A stretch of DNA of 64,000 nt. It comes from Diphasiastrum complanatum. Its lineage: Eukaryota; Streptophyta; Lycopodiopsida; Lycopodiales; Lycopodiaceae. This document shows, piece by piece, positions 1 to 64,000 of this stretch; position 1 is the stretch's first letter; each line of letters begins with the position of its first letter. Both the position numbers and the translations under genes were made by a program. Location: NCBI GenBank assembly GCA_029204225.1, contig CM055095.1, forward strand, positions 70,287,574-70,351,573, in the 5' to 3' direction. The notes below the pieces were generated by a model that searched no databases, was not told where the DNA came from, and saw nothing but the letters and a program-made list of their open reading frames with translations.

Positions 1-703
1 AAAGCTATTGGCTTACCAAGATCACTCTCCAAAGAGATCAAGCCATGTGAGGCTTGTGCAGTACCAAAATTACATAAGAAGCCATATCCAAGGTCTTCCA
101 TCAAGACTACACATCCATTGGAGTTGATACACTCGGATGTACATTTTTCATCATCTAAAATCAAGGGAGAAGCCACTTGCTTTGTTACTTTTATTGATGA
201 TTTTACAAGGTACACATGGTTATATCTTTTTTCTTTTAAAGCTATGGTGGTGTATGACTATTGCCTTATTTTCAAAGCTTTTGTTGAAAAACAATTTTTT
301 CACAAAGTTCCATGACTTTTGTGAGCAAGAAGAGATCAAAAGATAATTCTCTTGTGCCTCTTCCCCTTCACAAAATGGGGTGGCCGAAAGAAAGAGTAGA
401 TCCTTATGTGAGTGTTCCAAAACAATTTAAATTGAAGCCTCTTTACCTATTGATTTTTTAGGAGAAGCTATAAATTGTGCAAACTACTTGTGCAATAGAT
501 TGCCTCACAATGCTCTTGGAGGAAAATTACCATATGAAGCCTTATTCAACAATAAGCCTATAGTTTTTAGAAGTGATTGCTTTGCTCATATTCCCTTGGA
601 AAAAAGGAGGAAAGAAGATCCAAGTTCACTCAAAGGGATCGTGGTTGGGTATTCATCCAACAAGAATGCATATAAAATCTTTTTCGTAGGGATTTTGATC
701 TAG
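1..703 (+). pseudogene. Ty1/copia integrase remnant
   Basis: The frame starting at base 1 reads through the C-terminal half of a copia zinc-binding domain (CEAC motif near base 50) into the integrase core, with LIHSDVH and FIDDFTRYTW motifs that are diagnostic of copia pol. The frame breaks near 313. Coding similarity resumes at about 488-703, where the end of the integrase (CNRLPHNALGG, then GIVVGYSSNKNAYK) is readable. The catalytic core between the pieces is frameshifted and carries stops. The element runs off the left edge, so gag and protease are not visible. It is a dead retrotransposon fragment, not a host gene. Confidence 0.85.
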
Positions 704-1327
704 AAGTTTCTATGGAGGGAAACCAAATTCAAAAGAGGTCATGGATCTGTTATAAGTAGATGTACACACATGGGAAGAGCATAATTCTCTCTCTCCCACA
801 CCTCAGTCATGCTTATACATGAGTTCTCTTTGGGTTCATATATCCATTTTTGCACTATAGTGTTGATAATATGCAATCTTGTGTGTAGAATGCAATTTTA
901 TGTTATGTATCGGATCCACATGTGTGAAATACAATACCTTACTATTATTGTACGGACAAAAACTTCATTTTATCATATATTTGATGTTTGATCAAGATCT
1001 TATTGAGTTTACCTCACTTTTTTTGTAGTGGATGTTCGATTTCTACATTGTCAATGTTGCTACAGTGTGTTGACATTCATAACCAAAGATTAAGGGGACC
1101 TAATTGATATTAGTGATTCATATTTCTTCACACAATCATCTTCTTAGTGATTCATAATTCTTCACACTATCATCTGTGAAAATTTAAGATGGAGACTATG
1201 CTAATGGCTAAGGAGTTGTATGATGTTGTCATAGGTGTAGAGGCAAGACCCGAAGCAGACGACATTGAAATCTCCTGATGGAAGCTAAAGGATGGAAAGG
1301 CTTTCATGCTGATCATCCTCAACATAT
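704..1327. other. Unassigned AT-rich stretch
   Basis: I see no convincing coding region here. A phrase near 908-932, with a GGATCCACATGTGTG core, resembles part of the copia 3' LTR at 51.5 kb, so this may be LTR or flanking retroelement DNA. That similarity is short. Confidence 0.3.
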
Positions 1328-1515
1328 CAGACACACAAATTGGCATTTATCACTCCTTATTCACCTAAGTCAAATGGCTTAGCCGAGAAGAAGAATTGTA
1401 CTCTGGTCGAGTCAGCCAAATGCATACTGGCACACGCATCATTGCCAAAGAACTTCTGGGCTAAAGTTGTTTCCACTGTAGCTTACGATGGGTGTATCAA
1501 ACAGTGTCCCATCTA
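1328..1515 (+). pseudogene. Copia integrase fragment
   Basis: One frame reads ITPYSPKSNGLAEKKN followed by LPKNFWAKVVSTVAYD. These are the copia integrase signatures around the catalytic glutamate (NG-AEKKN) and the segment after it. Only about 60 codons survive. It lies on the + strand and abuts the opposite-strand gypsy remnant near 1500, so the join is a transposon breakpoint. It may belong to the same element as the fragment at 1-703, but the two overlap in content, which favours two copies. Confidence 0.75.
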
Positions 1516-3235
1516 GATGTTCAAGGTTCATGGCTCCATGGCTGAGGACCTCTTTGATGCAATACAGGCCTTCGCTTGTGAATTTCAATTTTTCTTTGAT
1601 CGCCTTGGTTTTATACATTTCACAAAGATCTTTCTTGTGTAACCGATGATCATGCCATGCTTTACGATGTGCTTTATCAGCCAATGCATATATAGCCAAT
1701 AGGCGTGTCTCACAAAGTTTCTATAAAGCTTCATGGTGCAATTGTAGAGATTTGGACTCATCAAGGTGCTGTGTGGTGGCAACTCGCAATGATGGCACCA
1801 AAAACTCTACTGGCATTACGACATCTTGATCATAAACCAGTTGAAATGGTGTCTGATCAGTGCTTCTCTTATATGTTGTCTTGAATGCCCATAGAGCAGT
1901 ATGTAGTTTGTGTTCCCAATCAAACTGATAGCTTCAATTGTTTTTGTGACAATGCTACACAAGATCTTGTTGGATGATTTTGTCTGTCCATTACCACGAG
2001 GATAATATGGCATGTTGAATCGATGGATCACGAAGAATTCCTTCAATAGGACCTTAACGGTTGACAAAATGGCTTCCGCAATCACTGACTATCTCCATCG
2101 GGCATCCAAAGTGCACAATGATGTTTTTGTATAAGAATTTAGCAGTAGCTCGTGCATTAGTAGTTTGCACTGCCTTGGCTTCTACCCATTTGGTGAGATA
2201 ATCCGTAGCCACGATGATATATGGGGCTTGTGAGCTTCTTACAGCTAGATGGATGGGATTGATATAGTTCAATTTCCACTTTTCAAATGGTGCTTGAGCT
2301 AGGACTGGATGTAATAGATCATAGTTCAATCTTGTCGGTCTCCTAGCTCGTTGGCACACATCGCATTTTCTTAAGTATTCTTCCGTGTATTTATGAATTG
2401 TCGGCCACCAGCATCTAGATTGCAAGATCTTGCGAACTGTAATGCTAGATGCAAAATGACCTCCACCCATGCCTTCATGTGAGAGGGAAATGATTTCGGT
2501 GGTCTCATGCGGAAGAACACCTCTTTGGAGGATGCTAAGTGATCCTCGTCGATATAGTCAACCGAAAATTAACTGGTAAGGTCCAGCCTTAAGTATCAAA
2601 TTTCACTATTATGCCTTTGGTAGGGATTTATCTGGTTGGCCCTGCATTAGATATTCAACTATGTCTGCAGCCCATTCTGGTACTGTCTCGATGTAGAACA
2701 AGGCAGCATTCGGTAACTCATCATCAGGTTGGGTTGTAGTTTCCTTCCTTTTGATTTGCGACACATGATCTGCCATATAATGTTGCTTTCCCTTACGTAC
2801 CACTATCCGAAAATCAAACTCCAACAATAGTAGCAACCATCGAGTGATTTGCCCTGTGTTGCAAGTTTTATTAACTAGATAGAGCAAGGGTTGATGGTCC
2901 GTATAAAACGCAAAAAGTGTGGCGATCAAATAGTGTCTAAACTTCTTGACCGCATAAATCATGGCCAGTGCTTCTCGCTCTGTGGTTGAGTAGTTCATTT
3001 TTTATTCACTGAGCTATTGACTGGCAAATCAAACCAAAAAGTCCTTTTTGCATTCTCTTGGATGGGTCAAGATGGCTCCAACTACATACTTTGAAGCATC
3101 TGTATGCACATGAAACTCTATTGTCCAATTAGGCGGTCGTAATTGAGACCAATGCATCTTTAAGGATTTGGAAAGCCTGTAAGGCTTCCTCCATCCAATG
3201 AGGTGAAGAAACAAAATGTTTCAAGCCACAAAGCT
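1480..3235 (-). pseudogene. Ty3/gypsy pol remnant, copy A (RNase H to integrase)
   Basis: Reading right to left: the end of RT (HWMEEALQAFQILKDALVS, 3129-3220), RNase H (FHVHTDASKYVVGAILTHP, then NYSTTEREALAMIYAVKKF, then TDHQPLLYLVNK), integrase zinc finger (CDVCQRA), integrase core (VATDYLTKWVEAKAV, SDCGSHFV) and a post-integrase segment (HRKAWHDHRLHKKDL) ending about 1480. The piece is broken by frameshifts at about 3030, 2600, 2060 and 1800. In the last core motif the expected catalytic glutamate of NGQ-x-E reads lysine (NGQTKSSNK), so the enzyme would be inactive even if the frame were whole. RT and everything upstream are lost at about 3235. Confidence 0.9.
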
Positions 3236-3814
3236 TTTCTAGCTTTTGAATTTGAGCCAGTGTAAATACAAGGGAACTGCCCGAACGCGAAGACCAAAGC
3301 TTTGCGGACTGAAGGACACCCGATCGCAATGATCAAATGTTCACGGACCCAAAGAAACTCAATGGTGAAGCACGAAGGCCGAAGAAGACACGAAGACCGA
3401 AAGACGACGGATCTTCACGCTTAGAGAAAATCAGGAAAGTACCAGGAGGATGTCACCCTCTATGGATGATCCTGAAGGCAATCTAGATATCATTGGAATG
3501 TGTCTAGCCAGTCATTCTTGTAATAAAAAATTAGATTAAACTCTCTCTCTATTCATCTATATAAGCAGATTGAAGATAAGAGAATCGATTGCATTGGAGA
3601 TCAATTGGATTGTCAATTGCATTGGAACATCAATTTGGCTGTATACCAATGTAAGCTAAGCACAGTGTTGCTAGCGGATGTCCAAGAAGTCTGCTAGTAA
3701 GCGAGATGATTTGATATAGCTCGTGAGAGAGATAGTGCCTCTCACACTGACGCGCTGTGTGGGTGATGGAGAAGGAATGGGGGGTCAGTGTCGCGATGGC
3801 GGTAGTCAGGTAGT
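3236..3814 (+). other. Possible LTR or promoter segment, non-coding
   Basis: No ORF of note is present. A TATA-like box (TATATAAG, 3558-3565) on the + strand sits in a region bounded by gypsy fragments, which suggests U3/R of an LTR read rightwards. No matching partner LTR or target duplication was found. Between about 3280 and 3410 short GAAGACCGAA-like phrases recur. Confidence 0.3.
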
Positions 3815-6047
3815 AGTCTCAGATGATCCTCCCATGTCGTGTCGTTCTTGGTCTTTTTTCTTCTCTAGATGAGCTAGCCCTACTTGTACCTTCCTGCATG
3901 TAGTGCTCCAGAGCTGGGTCACCTATTCTAGGACCTTTTGTAAGTCTTGCTGTATCTTTTGAATTTGACTCTAAGATTCAAGCAGCTTATTCTCATAGTG
4001 CTCTTGATAAATCTTGGTATTGGCCTTGTGGGCTTCATACTTCTGAATCAATTCCACGTACCTCTGCATTCGAATGGCTTCTCCAGTGGTGGCACTACAA
4101 CAATATCTCCGGGCCTCACTTGGGTTAGCTCAACTGGTGTGGTCGTCAATCGGTGTTGCTCGGTAGAAGCTTGTGTGTCTTGTTGCTTGAGCTGATCTTG
4201 TAGCTGTAGGAAGTCTCGAATATGTTGTTGGATCAACCCTTGTAGTTCCTATCTTTTCAGCTCATTCTCTGTGGCTCGTATCCTCTTGTCTTTGAGCTAT
4301 GCTTGGCAAGCCTCCAGATCTTTAGTCTCCATTCTGACTCACCAACCAGTGCAAGTGGAAAGACATCTCGGCATGGGATTCAAGAGCTTGTTTGGCAGTC
4401 TTCGATAGGTTATTGACATCTCTAAACAAAGGGAATTGAGAAGGTGTGTAATGTGAGAGTGGGAAGCAAAATTGTGGATCTGACGGTAAGGTGGTGGCAG
4501 CAGGATCTGAGGTGGTGGTGGTAACTATATCAGAAGGGGTAGGTATTGTAGAAAGGGGAATGGAAGCAATATTGGATTGAGTTAGGGGTCCGCTCAATGG
4601 AGTTAACTCTTCTTTGATATGCACCACCTTTGTAGAGTCTCATCAGAGCTTTCTAACACATCATTAGTATCAAAGTAATCAATCTGATTAACATCGATAA
4701 TAATGGTGTGGGTGTGAGAGATTGGCAACGGCTCGGTTGACTCCATTGCCAGATTTACCTCTAGTACCTTCTCCTCGGCTGTTGTTGTGTGCTCCTCCCT
4801 CGATGCTGCCTTACCATCTTGCACTTGACTATCATATGTAATGGTTACTTTTGCTTGCTCTCCTCCTACTTGGTGCTCTTCCTCGGTTGCTAGTATCATC
4901 AATTGTGACACTCTAGATGTAGAAGCCAATGGCTTGTGAATGAGATCTGGAGGAGCTCTGGTCATCCTTTGTGCTGCTTGAAGATGCCTGAGTCTTGTGC
5001 CCTCGATCTACAACCATCATTTTGGTCTTCTTTGGTTGTGGAAGCACTGTCGGCAGTTGAGGCTTGTTACTTTCTGTGTCTGAACCGGAATGGATAGGGG
5101 TCTTGGAGCGTAACCTCCTTCTGCGCGTGATGGTTTATTTTTGTAGACTCTTGCACTTTCTCCTTTGTGGGCGGTGTCTGCTCCTCTTCAATTGCTACTC
5201 CGGTTGTTGCTCCTTGAGCGCTTTTGCTGCCTTTCTTCTGAGGTGCGATCTTCTTTGAGGACCTCGTGGCTGGCGTAGATGCTTCTGGTTGTTCCTCTTC
5301 CTGAGCAACTATGTTTGGCTCTGTTATCATCTACAACTGTCTAAGTTGCTTATTTATCCACTTATGGTAAAACTGCTTTTAGGTCATGTCGTTGAATCTG
5401 GGATTGCGTAATGTCAAAGAGCAGGTACCCAAATGTGGTGAAGGTCTTGCTGATTCTTCCTTCATACAGAAAATTCGCTATCACGCCGGCCCAGCTGTAG
5501 AGTGCAACTCTTTGCACAAGTGATTCTGCTAGCAACAAGAAAGCTAACATAGGAAAGCATTTTACCTTTGACCTCTGCTTGTGTGTATACTTGTCAGGTA
5601 TGCACATGTTGCAACCAATTCCTTGCTCTAGATGGCCTCTAACAGATAGCCATCCTTGTTCTTGTACTTCTCCACCAAGGTATCCAGAAATTGGAGATGC
5701 TGAGTGCTCTCTCGCTCCTTCAGCTTCTTCGTGATTCTGATTGGTCCTTCTAGAAAACCCAACTTCATCAGGTCTTTGGTGGCCAGAGGCACGATGAACG
5801 TGTGGCTACTGCTCCTTGAGAGATTGAATGAAAAATCCTTCAAGGTAGAATTGTATTGGTTATATGCTGATGTCATCAAGAAGTGGCTCTGATAACCATG
5901 GGTCGGAGGGATCTTAAATTCCATTCTCTGAAACACTGGTTGTGCCTCGTACTACCACTGTTGCATTTTCATCATATCCATTAGGCTTAGGCTTATGGGA
6001 ACAACAATGCTTCCAACCATAAACTTGAAATCAGTAGTAGTAGTCAT
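3815..6047 (-). pseudogene. ORF3 of gypsy element, copy B (env-position protein)
   Basis: A string of open pieces on the minus strand continues one ancestral protein. It starts near MTTTTDFKFM at 6047 and runs through KNKDGYLLEAI (about 5630). It then passes a long Glu/Thr/Pro/Ser-rich linker (5330-4320) and ends in a Gln-rich coiled coil (about 4236-3890). The GYLLEAI motif, linker and coiled coil recur in the same order in copies at 17.1-19.7 and 42.7-45.5 kb, so this is a family and not chance ORFs. It lies downstream of gypsy pol copy B on the same strand. Stops and frameshifts are frequent. No membrane segment or signal peptide is apparent. Function is unknown; an extra ORF after pol is also known in the Athila lineage. 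Confidence 0.7.
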
Positions 6048-6401
6048 GATTATCACTACTCGTCTTTGCGTGTTTAGGTTGTGAATTATTTCAATCTTTT
6101 TGGCGCTTTCTCGATCTGTAGAATCGCAAAGTGCAACTAACAAGTATGAAAAACGTAGTAGGGTAGTGATCTGATTGATCGATTGTATGTGTCAGAGCGT
6201 TGAGCATGCACAAGATCGTCAAAGAGTGGGGAGAGCCAGCACTGGGTTACACAAAAAAACTCTTGAGGTAGAATTACGTTTGCGAACGATCATTTTATGC
6301 TCGTCGATCGATGACACTCTGGGCTGATGTATCCATTAGTTGATGTGACCCTTGATTGACATATCGCTCGGGTATCTGCGGTATCTTCTGAGTGTTTTTG
6401 A

Positions 6402-6785
6402 GCAGTGCAATTATTTGCCTATGGTCATCTTACGGTATCTACAGTATATACGGTTGTCTGCGACCAGTGCAGTTATTTGCCTATGATCATCTTGCAGTGG
6501 TCATCGGTATCTTGCGATTGCCTTTGACCAATTCGGTTATTTGCCTACGGTCATCTTATGATGGTCTGTGGTATCTTGCGATTGCCTTCAACCAGTGCAG
6601 TTATTTTCTTGCGGTCATCTTGTGGGGGGTTTGCGGTATCTTGCGATTGCCTTCGACCAGTTCGGTTATTTGCCTACAATCATCTTACAGTGGTTTGTGG
6701 CATCTTGTGATTGCCTTCGACCAGTGCAGTTATTTGCCTACAGTCATCTTACGGTGGTCAACGATCTTTTGCAGTGGTCGTTTGC
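6402..6785. repeat. 64-bp tandem repeat, about six units
   Basis: Imperfect units begin at about 6402, 6463, 6527, 6591, 6656 and 6720, giving spacings of 61, 64, 64, 65 and 64. Each contains ACCAGTGCAGTTATTTGCC, then a GGTCATCTTACGGTGGTC-like phrase and ATCTTGCGATTGCC. The long ORF across it is a by-product of the repeat. It lies exactly between the pol end and the ORF3 start of gypsy copy B. Confidence 0.9.
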
Positions 6786-6849
6786 GGTTTAACTGTTAGT
6801 CAAATTTCTCATTAACCAATCATGTCTAATGTTTCTAGTTGTATAGATC

Positions 6850-8780
6850 CATTGGTATGAACTTGGTGATCACATAAGGATGACCTTGGCCTTGACACTT
6901 GATCTCCTTCAACCAATTCTTTCAATCAAATATGATTATCATGCCAAGCCTTTTGTCTGGTTTGTTTACTAGATGTGCATGCTAGCTTGATAACCGAGTT
7001 TCACAGAGTTTGTGAAGGTTAAGAAATCGGTGCTTGTTGGTTGCTTCCTCACCAAGTTGCTCAGAATATGCAACTCATAAAGACAGTATGATATATTCAA
7101 TCGACATTACCGCCTCTTGGCCGTAAACCAACTGAAAGGGTGTCATCTTCATGGATCTACGCACTGTGGTTCTGAAATCCCAAATAGCTGAATATAACTT
7201 TGTTTTCCAATCATTTCAAGTGGCTCCAACTATTTTGGTCAAAATGCGCAGATGATCTTGTTTGAGGATTTTGCTAACCCGTTGCATCGAGAATAGTATG
7301 GGGTGCTTTTGCAATGCTTCACAAAGCAATGGGCTAGGAGGTTATGTACAACATCATTGAGGAAGTAAGTCCCTCTGTCACTCACTAACTCTATTGGAAA
7401 ACCGAATCGGGTTATAATGTTTTCATACAAAAACTTGGCTGTAACTTTGGTAGTAGCTTGCTTCGTTGCTCTATCTTCTACCCAATTTGTAGCATAGTCA
7501 GTGGCCACTAAGATATATCTGGATTGAGTACCTCGGGCGGCTAGGCTGATCGGTCCTATAAAATCAATTCCCCATTTATGAACTTTTCCTTCGGTTATTG
7601 AGAAGTCTTGATTATTTGGCAGGCATCACAAGTTTTGATTTGTGCGTAAGTGTCCTTAAATAACGTCGACCACCAGTATCCGACTAATAATATTTTCTTA
7701 GCGGTATTGTCAAACGAGAAGAGTCCTCCTCCTTCACCTTCATGCGATAGGAGAATTATTTGTTCTACTTCATCCTCATTAACACATCTCCTGATTATTC
7801 CATCCACACATCTTTTATACAATTGTCCAGCAATTAAAAGGTAAGGTCTAGACTTCAAAATCAGTTTGTGCTTATCGACTTTAGACATAGTTGGATTCAT
7901 TACTCCGGTTGATAAAAATGAGACTAGGTCTTCGGCCCATCTAGGAGTAGCATCGATTTGGAATAGATAGGCATCCGATAGATCATCGTTTATAGGTTCC
8001 ATGAGTTTCTCGGCTAATGTTATCCTGGACAAATGGTCAGCAAGAAAATGTTGCTTACCTTTCCTAACGATAATTTTAAAGTCAAACTCCAAAATGATGA
8101 GTAGCCATCTTGCTATACGACCAGTGTTGCATGGTTTATTCAACAAATATAGCAATGCTTGAGGATGTCGTAACTTTTGTACAACATATATCATTGCTAA
8201 AGCCTCTCTTTCGATCATGAAATAATTTACTCTAGTAGCGACTAGTTGTCTACTGAGGAACGAATCGGGTAGTTTTTCCGAATTCTCTTGGCTGTGTTAG
8301 GATGACTCCAATAACATACTTACTAGCATCAATATGAATATGGAATTCTAACTGATAGTTTGGTGCTTGGAGAATGGGTGCAGTGACAAGTGCATGCTTC
8401 AAATCCTCAACTGCTTTTATTCTCTCTTTGGTCCATTTTGGATCCGTAATCACTTCATAAATTAATTTGGCTTTTCCTACAAAATCAAGAATAAATATGC
8501 AAAATGGCCTACGAAGATATAGATTTCTTTTACTGTGGCCGGTAGTGGCTTTCTTGGATCACTTTCACCTTAGCCGAATCCGTTGAGATGCCATCTTTGG
8601 ATATGAGATGTCTTAACGCCGCAAATAGAACTGATTGTGAATATTCTATCTAGCAAGATGGATATTACATTGGGAGAATTTCTTAAATTTTTTTAGATCC
8701 ACACATATTCTTAATTTACCATTCTTCTTGGGAACCACCAAAATGGGCGATAACCACGTCGTATATTGTTGTGTCGTCGA
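6850..8780 (-). pseudogene. Ty3/gypsy pol remnant, copy B
   Basis: From right to left: RT entry (WLSPILVVPKKNGKLRICVD, near 8740); an abrupt jump past the RT palm to the RT connection (HLISKDGISTDSAKV, about 8600); RNase H (FHIHIDASKYVIGVILTQP, 8340, and a 207-residue open piece 8218-7595 with RWLLIILEFDFKIIVRKGKQ); integrase zinc finger (CDACQ); integrase core (MATDYATNWVED, SDRGTYFLN) and a frameshifted tail to about 6850 (TPFQLVYGQEA). The RT YxDD motif is deleted. The catalytic glutamate motif reads NGLAKSSNK, so E has become K. It precedes ORF3 copy B on the same strand. Confidence 0.9.
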
Positions 8781-8966
8781 TGTAGCATAGGGGTCCGTCG
8801 CTGGGAGCGGCAACCTCGCCTTCACCTGCATAGCAAGAAGAGAGAGGGAGAGGAGAGAGAGGAGAGAGAGGAGAAAGAGAGTGGAGAGAGGGAGAGAGAG
8901 AATGCCTAGGTTGAGAAAGGCTTTGGGGGCCCGAGCGCCTACCCAAAGCTATTCTATCCCAACGAA

Positions 8967-9064
<98 letters not shown>

Positions 9065-9496
9065 TGGAGAAACCAAAGAGTTTTATTAGAATGAGAATTG
9101 AAGATGATACAATACAAAGGAAATGGCTCCCTCTTATAGATTTAGAGGTGAGCCTCCTTCACTCTCATTGGCCACTTCATTGAGGCAAGGATTCTAATCC
9201 AAGCCTTTCAAAGAAACCCAACTTAAATCTAATGGTGCTAAGAAAGCACAAGGGCACTCACATGATTCATGTGAGTTCTACTTTGTGCAACTTAGATTCC
9301 TTATTTTTCAACTTGACTTTGTGAACTTGGGCGTCAAACTTTTTTATTTACCAAGTCACTAGAACACAACTTAAACTATTTAACTAGTGTGCTCATTGGG
9401 TTGGGCTTACACATGCAGGACGCCAATGCCCTTGCACTTATTATTCTACTGTACACTGTACTGTGGCGGGGCCCACTAGGTAAGGCTTGGCCAACA
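8781..9496 (-). mobile_element. Candidate LTR of a related gypsy element
   Basis: The segment begins TGTAG and ends CCAACA, as do the LTRs of the complete element at 41440-50956, and is of similar length (716 versus 760 bp). Near its right end the phrase TTGGGCTTACACATGCAGG matches TTGGACTTACACACGCAGG of that LTR with few changes. A reverse-strand TATA-like box near 9135-9142 lies at the corresponding place. The bases after the right end (GTATTTCAAGTGGTGGGACC) resemble those next to the 3' LTR of the complete element, so this looks like the 3' LTR of a minus-strand element lying to the right. It interrupts gypsy copy B. The left end is less certain. Confidence 0.55.
8969..9058. repeat. (GA)n microsatellite
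   Basis: An essentially perfect GA tract of about 90 bp, preceded at 8839-8900 by an interrupted GA-rich lead-in. It lies inside the candidate LTR. The long RERERE and SLSLSL reading frames across it are artefacts. Confidence 0.95.
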
Positions 9497-10340
9497 GTAT
9501 TTCAAGTGGTGGGACCCACTTGTTCATTATTGTGCAGGAAATACCCACAACAGGGTCCGCGGCCCAAAGTAGTGCTGATCCCTCGGCACTAGGCTGCAAC
9601 TGTGGTGAATGGGCGCTGTTGTCGGTTCTTTTATTGCTGGGACATGGGTGTTTCAAGAAAAGCGTGGGTAGAATTCGCTTACGTAGAACTTGAGGCTTTA
9701 TTGATTGTTGATCAGCAAGAACCTGGACTTGCCAAATTTTCAATTATACTCATAAGGGTCTAGTGGCCATACCAGATAACCTTGTTCGTTGACAATTGGG
9801 TAGTCAAGGCATTCCATCAAAGGATCCCAAGATAAATCTTGCTGATATAATGGATTCTCGTATGCCATATTCTCCAAGCACCAAACTATCAGTCGAGGTA
9901 TGCCATAACCTGACGACTTTCCTCAGTAGTCAATATCCTAGATTGAGGACAAGGCATTGTCATTGTAGGCATTGGTGCTTGCTGTATTGGAGGCCTATTT
10001 GGGCTTGGATTCCCTGGATTTGGCCTTTGAAGAATGGATATACCCAGATTTGGCGTTGGTTTGGGCTGCTGCATTATGGAACAATGAGACTTCGGTTGAA
10101 TCTTGCTCGTTGAGGGACAATCATCAACTTTAGTCTTCCCTTGATCATTGCACTTCCCCGTTGAAGGCTGTGTGATGGCACTGTTCCTTGGATCTTGTGC
10201 CGAATTGCCTTCAAGTTGCCCTGTTGACGCTAGTCCCCTTTGTAATTCATCACCATTGGCGTGATGGATTTTACCATCTCTGCGGTACCTATGCGGCCTA
10301 ATTGTGGTCCCTTTGTGGCCTAATTGCAATCCCTATGCGG
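9497..10340 (-). pseudogene. 3' interior remnant of a gypsy-like element, unrecognised protein
   Basis: On the minus strand a 146-codon frame (10329-9889) rich in Pro, Gln, Ser and Asn ends in LTTEESRQVMAYLD. After a stop and frameshift, a second conserved-looking block follows at about 9890-9740 (ENPLYQQDLSWDP and NEQGYLVWPLDPYEYN). It sits between a candidate 3' LTR and the start of the satellite-like DNA. I do not recognise the protein. It could be the C-terminal end of a diverged ORF3 or a gag piece, but no zinc knuckle is visible. Confidence 0.45.
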
Positions 10341-10529
10341 CCGATGATATATATATAATTGCGGTCCCTATGCATCCGAGAGAGATTGAGCATCATGAGC
10401 ACCGTGAGTGAGTGACTGACTGACTGACTGAGTGAGAGAGAGGGAGATCCGAGAGAGAGAGAACATCGTGACTTTGCGGTCTTTTGCGGAGGGGAGGGCT
10501 GAAGCGAGGGGCAACCATGAGAACCGTGC

Positions 10530-10763
<234 letters not shown>

Positions 10764-11927
10764 GAGGGCAATGAGTGAGTGAGTGGAAGGGTCGCAAACA
10801 TCGTGAAGGGAGGGGCCGCAAAACCTCCTTTGCAGTCGTTTGGGAGGGAGCGAGTCAGAGAGGAACTGTTGAAAGCCGTGAGCACCGTTGAGAACCATGA
10901 GAACCTCTCTCACGGTTCCTCTCTCAACGGTTCTCACGGCGAGTGAGAGAGAGAGAGAGAGGGAGATCCGAGAGAGAGAGAGAACATCGTGACTTTGCGG
11001 TCTTTTGCGGAGGGGAGGGTTGAAGCAAGGGGCAACCATGAGAACCGTGCTAGAGAGAGAGAGAGAGAGAGAGAGCATAGGGAGGGGTCATATAGGACCG
11101 CTAAGGGAGCAAAGGAGGGGGGCGTATTGGACCGCTAAGGGAGCATAGGGAGGGGCCGCATAGGACCGCTAAGGGAGAGGGCAGTGAGTGAGTGAGTGGA
11201 AGGGTCGCAAACACCGTGAAGGGAGGGGTCGCAAACACCTCCTTTGCGGTCGTTTGGGAGGGAGTGAGTCAGAGAAGAACCGTTGAGATCTGTGAGCACC
11301 GTTGAGAACCGTGAGAAACTCTCTCACGGTTCCTCTCTCTCAACGATTCTCACAGTTCTCAACGGTTCTCATGACGAGTGAGAGAGAGGGAGGGAGATCC
11401 GAGAGAGAGAGAACATCGTGAGAAAGGAACATCGTGAGAGAGGAGAGAGGAACCGTGAGAGAGAGAGCACCATGAGAACCGTTAGAACAGTGAGCGGAAC
11501 CGTGAGAGAGAGAGAGCACCATGAGAGAGGAACCGTTGAGAGCCGTGAGAACCGTCGAGAACCGTGAGAACGGTTCCTCTCTCTCAACAGTTCTCAACGG
11601 TTCATCTCAACGGCGAGTGAGAGAGAGAGAGAGAGAGGAAGAGCATCCGAGAGAGAGAGAGAACATCGTGAGAACCGTCAGAACCGTGGGAACGGTTCCT
11701 CTCTCTCAACGGTTCTCACGGCTATCAACGGTTCTCATGGCGAGTGAGAGAGAGAGAGGGAGAGCATCCAGAGAGAGAGAGAACATCGTGAGAGAGGAAC
11801 ATCGTGAGAGAGGAACCGTGAGAGAGAGAGCACCGTGAGGGAGAGAGGAACTGTGAGAGAGAAAGCACCATGAGAGAGGAACCGTGAGAACCGTTCTCAT
11901 GGCGAGTGTGAGAGAGAGAGGGAGAGC

Positions 11928-12041
<114 letters not shown>

Positions 12042-12490
12042 ATCGAGAGAACTGTGTGAGCGAGAGATAGGGAGAACCGTGAGTGAGAGAGAGAATGCGC
12101 TGATGCAACAACTGAATCAGCACTCATTTGCTCATGCTCCAGGTGTCATTTAGATGCCTTATTACTTTCGTGAAAGTTGGAAACAATGATTTGTTCAAAA
12201 GTGTGATAAATGACAAAGATTCTCTTCCTCACGAATGCATTTGGAAGCTGGTATAGTTTGGATTATTTGAAGGCTGGTATAGAGAGATCGTACTTGAAAG
12301 ATCTGCACAGGGCATGCTGAGAACACTGCCAGGAGCAAAAGGATGTTGAAAATTGATGGTATGAATGTGGTGAAATGCGATCAACGTTGCCTTTGTTTGT
12401 GGTGAAATGCATTGCCTAACGGACCGTGATCTCGGATCTGTAAGGCCCGCCTAACGGACCGAGCATTTAGGCCTCATAGGGACCGTGAGA

Positions 12491-12654
<164 letters not shown>

Positions 12655-12799
12655 AGCCAGTCTACTTGCTATTCATTAATCTGATTTGATTGATGGGCGA
12701 TCTGTGGACTCATCCATGTGCATTTACGGTGCGGTTGAGGTTGAGGTTCATTCACTTCGTTTAGAGCATTTAGGCCGCATAGGGACTGTGAGAACCGTA

Positions 12800-13907
<1,108 letters not shown>

Positions 13908-14149
13908 CATGGGAGAGAGCCGCGCCTACTTGCTACCACAGTCACGATCCACACCCATTCCTCACGATAGTCGTGATCCACACCCCTTCCTCGCGATCAA
14001 GATAGAGAGAGAGAGAGACCATCCTGATCACACCCATTCCTCGCGACTCGTGATTCAGAGAGACCCGCTATGATACATGGACTAAGGAGGAGCATGGATG
14101 GAGGAAGGAGGGTAATTTGAATTTTGAATTTGGAGTGAGTTGTGGGCCC

Positions 14150-14290
14150 TTTAGATCCATGCATGGGGAGGAGGGCCATGCATTCTCCTCCCCATACATG
14201 CATCCTGTTTTTTTAGATTTTCAGTCCAAAAAGCTCATGCATGGGTGATGGGAGGAGGATGCATGGGTGCACCCATACACATGCGCAAAA
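14150..14290. repeat. Inverted-repeat segment
   Basis: CATGCATGGGGAGGAG (about 14157-14172) is followed after a short spacer by CTCCTCCCCATACATG (about 14185-14200), a near-perfect inverted repeat. A second small palindrome, TGGGTGCACCCA, lies near 14265-14276. It could be a hairpin or the remains of a foldback element. Confidence 0.6.
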
Positions 14291-14301
14291 GTGTACATAA
14301 G

Positions 14302-14302
<1 letters not shown>

Positions 14303-14346
<44 letters not shown>
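14303..14346. repeat. (TA)n microsatellite
   Basis: Perfect TA tract of 44 bp adjoining the inverted-repeat segment. A common cruciform-prone motif. Confidence 0.95.
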
Positions 14347-14347
<1 letters not shown>

Positions 14348-14668
14348 CGTAGTTATTCTATCACACGTCAGCCTTTGTTGTTCATATAGTGAAATAGGCA
14401 CGAAGTCCCGTTCGATAGTAGTAATGATAGTTTTTGAGAGATGAAGGGTAATCGTTTGGTTTGAAGTGTCGACTGTCGAAGGATTGTCAAGTTGAGAGAT
14501 TGTCGACTATTGAAGGATTGTTGACTATCAAAGTTGTGACTCTTTGGCATTCCTCTGACTTATCCGTTGACCTTCTATAGTGTAGAACTTGTCTTGAACT
14601 TGCGTGTATCTCTGTAGGTTCTTCATCTACAGTAGGTTCTTGAAAAAATAACTAGGTCTAGGGCTTTG

Positions 14669-15371
14669 TCATGGAAACTTGAATGGAATAGCTGGTAGCA
14701 AATATAGATACAATTGGATCAAATAGAATTTGAGATTTGTCATGTCAAATTCTTTAGAAAGATTTGACTTAGTAATCTCTAACAAAGAGACGAAATTTCT
14801 TAAAAGCGGATAATCATCTACATAAAGTGCAATAATTATGCAACTTGGACCATCATGTTTGATATAGACACTCAAGTCAACAACACTTGAGTAAAACTTA
14901 ATCTGTAAAGATATTTGTTAAATTGTTCGAACCAAGATCTAGCTGCCTACTTGAGTCCATAAAGAGCTTTACAAATCTTACAGACTCAATCTTCTAGACC
15001 TTTGATAATGTAACCTTTAGGTTGTTGCATGTAGATATCTTCATAGATGAAACCATTCAGAAATGCAGTTTCTACATCCATATGATGTACTTCAAGGTCT
15101 TCAGGTTTGAATAGATGCAAGTTTTATAATAGGACTAAAGGTCTCTATGTAATTGACTCATGGTACTTGTGAGTAGCATTTGGCTATGAGTCTTGCCTTC
15201 CATTTCAAAATCGAGCTGTTATACTTCTTCTTGAAAATCCACTTGCAATGGTTTGACAAGAGTCCATGTGTGGTTCTTGATTAGTGAATTATATTCACTA
15301 TCCATCACTACTTCTCACAAATTAGAATATGCATTTGATAGTGCATCATGAATAGTAAGTGGCTCTTCTAT
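14669..15371 (-). pseudogene. Copia reverse transcriptase fragment
   Basis: Read on the minus strand: an entry segment (NSLIKNHTWTLVK, about 15290), DVETAFLNGFIYEDIYMQQP (about 15075), an ALYGLK-like motif (about 14960) and ALYVDD (about 14815). The YVDD catalytic motif is intact, but frameshifts separate these blocks and several stops are present. The right edge coincides with the outer end of the LTR at 15372, so the copia RT was cut there by insertion of a chromovirus or by a later rearrangement. Confidence 0.85.
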
Positions 15372-16324
15372 TGCTACTCAAAAAGCTTGAGGAGTATATC
15401 TTTAACAAGTAGAAGGGAGGAAGTCCTCCAAATCCAAGGTAGAGCCTCCAAATGTCCTCCAAGCAACCTACAAGCTCCAAGATGCTTCCCCAACTCCAAG
15501 CTAGGATGCGTCCACCTGCAAGTAAGGATCTGCAAGCCTCCAAGTATCTCTCCTCCACTTGTGTCCCTACTCTTATACACAAAGGTAGATAACAAGCTGG
15601 CCTCAAGTATTCACCACCCAACCATAGCTAGATCCAAGCTCCAAGCAAGACCGAGTCTAGCACTCCCTTGCTAAACATAAACAAATCACAAGCATACCAA
15701 ACAATCCATAGCATACTCAAGATCCAAACCCTACTTATGTCCTATACTATAAGGAAGATCCAAGCCCTCAGCATACTACACACAAGAAATTACTCTACAC
15801 ACTAGTAGCCACACTAGAGCATAAGCAAAGCAAGCAAAAGAGATCTCTCCTCCTTCCAATGGGTGCCCTAGTCCCCTTATATAGGTGGCAATTGGTACCC
15901 TCCAATACACTATGGAGTTCCATGCACATCCAATGAGAAAGAGAGAGGCCTAGAGGAGTTCAAGAGCCTTCATAGGCTTATGGAAGGTCATCAGACATCT
16001 TCCATAACTTATGACTCTTTGAATGCTATTCTTGTGAAACTTGAAACTCAATGGACCCTTTATGAGGGCGCCCTCCTACTAGGACCCATTGCCCAAGTTG
16101 TGCAAGTATACTTTGGACCAATACCAATAAAGTGGTATGGTTCAAGGCTGAGGCCCAACGTTTAGAAAAATAGTCATCCAATGACTTTCTTATACCTCTC
16201 TAGGTTCCATACCTCCATCCAAGGCATAGACACCTACCTGCCCTTATCCAAGGACAGTAGTACCTTAATCTAAGACATCTACCTTTAATTCTAAGGGTGT
16301 CCCTTATCCAAGGGTAACTTGTCA
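15372..16324 (-). mobile_element. 3' LTR of a chromovirus-type gypsy element
   Basis: On the minus strand it would begin TGACAAGTTACC next to a polypurine tract and end GAGTAGCA, giving TG...CA ends and a length of about 950 bp. A minus-strand TATA box (CTATATAAGG, near 15876-15885) sits inside. It directly follows the integrase reading frame of the element at 16322-17085. The partner 5' LTR is not in the window because the element is truncated near 17085, so a target duplication cannot be checked. Short CTCCAAG/CTCCAA phrases recur at 15420-15550. Confidence 0.6.
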
Positions 16325-17085
16325 TTTATCCCCCAACGCTAAATGGACCTGTAGGGGTCCAAAGTACTGCCAGTTACATACGTCTAGCACTCTACTCCGT
16401 AAAGTCCTCCGTCGGCTAGTAACAATCACCTCGGGTTCAGGTGGTCCACTCATGGACTCATCACAAAAAAGTTCCACTAGATCTTCCACAGGGAGCAGGG
16501 TCTCCCCAACTCCCAACGAGGGTTTCAACTTACTAACATGGAAAACAGGATGAATTCCAACATTAGCGGGAAGGTCTAGTTTGTATGTGACCTTGTTTAT
16601 CACTTGGATAACCTTAAAAGGACTGAAATACCTAGGCGCCAACTTTGCACACTTACCAGTTTTCAAGCCTCTAGAGTGACTAGGGACTCTCAAAAATTAC
16701 CCAGTCATTGACCATGAATATCTTGTGCTTCCGAGATAGATCAGCATAGTGTCGTGCCCTATCTTGGGCACTTCTTATGCTATTTTTAGCCAACTGTAAC
16801 ATTTCTTGCATATCCGCAATGAAATCAGTTGCGGCTTGCCCCCGTAGGTTTTTCATGTCAACACTAATTGGTGATCGAGGTTGAAAACCATACATAAGCA
16901 TGAAAGGGCTGAATCCGATTGTTGAATGTTTTGCACTGTTATATGCAAATTCCACCAGTGGAAGATACTATTTCCAATCAGACTGCCGATGGCCCACATA
17001 TGCTCAAAGCATATCCTCCATCATCTGATTGGTCCTTTGAATCGTCGTGTGCATGGCAGGAAGTGTTCGTTCACCCATAGCTGTT
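16322..17085 (-). pseudogene. Chromovirus-type gypsy integrase C-terminal part
   Basis: Minus strand: the post-core segment (FAYNSAKHSTIGFSPFMLMY, about 16950), a long helix (RARHYADLSRKHK), then the GPY-type end ([18 protein letters not shown] and [14 protein letters not shown]). It finishes in [16 protein letters not shown], the usual entry to a chromodomain, which here is incomplete. There is one frameshift near 16685. The lineage differs from the ORF3-bearing gypsy copies. RT, RNase H and the catalytic core are missing because the fragment stops at about 17085, where ORF3 copy 2 begins. Confidence 0.85.
16325..16335 (-). other. Polypurine tract beside chromovirus LTR
   Basis: On the minus strand the sequence is TGGGGGATAAA, immediately before the TGACAAG start of the LTR. 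This is the usual position for plus-strand priming of an LTR retrotransposon. Confidence 0.55.
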
Positions 17086-17099
17086 GTGGACTTGTCACA

Positions 17100-19656
17100 T
17101 AGGCCACAGGGTCCCGTTCAAAGAGCTGTTGGTGCCACTCTAGTTGTGGTTGAAGGGCGGGTAGTGCTTGAGCTCAATGCCTTTTATTGTCTCGGCCGAA
17201 AATGAGATTTGCCAACCGTCTCTTGATGACTCGTGTGAATACTTGGCTAGAAATCGTTGATTTTCTCCTCTACAGACTTTGGGTGTCTGAAGGCCTGGCT
17301 GGCAGATATGGTGTGCGAGCCTCTTGATGAGGAGGCTTGTCCTTCCTCATGGCTATGGCTGGAAACGGCGTATGTGCCTTGGTCCCGTGTCACAGCCCCC
17401 ATATCAGCTGGTCCTTGATCTTGGCCTTCTGATTCCTGATCCTGACTCATCACCCCTGCTGCCTGCTGGCCTTGGTCTTGGCTAGTGCTTGCCTGTGCAG
17501 CATCAAAAACAGGTGGCATTGGAATCACCACTGGGGTTGGTTGGGTCTTCTTCTCCATATATACTCCTGGCAAGCCTTGAGGGCTTGTTTAGCCTGGGCG
17601 AGCTCGTGAGTTGCGCTTGCCCGGTACTTGTCGAACTCCGCCTGGTAGCTATTCAAGGTTTGGCTGTACACCTGTACCTGACGCTTGAAGAGATTCATCT
17701 CTGCTTGAGAGAGCGGCCTTGAGTCTGATGTGGGTTGAGCTAGCCAGACAAGCTTTTCGCTTCCTAATGCTTTCACTTCTGCCCTCAGGCGCTTCATAGA
17801 TTTGTAGTTGCGCCTGGAGGGGAGCAAGCCATTGGGATGCTTCAGACTGAAGCTCCCGCACCTTCATGGAGGCATCTGTCAGTGCTTTGGAGAGGCTCTG
17901 AATATATTGATTTAGGCCATCCTCCTTCTGCTGCAGCCTGGCCATCTCCCAGTGCCCGTCTTGTTCATGTTGTTGAGCTATGAGAAGCTCTTGCTGCAGC
18001 TTCGTGAGTTCTGCTCGCAGCTGGGTGTTGCTTGTTGCCAAGTAAAGTACCTGGTTGTCCAATGTGGCCCACGCTGTTACCGCCTCTTGGATGTATGTTC
18101 CCAAGGCTTGGTATGCCATCATTAAATTTGTTGGAACAACCGGTACGCTGGTACTGATAGGGGCTTGTGTGGTAGTGGCCCCGATGGCCGGTACAGTGCC
18201 GTCGTCGTTGTCTTTGATAAGGTTCTCAGGGGACCTTCTGTCATCTGGGGCGATGGGATCTGCCGGATCCGATGATGGAATGAATATTGTCTAAACAAAT
18301 GCGTCATCAGGCAATGGTTGGTTTCCCTTGGCAACCTTTGATGGCAAAATGGGTGGTGTGGGAGGAACAGAAGTGGAAACGAGGGTGGGGACAGTTTGTC
18401 CAAACAAGAGAATGGGTGGAACAGAGGGGAACTGGAGTGTAATATGGAGTACGGAAGGCAAAGATGGAGCGGAAATAGTCTGGCATGGCAGTGAGAAGTT
18501 GATGACTTGCATCCACGCCAGAGTGTCCGAAGACAACTGAGAGTCAGAAGGGTTGAACTGGAGAGGGAGAGCGATGGGAATGAGGGTAATGGAGGATACG
18601 ATAGTAATGGAAGGGGTCGTGGAAGATGGAACAAAGAGAGAAGTAGTGTCAACAAAGGAGACGAGAATGGAAGTAGAAGTAGTCGATGTGGGTGGAACAG
18701 AAAGAAGAGGAGTGATAATAGAAATAGGAGGAGAAGTTTGTACAGAAGAGGAAATGGTAGTGGTAGATGGAGTTGTTATTGTTGTGGCGATGGTACGGCG
18801 TCTGGTGGTAGGTGGAGATGAGGAGGAAGGGGCAGTGCCACACATTCTTTTGCTGGTCGTTGTGTCAGTAACTGTAGGTTGGGAGGATGTGGATGCGGCA
18901 GATGGTGGATAGAGGTTAGTGTGCGGCAGAATGGAAGATAGAAGGCAGGAGCAACGAAACCGTGCACTTTTGTCTCAAGAAGTGCGTAGACAAAACTACG
19001 CAATAGGGGGCCTGCTGCGATATGCTCATGGGTGTTGGGTTTGATGGAGATGGTTAGTTCGTGGATGAGGAAGGCATGCGAGTCGTATGGCACAACTGTG
19101 GGGCCAAGGAATTCCAGGAAGGACTCCACTATCTGACTCAGCAGCGTGGATTGGATTTTGTCCTTGCAAAATGTTGAAACAACTAGAAAGTTGTTCAACA
19201 GATGCACAGCCGTCTGTATGACTGGTTCCGTGATAGCCTCTATCAGGTAACCGTTGTTAGTTTGGATCGGAATCTCTAGTGCATTCTGGATGATGAAAGA
19301 TTTGATCAGGGCTTTTGCCTGACGATGGGAGATGGGCTGACGGTCACCGAACATAATGTCGATGGTGACCATTGAATCCACGTTAATCTGTACCTTGTAC
19401 ATGGTACCCTGGTACAGGAAGTGGAAACGCGCTTTCGGCGCTTCTCAGGTGGCATAAGCGTGAAGGGCGAGGCCCATGTTAATGTCAAAATTGAAAAGCG
19501 CCGAGTAAAACCCATTGCTTCAAGAAGTGGGCTAGCAGTATGAAGCCATGGTTGAATCAGGATATTAGAAGGCAAGGGCCAAATCTGGGTGGCTGAGGGT
19601 ATTTCGCGCTGGATCACCTATTTGGTGCCAGAGTCTTCAGAAGATGAAGAGGACAT
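17100..19656 (-). pseudogene. ORF3 of gypsy element, copy 2
   Basis: The start at 19656 gives MSSSSSEDSG, aligning with MSSTDTSQSP of copy 3. Next come REIPSATQIWPLPSN, then NNGYLIEAITEPVIQTA and a helical block (LETKVHGFVAPAFYLPF, about 18950). A Ser/Thr/Pro-rich linker covers 18900-18290. A coiled coil follows at 18120-17530 (QLRAELTKLQQELLIAQQHE), then a Gln/Asp/Ser-rich stretch and a C-terminal block (FRHPKSVEEKINDF, then SHESSRDGW) ending near 17100. It lies downstream of pol copy 2 on the same strand. Frameshifts near 19440, 18800, 17815 and 17245 show it is decayed. No transmembrane segment is visible. Function unknown. Confidence 0.75.
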
Positions 19657-19999
19657 GTTAGCAGTGATAGTTAAAGTGCGAAAACGTAGAAAAAACAGTG
19701 GAAAAGGTAAAAAGAGGTGGGAACGAGAAAAACACTGAATGGGTGGTAAGAACAGCAATTCAGAGCACGGATCTGGATTCAGATTATTCAGATGATGGCT
19801 TGTATAAAGTTTGGTCGCAATTAGAGAACTTGGAAAATTCAGTGGAAATTTGAACAGAGCTTCGCCAGCAAAGGTGACAAATGACTCGAATTCAGTTCTT
19901 ATATAGCGGAAATTAGAGCGCGTATTAGAGGAAATCCACTTTCCCTTGTTCAGTTCCACCCAAATTTTGGCAGGGACCTTCTTCACAAAATTCTAAGAC

Positions 20000-20095
20000 C
20001 TCAGAGAAGTCTGCGAGAGTTCAGAAGGTAATTTGATTTCCCTGCGAGGGTTCTGACAGTCTGCAAGGGTTCAATCCTCGCAGGGAGTGAATGCA
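20000..20095. promoter_or_regulatory. Cluster of GCGAGGGTTC-like motifs upstream of ORF3 copy 2
   Basis: Four related 10-12-bp motifs in under 100 bp: CTGCGAGAGTTC, CTGCGAGGGTTC, CTGCAAGGGTTC and the inverted TCCTCGCAGGG. They occupy the space between pol and ORF3, where copy 3 has GGCGAAGGTT-type motifs. A regulatory role is inferred from position and recurrence only. Confidence 0.4.
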
Positions 20096-20113
20096 GAGCT
20101 TTGTGGCGTAATT

Positions 20114-20269
<156 letters not shown>

Positions 20270-20409
20270 GGCTTCAGTTTCAATCATCGACGATCGTATT
20301 TTTGCCATCATCCATTGGTGATTCTGAGCAATGATTCTCTGTAACAGAATTTGAATTCATTTTGGACTCAAAATTGTATTCAATAAATCATGTTCCATTG
20401 CATCCATTG

Positions 20410-21956
20410 GGATTATGTACCTACTCTTTTAGCATTCTTTCATCAAGGCATTGCGTTGTGGCAATCCTTAATGAAGGGACTAAAAACTCTACTGGAATTA
20501 CAGTATCCTGACCATATACCAATTGGAAAGGTGTTTGATCAGTGTTTTCCTTATATGTTGTCCTGAATGCCCACAGAGCAGCATGCAACTTGTGTTTCCA
20601 ATCTGATCTGCGAGCGTCAACTATTTTCATGAACACGCTACACAAGATCTTATTGGATAATTCTGCCTACCCATTACCGCAAGGATAATAAGACGTACTA
20701 GTTCTATGGATCATGAAGACTTCCTCCAACAGGACCTTGATGGTCTCATTGATGAGATGACTTCTACGATCACTGACTATTTCCACCGGGCATCAGCTAC
20801 TCGTATTGCCTTGGCTTCGACCCACTTGGTGAGATAGTCGGTGGCTACGATTACGTATCGAGCCTGGGTACTTCTTGCTACAGGGTGAATTGGACCAATG
20901 TAGTCCTATCCCCACTTTTCGAATGGTGCTCAGGCTAAGACCAGGTGCAGCAGGTCATAATTCAATCTCGTTGGTCTGCTTGCCCTTTGGCACACATCAC
21001 ACTTCCTCAGGTATTCCTCCGTATCCTTATGAATCGTTGGCCACCAACATCCTGATTGCAGGATCTTGCGAATTGTAATGTCGGATGCAAAATGGCCTCC
21101 ACCCATGCCTTCATGTGAAAGCGAAATGCTGGGTGGTCTCATGAGGAAGAATACACCTCTGAAGAATCCCATCTGGTCCTCTTCGGTACAATTGGCCGGC
21201 AATCAGTTGATAAGGTCTAGCTTTCAGGATCAATTTTTGCTGATCCGCCTTTGGTAGTGATTTGTTTGCTTGGCCCTGCATTAGATATTCAACTATGTCG
21301 GCAGCCCACTCCACTACTGTGTCTACGTAAAATAAGACAACATCGGCCAGCTCATCGTCGGGTTGGGTTGCAACCTCCTTTCCCTTGATTCGCAACACAT
21401 GGTCTGCCATATAGTGTTGTTTTCCCTTGCGGACTACTATTCGAAAATCAAACTCCAACAACAAAAGTATCCATCTAGTGATTCTCCCTGTGTTGCAAGT
21501 TTTGTTAACGAGATAGAGCAAAGGTTGATGGTCCGTATAAAAAGAAAAGTGTGTGGCCATCAGGTAATGTCGAAACTTCTTAACCACATAGATCATTGTC
21601 AGTGCTTCCCACTCTGTGGTTGAATTATTCATTTCTGTATCACTGAGCTGTCAGTTTGCAAATCGGATCGGAAAATCCTTTTTGTGTTCTCCTGGCTGGG
21701 TTAAGACTACTCCAACTGCATATTTCGATGCATTCGTATGCACATGAAACTCAATGGACCAATTGGGTGGACGTAAGATTGGGTCTGAAACCAATGCATC
21801 TTTAAGCTTTCGAAAAGCCTTTAGGGCTTTCTCGTTCCAATGTGGATCCATTGTGAGTTTGTAAATTGGTCGGGCTAACTTTGCAAAATCCAGAATGAAG
21901 ATCCTATAATAGTTAGCATGACCCATAAAGATGTAGACTTCGTGGATCGTTCTTGG
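20410..21956 (-). pseudogene. Ty3/gypsy pol remnant, copy 2
   Basis: Minus strand: RT connection (EVYIFMGHANYYRIFI, about 21930), LARPIYKLTMDPHWNEKALK, RNase H (FHVHTNASKYAVGVVLTQPG; STTEWEALTMIYVVKKFRHY; TDHQPLLYLVNK), integrase zinc finger (CDVCQRA), a frameshifted core, and the segment ending WAFRTTYKENTDQTPFQLVY (about 20520). The first RNase H aspartate motif, TDAS in relatives, reads TNAS. The catalytic-glutamate motif is NG-stop-AELSNK with TAG at 20667-20669 where glutamine is expected; the glutamate itself is retained. The right edge coincides with a transposon terminus at 21957. Confidence 0.9.
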
Positions 21957-22010
21957 CATTAGAGGAGTTCTCAATATCAAAAAGACCCTTTAAGGAATGC
22001 CATGTAGGAT
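21957..22010. mobile_element. Terminal inverted-repeat end of a MITE-like element
   Basis: The sequence CATTAGAGGAGTTCTC followed by CAAAAAGACCCTTTAAGG closely matches the left terminus of the 377-bp MITE-like insertion at 41635-42011. The gypsy pol frame ends exactly here. I could not find the opposite end to the right, so the copy is partial or diverged. Confidence 0.55.
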
Positions 22011-22806
22011 ATAGAAAAATATCAAAAAAAAAAAACAATATTGTTTATTTGCTTGTCCCCACCACTCCCAAGGCCTCCCCAACTCCCAATGATCTAACCA
22101 CAGTGTCTATAGTCACAGTTAAGAGCTGTTAACAGCTCGCAGTATAACTTGACTAAATTCAAAAATATTCCCTCCATTGGTTACAAAAAGAGCAATATTT
22201 TCACTAGATCTAGAATATGACTGCCATCCCCAAATTTGAATCAGAAAAATTGCAAAATGTTTACATATGCATTCCTTCCATGAGAATGGAAATATGGGTG
22301 CCATCTCCAATTATGGACGCCATCATAACTTTGGAATGGGAATATGAGCGCCAACTACCTATTGGAATGAAAAAATGAGCGGCATTTCCAAATTTGAATC
22401 AAGCATACAAGTATGGAGATTGGATTGATCGTACATAGTATATAATATAATCAAAGATGAGTGCTTTGCTTTGCTTCATAGAATCTGGTCATAGTACTTT
22501 GATACAACTGATTACTCTATTATTTTTTTGATGATGGCATTGTATCATCTACATGTGGATATCCCTATTGATTTGGCACCTTTGCAGAGAAGAGGAGGCA
22601 AAGGAATTCAATTATCTGCTGAGGATTGTTCTCGTTACAGGGTAGAAAGACAAATAAATCTTGGATTTGTGGATAGATGGAACATTATATCCACAAGATC
22701 CAAGCACTTTGAAAGATCCCACATTCTCTTCAATAACTCATTTAGTTACATGCATTATTACATTACATTCATTGAATAGTATTAATGCATTGTAAACTAA
22801 GTCTGA
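22011..22806. other. Unassigned stretch with short internal repeats
   Basis: An A-rich run near 22023-22034. Between about 22200 and 22400, phrases such as GGAATGGGAATATGAGCGCC and CCAAATTTGAATCA recur with variations. No coding similarity recognised. An 83-codon frame at 22528-22779 has no family resemblance I can name. Confidence 0.35.
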
Positions 22807-24003
22807 TTAATTCTTTGGAGAGGTGCTAAAAGAGGATCATGATATATTATCATGGATATTCTCAAGGACATCTTATCCTAAGATCATCAAGGACCATATG
22901 GATGGAGGACTTCTCAATGTTCCAGGAGTTGGAGACTTCAATGTTGAATGGCACTTAGCAGGTGGTTTGAAAACATTGAAATGTATGTATAATGTCTCTC
23001 ACAGTGCTACATCAAAACACCCTTGTTTGTACTGCATGAAAATGGCAAAAGATGTAACTAGGAGTACATGAATTACTAGAGAATATGCAGATCCAAATTG
23101 GAAGCCTGTGCTGCCTATCCCCTTAAAAAATGTGCATGTTTGCACTCTTCATGCAGAAGTTAGATTAATAGAAAAGATCATTTATCTTCATATAGTTTTT
23201 GCATGGAATACTAAGCCAGCATCATTAGCAAAGGAAGCTATCTCTCGATTAGAAGATGTTTAATCAAAAGCAGGACTCCATAAAGGACATGTTAAAATTC
23301 AAAAAGATGAAAAGCTTTCAGGAAAGAATGGGAACATGCCAACTAAGTCAAGCATAGGAGGAACAAAAGCATGTTGTTTCCTATCAAATCATACTGGTAA
23401 GGCTTCTAATATTCAACACTCAGTCTGGACAGATATTATTGTTGCCACTTAGGACTTCGAGAAAGGCGGCAAAACTAGAGTACTAAAAGTTGATGTATGG
23501 AAAAAGCTTGATAGTATGATTGCTATTTTAAGAAGAGAAAAATATTCTGATATTGATAAGAAACTTGTCCAAAGGACTTGTGTCGAGTTTGTTAATGCAG
23601 TATCAAAAGCATGGGAAAAAGATCACATCACTCATTACATGGTTAGTATAAAATTTTCAAAATGCTTTCAAATTTTCATATATATTTAGATCCAAACATA
23701 AGACTAACATTATGATTTTGACATATGCAACACATACTAAGAGATCATACAACATTTTTTGCAAATACATATGGAAGCTTGAGTGTATGGTCATCACAAG
23801 GGATGGAGAAGTCACACTGGCAAGCACGAGCAACATTTCATCGAAATACACAACATGGAGGAACCAATGAAAAACGGAACTACATTTGTCAATTGTTTCA
23901 GTGGTTCTACCACAGAGTTCATATTCGACATATAACAAAGTCCACACAATACAACAAGTTTAGAAAACCATGCAAGTTCATACAAGAAGAGAAAGTTAGA
24001 TGA
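22807..24003 (+). pseudogene. Decayed transposase-like ORF, unrecognised family
   Basis: One protein is readable across several frames: LKEDHDILSWIFSRTSYPK, VPGVGDFNVEWHLAGGLKTL, a zinc-ligand-like HPCLYC (about 23035), VDVWKKLDSMIAILRREKYS, then, after about 85 bp without coding sense (23642-23727), HILRDHTTFFANTYGSLSVW, SQGMEKSHWQARA and QHGGTNEKRN. The pattern of a short acidic block, a CxxC pair and a late S-Q-G-x-E-K motif resembles uncharacterised transposase-like proteins that I cannot assign. The interruption may be an intron beginning GTTAGT, but no good acceptor is seen. TAG/TGA/TAA stops near 23070, 23260 and 23450 make it a pseudogene. Confidence 0.5.
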
Positions 24004-25104
24004 TTGCTGAGTAGAAGATCATCATTGTCATCAAATCATGACATGTTCAGAATTGCTTTGCAAATTCATTGAACAAGAAAGGAGAAATACTCAATGTAAA
24101 TGTATTGATTGTATTATACCAAAACACAAAGTGTCAACTATTCATCATCAGATCTTGTGTCAGATTCTATGGCAGTATTGTCATGAAGAAATTCTCTGCT
24201 AGCGTATGCATCTAATAGATGTGCATTATCCTTATTTCCAATAATAAGTGAAATACAATGAATAATGGGAGCTCCTTAAAGGAACATTCCCATCAGTAAA
24301 GCCTAAAATGTTCAAAACATAAGATCTTTTGACAAAAATGTTCTTATTTGCCTTTACAAATTTATGTCCTCCTAGGTAAAATGATAAAGCTTTAACTGCC
24401 ATTATAAGACTCTCCTCGACTGGGCTCAGCTTGGAATGAGCAATACAGATCTCATTCTTCAGGAAATGCCTAAGATAGTGGCCAAGTCCACTATCTCTCT
24501 GGAACGAGGATGCGTGTTGTCTGAAACCACCTCGTCTCGCAGCAAAACCATCTATTATGAGAGCATCCTGCAATAGGAAATATGTTAGCAATAAAACATT
24601 CAGTGATTAAAAATATTCTAATACATTCAGTGATTAAAAGCATTTTAATACATTCAGTGATTAAAAACATAATAATGCAAGGAAGTTTAAACACTTACAC
24701 ATTCTTCATCATCAGCAGCAACCAGATCAGGATGATCAATATAATGACCACGTACTGCACTTTATCAGTGAAATGCAATAATGATGGACGAGGGAAGCCA
24801 TCTGGGATTGAAATGTCATGAATACTTCATCAGATGGTCTGCTTCGCCCATCCTAAGCTATATTTGCTAAAGTCTTAATCAGTCATTCTTCACCAGTCAT
24901 AAGTCCCTCCTCATCATCAAAATCAATACCAACAACAAGTCATCTGTTTCAAAATCTACGAAGTCGGAGAATTCGGAAATTGTGCCGGATAATAAACATA
25001 GAACCTTGCCTTCACGATAGTCAAAAAATTTACATAAATCAGCAGTAGTAAAATATATGACACACTTATATCATATCCATCTAATTACTTTTATTTTCTC
25101 ACGT
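24004..25104. other. Unassigned stretch
   Basis: A 119-codon minus-strand frame (24591-24232; GLGHYLRHFLKNEICIAHSK) may be a relic of an element, but I do not recognise it. At 24594-24675 a 29-33-bp phrase, ATTCAGTGATTAAAAA, occurs three times in tandem. Nothing else supported. Confidence 0.35.
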
Positions 25105-25260
25105 ATCTAGACATTAAGCCATAAAATTTAAAAGAATGTAATTTTTTGCATAAATGATGGCTTTTGAAAAGTTGTCATACAAACTGGAATAAGGACGGTT
25201 TTCTAGGCCATCATTTATGCCATATTGTTTTTTTGCATGAACTAATATTTAAGTCTAGAT
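25105..25260. mobile_element. Foldback or MITE-like inverted repeat
   Basis: Arms running inward from ATCTAGAC (25105) and outward to GTCTAGAT (25260) enclose perfect inner arms GCATAAATGATGGC (25148-25161) and GCCATCATTTATGC (25207-25220) around a 45-bp loop. The outer arm parts match with gaps. No internal ORF. Flanking duplication not evident. Confidence 0.55.
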
Positions 25261-26100
25261 ATCATATATATTATGTAGTAATTCATCCATTCATGTGTAA
25301 ATTTACATACTTAGGTTATACTTGTGATATTATACCCACCTATGTGTTCAATGCCATTGGATTCAATATTAATATATTGACATGTATAAAAAGTATATGT
25401 CGTCCAATGCAAGTCCACTATCTTGCCCAATGGCTTCCAACTGGCACCACCTCACACTTCCATCATCTGTGACCGCCAATATGTGTGTACCTCCAAGCTA
25501 GCCCATATTTCCCTCGTAAAGAGAAATTTCCAGGCTACAGATGCGTGTGTCAATGCAGCTATCACCTGACTCGACAATACCATCACCGATCATGCCTGTG
25601 AGAGCGTTCTCCCAAAATGTCACCTAACGTTGGTCAGTTCTAACCCCAAGAGTTGAGCCTGATCACGATAATTTTTCATCCGTAACTAGCATACCATGCC
25701 TACCTCTCACCTGTGATTGCTTGCCCTCTCAAAATTGTCACCAATGATGAGTAGTCGCACCGCCAAACTGCACTTCCGTCGCCAATACTAGCTTTCTCCA
25801 CACAATTATGCCACCATTCACTTCCATACTGCATTTACTGCTTTCAAACACCTTGTTACCCTATTAGAAGTAAGCAATAATGATTTCAAAGTGATAATGC
25901 CTCATTGTACCTCCCTATAGCAAGTTTCACCAGTCAAAAATTGCCTCGAATTTGGCCCTACGATACCCAAATAGCGAATGTAGCCCATCACTAGGTCACC
26001 CACACTCTGCTCAATAGAATGGTGATGCAAACACCTCAAAACAAGTTTCTCCCTGTCTGTGATGTTGCTCTATCCGTTGGCTTTGAGTAGCCAGTTTCAG
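25261..26100. other. Unassigned stretch
   Basis: No coding region, RNA gene or repeat recognised. Contains many short CACC/CATC-rich phrases but no clear periodicity. Confidence 0.35.
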
Positions 26101-27485
26101 GGGTCATTTTGGCGCAAGGATGGCCAAAATAGGTGCCCTTTGCCAAGGTTATCCCTTTCCAAAGGAGTTGCTTGCAAAAAAAATTGAAAGTTCATCTTGA
26201 AGTTTTTTTAATGAAGAATTGTGAACTTAAATGTTGGGTCCTTTCATGCACTTCCTTTTGCAAATTTTTAATGAAAATGAAGGCTATTTTGTCCTTCATT
26301 TCTTCATGGGCCCTTTCAAAGCCCCCTTCAAGCCATCCAATGGTCCTTTTTGATCCGATGGCCCACACTCCTTACGATCTCCACCGTTGAATCTCAATCT
26401 TCCAGATTGAATGGCCATCAATTATTCCACGCGCTGATCCTGGTCCCTCTAGCCGTGAGACCCCTACGGCCGCTATCTTCCTCCTTGCACTGGCCGCGCG
26501 CGAGCTCCACGAGCTCCCCTCAACCTCTCTCTTAATGCTTTACCTATGGCTTTTACCTTCTACTCCAGCAATGGCCTCCTCCATACTCTCTCCCTAATCC
26601 ACAGCCCACCGAGGCTGCTTGACAGCCAGGTCGCGCTGATATGGTGCCTCTTTGTTGATGCTTACAGGGCCAAAAACCGTACATTATTGCAGGAAAACAA
26701 AACTTTTCCCTTGCAAACCCTAGCAGGCTTCTTCTTCCATAATCTAAGAGAGAGACAATTGCTCCACCATTGCTCAATGGCTGACCATGGCCTCTTAGCC
26801 ACTCCTTGGCAGCACTAGGGCGCCCTACTATAGCTTCTTACAGATCCAAAAACAACTTCCTATTGAGAAAGATCCACACTTTTTGATCTATAAACCCTGG
26901 TTGAGCAAGCTTTCATAGCTTCTGAGAAATGTACTATTGCTCATATACCGCTCCATGGCTAACCCTACCCTTTTGGCAATTGCTTGGCCTCCCTTAAACA
27001 ATGCTGGGTAGCTTTTTTTTTACAGTGCCCAATTCCGTTGAGTATGGAGAAATATCCATGACTTTTCATTTTTCCCAAAAACTAAGTCACTATGGCTAGT
27101 TCCCTGAACTGCCGCTATCTCCTCCCACTGTAAATGGATTTCAAAATCCACTTAGCCCTAAGTTTCCACTACCCTGTAGCCTGTTTTGATCAGCTCAGCC
27201 CCCCCAATTGACATAGTATGCAAAGAAATCCGGCCAGCTTCCTGTAATAGCCACATACAGCCGTTTTTGAGCAATTTTCGTGAATTCTCCCCGGAATCCA
27301 CCTATGACGATCGTTCTGATCTTCCCCGAAGCTCCGATCAAAGGAACTTTGTTGTCTCTTGCCATCCGGACTGCCGATACCCTGTATGGAGTCCTCTCTC
27401 CCGAGACACTATGAGTGCTATTTCTCCTGGTGAAAGATGCTATCTCATAGCTTCACCGGATCATGCATTCTTGCATCACCCTGAC
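26101..27485 (-). other. Non-coding leader-like interior of an LTR element
   Basis: This lies inside, on the minus strand, of the PBS and LTR at 27486-27950. No gag or pol similarity is found on either strand, although GC content is higher than in surrounding DNA. It could be a long untranslated leader or the interior of a non-autonomous (LARD-type) element; the far LTR was not located. Confidence 0.35.
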
Positions 27486-27497
27486 GCTCTGATACCA
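27486..27497 (-). other. Primer-binding site, tRNA-iMet type
   Basis: On the minus strand the 12 bases read TGGTATCAGAGC, the common plant LTR-retrotransposon PBS complementary to the initiator methionine tRNA. It starts three bases after the LTR end. Confidence 0.75.
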
Positions 27498-27500
27498 AGT

Positions 27501-27950
27501 TGAAATTCTGATAGAATCTAGTGTAGTATGCAGATCACATCACACAATCACCATAGCCACTCCTCACAAGCTTTCATAGATGGCACAACAAAACTTATTA
27601 GATTACAAAGAAACATTGTACATATAGAGTATTCACAAACTGCATGAAAAGGCAGGTGTCCAAAAATCTAACATGGCCAAATTCGACTGACAAACTTATG
27701 ACATGCCCCTGAGTATAGCAAGTACTGTATATAACTCTGTACAGGCTAATTTTTCCTATGTGTGGCTACTCAGCTAACCCAAGTAGCCGGCTATGGGATC
27801 AGTGCCCGATCAATATATCCTAACGGGTCACGTCCCAATCACAATCATATACAGTAAACCAAATAAACTGTACAATAATTACATCATCACATTTAGAGCT
27901 TATACTAATGAATCAAATTAGAACTAATTTCTAACTCTTTAGACACAGAT
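27501..27950 (-). mobile_element. LTR (right limit approximate) of a copia-type element
   Basis: The minus-strand LTR ends ...GAATTTCA beside the PBS. Its outer limit is not defined by a target duplication; the sequence up to about 27950 has LTR-like composition, and gypsy RT coding begins at about 27980. No second LTR found in the window. Confidence 0.5.
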
Positions 27951-27979
27951 GAAGAATGTGCTGCTTGTATATTACACAA

Positions 27980-28533
27980 AGTTAACATATGGAGTTTGCA
28001 TGCGACTTTCAGTCATCAAACAAAGGATGTTGATCCTCCGGCGCTATCTTTACTTGATTGTAGCTGCTGAAGTGTCTAGAAAACTGTAAGCTTATGCTAC
28101 TCAATCCAGAACACATTCCGTGAAAGGTAAGGGAAAATGATCTTTCTTTGTAACCGCATTTAACGCTTTCAAATTTACATAGATATTCATCTTATCGTTC
28201 TTTTTGGGTACTATGACTATTGGCGATACCCATTCTGTGCTCAATTTCATAGATGAAATCAACGTCAAGAAACTTTTACAACTCCCATTTGATCAATTTT
28301 GTGTAGTCAGGATTGAAGCGATAATATCGGCTCACCTTAAGGACTGCTCTATCCACCAAGGATGTGGTGTGTTGGACTACGTTTGGTGATATACCCTTCA
28401 AATCTTTGTATGACCATGCAAAACAGTCTTTGTATTCCACCAACAGAGCACGTATCCTCTTGAACTGAGAGGGTGTCAAATGTTCTCCCACATAAACGAT
28501 CTTCTCCTCTTCGCCTGACTCAGCTAAATTCAT
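27980..28533 (-). pseudogene. Gypsy reverse transcriptase fragment
   Basis: Minus strand: MNLAESGEEEKIVYVGEHLT, the same pre-RT segment as in copy 3 (MNLAEPGEPEKIVQVGSQLT), then FAWSYKDLKGISPNVVQH, ISSMKLSTEWVSPIVIVPKK, VNLKALNAVTKKDHFPLPFT and a damaged FLD-x-FSGYNQV block at about 28040. The YxDD motif and everything after are absent. A separate decayed member of the ORF3-bearing gypsy family. Confidence 0.85.
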
Positions 28534-28682
28534 TGGTTGCGTCCGCGCAACAAATTAGATTATGTAACAAGAAAATTGATGCTAACTATATGCGAATGTG
28601 TTATAGTGGGTATGGTTGTGCTTAACCTAGAAGAATTTTGAGGTGGGGAGTCATGTATTGGAAGTTGAACGTGTTTTGATAG

Positions 28683-28783
<101 letters not shown>

Positions 28784-28863
28784 TGAACTGATAATCAAAG
28801 AGTGATCTTTTAAAAAAACACTATACACCCAGCAAGACCTACATCACATCACATCACATCACA

Positions 28864-29284
28864 TAAGAACAATAATGACATGATGATCACATTGTAATCT
28901 ATAAAAAAATACACTATGCACTCATCAAGTTCTAGTGTGCAAGTCTTTTTGCAAAGAAATGTTTCTAAGTATTTATGGACAAGACACTCATAGAATCATA
29001 GATATCAAAATTAAGAAGCTTTAAAATGACTAATAGAAATTATATTTATTAGTCAGGTACTTTTACAAGGAACTTTTTAGGAAGATGATAATGAGGGTTG
29101 GTTCCTATCCTACAACTTGGCCCCTTTACAAAAAGTCAATTAATAAAAAAAGTCATTATCCCCTAAATTAAACTTGGATAAATAATTCCTTGATTTTATA
29201 GATAGTTAAAGATTGGATAATTATTTTCTAGTCTTATATACAATAGATAATAGTTGTGATTGCCTCTTTCTTAATGTTTAACAA
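28864..29284. other. Unassigned stretch
   Basis: AT-rich sequence with no coding region or repeat that I can support. Confidence 0.35.
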
Positions 29285-29664
29285 AGGCTTTAATTTCAGT
29301 GGAGTAGGGATATAATTGTTGTTTGATGAAGGTTTTAATTTTGGTGGAGTAAAGATATCTCTTGCTTGATGAAGACTTTAATTTTAGTGGAGTAAGGATA
29401 TCCCTTGCTTCATGAAGCCTCTACTTTTAGTGGAGCATGTAGGTATGGGTAGGAATTGGTACTCATCTTCAAGGATGAGGCTCCAATTTCAATGGATCAA
29501 TAACCTTTTCTAATGTATATCATGTATACATGTATATCATGAAGCCTCTACTTTTAGTGGAGCATGTAGGTATGGGTAGGAATTGGTACTCATCTTCAAG
29601 GATGAGGCTCCAATTTCAATGGATAACTAACTTTTTCTAATGTATATCATGTATACATTATGCA
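29285..29664. repeat. Tandem repeats: 43-44-bp units, then a 127-bp duplication
   Basis: Units starting near 29284, 29328, 29371 and 29414 share GAAGNCTTTAATTTTAGTGG and a following GATATCCCTTGCTTGATG phrase. The last unit is embedded in a 127-bp direct duplication (29411-29537 and 29538-29664) with very few differences. It lies about 220 bp upstream of the candidate promoter of the intact gene. Confidence 0.85.
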
Positions 29665-29889
29665 TTGAATCAATGCCAATGAAAAAGAAAAATATTATCG
29701 ACAAAAAAAAATCACTTATTTTTCATAAAATGTTTTGGATTCATTTATTTTCTTAATGTGGAGAGGCAAGTTAGGGGTACTAATTGCTAGGCAAGTGCAA
29801 AAATCATAGCTGACTTGGACCCTTCACTCTCTTGCATCTTCCTCCTCCTCCTTTTCCTTGGCATTTCTTCATGATTTCCTCTAAAGCAG

Positions 29890-30063
29890 TATAAAAAAAA
29901 ATACCACTTCCTCGTTGAGACCGCCTGCTCTCTCCAGCCTCAACGACTTTTCCTCTTTCTTTCTTCTCTCAGCGCTCTCTTCCAAGCTCATGCCATGGCT
30001 TCATCCTCTCTCGAGTCTGCCTCCCCCCGTCTCTCTCTCTCTCTCTCTCTCTTTCACACTACG
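29890..30063 (+). promoter_or_regulatory. Candidate core promoter and CT-rich 5' leader
   Basis: TATA-like TATAAAAA at 29890-29897 is followed by pyrimidine-rich DNA (29906-30055) containing a 24-bp CT run at about 30031-30054, typical of plant 5' leaders. A good splice donor (ACG then GTAAAT) occurs at 30064. Possible acceptors are CTGTTTTGCAG ending 31031 and TTGCATAG ending 31328, so the downstream gene probably has one or more introns in its 5' UTR. No transcript evidence is available here. Confidence 0.45.
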
Positions 30064-31361
30064 GTAAATTATATGTACGCCATTACCCACATTGCTATGT
30101 CCTTGTATTTCTGTTTAACCATTATTTTCTTCTTCGGATTCCCTTCATAAATGCATCGATCTGCACACGCATTCATACAGCTGTCTTATTGTCCTAGTCT
30201 ACTCACCAATGCTTTCTTTTTCGCACTTCCAACGCTTTATCTCCTGCCAACTTCCCGACTCCCCAGTGCCCACAGAAGCAGAGGTCGCTTCTGCGCAGTA
30301 CCGTTGCTTTTTTGCTTGCTGGTTGCTGCCATTTTTCTTATAGGCTATACAGGCTACAGCTCTCTACTCTCTACCCTCTTCTACGGTTTCTCTACCTATC
30401 GGTTGGTTGGTTTGAGGTTTTTTTTCACCTGGGTTTCAGTCTTGCACTCTTGCATAGTTTAAAACTTTCTGCATTTTATTTTTCTTATAGGCTTCTGCTC
30501 TAGCCTCTCTCTCTATCGGTTGGTTGATGGGTTTTATTGTTTATTCACCCTAGTTTCTTTCGGTCTTGCATAGTTTCTGCATCCCATTTAATGCTGCGTG
30601 GACGAGTTTCTGCAACTGCAGGTCTTTGCAAAATTTTGTGGCTTTGAAGTGGGTTACTATTCTATGACAGAAGAAAACGCTTCAAGTTTTGAGCTGGCCT
30701 TGGGCTTGCAAGGGATGTCTATCTGGTTGGTATTCCGAGTTTGATTGAGGCGCCTGCAACGTTAATGCAAAAGCTGGAGCAGAACATTCTGAAGTAGTCC
30801 GTTTCTGCAAACAGAAGACTTGCAGGTGCGGTTTCCACTTCAATGATATCCTACCTTTTCTGCCCACCATTCCTTGTAGTAATGATTTGAAAACGAAGTC
30901 CAAACCTCTCTGCATTGAGCTTTTGGCACAGTTTCCAGCTCTAACCACACTTTGAAATGATTAATCGGGACTCATTCTACATTTCTGCGCCTCAGTTATC
31001 CTTGTTCTGTGTTAAGCTGTCTGTTTTGCAGAGAACACAAGGTTTACATTTTATAACAAACAACATTGCCATCACAGTTTTCGTCTCTCTGTGTTTTTTA
31101 ACATTTCTTGTTGATGTGTAGAATCAATCTCTTGTCATTAAACATTCCTCCTTGAGCTTTTTTGGGAGGATCACATGTGATGAAAAAAATTCTCTCACCG
31201 TGCTCATCGTTTCTCTAAGTATTTCTTTACATGTGTTATTGATGTGTAAAATCACTGCTTGTAGGACAATATATAAGCTTGACTTGTTCCTTGCTTTCGT
31301 GATATGGCCAGTTTGTTTCCTTGCATAGGGTGTCGGGGCCCTAGGATGCTGCATTCTTGCC

Positions 31362-32864
31362 ATGGCTTCATTTCAGAAACATCCAAGCTTTGGCGACTTG
31401 GTGCAGAAGTTCTCGCAAGCTTACATGCTGCGGCCTGGTGGGGTCAAAGGATTCGATGCAGGGATACCTGCAGAGTTTCGCGTGATCATGAACGGAGTTC
31501 CTTTGGATGCTAAGAACGAGAAGCATGCTCCACATAAAGACCTCAAAGATGAAGGTGAAGAACTCTTTCATGAGGCTGAATCAGATCCACTGGAAGAATC
31601 AGAGAAGCTTTCTCAGAAATTGCACATTCTCGAGTGTCTGGTGAATGATACCTTTGCCACTATTTCCGCGTTGAAATCTGCCTACATCAAGCTACAAGCA
31701 GCACACTCGCCTTACGATCCGGAAAGGCTTCGGGTAGCCGATAAGGCTATCATCTCAGAGCTGAGAAGACTTTCCGAACTGAAGCATTCGTTCCGGGAGA
31801 AACAGGCTTTTTCGAATTCAACGTTAAACCATGGCAAGTATCCGAAGTCCAGTCCTGAAGATGGAGAAGAAGATATGGTGAAGAAATTTCAGGAGCTAGA
31901 GAACACCTTTTTGCAAAAGCAGAAAATGCTTAGCAAATATGAAGGTTACATTGAAACCTACAAGAGGCGGATGGAAGAGAAGAATGCTGAAATCGAAAAC
32001 TTGAAAGCTTCTCTTGAAAAAGTAACAGCGAAGAAAGATCAGCTTGAGAGCCGTGTCAGAAAGCTAGAGCATCAATCTGCATTGGATCAAACTTCAACCG
32101 GTTTATCCTCAGAACAATCTGCAAAGCCGTCGCTTTTTGAGCTCGTTGTTGAAGAAGCAAAGGAGGCCGCATCTAATTTTGCTAAACTGCTGACCGCCAT
32201 GATGAAGTCTGCCCATTGGGATCTCGATGCTGCTGCCAAGTCGATCGAGCCTGGGGTATTTTACTCCCGACCAGCCCACAAGAAGTACGCCTTTGAGTCC
32301 TACATCTGCCATCGCATGTTCAGTGGCTTTGAGAATGAAAATTTTTACATGAATGGTAGTTTGTCTTCTATACTTGACCCGGAAAAGCACAGGCACGAGT
32401 GTCTGATCCAGTTTCAAGATATGAGATCTATTGACCCCTTAGAGTTGGTGAGCATCACCCCTGATTGTCTCTTTGGCAAGTTCTGCCACAAAAAATACCT
32501 GCAAATTGTGCACGAGAAGATGGAGGAATCCTTCTTTGGGGATTTTGAGCACAGGGGTCAAATTTTAAATGGCGTTCATCCGCGTAGTAGGTTTTATCAA
32601 AGCTTCTTAAAATTTGCAAAAGCTGTCTGGTTGGTCCACAAGTTAGCCTTCTCTTTCTCTCCTACAGTGAAAATCTTCCAGGTAAGAAAAGATTGTGAAT
32701 TTCATCCATTATACATGGAAAGCGTGGTAGACAATGAAGATCTAGAATACAATGATCCATCTGTTAGACCAACAGTGGCATTGACTGTTACACCTGGCTT
32801 TCGGATCGAGGAAGAAGTTTTGAAATGTCGAGTATATCTGCAGGAAATGCTCCCAGGCGAGTAA
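31362..32864 (+). CDS. DUF641 / GIL1-IRKI family protein, intact
   Basis: A single 500-codon exon without lesions. Residues 1-20 form a conserved amphipathic start. About 80-150 is the DUF641 core (LHILECLVNDTFATISALKS, PYDPERLRVADKAIISELRR). About 165-245 is a coiled coil (FQELENTFLQKQKMLSKYEG). About 260-495 is the C-terminal domain (FAKLLTAMMKSAHWDLDAAA, KYAFESYICHRMFSGF, VTPGFRIEEEVLKCRVYL). Arabidopsis relatives are GRAVITROPIC IN THE LIGHT 1 and IRK-interacting protein, in light/phytochrome-dependent gravitropism and receptor-kinase signalling; whether this copy does the same is inference. Length is in the usual range. The ATG at 31362 is preceded by an out-of-frame ATG at 31346 whose frame overlaps the CDS start to 31513. 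It is the only clearly functional protein gene in the window. Confidence 0.93.
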   Translation: MASFQKHPSFGDLVQKFSQAYMLRPGGVKGFDAGIPAEFRVIMNGVPLDAKNEKHAPHKDLKDEGEELFHEAESDPLEESEKLSQKLHILECLVNDTFATISALKSAYIKLQAAHSPYDPERLRVADKAIISELRRLSELKHSFREKQAFSNSTLNHGKYPKSSPEDGEEDMVKKFQELENTFLQKQKMLSKYEGYIETYKRRMEEKNAEIENLKASLEKVTAKKDQLESRVRKLEHQSALDQTSTGLSSEQSAKPSLFELVVEEAKEAASNFAKLLTAMMKSAHWDLDAAAKSIEPGVFYSRPAHKKYAFESYICHRMFSGFENENFYMNGSLSSILDPEKHRHECLIQFQDMRSIDPLELVSITPDCLFGKFCHKKYLQIVHEKMEESFFGDFEHRGQILNGVHPRSRFYQSFLKFAKAVWLVHKLAFSFSPTVKIFQVRKDCEFHPLYMESVVDNEDLEYNDPSVRPTVALTVTPGFRIEEEVLKCRVYLQEMLPGE

Positions 32865-35239
32865 AATTAAGCAAATTGTCTTTGAAACCTTGTCATTTTT
32901 CCCCATAGTACCTTGGAGTGTTGAGAATTCTAAGATTATGAAACTGTTATTACTAGTCATATGGAGCAGGTCATCCATGAAACTGTTATTACTAGTCGTG
33001 TGGAGCAGGGCATCCCAACTGGTGGGATTAGAATGTGGCTTGTTCAAAACTCGCATTCTGTAAAAAGCATATGCAATTTGTGACTCTTTACTTTCTGAAT
33101 TGTGGTTCTTGACAGCTCTCCATCTCGTATACGTCAGAAATGCTTTGGTCTCAGTGACCACACACTGTACAAATAGACGTATTGTGGTACATTCTTTTAA
33201 AGATGGAAGTTCCAGTTTGCCATTACCACCTTCCTTTTAAGGCACTGGTGACAGATTCTTGTCAGCAGTGCAAGGTCTCTGCTTACTATAGTCTTCGACT
33301 TCTCGCAAGCCTGCCTGAAAGTTGCCTCACCAGTCATGTCAATGATTTGTGGGGGTTAGCAGCAGTAATAGCTACAACTTAATAGACTATATTATAGTGC
33401 TGTTGATGAAAGGGTTTAAACTGTCACACCATTCAGAGAGTTGAATCAAAACTTTTAGTTTCTATTAAAGTGTCCTGTATTTGGCATTCAGCAATGTGGG
33501 AGTGTGCAATATCTGGTAATATATTTTGCAAGGATACTTTTGTGAAAAAAGGCCAGCAGCATTGGTTATCTGAATCTCTAGCTATGTGTCGTCATGCTAG
33601 AGGATAACGCATACCTGATGATCAAGCTTTCAACAATGGTGATGTGGTGTTAGAATCTATGCTTCGATGCCGGAATGAACACTGCAAATCTATTTAGTAA
33701 CGCTGAAAAACTCATCATGAAGTACTGTGGGTACTAATGATTTTGTCATAAAAGAGAACACTCACTCCACTTGGTTTGGTGCCACTGTGTATGACCATTA
33801 ATTGGCTGTTGCAGGTGATAGTTCTTCTGTTGTGATAATGTAGTTTGTAGGCAGTTTCCCATGTTCATGGACTTCTGGCAAGCCCCGGCAAAGTGACCAA
33901 GGGTCAATTTCTTGCACCTCCACTTTTATTGTGAAACAGTATTTATCGTTAGGCTTTATAACGTAACTTCACCATACCTATTTCCAGGTGACTTGGTTCT
34001 TTATATTCAGTCCAGCATTGCTGTTTAAGGCATGATCTGATCAATCAGGGCAAGAATGCTTGTACCTATTATAAATTTTTGCTCCAGCTCATATCAAGTT
34101 ATTGTCTGTCAATGTATACATCTGGAAGTATAGAGCAATGTTATCATCAAATGTTTGAAATATTGTCGACCCTTTTTTGAGGTGTTTTTTAAGGGTTTTG
34201 ACCATATGTTGATTTAGCTGTTTTTGAGGTGTTTTTTTAGGGGTTTCTCCATATGTTGATTTAGCTGTTTGGAGGTTAAATACATAAATAAAAGTGGTTG
34301 AATGAGCATATAATATAAACAAAAGCATTCAATCTGCTATGATCAAGAAAGGTCATATCTTTCATTGAAATCACGTTCTAAGAATCCATAAATCATGAAC
34401 AATGTGACATTGGACCACGACTTTTGAGAATGTAGCAAATATAGGATGAAGAATATTCAGAATCCAAATTAAACATTGACACTTTGATCATAGAAGTGGG
34501 CATATCATTTGTGAAAGCCTTGCAATGTCGAAAACAAAAAGAGGCTGATATATTATCTCGCTGATTGTAAGGAATTACATAATAGCCTCAACATTGAGTC
34601 CAAATGAAAATAAAAGCAACTACTTAGCAGTAAGTTCTTGCTACTAGCCGTCTACCAAACTAGATTTTATACTTGAATATAAGCATAGTTAGTTGTAGAT
34701 ACCTGAGTTCTAATGGATATGAAAATATGATCAAAGATCCTCTCTCTACATGGCATTTGTGTCATCCTTAGCAGCATCCTTTGAATCCTCACTGTCCATG
34801 CTTAGGAAGAAATGATGTGGTCTGAGACAAGGTGGAAGTGATGGGCATCTCAATGTCTTCAGCAGTTTGTGTGATTCCTTGCACCTCTAAGTCCATACAT
34901 ATTACCTCTCCGTCAAATTCAAGTAACCAATTCTCATCTTGCTCCATTAGTAAGTCTCTCTCACAAGGAGAGATTGTATTCCCCTAGAATTTAATTCTTG
35001 ATCACCATCTTTTGTAAATCAGGTGTGGATGCCCCAAACGACACCCATCATCGCAAATCCATCAGTCTTTGTGATGCCAAGCGTGCCTTTGATCGGACCA
35101 AATGACCCCTTGCCATTTCTATACGCACATAATTGATCGAGCAAATAATCATCCTTGACATTGCCTCCAATTGTGTATCTCTCCACCACAATCTTACCTT
35201 TCTACATAATGCATGTCCATTGATCACAAAGTTGTGACT
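32865..35239. other. 3' flank of the intact gene and unassigned DNA
   Basis: The first few hundred bases are likely 3' UTR; a short direct repeat (TGAAACTGTTATTACTAGTC) occurs at 32939 and 32977. At 34175-34265 a 50-60-bp phrase with GGTGTTTTTTAAGGGTTT and CATATGTTGATTTAGCTGTTT is duplicated. No coding region is supported. Confidence 0.4.
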
Positions 35240-37800
35240 ATTGTTGGTTTGTAGAGCAAATCAACTTGCAAAACTCACATTTTTACACACCATAAAAATG
35301 TCCAACACTTTCTTTCTATGGATGTTTTTTCCCAACATAACACAAGTGACCAATCACTAGGTGATACAAAGGTTGTACAAACTAGGTGTAGGGTACTAAC
35401 ATAGTGTATGGTTGTAGGGGTGTAGCATAGGAAGATTTTTAGTGTAAACATAGTCTATGGATTGGAGAAATCTACAATATATTCATACAATCACATGGAA
35501 TATTTTCTCAGTGCTTCATATTTTGGTTTTTCTTAGTATGGTTGCAATTGTATGCCTTGGCTTTGTATGCTTCTTTGATTATGCCCTCTTTTCCAAAAAC
35601 ACTATGCAAATGTATAATTGATCTTCTAACATATCTCACAATAATTATTATTAATCACCACAAAAGTCATGTACTTTTTGACATATAGTGCTCCATATTC
35701 CTAATACCTATGATTTCATGGATTATAAGTATCATATCATTATTTGATGGATTACGACTATATCATCATTTGTAATGTCTAGTCTTGCACTATATTCATT
35801 CTTTCTCTGAGGCAAAAGTTATTGCTAAACCTTCTATAGAATATACAAGTCATATGATGACGTAGCAAACTAGACACTTCATAAAACATTCTTACTCTAT
35901 AGAATATACAAGTCATATCATGATGTAGCAAACTAGACACTTCATAAAACATTCTTACTTATTGCCAATGATGGTTTTAAACTCAAGATACAAAATCAAG
36001 AGTTTATAGTGCTATTCCTGCACCAACTTTTCCTTCCTAGGTTTTATTGCCACCAACTTATCAATAGCCTTGTCTTTGTAACCCTTGCAAGGCAAACTTC
36101 TCTATTATATAGAAATACATTTCGTGTTGTCCATATTCATTCTTTTCAACTATTTTGGTACATCATCATTGTAGAAGTGCTCACTTATGTTGATAATCTC
36201 ATTCATTCTCATCCAAGTCCTTATCTCTTAGGGCCCATAACATTTGTTTCGAAAGGTATGATCATTTTCCATGATTTGATTGGCATGTTGCAAGCCAATG
36301 TTATCTCATAGGTAATTTCTTAGTATAAATCAAGCTAAGAAGACTTCCTCAATTGGTGGAAATGGTCATATGTTTTTACATAATGCTTGTACATTGCTCA
36401 AAAACTCATGACACCAGGACATTACTAGTCTATTTCTTTTTATAGAAAAAAATTAACTTGCAAAACTCACATTTTTACATGCCATGAAGATGTCCCACAC
36501 TTTCTTTTTATAGATATTTCCCTCAACAACACTGAAATGAACAAATCTTTGGTTTGGGAATGTTGAGACATTCATGAGAGAAGTTTGTCTTTTTTAAATA
36601 TAATATAGAGCACACATTCAATTTTATTATATTTGTGATCCTTCCATTTTATTGCCCCTTGTTTTATAATCTGGATTTTCACTTGCTAAATTTAGGTCTT
36701 CTCCCTTAGAACAGATTGGAAGTAGCATGCTCCACACATAATATACATTGCAATATGACATTTTCATAGGTGGTACAAACTGGTGGAGTACTAGCTTGAG
36801 AGAATATTGACCTTTGCATAATGTATGGTTGTAGAGGTAGTAGCATAGGAAGATATTTTGATCTAAGGCTTGGAGAAATCCACAATACAATCATACAATC
36901 ATGTGGAATGTGTTGTCAATGCTTAATATTTTGGTTTTTCTTACTATGGTTGCATTTGTATGCCTTGGTTTGGCATGCTTCTTTGATTATGCCCTCTTTT
37001 CCAATAACACTATGTAGATGTACGGTTTATCTTTTAAGATCCTCACAATAATGATTATGCGTCATTATGGAAGCCATGAACATGCGCTCTCGACCCTGGT
37101 AGAACTTTCATTGCTTATACGCCCTCATTTTTGACATATAGTTCTCCATAACCCTAATACCTATCATTTCATGGATTTTGACTATATCATTAACTGCTAA
37201 ATCTGGTGTTGCATATAATATTCATTTTTCTTGGAATGTTGTAGTTACTATTAGACCTTCTACAAACTACACAAGTCATATGTTGATCTAGCAAGCCACT
37301 TCACAAAACATTTTAACTTATTGCTAAATATGGTTTCAAGCTCAAGATAAAAAAAACTCAAGAGTTTATAGTGTTATTTATGCACCATCTTTACCATCCT
37401 AGACTTTACTACCACTAACTCATTGATAGATTTGTCTTTGTAACTCTTCTTTGCAACACAAACTATTTTAATATTACTAGCATTTCCAATTGTCCATATT
37501 CATTCATTTTCAATTGATTCGGTGCCCATTGCATTATAGTGTAGAAGGGCTCACTTATGTTGATGACCTCATTACATTCCTCATCCAAGTCCATGTCTCT
37601 TATTGGCCATAACATCTATCTTTTATGGTGTGACCTTTTTCCATGATCTCATTGGCATGCGAGAAGCCGATGGCTAAAATAATACTATCTCATAGGAGAA
37701 TTTTGGTACAAACCAGACTAAGAAGACTTTTCATTTAGTGGACATGGTCATACCTTTTATAATAATGCTTGTATATTGCTAACAAAGACATGACACCAAC
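35240..37800 (+). repeat. Large diverged tandem duplication carrying copia RT relics
   Basis: Two units of about 1.2 and 1.4 kb (roughly 35240-36420 and 36430-37800) align collinearly with small insertions. Matched pairs include ACTTGCAAAACTCACATTTT at 35264 and 36456, CTTTGATTATGCCCTCTTTT at about 35570 and 36981, and CAAGAGTTTATAGTG at about 35998 and 37361. Near 36178 and 37546 each has a frame reading LTYVDNLI and LTYVDDLI respectively, the copia RT catalytic signature, but surrounding codons are almost unrecognisable. Old, badly decayed retroelement DNA, duplicated in place. Confidence 0.6.
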
Positions 37801-38909
37801 TTTTTATGTTATATATTGATCTCATTGAATGCACAAATGACTTGGTTGGTGTAAATCATTGTCCAATATGTCTAAAAGGATTTTAGATATTCCAAGTTTT
37901 AATTTTCTCTCACACTAACTTTGGGGATACTATTGCTCAATATCGTCAACAAATCATCTCATCGTGCACCAAGGTAGTGCGATAAGTGTGTTCATGTGCC
38001 AATGGAAACCTAAACTCAAATCTTGCTCTACATGTGAAAAGGGATGTCTAAGAACCCATGGACCTAAAACAAGAAGCATCATGCTCCATTTGGCCATGCC
38101 TACTATATGGTTGTGGTAGTCAACACACAAGCTCAAATCTAAGTCTGCACATGGAAAGGGACACATTGGAGCCCATGGACTTATAATGGTTGAGGGCTCT
38201 ATGCTGGGTAATATGAGTTGTAATTTCATGTAAAATGTAAATATTGTACATAATCATGCTAGTGCATATAGGTACCATTGCAAATTAAAAAAAAATAAAA
38301 CTAGAGTTACAATATCTTTTGCTTCTAGACTTCTTTTGTGTGAAGTAGACTATACTACTAAGTTGGGAAATAAAAGAGACAATGAATAGCATAATGACAA
38401 CAACATTAGAATAATTAGCTTTCAGAATCCTGAAAATATTTTGATTGTTACCATTTTTGGTTGGTACTCATTTATGGATGAAATGCAACCCCGTTGCTTT
38501 AGGACATTAAATGAATGGCAAAACTCTACTTATTACGACAATATACTGATAAAGAGAATGGCTTTAAAGTTTGAAACTAGGGACAAAGCCTCTACTGAAT
38601 AACAAAAACTAAGTGATAATCTAGAATTTTGAATGGACATTAGTTGAAAATTCATCAAAAAATGTAGAAGGGAGCTTGAGAGCAATAATCAGAAAATGAA
38701 CCTCAAAGTAATGCAAAAAAAAATAGCTTTCTTGCAAATGAAAGTAGCATATTCCATTTTTGTAAATTCTTCAAAGAGAATATACTATACTATATGTAAA
38801 ATTAGTTTACTCAAGAGATTACATGAGATGACTTATACTTTATGTTAAAACTATAGTATATAGGATATAAAAAGCTCATTTAAGAAATCATCCTAAAATT
38901 TAAGGTGCT
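37801..38909. other. Unassigned AT-rich stretch with a small duplication
   Basis: At 38009-38180 a roughly 125-bp phrase, containing CTCAAATCT, a GAAAAGGGA-like core and CCCATGGAC, occurs twice. No coding region supported. Confidence 0.35.
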
Positions 38910-39310
38910 TAACCTTCAAACTTTGTCCAAACATCAAAAGACTTGGTTCAAGTACCAAACCCTAAAAAATGGCCTTCAATTCAAGCAAAAGCAAGGCCTC
39001 AAAGGGTGCCCAACCTTTTTAACTTTCGTGCACGCATCAACAAGATCCCAAAAGTGGCCTTCATCAAGACAACAATAGGCCCCAAAGAGCATTATGTAAC
39101 TTTAACCTTGCAAAGGAACCTTCAAATTTTATCCAAATGTCAACATTTGTGAAGACAACCTTCAACTTTGGTTCAAGCATTAGCATGGCTCTCAAGGGCA
39201 TTTTCTAACTTGTGCACAAGAATAAGTAAGGCCACAAAGCTAGTTGACTCTAAACTTGTGTCCAAACATCAAGAAGCCTTTGGGACATTATTCAACTTTT
39301 GTCCAAGTGA
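38910..39310 (+). repeat. Degenerate short repeats
   Basis: Variants of CAACTTTNGTCCAAACATCAA and AAGGCCTCAAAG recur about every 70-100 bp. The open frames across it do not resemble any protein I know. Confidence 0.4.
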
Positions 39311-40325
39311 GGCCTACTCTCCAGAGGTTGGTGATCCGGATGGTGAAATAATTTTCATATATGCCAATAAACTTCAAGGTACAAGATTTAGAGCTCTCAT
39401 CAAATGTTACGACTATGAATAGAGTCACATGATTGTTGAGTGCCCTAATAAGCCTCAAAGCAATTTTATCCTAAACTTGCGAGTATCGCTACCAATATTT
39501 GACTTGTCCATTGCGACAGGAAAAAAAGCGGTTGAAGGAAAAGCAACTACACCACTCAACTTGATGAGTCTGGTGGGAATGTCAAAGGCACCAACTATGC
39601 CAGTGTTTGTCCAAACTAGAGCAAAGAAATGTTAGGAGCAAGAGCTGACCAAGCAAACCAATGTGAATGGTTGGAGCTTTACAAGTCAATGAAATACATC
39701 ATGTAGTGTGTTCTTGTCATGGTTCTCTTTTCTTGTAGAAATATAAGTAAACATGCACAATGTCTTACAAGAGAAAATTTACAAACAAAAAAGGCAAAAA
39801 ATTTGACCTTGTAGAAATACTTGCAACTACAATCCACACAATATACATTATTTAGCTATAGTCTATGATTTTACAAAAGAAAGTCCATAGGCAAAAAAGG
39901 CCAAAAAATGTGACCCTGAAAAAGTACATGTAAATTTTTTACAGCCTATTTGTTCAAAATGCACGTGAATTTTTTGTTGTTTTTGCATTTTTTGATGTTC
40001 TTTGGCAGTTCAAATTTTTACAAGAATATTCCAGAAGTACATTTCCTTATGTCTAATGTAAAGAGCCATGTAATTATGGCATAAGTCGAAAGTTAGAAAT
40101 TTCACATTTCCACTTTCTTGATTTCATGACTATTTGAGCGTCTGATTAACACTATAATGTTGAATAGGCATTCTACAAATTAATCATGTTTCATAAGGGA
40201 TTACACTATCCTTATTATGCAGTTCAATTTTGTACATAAATACAAGATAGAAGAAAAAAAATAGTGTGACAGAAATGTACTCTCTCTTATTGTTTAACAT
40301 TGAATGTTGTAATAGTCTCCTATAC
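39311..40325. other. Unassigned stretch, no gene seen
   Basis: Contains a degenerate direct repeat of about 45 bp (39765 and 39876, around CAAAAAAGGCNAAAAAATNTGAC). No coding region supported. Confidence 0.35.
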
Positions 40326-41439
40326 ACTTGCATAGATAACCTCATTCTTGAGAAGGGGCACTTTGCATCCAAGTGCTACAAGAAGGAGAATGCACAAGGA
40401 GAGAGCAAGCAAGGCAACCTCACCCTTGAGGAAGAGGAGGATGAAGTGGATTCATCCTTGATGGCATCTACATCAACATCCAAAAGCTACTCCAATGACA
40501 CATGGTGGATTGACAGTGGGGCTAGCTCCCACATGACATTCCAAAAGGATATTTTCTCAACTCTTGTACCTTTTGTAGGTTGTAAAAAATCTATTCTAAC
40601 ACCAAGTGATCAAGAATGTAGAATAGATGGAGTGGGAACTATTCCCCTAAGTCCTGGATCCTCTAAAAGAGTAGATCTTCAAAATGTACTCTATGTTCCT
40701 ACACTCACTAAGAGTTTGCTAAGTTAGGACAATTGATTGATGATGGTTTAGATGTCCATTTTAAGCAAGGTGTTTGCTCCATAATGATGAATGATACTTG
40801 CATTGTAAAAGGATTCAAGCAAGGAAGGCTTTTCAAGCCAAATGCTAATGTTTTTTTTGGAAGTGTGAACATGGCTAAGGAGGAGCTCAATCAAGTGGAG
40901 CTTTGGCATAAGAGGTTGGGCCATCCCAACTTCAAATCAAGGGAAATGCTATGCACCAAGGATCTTTCTCTCGGCCTTCCAAAGACACTCTCAAAGTGTG
41001 AAAAAAGTTGTGAAGCTTGTAGCCTTTCAAAGGCACACAAGCTACCTTTTGTTAACTCTTCCACTAGATCTACTAAAGCATTAGATCTCATTCATAGTGA
41101 TGTGCACTCTTTTTCTCAAGAATCTAATGGAGGTGCATCAATGTATGTATCTTTTATTGATGATTACTCTAGATACACTTGGATTGAACGTTTGGATTCC
41201 AAAAGTAAAGTGAGTTTTTTGTAAAGTTCAAAACTCTAGTTGAGAATCAACTTGATGCTAAAGTAAAAGTATTGAGAAGTGATAATGGTCGAGAGTATAT
41301 CTCCACTAAGATGATAGAGTTTTGTAAATCCAATGGTATTAAAAGAGAGCTTACATGTACTTCAAAATCCATTGATTTGTCATTGGAAAAATGCAAAAAG
41401 GGTGTTGAGGTACATCTCGGCCACCAAGAACTTTGGCAT
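40326..41439 (+). pseudogene. Copia element, left half (gag end, protease, integrase)
   Basis: In order: gag zinc-knuckle remnant (KGHFASKCYKKEN, about 40350), an acidic linker, protease (WWIDSGASSHMTF, about 40510, with the DSG active-site triad intact), pre-integrase (ELWHKRLGHPNFKSREMLC, about 40905), integrase zinc ligands (CEKSCEAC), core start (LIHSDVHSF, FIDDYSRYTW) and SDNGREYIS (41280). After about 41360 the sequence jumps, without the rest of integrase or most of RT, to VLRYISATKNFGI (41401-41439), which lies just before RNase H. That internal deletion and a frameshift at about 41215 make it dead. The 5' LTR and most of gag are not seen. It is interrupted at 41440 by the gypsy element and continues at 50957. 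Confidence 0.9.
41435..41439. repeat. 5-bp target-site duplication (left)
   Basis: GGCAT directly before the TGTAG end of the gypsy element. The identical GGCAT follows its other end at 50957-50961. Confidence 0.9.
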
Positions 41440-42576
41440 TGTAGTGGGTTTCTTTCCTTGCCTAACCTGAATCCAAGATCTAGTCAATCTAGCATCAAAG
41501 AGACGGAGTTAGTTGTCATGCGTAGGTTCGTTCCCATGAGAGCGATAGTATAGTTCAGCTTTCAACATGAATGTAGGATCTAACACTAACATCCATTAAC
41601 ACTAAGCATTAACACTACATCCATTAACCCTACTCATTAGGAGAGTTTTGAGCTCCAAAAAGACCCTTTAAGAATTCGTGCAAGATGTCTTTTATATTAT
41701 TAAAATATTATAGCACTAATACTTTTGACTTGCCATAACTTTTTAATCATATCTTAGAAGTATGACATAAAACATATCATTGGAAAGCCCTTGTTGAGCA
41801 CTTTTCAATGCACTAAACTCCGCTAAATTTGGACTTACCACTAAAAAGTTATGCCATTTTTAGTGTGGAATCAAAATGTGGACTCAAAAAATTACGTTAC
41901 GTAGATTCAAATTTGAGTGTTTTGATTGGTCCATGTGTAAGAAAAATTCAAGAAAAAATAAAAAAAGAATCTTTACAAAGGGTCTTCTTTGGATTAAGAA
42001 CTCCTCTAATGTCCATTAACCTTAAATCCACAACAATGATAGAAACTTACTCTTCTCTCTCTCCCTTTCTCTCTCACAAAAAGCATAAGAAATAGCAATC
42101 CCAATAATGACCCAATCCAACAATTAGCAAATACTAAAGAAAGCATGAGAAATGGAGGAAAAGAGAGGAAGAGCAAGGACATTCATCAATCCATTTCTAA
42201 AGAGAACCAATCTGCTTTATTGAAATGAGAAAATGAACATGACGAACAACTCGAGTTGGTCCATTTTTATAGTAGAGAGAAGGACCCTGGCCTCTGAATC
42301 CTATTGGTTCAATTTGCCTCTCTTTTTATTCAAATTTAAAAAAGTGTGGGAACCATCAAAATTGGAGGAAATCCCAACTTTATCCGCTAACTTGACAATT
42401 AGGCCCTGCGACATTAAAAGTCCCACAAAAAAGCCTAAAGTCCTTTTATTGACTTTTAACTAATTAATAAAATAACTATGTGGTCATCGGGTTGGACTTA
42501 CACACGCAGGGTGCCAAATCCCTCTCACTTATTAACTAGGATTAGGATTGCCTTGGGATCCGCAAACCCTCCAACA
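41440..42576 (-). repeat. 3' LTR of the complete gypsy element
   Basis: Matches 50197-50956 almost throughout. Both begin TGTAGT(G/T)GGTTTC and end CCTCCAACA on the + strand. Total 1137 bp; subtracting the 377-bp insertion at 41635-42011 leaves 760 bp, exactly the length of the other LTR. It differs by scattered substitutions, so the insertion is not very recent. Confidence 0.93.
41635..42011. mobile_element. MITE-like element inside the 3' LTR
   Basis: 377 bp absent from the 5' LTR. The ends are imperfect inverted repeats of about 45 bp: CATTAGGAGAGTTTTGAG with CCAAAAAGACCCTTTAAGAA on the left, and on the right, in reverse complement, CATTAGAGGAGTTCTTAA with CCAAAGAAGACCCTTTGTAA. The empty site (CTACT|TCCATT in the 5' LTR) shows no target duplication. 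No coding capacity. A related terminus occurs at 21957. Confidence 0.8.
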
Positions 42577-42590
42577 GTATCCCTCACCAA
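42577..42590 (-). other. Purine-rich tract next to the 3' LTR
   Basis: Minus strand TTGGTGAGGGATAC immediately precedes the TGTTGG start of the 3' LTR, the expected place for the plus-strand primer. Confidence 0.55.
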
Positions 42591-42720
42591 AACTGGTGGC
42601 GGTCCCACGACACCTGCAATATGCAGCTATTGGGGACTTTTATTGGCTTCGCGCCAAATCTTAATTAAATGATACTGCACCTTCTCCATAAAGTCAAGGC
42701 GTGCAGTATTGAAATCCAAA

Positions 42721-45529
42721 TTATGCGGCAGGAAACAACGGTGGAGTTGTCCATGAGGTGAAGCGGGATTTCCAAGAGCCTCCCATCATAGCCGCACGAA
42801 AATACAGTCGAGCAATCGGCAGCTGATCTTTGATTTGCTCTGAGGCCATCGGCTTATTTGGATCGAATGCCAAGGTAGGAAGGCAATCGTCCCATTTGGT
42901 TGCCACTGACGCCAACAAAGTTAGATCTTTTGCAAACATTGTCGATTGTCACATCGTTGGATCCGGAAAGTGGACATACTCTCTCTGATATGCTTGTAAG
43001 GCCCGGTGGAAGTCCACTGAAATATTCCAGCTGTAAGCCTGGTGGATGATTGGCCAATTGGGCATATGGATGATGATTTTATCCATAGCCAATCCCAAAT
43101 CTTTCCATTTTTGTCTTCGCGGCATTGGCACGTAATAAGGATCTACCCGCAACTGGCGAGGGCTGGCGTAACTCCTAATTGATTCCGGAGTTTTCTCAAA
43201 AACTGTGATTCTCCATGTCGGCTGCTTTCCCAGTGCAGGTATTTTGTCCAATTCTTTGCTGGCCTTGATCTCGGAGGTCTTAAATTTGAGAACCCATCCA
43301 CCACGCGAGGACTCATGTGGATGCTGCTTTAAGAAGGTCTGGATTTGGTCCTCGACGTTGATGGGTCTTCTGAATAAATGACTTGTCCTTGATGAGGATG
43401 GACCTGCTTGTACTGCCGGTATAGCTGGCAGTTGATCTGCTAGATCTAGAGCTCCCCCCTGGTCCATGCTCGAATCAACCCCTATATCCATCTGTACAGA
43501 TTCTTGGCGCGAAGGGGAGAGTTGCGGCTTGACCGGGACGAGGATTTGTGGTTCGGCTTCCAACACTTGAGCGGCGGCTTTTTCGTAGGCGTTGATGGTC
43601 TCTTTTGCCTTTGCCAATTCGGTTGAATCTGCTCCTTTGAACCTATCAAAGCGGCCTTGGAATCCCTGAAGGGCCACTTTGTATGTTTCCACTTTCTTGA
43701 ACAAATATGCAATCTCCGTCGGTGTGACCTGATGATCGGGTATTTGTGTTTGCAGATATGCATCATGCTCAAGGGTGGTCGCATCCAATTCACCTTGAAG
43801 CCGTGTGCGATCTTGTTCGGCCATTTGTAATTGCCCCTTTAGTAGCTGCACCTGTTGCTTGGCATCTTGCACTGCCTTATCTACCTGATCCTATGCGGTT
43901 GTCATGGCGTTTTGCAGGGATCAGCTGATGTAGGTTTCCAAGCGATCAGCTTGTTGTTGGGCCAATTTCCACTTTCAGCCTTTTCTTCATGTTGCTTGGC
44001 TATCTTCACCTCTCGATCCAGCTGGACAATTTTCTGGCTGATCAGAGTATTTTCGGATCCTAAATCAGAGATCCTCTGTTCCATTTCCTTCTTCTTATCC
44101 AGCATAGACTGGATCACTTGCCCAAGGCTTGAAACTAACCCGAGAGCATCACCAGAATTGACAGTCGTGGAGGTGGCAGCAGCAGGAGACCCTGATGGTA
44201 CTATCGTTGGTAGGCATAGAATAGGTGCCAAGGTCTCTTCTTCTTCAAAAATATCCTCGTCTTCAAACCCTTTAGGCACCTTGGCGTCGAACTGCTTTGG
44301 TGACTTTAGAGCTTTGTCAACCCGAAGTGTGGCTGAGCTACCCTGTGTGGGTGGTTGCTGATTGGCATCTTCGACACCAACAGTAGCTTCCTGGATATGC
44401 CCGAATCCTCTTCCAGGGGATTGGGGTTCAAAGGGCGTTGGGGGCTCTGGGGCATTTCAAAGATTTCGGTGGCCCCAAGGGGGTCGAAATCATCGAACAT
44501 ATCCATGAAGAACTGTGTGCTGGGTGAGGTTGCTTCGGTGTGCGGGGGTGAGGCGGCTTGGGCAGCCGTGATGGGAATGGTAGGCCCAATGGTCACAGAC
44601 TGTCCTTGTATGGGAGCAAAGGCGAGGGGAATGGAAAGTTCAGTGCGAACAGCAGCAGGGGGTGGAAGCGCAGCTGATGAGGTATGTCTAGTACGTCGTC
44701 GTGACGCGGAAGGTGAGTTAGGAATTACGATCTCGCTGCATGGACGACGACGACTATGAGAACTTGAGGCCTGGTGAGATGACTCGGCCGGTGCTTCTTC
44801 GTAAACCGAAAGCACAAAATCCAGGTGAAAGCCATGGATTCTGTTTTCTAAGTGAGAAGCGGCTAAGATGGACAATAGAGAGCCACCGGCGAACTGCTGC
44901 TTTGTATTGGCCTTAATAGCTCGCTTGAGCTCACCAGAAACAGTCTTGAACCAGTTATATGGTTCAAGAGGGGCTTTGGCCAACTTTATGTGGGACTCCA
45001 CTATCCTGTGAAGTATTTGAGATGTGATGCGGTCTTTCCTGAGGTTGCCAACCATCAGGAAATGATTCAACAACTGGGCAGCGGCGTGGATGGAAGGGTC
45101 AGTGATGGCTTCCAGAAGGTAGCCATCATTAGTCCAGTGCAGATCGTTGGTGAGATCAATGTATGGCTTGATGGCTTGTTTGGTGTGCTTGTGATTGGGT
45201 GAGGCTTGCGTACCGGATGAGATTCCTATAGCTGCAAGTGCGGCCTCAGTGATGAGCACCTTGTGTGTGGCTCCTTGGAAGGTGATATAAAACTTGGATT
45301 TCTCTTCCTTCCACGTACTGAAGGCAAGAGTGATGAAATCCATATTGATGCATCCCAAAAAGGCTCTCTCATGAATACCCATTGCAGTAAGTAGAGGCTC
45401 TGCAAGGGTCATCCACTGAGTGACCATGCTTGTGCTAGGAAGAATCATGATGTCCGTTGCAGATGGGACATCACGATGGATAGTATAGCGCGGAGACTGG
45501 GAAGTATCAGTAGACGACATGATGATCAT
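42721..45529 (-). pseudogene. ORF3 of the complete gypsy element, copy 3
   Basis: The best-preserved family member, about 900 codons with few lesions. Candidate starts are 45529 (MIIMSSTD) or 45520 (MSSTDTSQSP), the latter matching copy 2. Blocks: HRDVPSATDIMILPSTSMVT; WTNDGYLLEAITDPSIHAAA (about 45130); ASHLENRIHGFHLDFVLSVY; a Ser/Pro/Thr-rich linker (44770-44330); a coiled coil (about 44150-43620, QQVQLLKGQLQMAEQDRTRL); FRRPINVEDQIQTFLKQHPH with ESSRGGW (about 43350); and a C-terminal region with WRITVFEKTPESIRSYASP and MDKIIIHMPNWPIIHQAYSW. Frameshifts are near 44330, 43895 and 42945. No signal peptide or membrane span is apparent, so a true envelope is unlikely. Function unknown. Confidence 0.8.
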
Positions 45530-45739
45530 AAAGGAATTATAACCGCGTGAGAGTGTATCAAAAGGCAATGCATGAAATTTGGAAGGTTTTGGTCGCAAGA
45601 AAAATTCGCAAGAGCTTCGCTAGCACAAGTGAGGAATGAATCGAATTCAGCCAACTTATAGGTGAATTTGGTGGGTCCATTACACTGAATAGTAGTTGGG
45701 CTGATCAGTTCTGAACAAAAATTTGTAGGCATATACAAT

Positions 45740-46150
45740 ACTGTAAAGATAGGCTATAAAAATCTCGGCGAAGGTTTCTAGGGATCTGAACCTATCAGGC
45801 AAACGTTTTCCAAGGCTGGCAAAGGATGAACCTTCGCCCAGGTACTGTCATAAATGTTTTTTTTCACAATCTGAACCTATGGACAACCTAATTTTGACAT
45901 TTTAAGATCATCTAGCAGGTCGACGAAGGTTCATAATGACGTTATGATGCTCGGTGAAGGTTCCCAAAATGGCATATCACTGAACATTCGCCTGACTCAA
46001 AAATTGAATTTTCTCTTGTCAGAAACCTTCGCCCACCTCAATTTAGATAAATCAAGGTTGGATGTACAGTCTAAGAGCTCAGCGAAGGTTTCTGATACTG
46101 TATTGGCCAAATCTGTCCAAAACAATGGTTTTCTAAGTCAGTTTCCATAA
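45740..46150. promoter_or_regulatory. Cluster of GGCGAAGGTT motifs between pol and ORF3
   Basis: At least seven variants of (G)GCGAAGGTT in both orientations: forward near 45764, 45918, 45947 and 46081; inverted (AACCTTCGCC or AACATTCGCC) near 45827, 45985 and 46024. They sit just upstream of the ORF3 start on the minus strand. The density far exceeds the surroundings. A promoter or binding-site role is inference. Confidence 0.45.
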
Positions 46151-46323
46151 AAAAATATTGTGCTTCCTTTTCCTTATGCTGATGACTTCCTGACTTTTGC
46201 TCATCAGTCTTTTCTTATTATTTTATTTAATTTTCTTTAACTGTCTTTTTCCAGAAAAAAGTCAACAAATTAATTACTGAAAACAAAAAACTAAAAACAA
46301 ATAAAATGAAGAATATATGGAGA

Positions 46324-49300
46324 TCAGGCTTGCTGAACTGGCAGAGCAGGTTGTCGAAACTTGCATAATCGGCTGCCATTTACCGGAGTATCAAATCGTT
46401 TTCCATTCAAGTTCTCAAGAATTACTGCGCCATAGTTCAAGATTTTCTTAACTTTATACGGGCCTTCCCCAGTAAACTTCAACTTACCCTTGATCAGCTT
46501 GGTTTTGTACATGAATGCAAGATCTCTTGCTTCCAGATCTTTCTTGTGCAATCGACGATCGTGCCATGCCTTGCGGCGGGCTTTCTCTGCTGCTAAGGCA
46601 TGAACTGCCATCAATCGGGTTTCACATAATTTGTGCAACACTTATCATCATTTGATCGTTTTGTTGCTGCTATGCGTAAAGATGGGATTAAAATTTCAAT
46701 TGGCATAACAATATCTTGAATATAAACCAGTTGAAAAGGTTTTTGATTTGTACTATTTTTGTAAGCGGTTCAAAATGCCCATAATGCTGCATACAGTTTA
46801 TATTCCCAATCAGAGCGACTCGCTTCAACTGTCTTTGTAATAATGGTGCAGAGAATCTTATTGGAATATTCAATTTGGCCATTCCCTCTGGGATAATAGG
46901 GAGTACTAAATCTGTGTATAACAAAAAAATATTCCAGTAAACACTTTATTGTTTGATTAACAAAGTGTGTATCCCAATCATTGACAATTTCGATCGGACA
47001 TCCAAATCTGATTATAATATTTTCATATAGAAACTTGGCTGTAGATTTCGCATCAGCCACTTTGACAGCTTTGGCTTCAACCCACTTGGTCATATAATTA
47101 GTTGCGACGATAATGTAGCGGGCCTAAGATCCTTGAGCAGCGGGATGAATAGGACCCACATAATCCAGTCCCCATTTTTTAAATGGTGCTTGCGATAAAA
47201 CCGGATGTAAGGGTTTATAATTCTGTCGAGTAGGTTGTCGTGCTCACTGGCAGACATCACATGTATGAATAAAATTTTCTGTGTCCTTATGAAGCGTAGG
47301 CCACCAACAACCGGATTGCAAAAGTTTGCGAACAGTAATATTTGTAGAGAAGTGTCCTCCACCCATGCCATCATGTGAGAACATGATTAGATCTAGTATT
47401 TCATGCGATAAAACACATCTTCGTAAAATATTATCTGATCCACGACAATACAATTGTCCTGCAATTAATTGATAAGGTTGAGCCTTATGAATCAATTGTC
47501 TTTTCTGTACTTTTGTCAAAGAGTCATTCAGTTGTCCTAGCACCAGGTACTCAACAATATCTGCCGCCCACTCAGGTACTGCTTCAACATAGAACAACGC
47601 AGCATCTGGCAGTTCATCATCCACTTCAGTATTAACTGGTGCGGATTCAATTCGCAAAATGTGATCGGCTAGGTAATGTTGCTTCCCCTTTCTGACCACA
47701 ATTCGAAAGTCAAATCCAGTCAACAATAATAACCATCTTGCAATACGTCCAGTATTACAAGTCTTAAATACCAAGTAAAGTAACAGTTGATGATCCATAT
47801 AAAATGCAAAGTGTGTTTCCATGAGGTAGTGACGAACCGAACAGAAAAAATCATGGCTAGCACTTCACGTTCTGTTGTTGAATAATTCTTCTCTGGATCT
47901 GTAAGCTGTCTGCTTGCAGATCGTATAGAATAATCATTCTTATAGTCACCTGGCTGCGTCAAAACTGATCCAATGGCGTATTTTGAGGCATCCGTATGAA
48001 CATGAAACTCTAATGTCCAATCTGGAGAACACAATATTGGTGCTGAAGATAAAGCTTTTTTTAACTTTTTAAAGGCTTCTAATGCCTCTACTATCCAAAT
48101 AGGAACAATAGTTAATTTGTATATAGGTCGTGCTAAATCCGCAAAGAAGATAATAAAAATTTGATAGTAGTTCGCATGACCCATAAACACATAAACTCCC
48201 CGAATTGTTGTTGGCGGTGGCAATTCCACAATAACTTTGATCTTAGAGTAATCGGTGGCAATACCATGTCTTGATATCACATGTCCAAGCACCACTCTGT
48301 GAGAAACCCATATCTGGCATTTTTCTGGATTTAGAGAAATCTGATATTTGCGGCATCTTTCAAAGACTTTCTCCACTCGATCCAGGTGGTTTGTATCTGT
48401 ACTATGAGCTCCCAAGTCGTCCAAGTAAATTTCAAGGAATCTCTACATATAATCTTTAAAGGCAAATTGCATTACTCTTTGGAATGAACTTGGTGCATTA
48501 CAGAGTCCAAACGACATTACTTTGTAAGCATAGGTGCCCCATTCCGTTGCAAAAGCAGTTTTGTGGCGATTGGCAGGTGCAATCTTAACCTGGTTGTAAC
48601 CACTAAATCCATCCAAGAAACTATAAGCTTCCGCTCCAGCAAGGCGATCCAAAATGCTTTCAGTAAAAGGTATCGGAAAGTGATCCCTCTGTGTCACTTT
48701 ATTCAATGCTTTGAGATTCACACAGTTCGCAATTTCCCAATTTTCTTAGGAACAGTGACAATCGGTGAAATCCATTCGGTATGCTCGATCTCATAAATGA
48801 AATCGATGTCAAGCAATCTCTGAAGTTCTTTCTTTATCAGATCTGCCACATTATGATTACAGCGATAGAACTTTGTAACCTTTGGTACTGCATCAGGTAC
48901 TAAAGATATAGTACGTTCAATGACTGATGTCGGAATATCTTTCAAATCTTGATAAGTCCATGCAAAACAATCTTGATACTAAGTAGCAAACAGAGTGCTT
49001 GATATTGTTCAAGAGTAAGTTGTGATCCCACTTGTACAATCTTTTCTGGTTCTCCTGGTTCTGCAAGATTCATTGGCTGCGTCCTAGCTTGGCCATCGTA
49101 AACCTTTTTAGATTTCGGCATGTGTTCTTCAGGTTCACGATGTGCTTTAGGTAACATGATAACCACATCATCCAGTGTATAACGTTAAAATGCTCTGGCA
49201 TATCATGCTGGACTACATTTGCCAGTTCTTTTTCGAAAGGACTTGTCTTGGCTCTTCGTTTAGTCTTCTTAGCAGGAATTGATCGTGGAGGTGATGAATT

Positions 49301-50004
49301 TCGGGATGATAAATCTTTCTTCACAAGTGAAGACTTCCTAGACGATGATGTCTTGCTGGAGATCTGACTTGAAAAATCATTCTTGACTTTTCCTTTGTCT
49401 TTATTCAATAGAGGTGGCACTTCCTTAAAATCGATCTTTTGAGGGGGATTTTCCCATTTCAGGACCGTATTATAATGTTGCTTTGCTTGTTTCTTCGTCA
49501 TCGAGCCTATCATCCTGTCTCCCTTCAATATAACTACTTTGGGCGATTTGATTGTTGGTTCATCAGGAACATTACGCACTCCAAATCTGGTCGGATCCAT
49601 ATGATGTAGAATCTGTTCATCCGTAAGTTCTGCATTGCCACCATAAGTTAAGGCATGGCTCATTGGTATGAGATCATCCTCAATTGGATCTGGTATAGGT
49701 TCCGTTGATATCCAGGCTACATTCAGCACATTTAGTGGAAACGTGATTGGCATATCCAGAGTTCGATCTAACAAGGAAATCTCGCTCATCTCTGATTGAA
49801 TATCTTGTTGACACATATATCATGCTGTACAATCAATTGTTGCAAGAGCTTCGTTCCAATTGATAGTATCCGTTTGAGAATCGTAATGAACTCCCAATTT
49901 TTTCTCTGGTCGATCACAAGTGTGATCCATTGTTGATGAATCGTCATCCACTTTTTGAACCACTGGCTTGATAGTCCAAGTCGTAGGATGAATTTTAACT
50001 GCAC
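46324..50004 (-). pseudogene. pol of the complete gypsy element, copy 3
   Basis: Minus strand. A leader protein segment comes first (50004-49070; DPTRFGVRNVPDEPTIKSPK, then a Ser/Lys-rich stretch), then MNLAEPGEPEKIVQVGSQLT and RT (EHTEWISPIVTVPKK; FLDGFSGYNQVKIAPANRHK; FGLCNAPSSFQRVM; IYLDDLGAHS with YLDD at about 48425). RNase H follows (FHVHTDASKYAIGSVLTQPG, TDPEKNYSTTERE), then integrase zinc finger (about 47250), core (MTKWVEAKAVKVADAKSTAK; NDWDTHFVNQ; NGQIEYSNK with glutamate kept) and the post-integrase part (ARRKAWHDRRLHKKDLEARD) to 46324. Frameshifts near 49160, 48440, 47850, 47240 and 46770. No protease D-S/T-G motif or gag zinc knuckle is found upstream. Confidence 0.9.
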
Positions 50005-50174
50005 GTTTTAATAATCAGATTAGATTTCAAACAAGCAAATCCACTCAAATCTAGCAAAATCAATCCCAAACTAACCCTACAATGCAATTTTAACACTATT
50101 CATGCCACGACAAGATGCCTAATGCAAGCTAACCATCAACCAAAACATGCTACAAACTGAAAAATTGGCGTAGC

Positions 50175-50192
50175 TCCCCGGCAACGGCGCCA
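50175..50192 (-). other. Primer-binding site, tRNA-Asp
   Basis: On the minus strand 18 bases read TGGCGCCGTTGCCGGGGA, the complement of the 3' end of plant tRNA-Asp, four bases from the LTR. Athila and Calypso elements are known to use this primer. Confidence 0.9.
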
Positions 50193-50196
50193 AAAT

Positions 50197-50956
50197 TGTA
50201 GTTGGTTTCTTTCCTTGCCTAACCTGAATCCAAGATCTAGTCAATCTAGCATCAAAGAGACGGAGTTACCTGTCATGCATAGGTTCGTTTCCATGAGAGC
50301 GATATAATAGTTCAGCTTTCAACATGAATGGAGGGTCTAACACTAACATCCATTAACACTAAGCATTAACACTACATCCATTAACCCTACTTCCATTAAC
50401 GCTAAATCCAAAACAATGATAGAAACTTACTCTTCTCTCTCTCCCTTTCTCTCTCACAAAAAGCATAAGAAATAGCAATCCCAATAATGACCAAATCCAA
50501 CAATCAGCAAATACTAAAGAAAGCATGAGAAATGGAGGAAAAGAGAGGAAGAGCAAGGACATTCATCAATCCATTTCTAAAGAGAACCAATCTGCTTCAT
50601 TGAAATGAGAAAATGAACATGAGGAACAACTCGAGTTGGTCCCTTTTTATAGTAGAGAGGAGGACCCTGGCCTTTGAATCCTATTGGTCCAGTCTTGCCT
50701 CTCTTTTTATTCAAATTTAAAAAAGTGTGGGAACCATCAAAATTGGAGGGAAACCCAACTTTATTCACTAACTTGACAATTAGGCCCTACGACATTAAAA
50801 GTCCCGCAAAAAGGCCTAAAGTCCTTTTATTGACTTTTAACTAATCAATCAAATAACTATGTGGTCATCGGGTTGGACTTACACACGCAAGGTGCCAAAT
50901 CCCTCTCACTTATTAACTAGGGTTAGGGTTTCCTTGGGATCCGCACCCCTCCAACA
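50197..50956 (-). repeat. 5' LTR of the complete gypsy element
   Basis: 760 bp with TG...CA ends. A minus-strand TATA-like CTATAAAAAGG lies at about 50643-50653. Flanked by the PBS inside and GGCAT outside. Confidence 0.93.
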
Positions 50957-51480
50957 GGCATTTTGTATCATGGATCTAACCTTGCTTTGAGGGCATATTC
51001 GGATGCTGATTTTGCAGGTGATAAGGTGGATAGGAGGTCCACAAGTGCTTTTGTTTCCTTTCTTTGCAATGGCATAGTGTCTTGGCTTTCCAAAAAGCAA
51101 TACACTTTATCTATCTTCAACTAAGTCAGAATACAAGGCATTAACATCAACAACAAAGGAGATCTTGTGGTTGAAGAGGCTTTTGGTGGAGTTGCAAGTC
51201 AAGGAGGATGAGGAGTAGCCAATCATATATTGTGACAACCAATCAAGCCAAGCATTACCAACCAATCCCACATTCCATGGAAGGAGCAAGCACATAGAGA
51301 TTACTCACCACTTTGTGAGGGAAAAGGTTCAAGCAAAGGAGATCAAGCTTCATCATGTATCTTCTTCAGATTGCCTTGCTGATCTACTCACTAAAGCCTT
51401 ACCAAAGGCTTCACTTATCAAGTTAAGATCAGCCTTAGGAGTTGTAGATAGATGTATAATAGATGTATCATGTAAACATT
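50957..51480 (+). pseudogene. Copia element, right half (RNase H to pol end)
   Basis: Continues the frame cut at 41439: LYHGSNLALRAYSDADFAGD, KVDRRSTSAFVSFLCNGIVS, CDNQSSQALPTNPTFHGRSK and IEITHHFVREKV, ending with LADLLTKALPKASLIKLRS. The RNase H aspartates are visible in SDADFAGD. A frameshift near 51115 breaks the middle. It ends in the usual place, just before the 3' LTR. Confidence 0.9.
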
Positions 51481-51486
51481 GAGGAG

Positions 51487-52000
51487 TGTTAGATTTTAGC
51501 AATTTTCACATGGTTTAGGCAATTGTTTGGTATCTATGTGGATCCACACGTGTGAGGACCTGTCCACATGTGTGAAATAACACTTGTAATATTCAGATCC
51601 ATTTTACTTAGATTTTATTTGAGTCAAATATGGAATCTCCTAAATTGTAGGAGTTATCTCCTAGATTGTAGGAATCTGGAAGGTCAACACAGACCACCAA
51701 TGGATGATGTGGATCGATTTTATCCAAAGTGGATATGGATGAGTACAATGAGTTGTCCCACACATGCTAGAGTAGCCTAGAGAGAGATTATCATGATTGT
51801 GTACTTGATCCATGATGGATCCATTGTGAGGATAATTTTGAGAAACATTGGTTTGTGAGCAATCATTGTGTTTTCACTCTCTTAAACCAATTCTTTGTGA
51901 ATGTATTTCTTAAGTAAACTAATTTTCTGTTAGCAGGCTATACAGTGATAGTACTTCACACGTGTGAAGCCATTTGATCATCATTTTTTATTGTTCTTGC
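51487..52000 (+). mobile_element. Copia 3' LTR (right limit uncertain)
   Basis: TGTTAGATTTTAGC begins right after the purine-rich ATTGAGGAG that follows the copia pol end, the expected position of a 3' LTR. GATCCACACGTGTG-type palindromic phrases recur at 51541, 51567 and 51955. The outer end was not determined because no 5' LTR is available for comparison. Confidence 0.6.
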
Positions 52001-53243
52001 TTGGATCACTAGAAATTATCAAGTAGAAGTTAGAATTGAAAGCTAGTCTTAATATAGATCAAGATCCCAAGCTACCAATCACTCTTATTGATCATTTGTG
52101 GATCAAAATGAGTCCTAAACTTTGAAATTTGACATGGACAAGTAGTGCATTATAGGGAAAAGACTAAAATTGATGATTTCCATTTAGCGTCCACATCAAT
52201 AATGGGTAATGCCCCCGATCGTCGCATCGAAGCGAAAGACCGAACCTAGTCTTGCTAGAGCCAAAAATGCCAAATCCAAGAAGAATAAGCCCAAAAAAGA
52301 ACCCTGATTTGGTCACTGTAAAGCACAAAGGGAGAAGAAGTCAACAAGACACTTACCATGTCACCCTTCCACCTAGGTTTTACACGGAGCTATAAGACCC
52401 CAAAATTGCAGTAGGAGGGCACACTTTTTCTAGGTGGTACTGTCAAAAATCCTACTCCAGCCCAACGTGCATCCAATCAGAGGTTACAAGCACTCTTCTA
52501 AGGTTCATTCGAGAGGCATAGGGCTTCCATCAGGTCCAGCAAGCAATCATAAGTTCATATCATGCTAAAATTGAATTTATAGAGTCCTTCAAGAAGAAAA
52601 CTTCACGAAAGACTTAGGAATCATCATTGCACTTCTAAAAACATGCATGCAAAATATTAGCCATGGATTTTATGAATATCATCAAAAACATTGAAAAAAC
52701 CACCAAGAAGCCATGTTTTATTTTACCATTTTTCAAACATTTGCAATTTTTTTGTGGATCAAACCCACATGCAAGTGAAATCAAGCCAAATATACTATAA
52801 TTCAAGCACATGCAAGGACTAAATGTTTTGAGTTTAGTCAATCATGGTTCATATAACCCATTTCTACCCCAAAATTGCTAGATTTCACCAAAAATCATTA
52901 TCTTTGACCATAACCATGGCATGCAATCATTAGAATCAATCATGATGAATGAAAAACATCAAGTACAATTCTGAAAAGCATTCAAGATTAGTAGCTTTGA
53001 CAAATTTCAAGCCAAAACATTGAATACTAACTCAAAAATCAAAATCGTCAAAAATCCATAACTTTCCATCTTTTCCTATGAAAAATTTCGATAATAATGA
53101 TCATTAGGCTGAAAGCAAACCAAAATTAGAGAATTCACTTACTTGGAGGTCAATTCCACCACCAGGAGGTAAAAAGCAAAGAAGAAATACCAAAAAGTTG
53201 GGAAAAAGCAAAAAGCAACTCCACCTGATCGATGCAAAGCCTT
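52001..53243. other. Unassigned stretch
   Basis: No coding region recognised. At 53244-53255 the minus strand reads TGGTATTAGAGC, one base different from the initiator-Met PBS, so this stretch could be interior of another minus-strand retroelement whose LTR would lie to the right. No LTR end or pol motif supports this further. Confidence 0.35.
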
Positions 53244-53476
53244 GCTCTAATACCACTATAAGGATCACCAAGTGAAGATTTACCTAGACCCTATTGCTTG
53301 CAACCAAAAGGAAACATGTGGAGCCAAGCCACCCAACCTATAGGAAACGGATAGTCAAACCCTAACCGCTTCACCCCCAAGCCATGGTGATTGAATGCAA
53401 GAGAGGAGAGGATCCTGGCTCTTGGAAACATGAAAACTGAATGAGGAGTAGGGCGAGTTCCAATAGGTTATATAAT

Positions 53477-55239
53477 ATGGTGGCTAGGGTCAAGTCTACA
53501 GCTTGTGCCAGAACATATGTACATCCATTCCTTGCTCGTTTTCCTCTTGGAACCGGTCAACGATGTGGCAGAAAGTAGGTCTGGCTGAGGGAGTTCAAGA
53601 GACTTTAGAGGTCAATCGAGTTTAGAGGCCGATCTGTGAGGAATGTCACGATGTCACTCGGCCATCATGTTAGATTCACCGTTACAGCCATGCAGACCTT
53701 GCAAGGTGCTGCATAAGACTATTTGTCCCAGTTTTTTGAGGATTCCATTCTCCTGCTCGTGCATGGTATGCATGTTACCATCATGACCAAGGATTTTGTA
53801 ATTTTCAAAAGACTTCAGGAGCATTATTCCAATCTCCATCTGGATAACACCAGCACCTCCAGAGATCTGCCTCTAGATAGAAAAGACCTCCCAACCACCT
53901 CTGGCAAGAAGAGGAAGCAGCCTCGTCCTACAAAATTTGGATCTTGCAGGCCAACTGCTTTTCTTTCTCCAAAAGTCATCCCTGCAAAGCGGCCTCGCAT
54001 CATCCTAACCACTAGTTCAATGTCTTTGGACTCTGAATCATACTCAAGATCAGCTTCTCCTCCTCCTGTTACTCATCAACCTCCTCAGAAGGTTTCTTCC
54101 CCAAAGGTCAAGCTACCCCAAGAGGAGCTTGATAAGATAACAAAGAAATTTATGACGAATATGAGTCCTACTTAACCAATAAGATTGATATGCTTGGCAA
54201 TTATTTGACTTTTTTATTATTCAGTTGTTGAAGCCACAGACAGAATTATTTGTAGCACAATATCAATCTCGATTCCAAAGGAGACATTTTTGCTGTTAGT
54301 CCTTTCTTCATCGTTGTAGTGAAGGCAAAAGAGGCCAATTTTGATACGGCTTTGCATTTTATGGAGTGCAGTCCAGTGGCCAAAATTTATTTGATTCATT
54401 ATGAAAATAAGTAAGTCTTTCTAATTAAGTTTTGATGGCTTTTATTTTGATGTGTATATTCCTTTCAGCATTGATTCTAACTTTATTTTAAAGGTTATGG
54501 CCGACATTGGAGCCTGAACATTCTTTCAATCAAAATAAATAAAGGAGAAGTATCAAATTTTCTATGTGTAAAAATAAATAGCATTGAGAATACTCATAGA
54601 GAATTTGATTCTCTGCTTCATACATCCATTCGGAAAATACTGACAACGACATCTATTGGCGAAATAAAAATAAAATCTCCCAAGGTATATAATCTTGCTG
54701 ATATGGATCTTTTTTGGTTTTAATTTTTTTATCTTTGAATGAATAAATTATTTATTATAATTTTAATGGTTTTCATTCAACATCTGCAGTTTGTACAACA
54801 GAACAATTCTTTTAGTTGTGCTTGGTTCGTGTTTTATAATAGAAAGTTGTGTTTTGAGTGGTACAACTAACAAGTGGATATTGCTATTGACAAGGTCATA
54901 TTTTGTTCATTTGTTGTTTTTTTTCATCCTAATTTCTATTTCTTTAGTATCGTTATTAGTAAATTGCTCATCCATCTTGTTGGTAATGATAGTTCACTCG
55001 TGACCCATACAATCTTGACGAAGTGTATAGATTGCGGCAAGAGTTGATACAGATTTTGGTTTCAAATAGTAAAATTTTTGTTCGAGAAATTGAGGGCACC
55101 AAAGGTGTGAAAAAGAAATATGTTGTTGCCTTAACAACTTGCTCAGGATGCAAACGTTATAATATACGATCAACATGACATAGAAATGATTCCTAATAAA
55201 GAGGAAGGAGAAATAACAGGACAAGAAATTGTAGTATAG
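53477..55239 (+). pseudogene. Histone H3-like multi-exon gene, + copy
   Basis: From the ATG at 53477 the frame gives an H3-like tail start (MVARVKSTACART), a VWLREF segment corresponding to VALREI of H3, and the histone fold (RFTVTAMQTLQGAA, YLSQFFEDSILLLVHG, VTIMTKDFVIFKRL). A basic Ser/Pro-rich linker runs to about 54172. Further exons inferred by comparison with the inverted copy: about 54225-54410 (SPFFIVVVKAKEANFD, donor GTAAGT), 54501-54684 (acceptor mutated to GG), 54790-54894 (acceptor CATCTGCAG) and 54993-55239. In-frame TAG stops at 53576 and 53606, TAA at 53714, loss of the LLIPRAPF segment and a late frameshift indicate a pseudogene. The C-terminal region is unrecognised. A possible last exon ends at 55449. 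Confidence 0.7.
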
Positions 55240-55449
55240 ATTTTACTCCTGATGATGTTCTGAAATCCAAAATTTTGGCCTTCCAATACGATCGCTTTTT
55301 CGAAATGTTTTTTTTTTTATGATGGATGCATCAAGTGTTTTTTGAATATTTTCATCGCACCCATAATCCATTGTCATCTTCCTCATTAAAGAGAAACATA
55401 GAGTCGATTGAGGAGCACGACGTCTTTGATCTCGCCAGTCGTTATGTGT

Positions 55450-57149
55450 AGAAAGCTATGAGTTAATTCTACTTAATCTTGTAAACCATGATTTGACAAT
55501 GCATTTACATTAAAGCTACATCGATTTTCTCATTTTAAGCTTCTGTCATATTCATTTTCAATCTATAACATTGATATATTTAAAAAGTTTTCATCTTATT
55601 TGTGTTTAAGAAAAGCTACATTACGTAGACTGATATAAAGCTTTCTATTTGTATCTTTTTCATAAAAAAATAAAATGAGAAAAACAGGGCATCTTTTTCA
55701 AAGGCCCTCGTTGGGCTCTATTTTTTTCTAATGTAAAAGTGGTTTTGAACTTTTTGCCAACAACAGTTTGCGAGCTCCCCCTATAGTTAGTACAAAGATG
55801 AATAATTTAAATTTTACAACACTGGATCTACTTTTCTTGCGGATGGCAGACCTAGAATACCTTGTCACTATTACAAAAGAAGACGTGCTACTAGAAAATC
55901 AAAATCCATAGGAATCTTATTTGAATGAGAAATGTCTCAGAAACTTGGATTTGAAATCCACAACAGTGAATCTGACTGAAGAGCAACAGAATGAGGATTG
56001 TGATGGAATCTTGGCTTTAAACTCAACAATAGCGAACCTATCGGAAGAGCACTCACAATGGTGATAAAACAAATCTTTCAAATCTACAGACAACCATTAG
56101 ACAACAACAAAACATACCTACTCTGTTGTATGAGCACAAAAGAGCTGGCTAATCATTCTTTGGGATATGAAAGAGATAGGTGGATTCATATTGAACAGGA
56201 CCTACGAACAATGGATAAACTTACCACAAGCTATGACACAAGAAGGACCTCTTGCCAAAATGATACAAGGAGAAGGTTTAATAGCTATTTCAAGAGAACA
56301 AACTTCACAAATTGGACCGTAGTCATGCAGGGAAATTTCAGCTTCCTCGACCCCTAGAGATTATAAGCCTTGACAATACTGGGAAATCTTAAAAGAGAAT
56401 TCAGTTCTCAGCTCTTTAGTGAGTCCTCTCACATAAATGGGATAGAATCAACTTAGCAAAGTTTTAACTCACAGCTCTCTTGAAGCTTTGGCAAGAACTA
56501 AGGGAAGGACAGAGCACATGGGACATTAAAGAAACTTAGAGCCCAAAAAGGGCCTTTGAAAAAGATGCTTTTTTATTTTTTTTTCCTTGGTAAATGGGTG
56601 CCACTCAATCAAGACTTGGAAGCCAGTGGACATTCAAAACGAAAAAATATTTACATTATATACAATGATGTCATTTTTATGTGTGTTGAGGTGGAAGAAG
56701 ATTGGAGTCTAAATTACATCAGGCGGAAACTATTGCTTCTACAAGATGATGTACTTTCAGACTTCAGATTCATTTTCAATGGTAAACTCGTAATTGTAAA
56801 CACTTGATCTTTTATGAATAGTTTCAACCAAAACTTTCTAATACAAATTCTGTACTAATGGTAACTCACTTTGTATTAGTTCTATGCAGGTACGTAAAAG
56901 ACGTGATGCAGAGATATTGGCGAAACAATTCAACTTATGGAAGAACATTGAGATTCACTGTCAGCAAATACATGCCAATCATCATGTCTTTTTATCAATA
57001 TAGAAAATTGTATTCCAGTATTACACTATGGACACAACCTGATTGTAAGAATCTCTATTGATATCAATAAAAAAAAACCATAAACGGGTTGTTTACATGT
57101 AAAATGATTGTATCTTTTTTTTTTTATGTATCTTTATTTACAAATAGAT
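55450..57149. other. Spacer between the inverted H3-like genes, with unrecognised coding-like pieces
   Basis: Coding-like pieces on the + strand: a heptad-rich stretch at about 55840-56130 (NLTEEQQNEDCDGILALNST), GPLAKMIQGEGLIAISREQT at about 56250-56310, VEEDWSLNYIRRKLLLLQDD with FIFNGK at 56690-56790 (it has the feel of a ubiquitin-like fold, low confidence) and, after a possible acceptor CTATGCAG ending 56888, RKRRDAEILAKQFNLWKN. Stops separate them. They could be later exons of the + copy, an independent gene or a decayed element. Confidence 0.35.
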
Positions 57150-59130
57150 CTCTATTCAGTCAATTTTTCTATATTTCTTTATCAGTATTAGGAACTAAGG
57201 GAACAGCTCCTTTTATAATCTCGCCTTCCTCTATTTCGAGAAGGGACTCAATGTCTTTTAAGGCAAGAAGACTCTCTGCTATAATATCGTCTTCCTCCCG
57301 TATTAGGAAGGACTTCTATTCCTTTTTTATCATATATAATAAGATCTGCATCCTGAGCAACCTAAAAAGCTATTAAGGCATGAGCAGCTTGCTTTTGAGT
57401 GCCCTCGATCTTAGGTGCAATGCTTACACCATTCTGGGCATAGATTCTGATCTACTCTTGCCGAAATCTATATATGTTGTCAGGAGCATATGGCTCAAGA
57501 GTGAACTGTCATCACAAAACACGAGAATCAGCAAATTACAAACAATGATGGTAAAGAAATATGAATAGAATAATACCTTTTCAATATCTACATCCACTTG
57601 TAAATTTTACCACTCAAAAAATAGCTTCGTATTGTACAGGACGAACCATGTACAACTAAAAGCGTTCTTTTGTTGTACACACTACATATATAGAACGCGA
57701 ATTAGTAATATTATGATAGAAAATTTATTTATGCTATGATGATAGATTTGAACTAAAAATGGAATACATGCATATCAGAGATAAATTGAATATACCTTGA
57801 GAGATCTAATGGTTATCTCTCCAATTAAGGTTGTCGTAGTCGATATTTCCCGAACAGCATCATGAAGTAGAGAATCAAATTCTCTATGTGTATTTGCAGC
57901 TGAGTTTAATTTTACACATAGAAAATTTGATACTCCCTCCTTATTTATCTTTACAGAAAGAATGTTCAAGCTCCAATGCCGACTGCAATAACCAAAATAT
58001 GAATATCGATAAATCCATACTTATTTTCATATGGAATTAAATAAAATTTTGCCACAGGACTGTATTCGATAGAATATACAGCTTTCTCAAAATTGGCTTG
58101 TTTTGCCTTTATCGCTCCCATGAAAAATGGACTAACAACAAAACCTATACCATGGGAATCGGAACTAATACTATTCCGCAAAAAAAATCCTCCGACTTCT
58201 ACTATTACTTTTAAAATTTCTGAAGTTTTATCTTTCAGTTCGGCACAAAATTGGGACCTAATCTAAAGCTTTTACATGAATCTGGAAGAAAAAAAATCAA
58301 AAAAATTGCCAAGAAGATCAATTTTATTAGCTAGATAAGCCTCGTACTGGTTATAATGGTCAGAATTAAAATAAACTTGGGCAGGATCGTATGGAATTCT
58401 TACAAAAGATTATGTACAAGAGCAAAAAAAGAAGAAGATACAATATTTATAGATTTCTCTATTATTTTGTCGAGCTCCTCTTGGGTAATCAACACTTTTG
58501 GTGAAGAAACCTGCTGAGGAGCTGGACGAATAACAAGAGGAGAAAGGGGTAAAGATTCTCGATCTGAATCAGATTCTCCAACATCTGACTCGGAGCTCAG
58601 AACGATTCGGGGTCTCTTGGCCGAGATAACTCTAGGAGGAAGGGAAGCAGCTGGCTTTCGAGATCCAGCCTTCTTGGAGACAGACTCCTCTTCCTCTTAG
58701 AGGTAGTCGACAAGTTGGTTCTATCCAGAGGCAGGTCTCTGGAGGTGCTGGCATTATCAACATGCAGACCAGCAAGTCTTTTGAGAATGACGAAATCTTT
58801 TGGCATGATGGTGACACGCTTACCATGCACTGTCAAAAGACAGGTATCCTCAAAAATCTGGGACAGAAAATCTTTTGCAGCACCTTGTAAGGCCTGCATG
58901 GCTGTCACGACAAAACAAACATCTAGCCCAAGTGATAGAGTGACATTCCTTACAGATCGGCTGAAAGGAGCTCTAGGGATCAACAGTTCAGTTGATCTCT
59001 AACGTTTTCTAATCTCCCTCAGCCAGACCTACTTCCTGCCATGTCTACGACCAATACCAGGGGGAACGTGGGAATGGGATGGCTGTACAATGGTTATGGC
59101 ATGGGTAGTGGATTTGATCTTGGCCATCAT
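57150..59130 (-). pseudogene. Histone H3-like multi-exon gene, - copy
   Basis: The start at 59130 gives MMAKIKSTTHAIT, then VWLREIRK, STELLIPRAPFSRSVRNV and the histone fold (VVTAMQALQGAAKDFLSQIF, TVHGKRVTIMPKDFVILKRL). All three fold helices are readable without gaps, closely following H3. LIPRAPF and KDF look CENH3-like, but loop 1 has canonical length. After a basic linker, exons are inferred at about 58021-58265 (ELKDKTSEILKVIVEVGGFF, SPFFMGAIKAKQANFEKAVY), 57796-57982 (HWSLNILSVKINKEGVSNFL), 57577-57681 (QQKNAFSCTWFVLYN) and about 57190-57505 (AQDADLIIYDKKGIEVLPN). Introns begin GT and end AG; one is only 38 bp. In-frame TAGs at 59029-59031 and 58999-59001, shared with the + copy, plus later TAGs, suggest a pseudogene. 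Confidence 0.72.
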
Positions 59131-59435
59131 CTGAGAAGAAAAAAATTAACAAAAAAAAGTTTGAATAAAAGCACACAGAATGAAAACAAAAAAAATTCGA
59201 TAAGGGGGTGCTTGAGATCGATACCAGAACTTAATATCGGTTTCGAACGCAAGATGTACATAGAATATTTTAAGAAATGAGATGCACACTCAAAAGCGAT
59301 ATTGGACTAACAACGATATCGATCTCGAGAGCACTATGAGAAGGCGGACGATTAAACGGTGAGAGGGCACGCTTGAGAGCGATATTGGGAGCAAAAACAA
59401 AAAAATCTATGAAAAAAATGAAAATTTTGAGGACT

Positions 59436-59446
59436 TATATATACGA
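59436..59446 (-). promoter_or_regulatory. Candidate TATA box of the - strand H3-like gene
   Basis: Minus strand TATATATAAG about 310 bp before the ATG at 59130. Between them GAGCGATATTGG-like phrases recur (about 59301, 59330 and 59375 on the + strand). Position fits a promoter; not otherwise tested. Confidence 0.4.
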
Positions 59447-59689
59447 AATTTTTGCACGTATGAAAAGACGGTCGAAGAACAAAAGAAAAACAAGCAGAAG
59501 ATGAAAGAGAGTTACTAGATCCAGAGGGAGGTCAAGATCGAATACCTGACAGACTCAAATCGCCAGCTCAAATTTCAGCAAAAAAGCTCGAATCAGAATT
59601 GAACTCAAAACCTGCAGAATCAAACTTGAAACCACCCGTGAGAAGATCAGACAAACAATGAAAACCAACAGAAATGTATGGTCAGGATG

Positions 59690-60312
59690 TTTTTAATGCA
59701 GCCATCAAATTTTGTGGATTCTTTGACGAACCTCAAACATTCGAGGAAGCTGTAGATGGACCAAATAAAGATCGCTGGATTTAGGCAATGGAGGACGAAA
59801 TGTCATCCATGTACAAGAACAATGTATGGACACTCGCACCTATACCTGATGACAAAAAACCAGTCAAGTGCAAGTGGATCTACAAGATTAAAACAGGTCC
59901 TAATGGAGAAAACATCAGATACACAGTAAGTTTAGTTGCTAAAGGATTTTCACAGAAGTATGGGATCGACTATACTGATACTTTCTCATCGGTAGTCAAA
60001 CATACATCAATTTGCTTGTTATTCGCGTATGCAGTGGCTCATGATTTGAAAATCCATATTGTATATAAGAAAACTGCTTACCTGCACGCAGAATTGGAAG
60101 AAGACTTATTCATGGACCAACCACTTGGTTTTGTAACCCAAGAATATCCAGAATACGGGTGTCACATGAATAAAAGCATTTATGGTCTCAAACAGGCAAC
60201 AAGACAATGGTATAGAAAAAAGCACAAAGCACTATGTTCCATAGGCTTCAAACCTCTATTTGTTGAATCAAATATCTATATCAAACATGTCCAAAATGAA
60301 ATAATCATTTTC
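59690..60312 (+). pseudogene. Copia reverse transcriptase fragment
   Basis: Blocks in order: EPQTFEEAVDGPNKDRW, AMEDEMSSMYKNNVWTLAP, PVKCKWIYKIKTGPNGENIR, LVAKGFSQKYGIDYTDTFSS, AELEEDLFMDQPLGFV, NKSIYGLKQATRQWY and YIKHVQNEIIIF, where the frame leaves RT just before the expected YVDD. The usual D-V-x-T-A-F-L aspartate motif reads VYKKTAYL, so a catalytic aspartate is lost. A TAG at 59782-59784 occurs in the W-x-x-A-M motif. Otherwise the frame is open for about 180 codons. The right edge meets an LTR-like block at about 60323. Confidence 0.88.
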
Positions 60313-60322
60313 AATCCTCAGA

Positions 60323-61018
60323 TGTCGCAAAATTGTTGCGAACAATTCGAGAAATATTTTGGACTGTTCTTCAAGTTCACCTGTCGCGAAACTATTTCGA
60401 ACAGTTCACGAAATATTCTAGCTTCCTTCCTTCAAGCTCAAAAATTGTCATTTGTCGCGAACAATTCGCAAATGTCAAAAATGTTGCGAAGAGCTAAGTG
60501 TCGTGAACAATTCGCAAAACACGAAGCTGAAACGAAGAGACAGATTGTCGCGAAATATTTGCGAACAGAATTTATTCGAGCCTGGAAACAGAGCATATAT
60601 TTGAATATCAATCGTCGTAAACATTTAGATTGAATCTATTGTTATAGTATTAAAAGGCCAAAAGACCTGTCCTGTAGCAATATAAATACATATGCACTAC
60701 TCGTTGAAACTAACTCAATCAGAGACACAACAACAAGATAACACAACAAGAGATGTATATTGATAAATAAGATTCAGAGTTATAAAAATCTGATCAATAG
60801 TTTCTTATTGTCTTAATGATCTTGAGTTGTCTCATACTACCACATATAGTATCTTACTTTCGCATATAATCTCCGCACGCGTATTCAGTCAGAATAAATA
60901 CTGTTCTATTAGTACATAGATCAGATAACATCGCGATTGAAGATATTGATATTAGTTTGATTTATTCGAACTTGCATCGTGTTCTCTGTGGAAGAATAAT
61001 TGCTTATTTTCCTTCACA
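60323..61018 (+). mobile_element. LTR-like block with palindromic GCGAA...TTCGC repeats
   Basis: TGTCGCAAAATTG at the left and CCTTCACA at the right give TG...CA ends and a length of about 696 bp. A TATA box (TATAAATA, 60681) lies at the expected U3/R position. Upstream of it, at 60323-60626, about six variants of GTCGCGAACAATTCGC-type palindromes occur. It separates copia RT (left) from copia pre-integrase (right), an order impossible within one element, so it is a solo LTR or the junction of two elements. No target duplication was seen. Confidence 0.5.
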
Positions 61019-61021
61019 ATC

Positions 61022-61490
61022 TTGTATTATTATATGCATCATAACAAAATGGTCAAGGACATGAACATAAACGTTGTTACTACGGCTAAGCAATCTGTTT
61101 GTGAAAGTTGCTTACTGGGGAAACAACCTAGAACTAGAATTCCAAGAGGACAAGCCAAAAGGGCGAAGTCCATATTGTCACTGATACACAATGACTTATG
61201 TGGTCCTATGAGCGTACCTTCCTTGGGTCAAGCTCTATATTTTATTACATTCATTGATGACTACTCCCGATTTACTAGAGTCATGTTCATAAAGAACAAG
61301 TCAGTAGCATTCAATCGCTTCAAAGAATTCAAGGAATATGCTGAGAATCAGACTGGTCAGAGAGTCAAGGCCCTACATTCTGATTTAAAAGGAGAGTACT
61401 TATCAAATGAAATGAAGGACCCAATCTTCATGTGGCATGCACCATCAGTTTACTACGAGCTACACTCCACAACAAAACAGAGTAGTTGAA
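61022..61490 (+). pseudogene. Copia pre-integrase and integrase fragment
   Basis: One open frame of 155 codons: HHNKMVKDMNINVV (pre-integrase end), CESCLLGKQPRTRI (zinc ligands), SLIHNDLCGPMSVPSLGQAL, YFITFIDDYSRFTRVMFIKN and ALHSDLKGEYLSNEM (second catalytic aspartate). It ends at a stop near 61489, after which another frame reads a few residues of the catalytic-glutamate segment before the opposite-strand ORF3 begins at about 61540. Confidence 0.88.
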
Positions 61491-61539
61491 CAAAAGAACC
61501 GCACACTATTGGAAGTTGCATGATCCATATAATGCTTTT

Positions 61540-62657
61540 GTTCGAGAACCAAATAATGGGCTTTGTAGCCTTTCCTCTGAACTTGGTCGAACCTGATTCA
61601 TGCCCTGCAACCGTGTTATCTCAGCCAAATGATCTTTTAATTTTGCCTGCAAGCCTATACATTCTTCTTCCTTAGTTTGGAACTTTTTCTGCCAGTCTGC
61701 TATGTCTTGCTGTAATTGTTGGACATCCGTCTTTAATAACTATAAGTTGACCTACGCTTGTATACCCTCCTTGTGATTCAGCCAATCCTGACAGTGTTGT
61801 ACAGTCGGCAAATAACTCTGTTTCTCTACTAGCTCTCTCTCCAACTATAAATTCTCTTCTTGTAACAAGCTCTGCTCATCCATTAACGTTTCAATCTTTT
61901 CAGTAGCCCAAGTGCGTAAGATGTTCTTGGCCCAATCCTTCAGACCTACACTGTCAATCCGCACCGGCCCACCAGCGGTGATATTATCCAGTTGAGATTG
62001 CAGCAAGTCCCGCTCATACTCAACAACATCTTTATATGTTTGTAAAGTACTAGCCTCCCACTGATGTTTTGTGATTTTCTCAAAATATTGAGCATTTTTC
62101 TCTTTTAACGTCGTATTCTCATCTGTACTCCTCTGCAACTGCTCTCTAAGCTTGTGGATGCACGCGTCTTTCTCTTGTACCTGTGATTGGTACTGGCGTA
62201 ACTTGGGTAGTTCCTCTTCCGTGAGCCGTAATATTGCAGTCTGTTTCTCATATAGTGTCTTCCAATACGATGCCTCCTTCTCTAGTTGAAAGTAATTCCA
62301 TAGAAATTTCATAGCGAGTTTTACCCCGGCCGGAAGCTTAGTTGTTGTATGCAAAATCTCTTTGATTTGGTCCTCATCTCGGTGTGCCTCAAAAACAGAT
62401 GGTACCCCATCCGTCCACAACTGATCAGCCTGAATGCGCGAAATAGAAGTTATCATAGCATCAGCTTGTGTATGCGGTGCCAAATCCATGTATGTTTCAT
62501 CCATGTGAATCACTTGGAGTTGGACTTGGAAATTACCAGAATCAAACTGAACATCTTCTTCATCCTCCTGCATTTCGGGTACTAACACCACACTACTCAC
62601 GGCAGCAATAGAAGCGGGAATACTCTGTAAAGATTTCACCTCTTCATTTGATAACAC
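61540..62657 (-). pseudogene. ORF3-like coiled-coil protein, copy 4
   Basis: A 270-codon open frame (62657-61845) begins MLSNEEVKSLQSIPASIAAV, has an acidic linker (VPEMQEDEEDVQFDSGNFQV), an ordered block (TTTKLPAGVKLAMKFLWNYF) and a long coiled coil (ASYWKTLYEKQTAILRLTEE onward). After TAG at about 61843 the same frame continues as coiled coil (LERELVEKQSYLPTVQHCQD; LLKTDVQQLQQDIADWQKKF; ITRLQGMNQVRPSSEERL) to about 61560, broken only by further TAGs at glutamine-like positions. The arrangement of linker plus Gln-rich coiled coil matches ORF3 copies B, 2 and 3. The N-terminal GYLLEAI block is not seen upstream. No pol is visible within the window to the right. Confidence 0.6.
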
Positions 62658-64000
62658 TCAGAAGGCCTCACACATCTTAGTAATATGTGCACGTTACTCA
62701 CTATACTTCCAAGCCCCGTCCAAGCAATCAACATGTTGCCCTAAAAAAAAGATGGTAAAGATTTGTTGCCATGGGCCCTCACAAAAAATTTCAATAAAGG
62801 TTGTCATTTTCTAAGCGAGGCCCTTACCTTAAAAAAGAAGTATCTTTTAGGGCATTTCAATTATATATGCCATTGTCTAATTAAAGCGAACTTTCAGTAC
62901 TATTAAAACCATAGAAATGTCATTTGACATCAAGCTAGAAAGAATGACTCAAAAGTTGACACCATCATCACCATGATGGTATACTAACTCCCCATCCTTG
63001 AATGTTTGTGAGCCCACCCCTCCAAGGACATTAGACGTTTGAAATACTCTCCTTAGTGCATTTTAGGGTGCTCTTCATAAATGTTTTCGTTTGTGTTGGA
63101 AAGGCAATCAACTAGCCCTTAGAAACGATAGGTTCAATCTAGTCATTCATTTTGAATTGAAAGCTAATGATTGGGAGGAAAATGTTTTATTTTTTTTGTT
63201 TTGTTCTGTAAAGCAATCAAATAGCTCTTAAAAAGAGGAGCACCATCACTCCAATGACAATGGTGGTGCAACAACCATCTAGTGGAGATGGGAAATGATA
63301 ACACTATCTTTCCAAAAATGTGGTCTCATTCCCCACCCTAAGATTCTAGTAATATATCAATCACCTTGTTCGATCTTGTAGAATGGTATTTGTTGTGAAG
63401 TTTTGACTTTTATAGTAAATTGAATAAATGGAAGTCTATTTTTCTAATGAGTATTTTCATGACTTCTTGAAGTGTAATCTTCAATGATTTTTTAATGTTT
63501 TGTATAGTTTTTAGTGAAGAATAAAATTGAAGTTCTGTACGATAGTAGCATTACTCTTATGTAATGAGTTTAGCCTTATTTTTACTGCCACTTATATTAT
63601 TTTGAGGATCGAACATATGCATCTATTGACTGGAGGCAAATTTTATGTGCTAACATGATGAATAGATTTTAAATATCCTACAAGTTGTTTATGTTGATAT
63701 TGTTGATTCTAGGTCATAATGAATCAATTGTTGTTTCTAGGACGTTCCGAATTTTGTACACAAACAAGTCATAAACCCAATTGATTGTTTTTTTGCGATC
63801 TTTTACACAGACAAAAAAATGCGTGCAATTGGTCAATTTATTTTATGCAAAGAGGATTTCTAAATCTAGAGAAGGTTTTCCATGGCACAATAACTTGATT
63901 GTTTTCAGGTTGACTTGTTGATCTGGATGAAGGTAATGGGGTATTGTGAAAGAGGATATGGTTAATTTCCTTGTTTCGCTAAAGATGGAACTTAGTGTAA
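62658..64000. other. Unassigned AT-rich right edge
   Basis: No coding region, repeat array or LTR recognised. Short phrases such as ACCATCATCACCATGATGGT (62965) are palindromic but isolated. Confidence 0.35.

Follow-up and report, generated by a model that had tools for sequence, protein, structure and literature searches.

Genes for histone H3 and for Ulp1 are known singly in DNA transposons, the former in fungal hAT elements and the latter in plant MULEs, that is, in different organism groups; no report of an H3-Ulp1 fusion was found in the literature that we searched. In Pseudocercospora fijiensis and Pyrenophora tritici-repentis, hAT transposons of ~9.5 kb with inverted repeats have captured H3 and amplified it to a high copy number; according to the excerpted text, this H3 stands alone, is near to the host H3, and is accompanied by a hAT transposase and 8-bp duplications (PMC6710886). 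In plants, elements that carry Ulp1 lower the methylation of related copies, and KIU and Ulp1-carrying VANDAL elements (non-TIR MULEs) are DNA transposons with a Ulp1-domain gene beside other element genes; the word "histone" occurs 0 times in the excerpted text of that report (PMC13317346). The element described here, from Diphasiastrum complanatum, is like the fungal elements in its inverted repeats and amplified H3, and like the plant elements in having a Ulp1-like gene beside other genes. It differs from the fungal elements in that a diverged H3 is fused to a protease module, introns are present, no transposase was recognized by Pfam among the ORFs tested, and no target-site duplication was seen in three copies. 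Unlike VANDAL/KIU, it has inverted-repeat ends and gave no MULE transposase match among the element ORFs tested.

We analyzed a stretch of 64,000 nucleotides, hereafter the window, and found two gene copies at 53477-55218 (+) and 59130-57332 (-), both of which run from an H3-like histone through a basic linker to further blocks. SPFF, HWSLNILS.KINK, FSC.WFV.YN, and AQDA..IIYD follow in the identical order in both, and the two read-through models share 60% identity across 505 columns, in agreement with the block order given in the original prediction. A third copy was not found within the window by tblastn (E up to 1). Both copies are pseudogenes, with five in-frame stops each (residues 34, 44, 86, 271, and 407 in the + copy; residues 34, 44, 405, 433, and 463 in the - copy) and frame changes besides. 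The arms are indeed inverted; however, each retains its own element end, at 55733 and 56524, and we therefore dropped the reading of a single palindromic gene pair. The window is well supported as holding two decayed, 5'-truncated transposon copies, tail to tail.

Copy 1 (53477..55733, +) is cut at the ATG on its 5' side and has an intact 3' end; its matches to fetched relatives start at 53477 and extend blockwise to 55733-55736. The H3-like part (53477..53815) has the stops at residues 34, 44, and 86 and lacks six codons around LLIPRAPF, and is followed by a basic, serine-rich linker (53816..54142), the first half of the C48-like domain with an internal deletion (54148..54411), an exon with HWSL and GT-AG borders (54499..54684), an exon with QQNNSFSCAWFVFYN (54790..54894), one or more C-terminal exons with AQDANVIIYD (54993..55218), and the 3' terminal inverted repeat (55697..55733). 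Copy 2 (56524..59478, -) has lost its 5' side at ~59478 and has an intact 3' end at 56524. It consists of an H3-like part with TAG at residues 34 and 44 (58768..59130), a linker with AKRPRIVLSSESD and one frame change (58430..58767), the first C48-like half (58020..58406), an exon with HWSL and a GT donor (57796..57981), an exon with QQKNAFSCTWFVLYN (57577..57681), a C-terminal exon with AQDADLIIY (57332..57505), and the 3' terminal inverted repeat (56524..56560). A remnant of a diverged related element lies at 22811..24606, with gene 1 on the + strand and gene 2 on the - strand; no histone-protease gene was found beside it within the window.

The first part of the gene has an H3-type histone fold. 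It scored above the Pfam Histone cut-off in both window copies (E 6.1e-23 for the - copy and 1.1e-7 for the + copy) and in the relative L009, and the - copy matched H3.3 in the PDB at E 6e-21. The fold is complete in the - copy only, and not in both arms as first proposed. With H3 and CENH3 this part shares an ARTK-type tail start, the aN segment, the full fold, and KRVTIMPKD; it differs from them in its shorter tail and in having no stop behind the last helix. An H3 ends shortly after this helix, whereas here the frame runs on into the linker and the protease half in three relatives (L009, L010, and L011). AlphaFold, run without an alignment on the 133-aa histone ORF of the window, gave a mean pLDDT of 36.3, which is too low to be informative. 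Against manually entered yardstick sequences, core identity was 47-49% to plant H3 and 40-44% to Arabidopsis CENH3, and loop 1 was gapless relative to plant H3 and two residues shorter than in Arabidopsis CENH3. Loop 1 is thus of H3 length, as had been noted, and the suggested resemblance to CENH3 was not borne out: identity to CENH3 was no higher than to H3, and 130 of the 150 scored copies, which are the top-scoring ones, are spread across 22 of contigs C1-C23.

The later blocks, previously described as unrecognized, matched the Ulp1/SENP-type cysteine protease domain (Pfam Peptidase_C48), a type of enzyme domain that takes the SUMO tag off proteins, in a profile search. The joined exons of the - copy reached 23.3 bits (E 6.6e-5) and the relative L015 21.8 bits against a curated cut-off of 20.7, and the + copy fell below it with 14.9 bits (E 0.023); at E up to 1, the match was present in eight of ten copies. 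When profile A3 was compared with the PDB, SENP8 was the sole match, and a weak one (E 0.55); in this weak alignment, the His-Trp, Gln, and Cys that are conserved among copies fell in register with SENP8, and the invariant Asp of FDSLL was not placed on the SENP8 Asp. A profile built from both window copies gave no protease match in the PDB, and NCBIfam returned nothing relevant to a protease. The module is like Ulp1/SENP proteases in HWSL, in a Gln six residues before the Cys, in FSC.WFVLYN, and in its Pfam match. It differs from them in the longer stretch between the His and the candidate Asp, in the histone at its N terminus, and in SC[AT] at the site where DCG is usual in these proteases. 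We consider it very probable that the module belongs to Peptidase_C48.

Using the histone as the query, we searched the same genome (1.74 Gb) and obtained 7133 first-look candidates; all 150 of those scored were matches. Twenty loci, a non-random set chosen for long frames or a high score, were fetched. The histone and the first protease half occurred together in 19 of the 20 and were followed by the next protease exon in 18, and the linker motif KRPx[VI]x[LM] was likewise found in 18/20. Histone, linker, and first protease half formed one unbroken frame in L009, L010, and L011; the single frame was absent from the other 17 loci, so that most of the fetched copies are broken. In L009, L010, and L011, a single exon spans the histone and the opening half of the module, so that the frame does continue beyond the histone as originally predicted, but not through a separate exon at that point. 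The introns are GT-AG, 75 of 82 splice sites were kept, and the catalytic-type motifs were kept among copies. A single protein composed of an H3-like histone, a linker that is first basic and then acidic-serine, and a Ulp1/SENP-like protease domain is well supported as the predicted product. The original idea of an H3 fold fused to another module therefore stands, on the single frames, the conserved order, and the constraint on the window pair (see below), with the module now assigned to Peptidase_C48. A pattern scan of prokaryote genome contigs yielded 158 stretches with no relative among them.

Homology between copies extends far past the gene to shared inverted-repeat ends, beyond which the flanks differ. 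Full copies measure 8.5-10.6 kb, begin and end with CATTAG...CTAATG as TIR DNA transposons do with their terminal inverted repeats, and contain further genes without a Pfam match among the ORFs tested; the 3' end was common to ten of 20 loci and the 5' end to six of the eight examined. No target-site duplication was seen in three independent full copies (L009, L030+L019, and L016), nor was there a hAT match in the element ORFs tested, which speaks against a hAT element. Gene 1 looks transposase-like, without a convincing Pfam match; it may resemble a KDZ (Kyakuja-Dileera-Zisupton) transposase, and the Pfam search of gene 1 gave no match. Gene 2 matched nothing in the PDB. The labels Polinton, Helitron, hAT, MULE, and KDZ were weighed and none was adopted. 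The carrier is well supported as a family of DNA transposons that have terminal inverted repeats and bear several genes, and the histone-protease gene is almost certainly a fused gene of this mobile element. Placement of the later exons in an unrelated element had been named as a finding that would undo the fusion; they do lie in a mobile element, but the histone belongs to that same element.

Selection on protein sequence acted across the histone, the linker, and the later module while the two window copies diverged: dN/dS for the pair was 0.316 (bootstrap 0.24-0.42), versus 0.87 and 1.18 in the shifted frames. The signal was weaker among younger copies, where in-frame dN/dS was only modestly below that of the shifted frames for the H3 and the N-terminal half of the C48 domain, and not below it for the linker and exon 2. 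At residues 34 and 44, TAG is shared by both window copies. An ancestral stop or recoding is disfavored, as each of the 18 other copies aligned (L019 and L020 left aside; L015 and L009 occupy one site) carries sense codons at these two residues. Among the 18 aligned sequences, the commonest codon was CAG at ten of 18 in-frame stops; four of these ten are the shared TAGs of the window, which leaves independent support of 6/14. Independent CAG-to-TAG decay is a plausible source of the shared codons, judging from the aligned codons, and they may instead stem from gene conversion between these copies.

Overall, the best explanation, to which we assign a probability of roughly 0.6, is a transposon-borne histone-protease fusion with an anti-silencing mechanism. 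For the role of the protein, our leading candidate, put forward tentatively, is a chromatin-tethered SUMO protease that would act against silencing. The histone part might pair with H4 or bind a histone chaperone and bring the protein to chromatin; the linker may serve nuclear import and perhaps contact SUMO via KRPRVFLSSESD; and, at the copies of the element itself, the protease would free silencing proteins of SUMO or a similar tag, so that these copies could stay expressed and mobile. That the H3-Ulp1 protein is itself built into chromatin at element copies and strips SUMO there, with a transposase lying outside the family library searched, we regard as doubtful.

The gene could also be passive cargo, a captured host H3 and Ulp1-like sequence copied along without benefit, for which the H3 of fungal hAT elements offers a precedent (PMC6710886, excerpted text). 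The loss of the single frame from most fetched copies and the weak or absent constraint on the linker and exon 2 in younger copies fit this, but the older window pair is constrained over histone, linker, and protease in a way that its shifted frames are not, and catalytic-type motifs and splice sites were retained; we consider cargo unlikely. Slightly less likely again is a factor for targeting or transposition, in which the histone part would steer the transposition complex to a particular kind of chromatin and the protease would process or deSUMOylate the transposase. The other conserved genes that accompany the fusion in the same element agree with such a factor; arguing against it is the scatter of the top-scoring copies across 22 of C1-C23, on a map without centromere marks in which 13/150 scored copies form a single cluster at C20:17.2-20.8 Mb. 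A host family of H3 variants with a protease domain, duplicated and merely near repeats, would account for the GT-AG introns and gene-like structure, but is largely refuted by the shared inverted-repeat ends, the differing flanks, and the 7133 first-look candidates, and we hold it very improbable. We give even less credence to an endogenous virus or virus-like element using a histone and an adenain-like protease: although a histone, a C48-like protease, and inverted repeats are a combination that could be expected of large DNA viruses, the 32 stretches retrieved when 2.9 million viral contigs were scanned by pattern included no relative, the element ORFs tested gave no viral Pfam match, and introns are present.

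A transposon-borne fusion with an anti-silencing role might enable the element to work on the very chromatin that silences it, and the coupling of H3 to a SUMO-type protease would allow a direct test of whether silencing is fought from within the nucleosome. The high copy number supplies a long series in which to date the capture and measure selection. The fusion would also give histone-tethered enzymes a precedent from nature and, if the proposal is true, this would be a protease-armed nucleosome: a mobile element's histone fusion as an anti-silencing weapon.

Both arms of the inverted pair predicted at 53477..59446 were confirmed; in each, the coding sequence for an H3-like protein continues into a basic linker and then into additional blocks. 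The complete histone fold that had been proposed for both arms was recovered in the minus copy (56524..59478 (-); Pfam Histone, 6.1e-23) but not in the plus copy (53477..55733 (+); 1.1e-7), where six codons around LLIPRAPF are absent. In a PDB sequence search, the minus copy scored 77.9 bits to H3.3 and 77.2 bits to CENP-A. We dropped the hinted resemblance to a centromeric H3 (CENH3), because the length of loop 1 is unfit and identity to CENH3 is lower than identity to H3, as judged against reference H3 and CENH3 sequences. Read-through models of the two copies, with X written at stop codons, were 60% identical over 505 columns, and each contained five stops; both copies are therefore pseudogenes. 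TAG occurs at residues 34 and 44 in both models (53576-53609 (+) and 59031-58999 (-)), positions that are sense codons in 18 of 18 other aligned copies, and this common pair may reflect either parallel decay or gene conversion. No third copy of the gene was found within the window (tblastn, E up to 1).

The C-terminal module, unrecognised in the original prediction, could be placed: its later exons match the Ulp1 protease family (Pfam Peptidase_C48), with 23.3 bits in the minus copy and 14.9 bits in the plus copy against a cut-off of 20.7. When the two window copies were read through together with eight genome loci, eight of the ten sequences matched at E up to 1, the best at 6.1e-5; the first member of this set scored 21.8 bits. 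A profile of the ten matched one sequence in PDB, SENP8, at a weak E of 0.55. This alignment puts HWSL, Gln and Cys in register, and does not put FDSLL, a nearly invariant motif among the copies and the candidate site of the acidic triad residue, on the SENP8 Asp. From these sequence matches, we assign the module to a C48-like domain with good, if not full, confidence.

We then turned to the window's own genome (1,744,706,496 bases in 5176 contigs), where the histone ORF returned 7133 first-look candidates. Every one of the 150 scored was a match, with E no higher than 4.6e-48; 22 of the long contigs C1-C23 carry 130 of them, and the other 20 are elsewhere. Thirteen of the 150 fall in G000:C20:17.2-20.8 Mb, a segment of one long contig of this genome. 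Among 20 loci of 10 kb, a non-random set picked because their open frames were long or their scores high, the histone is followed on the same strand by the first protease half in 19, and by the next protease exon, in order, in 18; the exceptions are L020, without the protease, and L023, without the later exons. In L009, L010 and L011, a single open frame that begins at the histone start takes in the linker and the protease half as far as YENK, so splicing is unnecessary up to that point. The remaining exons have GT or AG at 75 of 82 scorable border dinucleotides.

Homology among copies extends well past the histone-protease gene. Ten of 20 loci have GGCCCTCGTCGGGCTCTAAGTTTCTCTAATG or a closely similar sequence as their 3' end, and the 5' end CATTAGAGAAAATATGGGCCC was present at six of the eight with upstream sequence examined (L009, L015, L023, L028, L016 and the joined L030+L019; absent from L011 and L018). 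The ends are inverted repeats, each with a GGGCCC-type hairpin close to the tip, ~15 bases in (for example, in L030+L019); 0/200 and 2/200 shuffles fold as well. Full copies measure 9920 bp (L009), 10,580 bp (L015), 9054 bp (L030+L019) and 8521 bp (L016). L009 and L015 share identical flanks and are thus a single insertion seen twice. No target-site duplication was visible at the three independent sites (L009/L015, L030+L019 and L016). The element carries at least gene 1 (+), gene 2 (-) and the histone-protease gene. Gene 1, with the segments LKLDESEIIKG, HITHYMHILRHH and SSQGMEKSH, looks in our judgement like a transposase; pieces of genes 1 and 2 gave no convincing Pfam match, with BLYB and coiled-coil matches under the cut-off. 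Just upstream of the histone-protease gene, at about -1500 to -320 from the ATG, L012 and L019 carry a ~600-bp tandem duplication. This stretch, single in other copies, is perhaps the promoter region.

Within the window, the 3'-end pattern matched twice against 0.01 expected. On the 5' side, the plus copy is truncated at its ATG (53477) and the minus copy at about 59478, and each retains its own 3' end, at 55733 and 56524, respectively. The two arms of the predicted pair thus stand, but as two separate insertions. Across the main blocks, the minus copy is ~84-86% and the plus copy ~70% identical to relatives. At 22811-24606 lies a remnant of a diverged related element that keeps the relative order of genes 1 (+) and 2 (-), with amino-acid identities of about 64-67% and 45%; no accompanying histone-protease gene was found within the window. 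Elsewhere, ORFs at 18776-19444 (-) and 44306-45619 (-) are alike by eye (AITEP/AITDP...LLNNFL/LLNHFL), and 13430-14005 is a long purine simple repeat with several frames open on both strands. A 511-aa ORF at 31329-32864 (+) looks like a host gene, presumably of the GIL1/DUF641 type.

Between the window copies, dN/dS was 0.316 overall (bootstrap 0.24-0.42): 0.37 in the tail, 0.25 in the H3 fold, 0.47 in the linker, 0.20 in C48 and 0.40 in the C-terminal part. Shifting the frames of the same alignment gave 0.87 and 1.18, so the low values are not accounted for by base composition alone. Among younger copies (18 sequences; L015, L024, L019 and L020 left out), in-frame values were 0.38 for the tail, 0.42 for H3 and 0.43 for the C48 N-half, against 0.55-1.04 in shifted frames; there was no constraint on the linker (0.64 versus 0.55 and 0.94) or exon 2 (0.72 versus 0.65 and 0.61). 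We interpret these data as selection maintaining the gene in source copies, with decay setting in once a copy has inserted; the younger copies lend this no more than modest support.

The capture of H3 by a transposon is already known from fungal hAT elements; P. fijiensis has 784 H3-like copies (PMC6710886). A review (PMC13317346) describes plant VANDAL elements (KIU) that have taken up Ulp1 domains and cause hypomethylation of related copies, and states that what the Ulp1 part does there is unknown. In a full-text search of open-licence papers, we recognized neither a histone-Ulp1 fusion nor a histone-carrying plant transposon, which is no proof of novelty.

Of 20 loci, 18 have KRPx[VI]x[LM] in the linker, with SSES after it in 17 and ISES in L022. 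The scan found none in L014 and picked another KRP in L017, whose frame nonetheless includes DKRPRVFLSSESN. KRP/KRKR may be a nuclear signal, and VFLSSESD may contain a SUMO-interacting motif. On the simplest reading, a Ulp1-like domain joined to a histone fold would make a protease that is bound to chromatin and acts on SUMO or a related tag. Such a protein might be passive cargo of the element or might serve in targeting; ahead of both, we tentatively favor an anti-silencing role (probability roughly 0.4), in which the protease would act for the transposon against its silencing.
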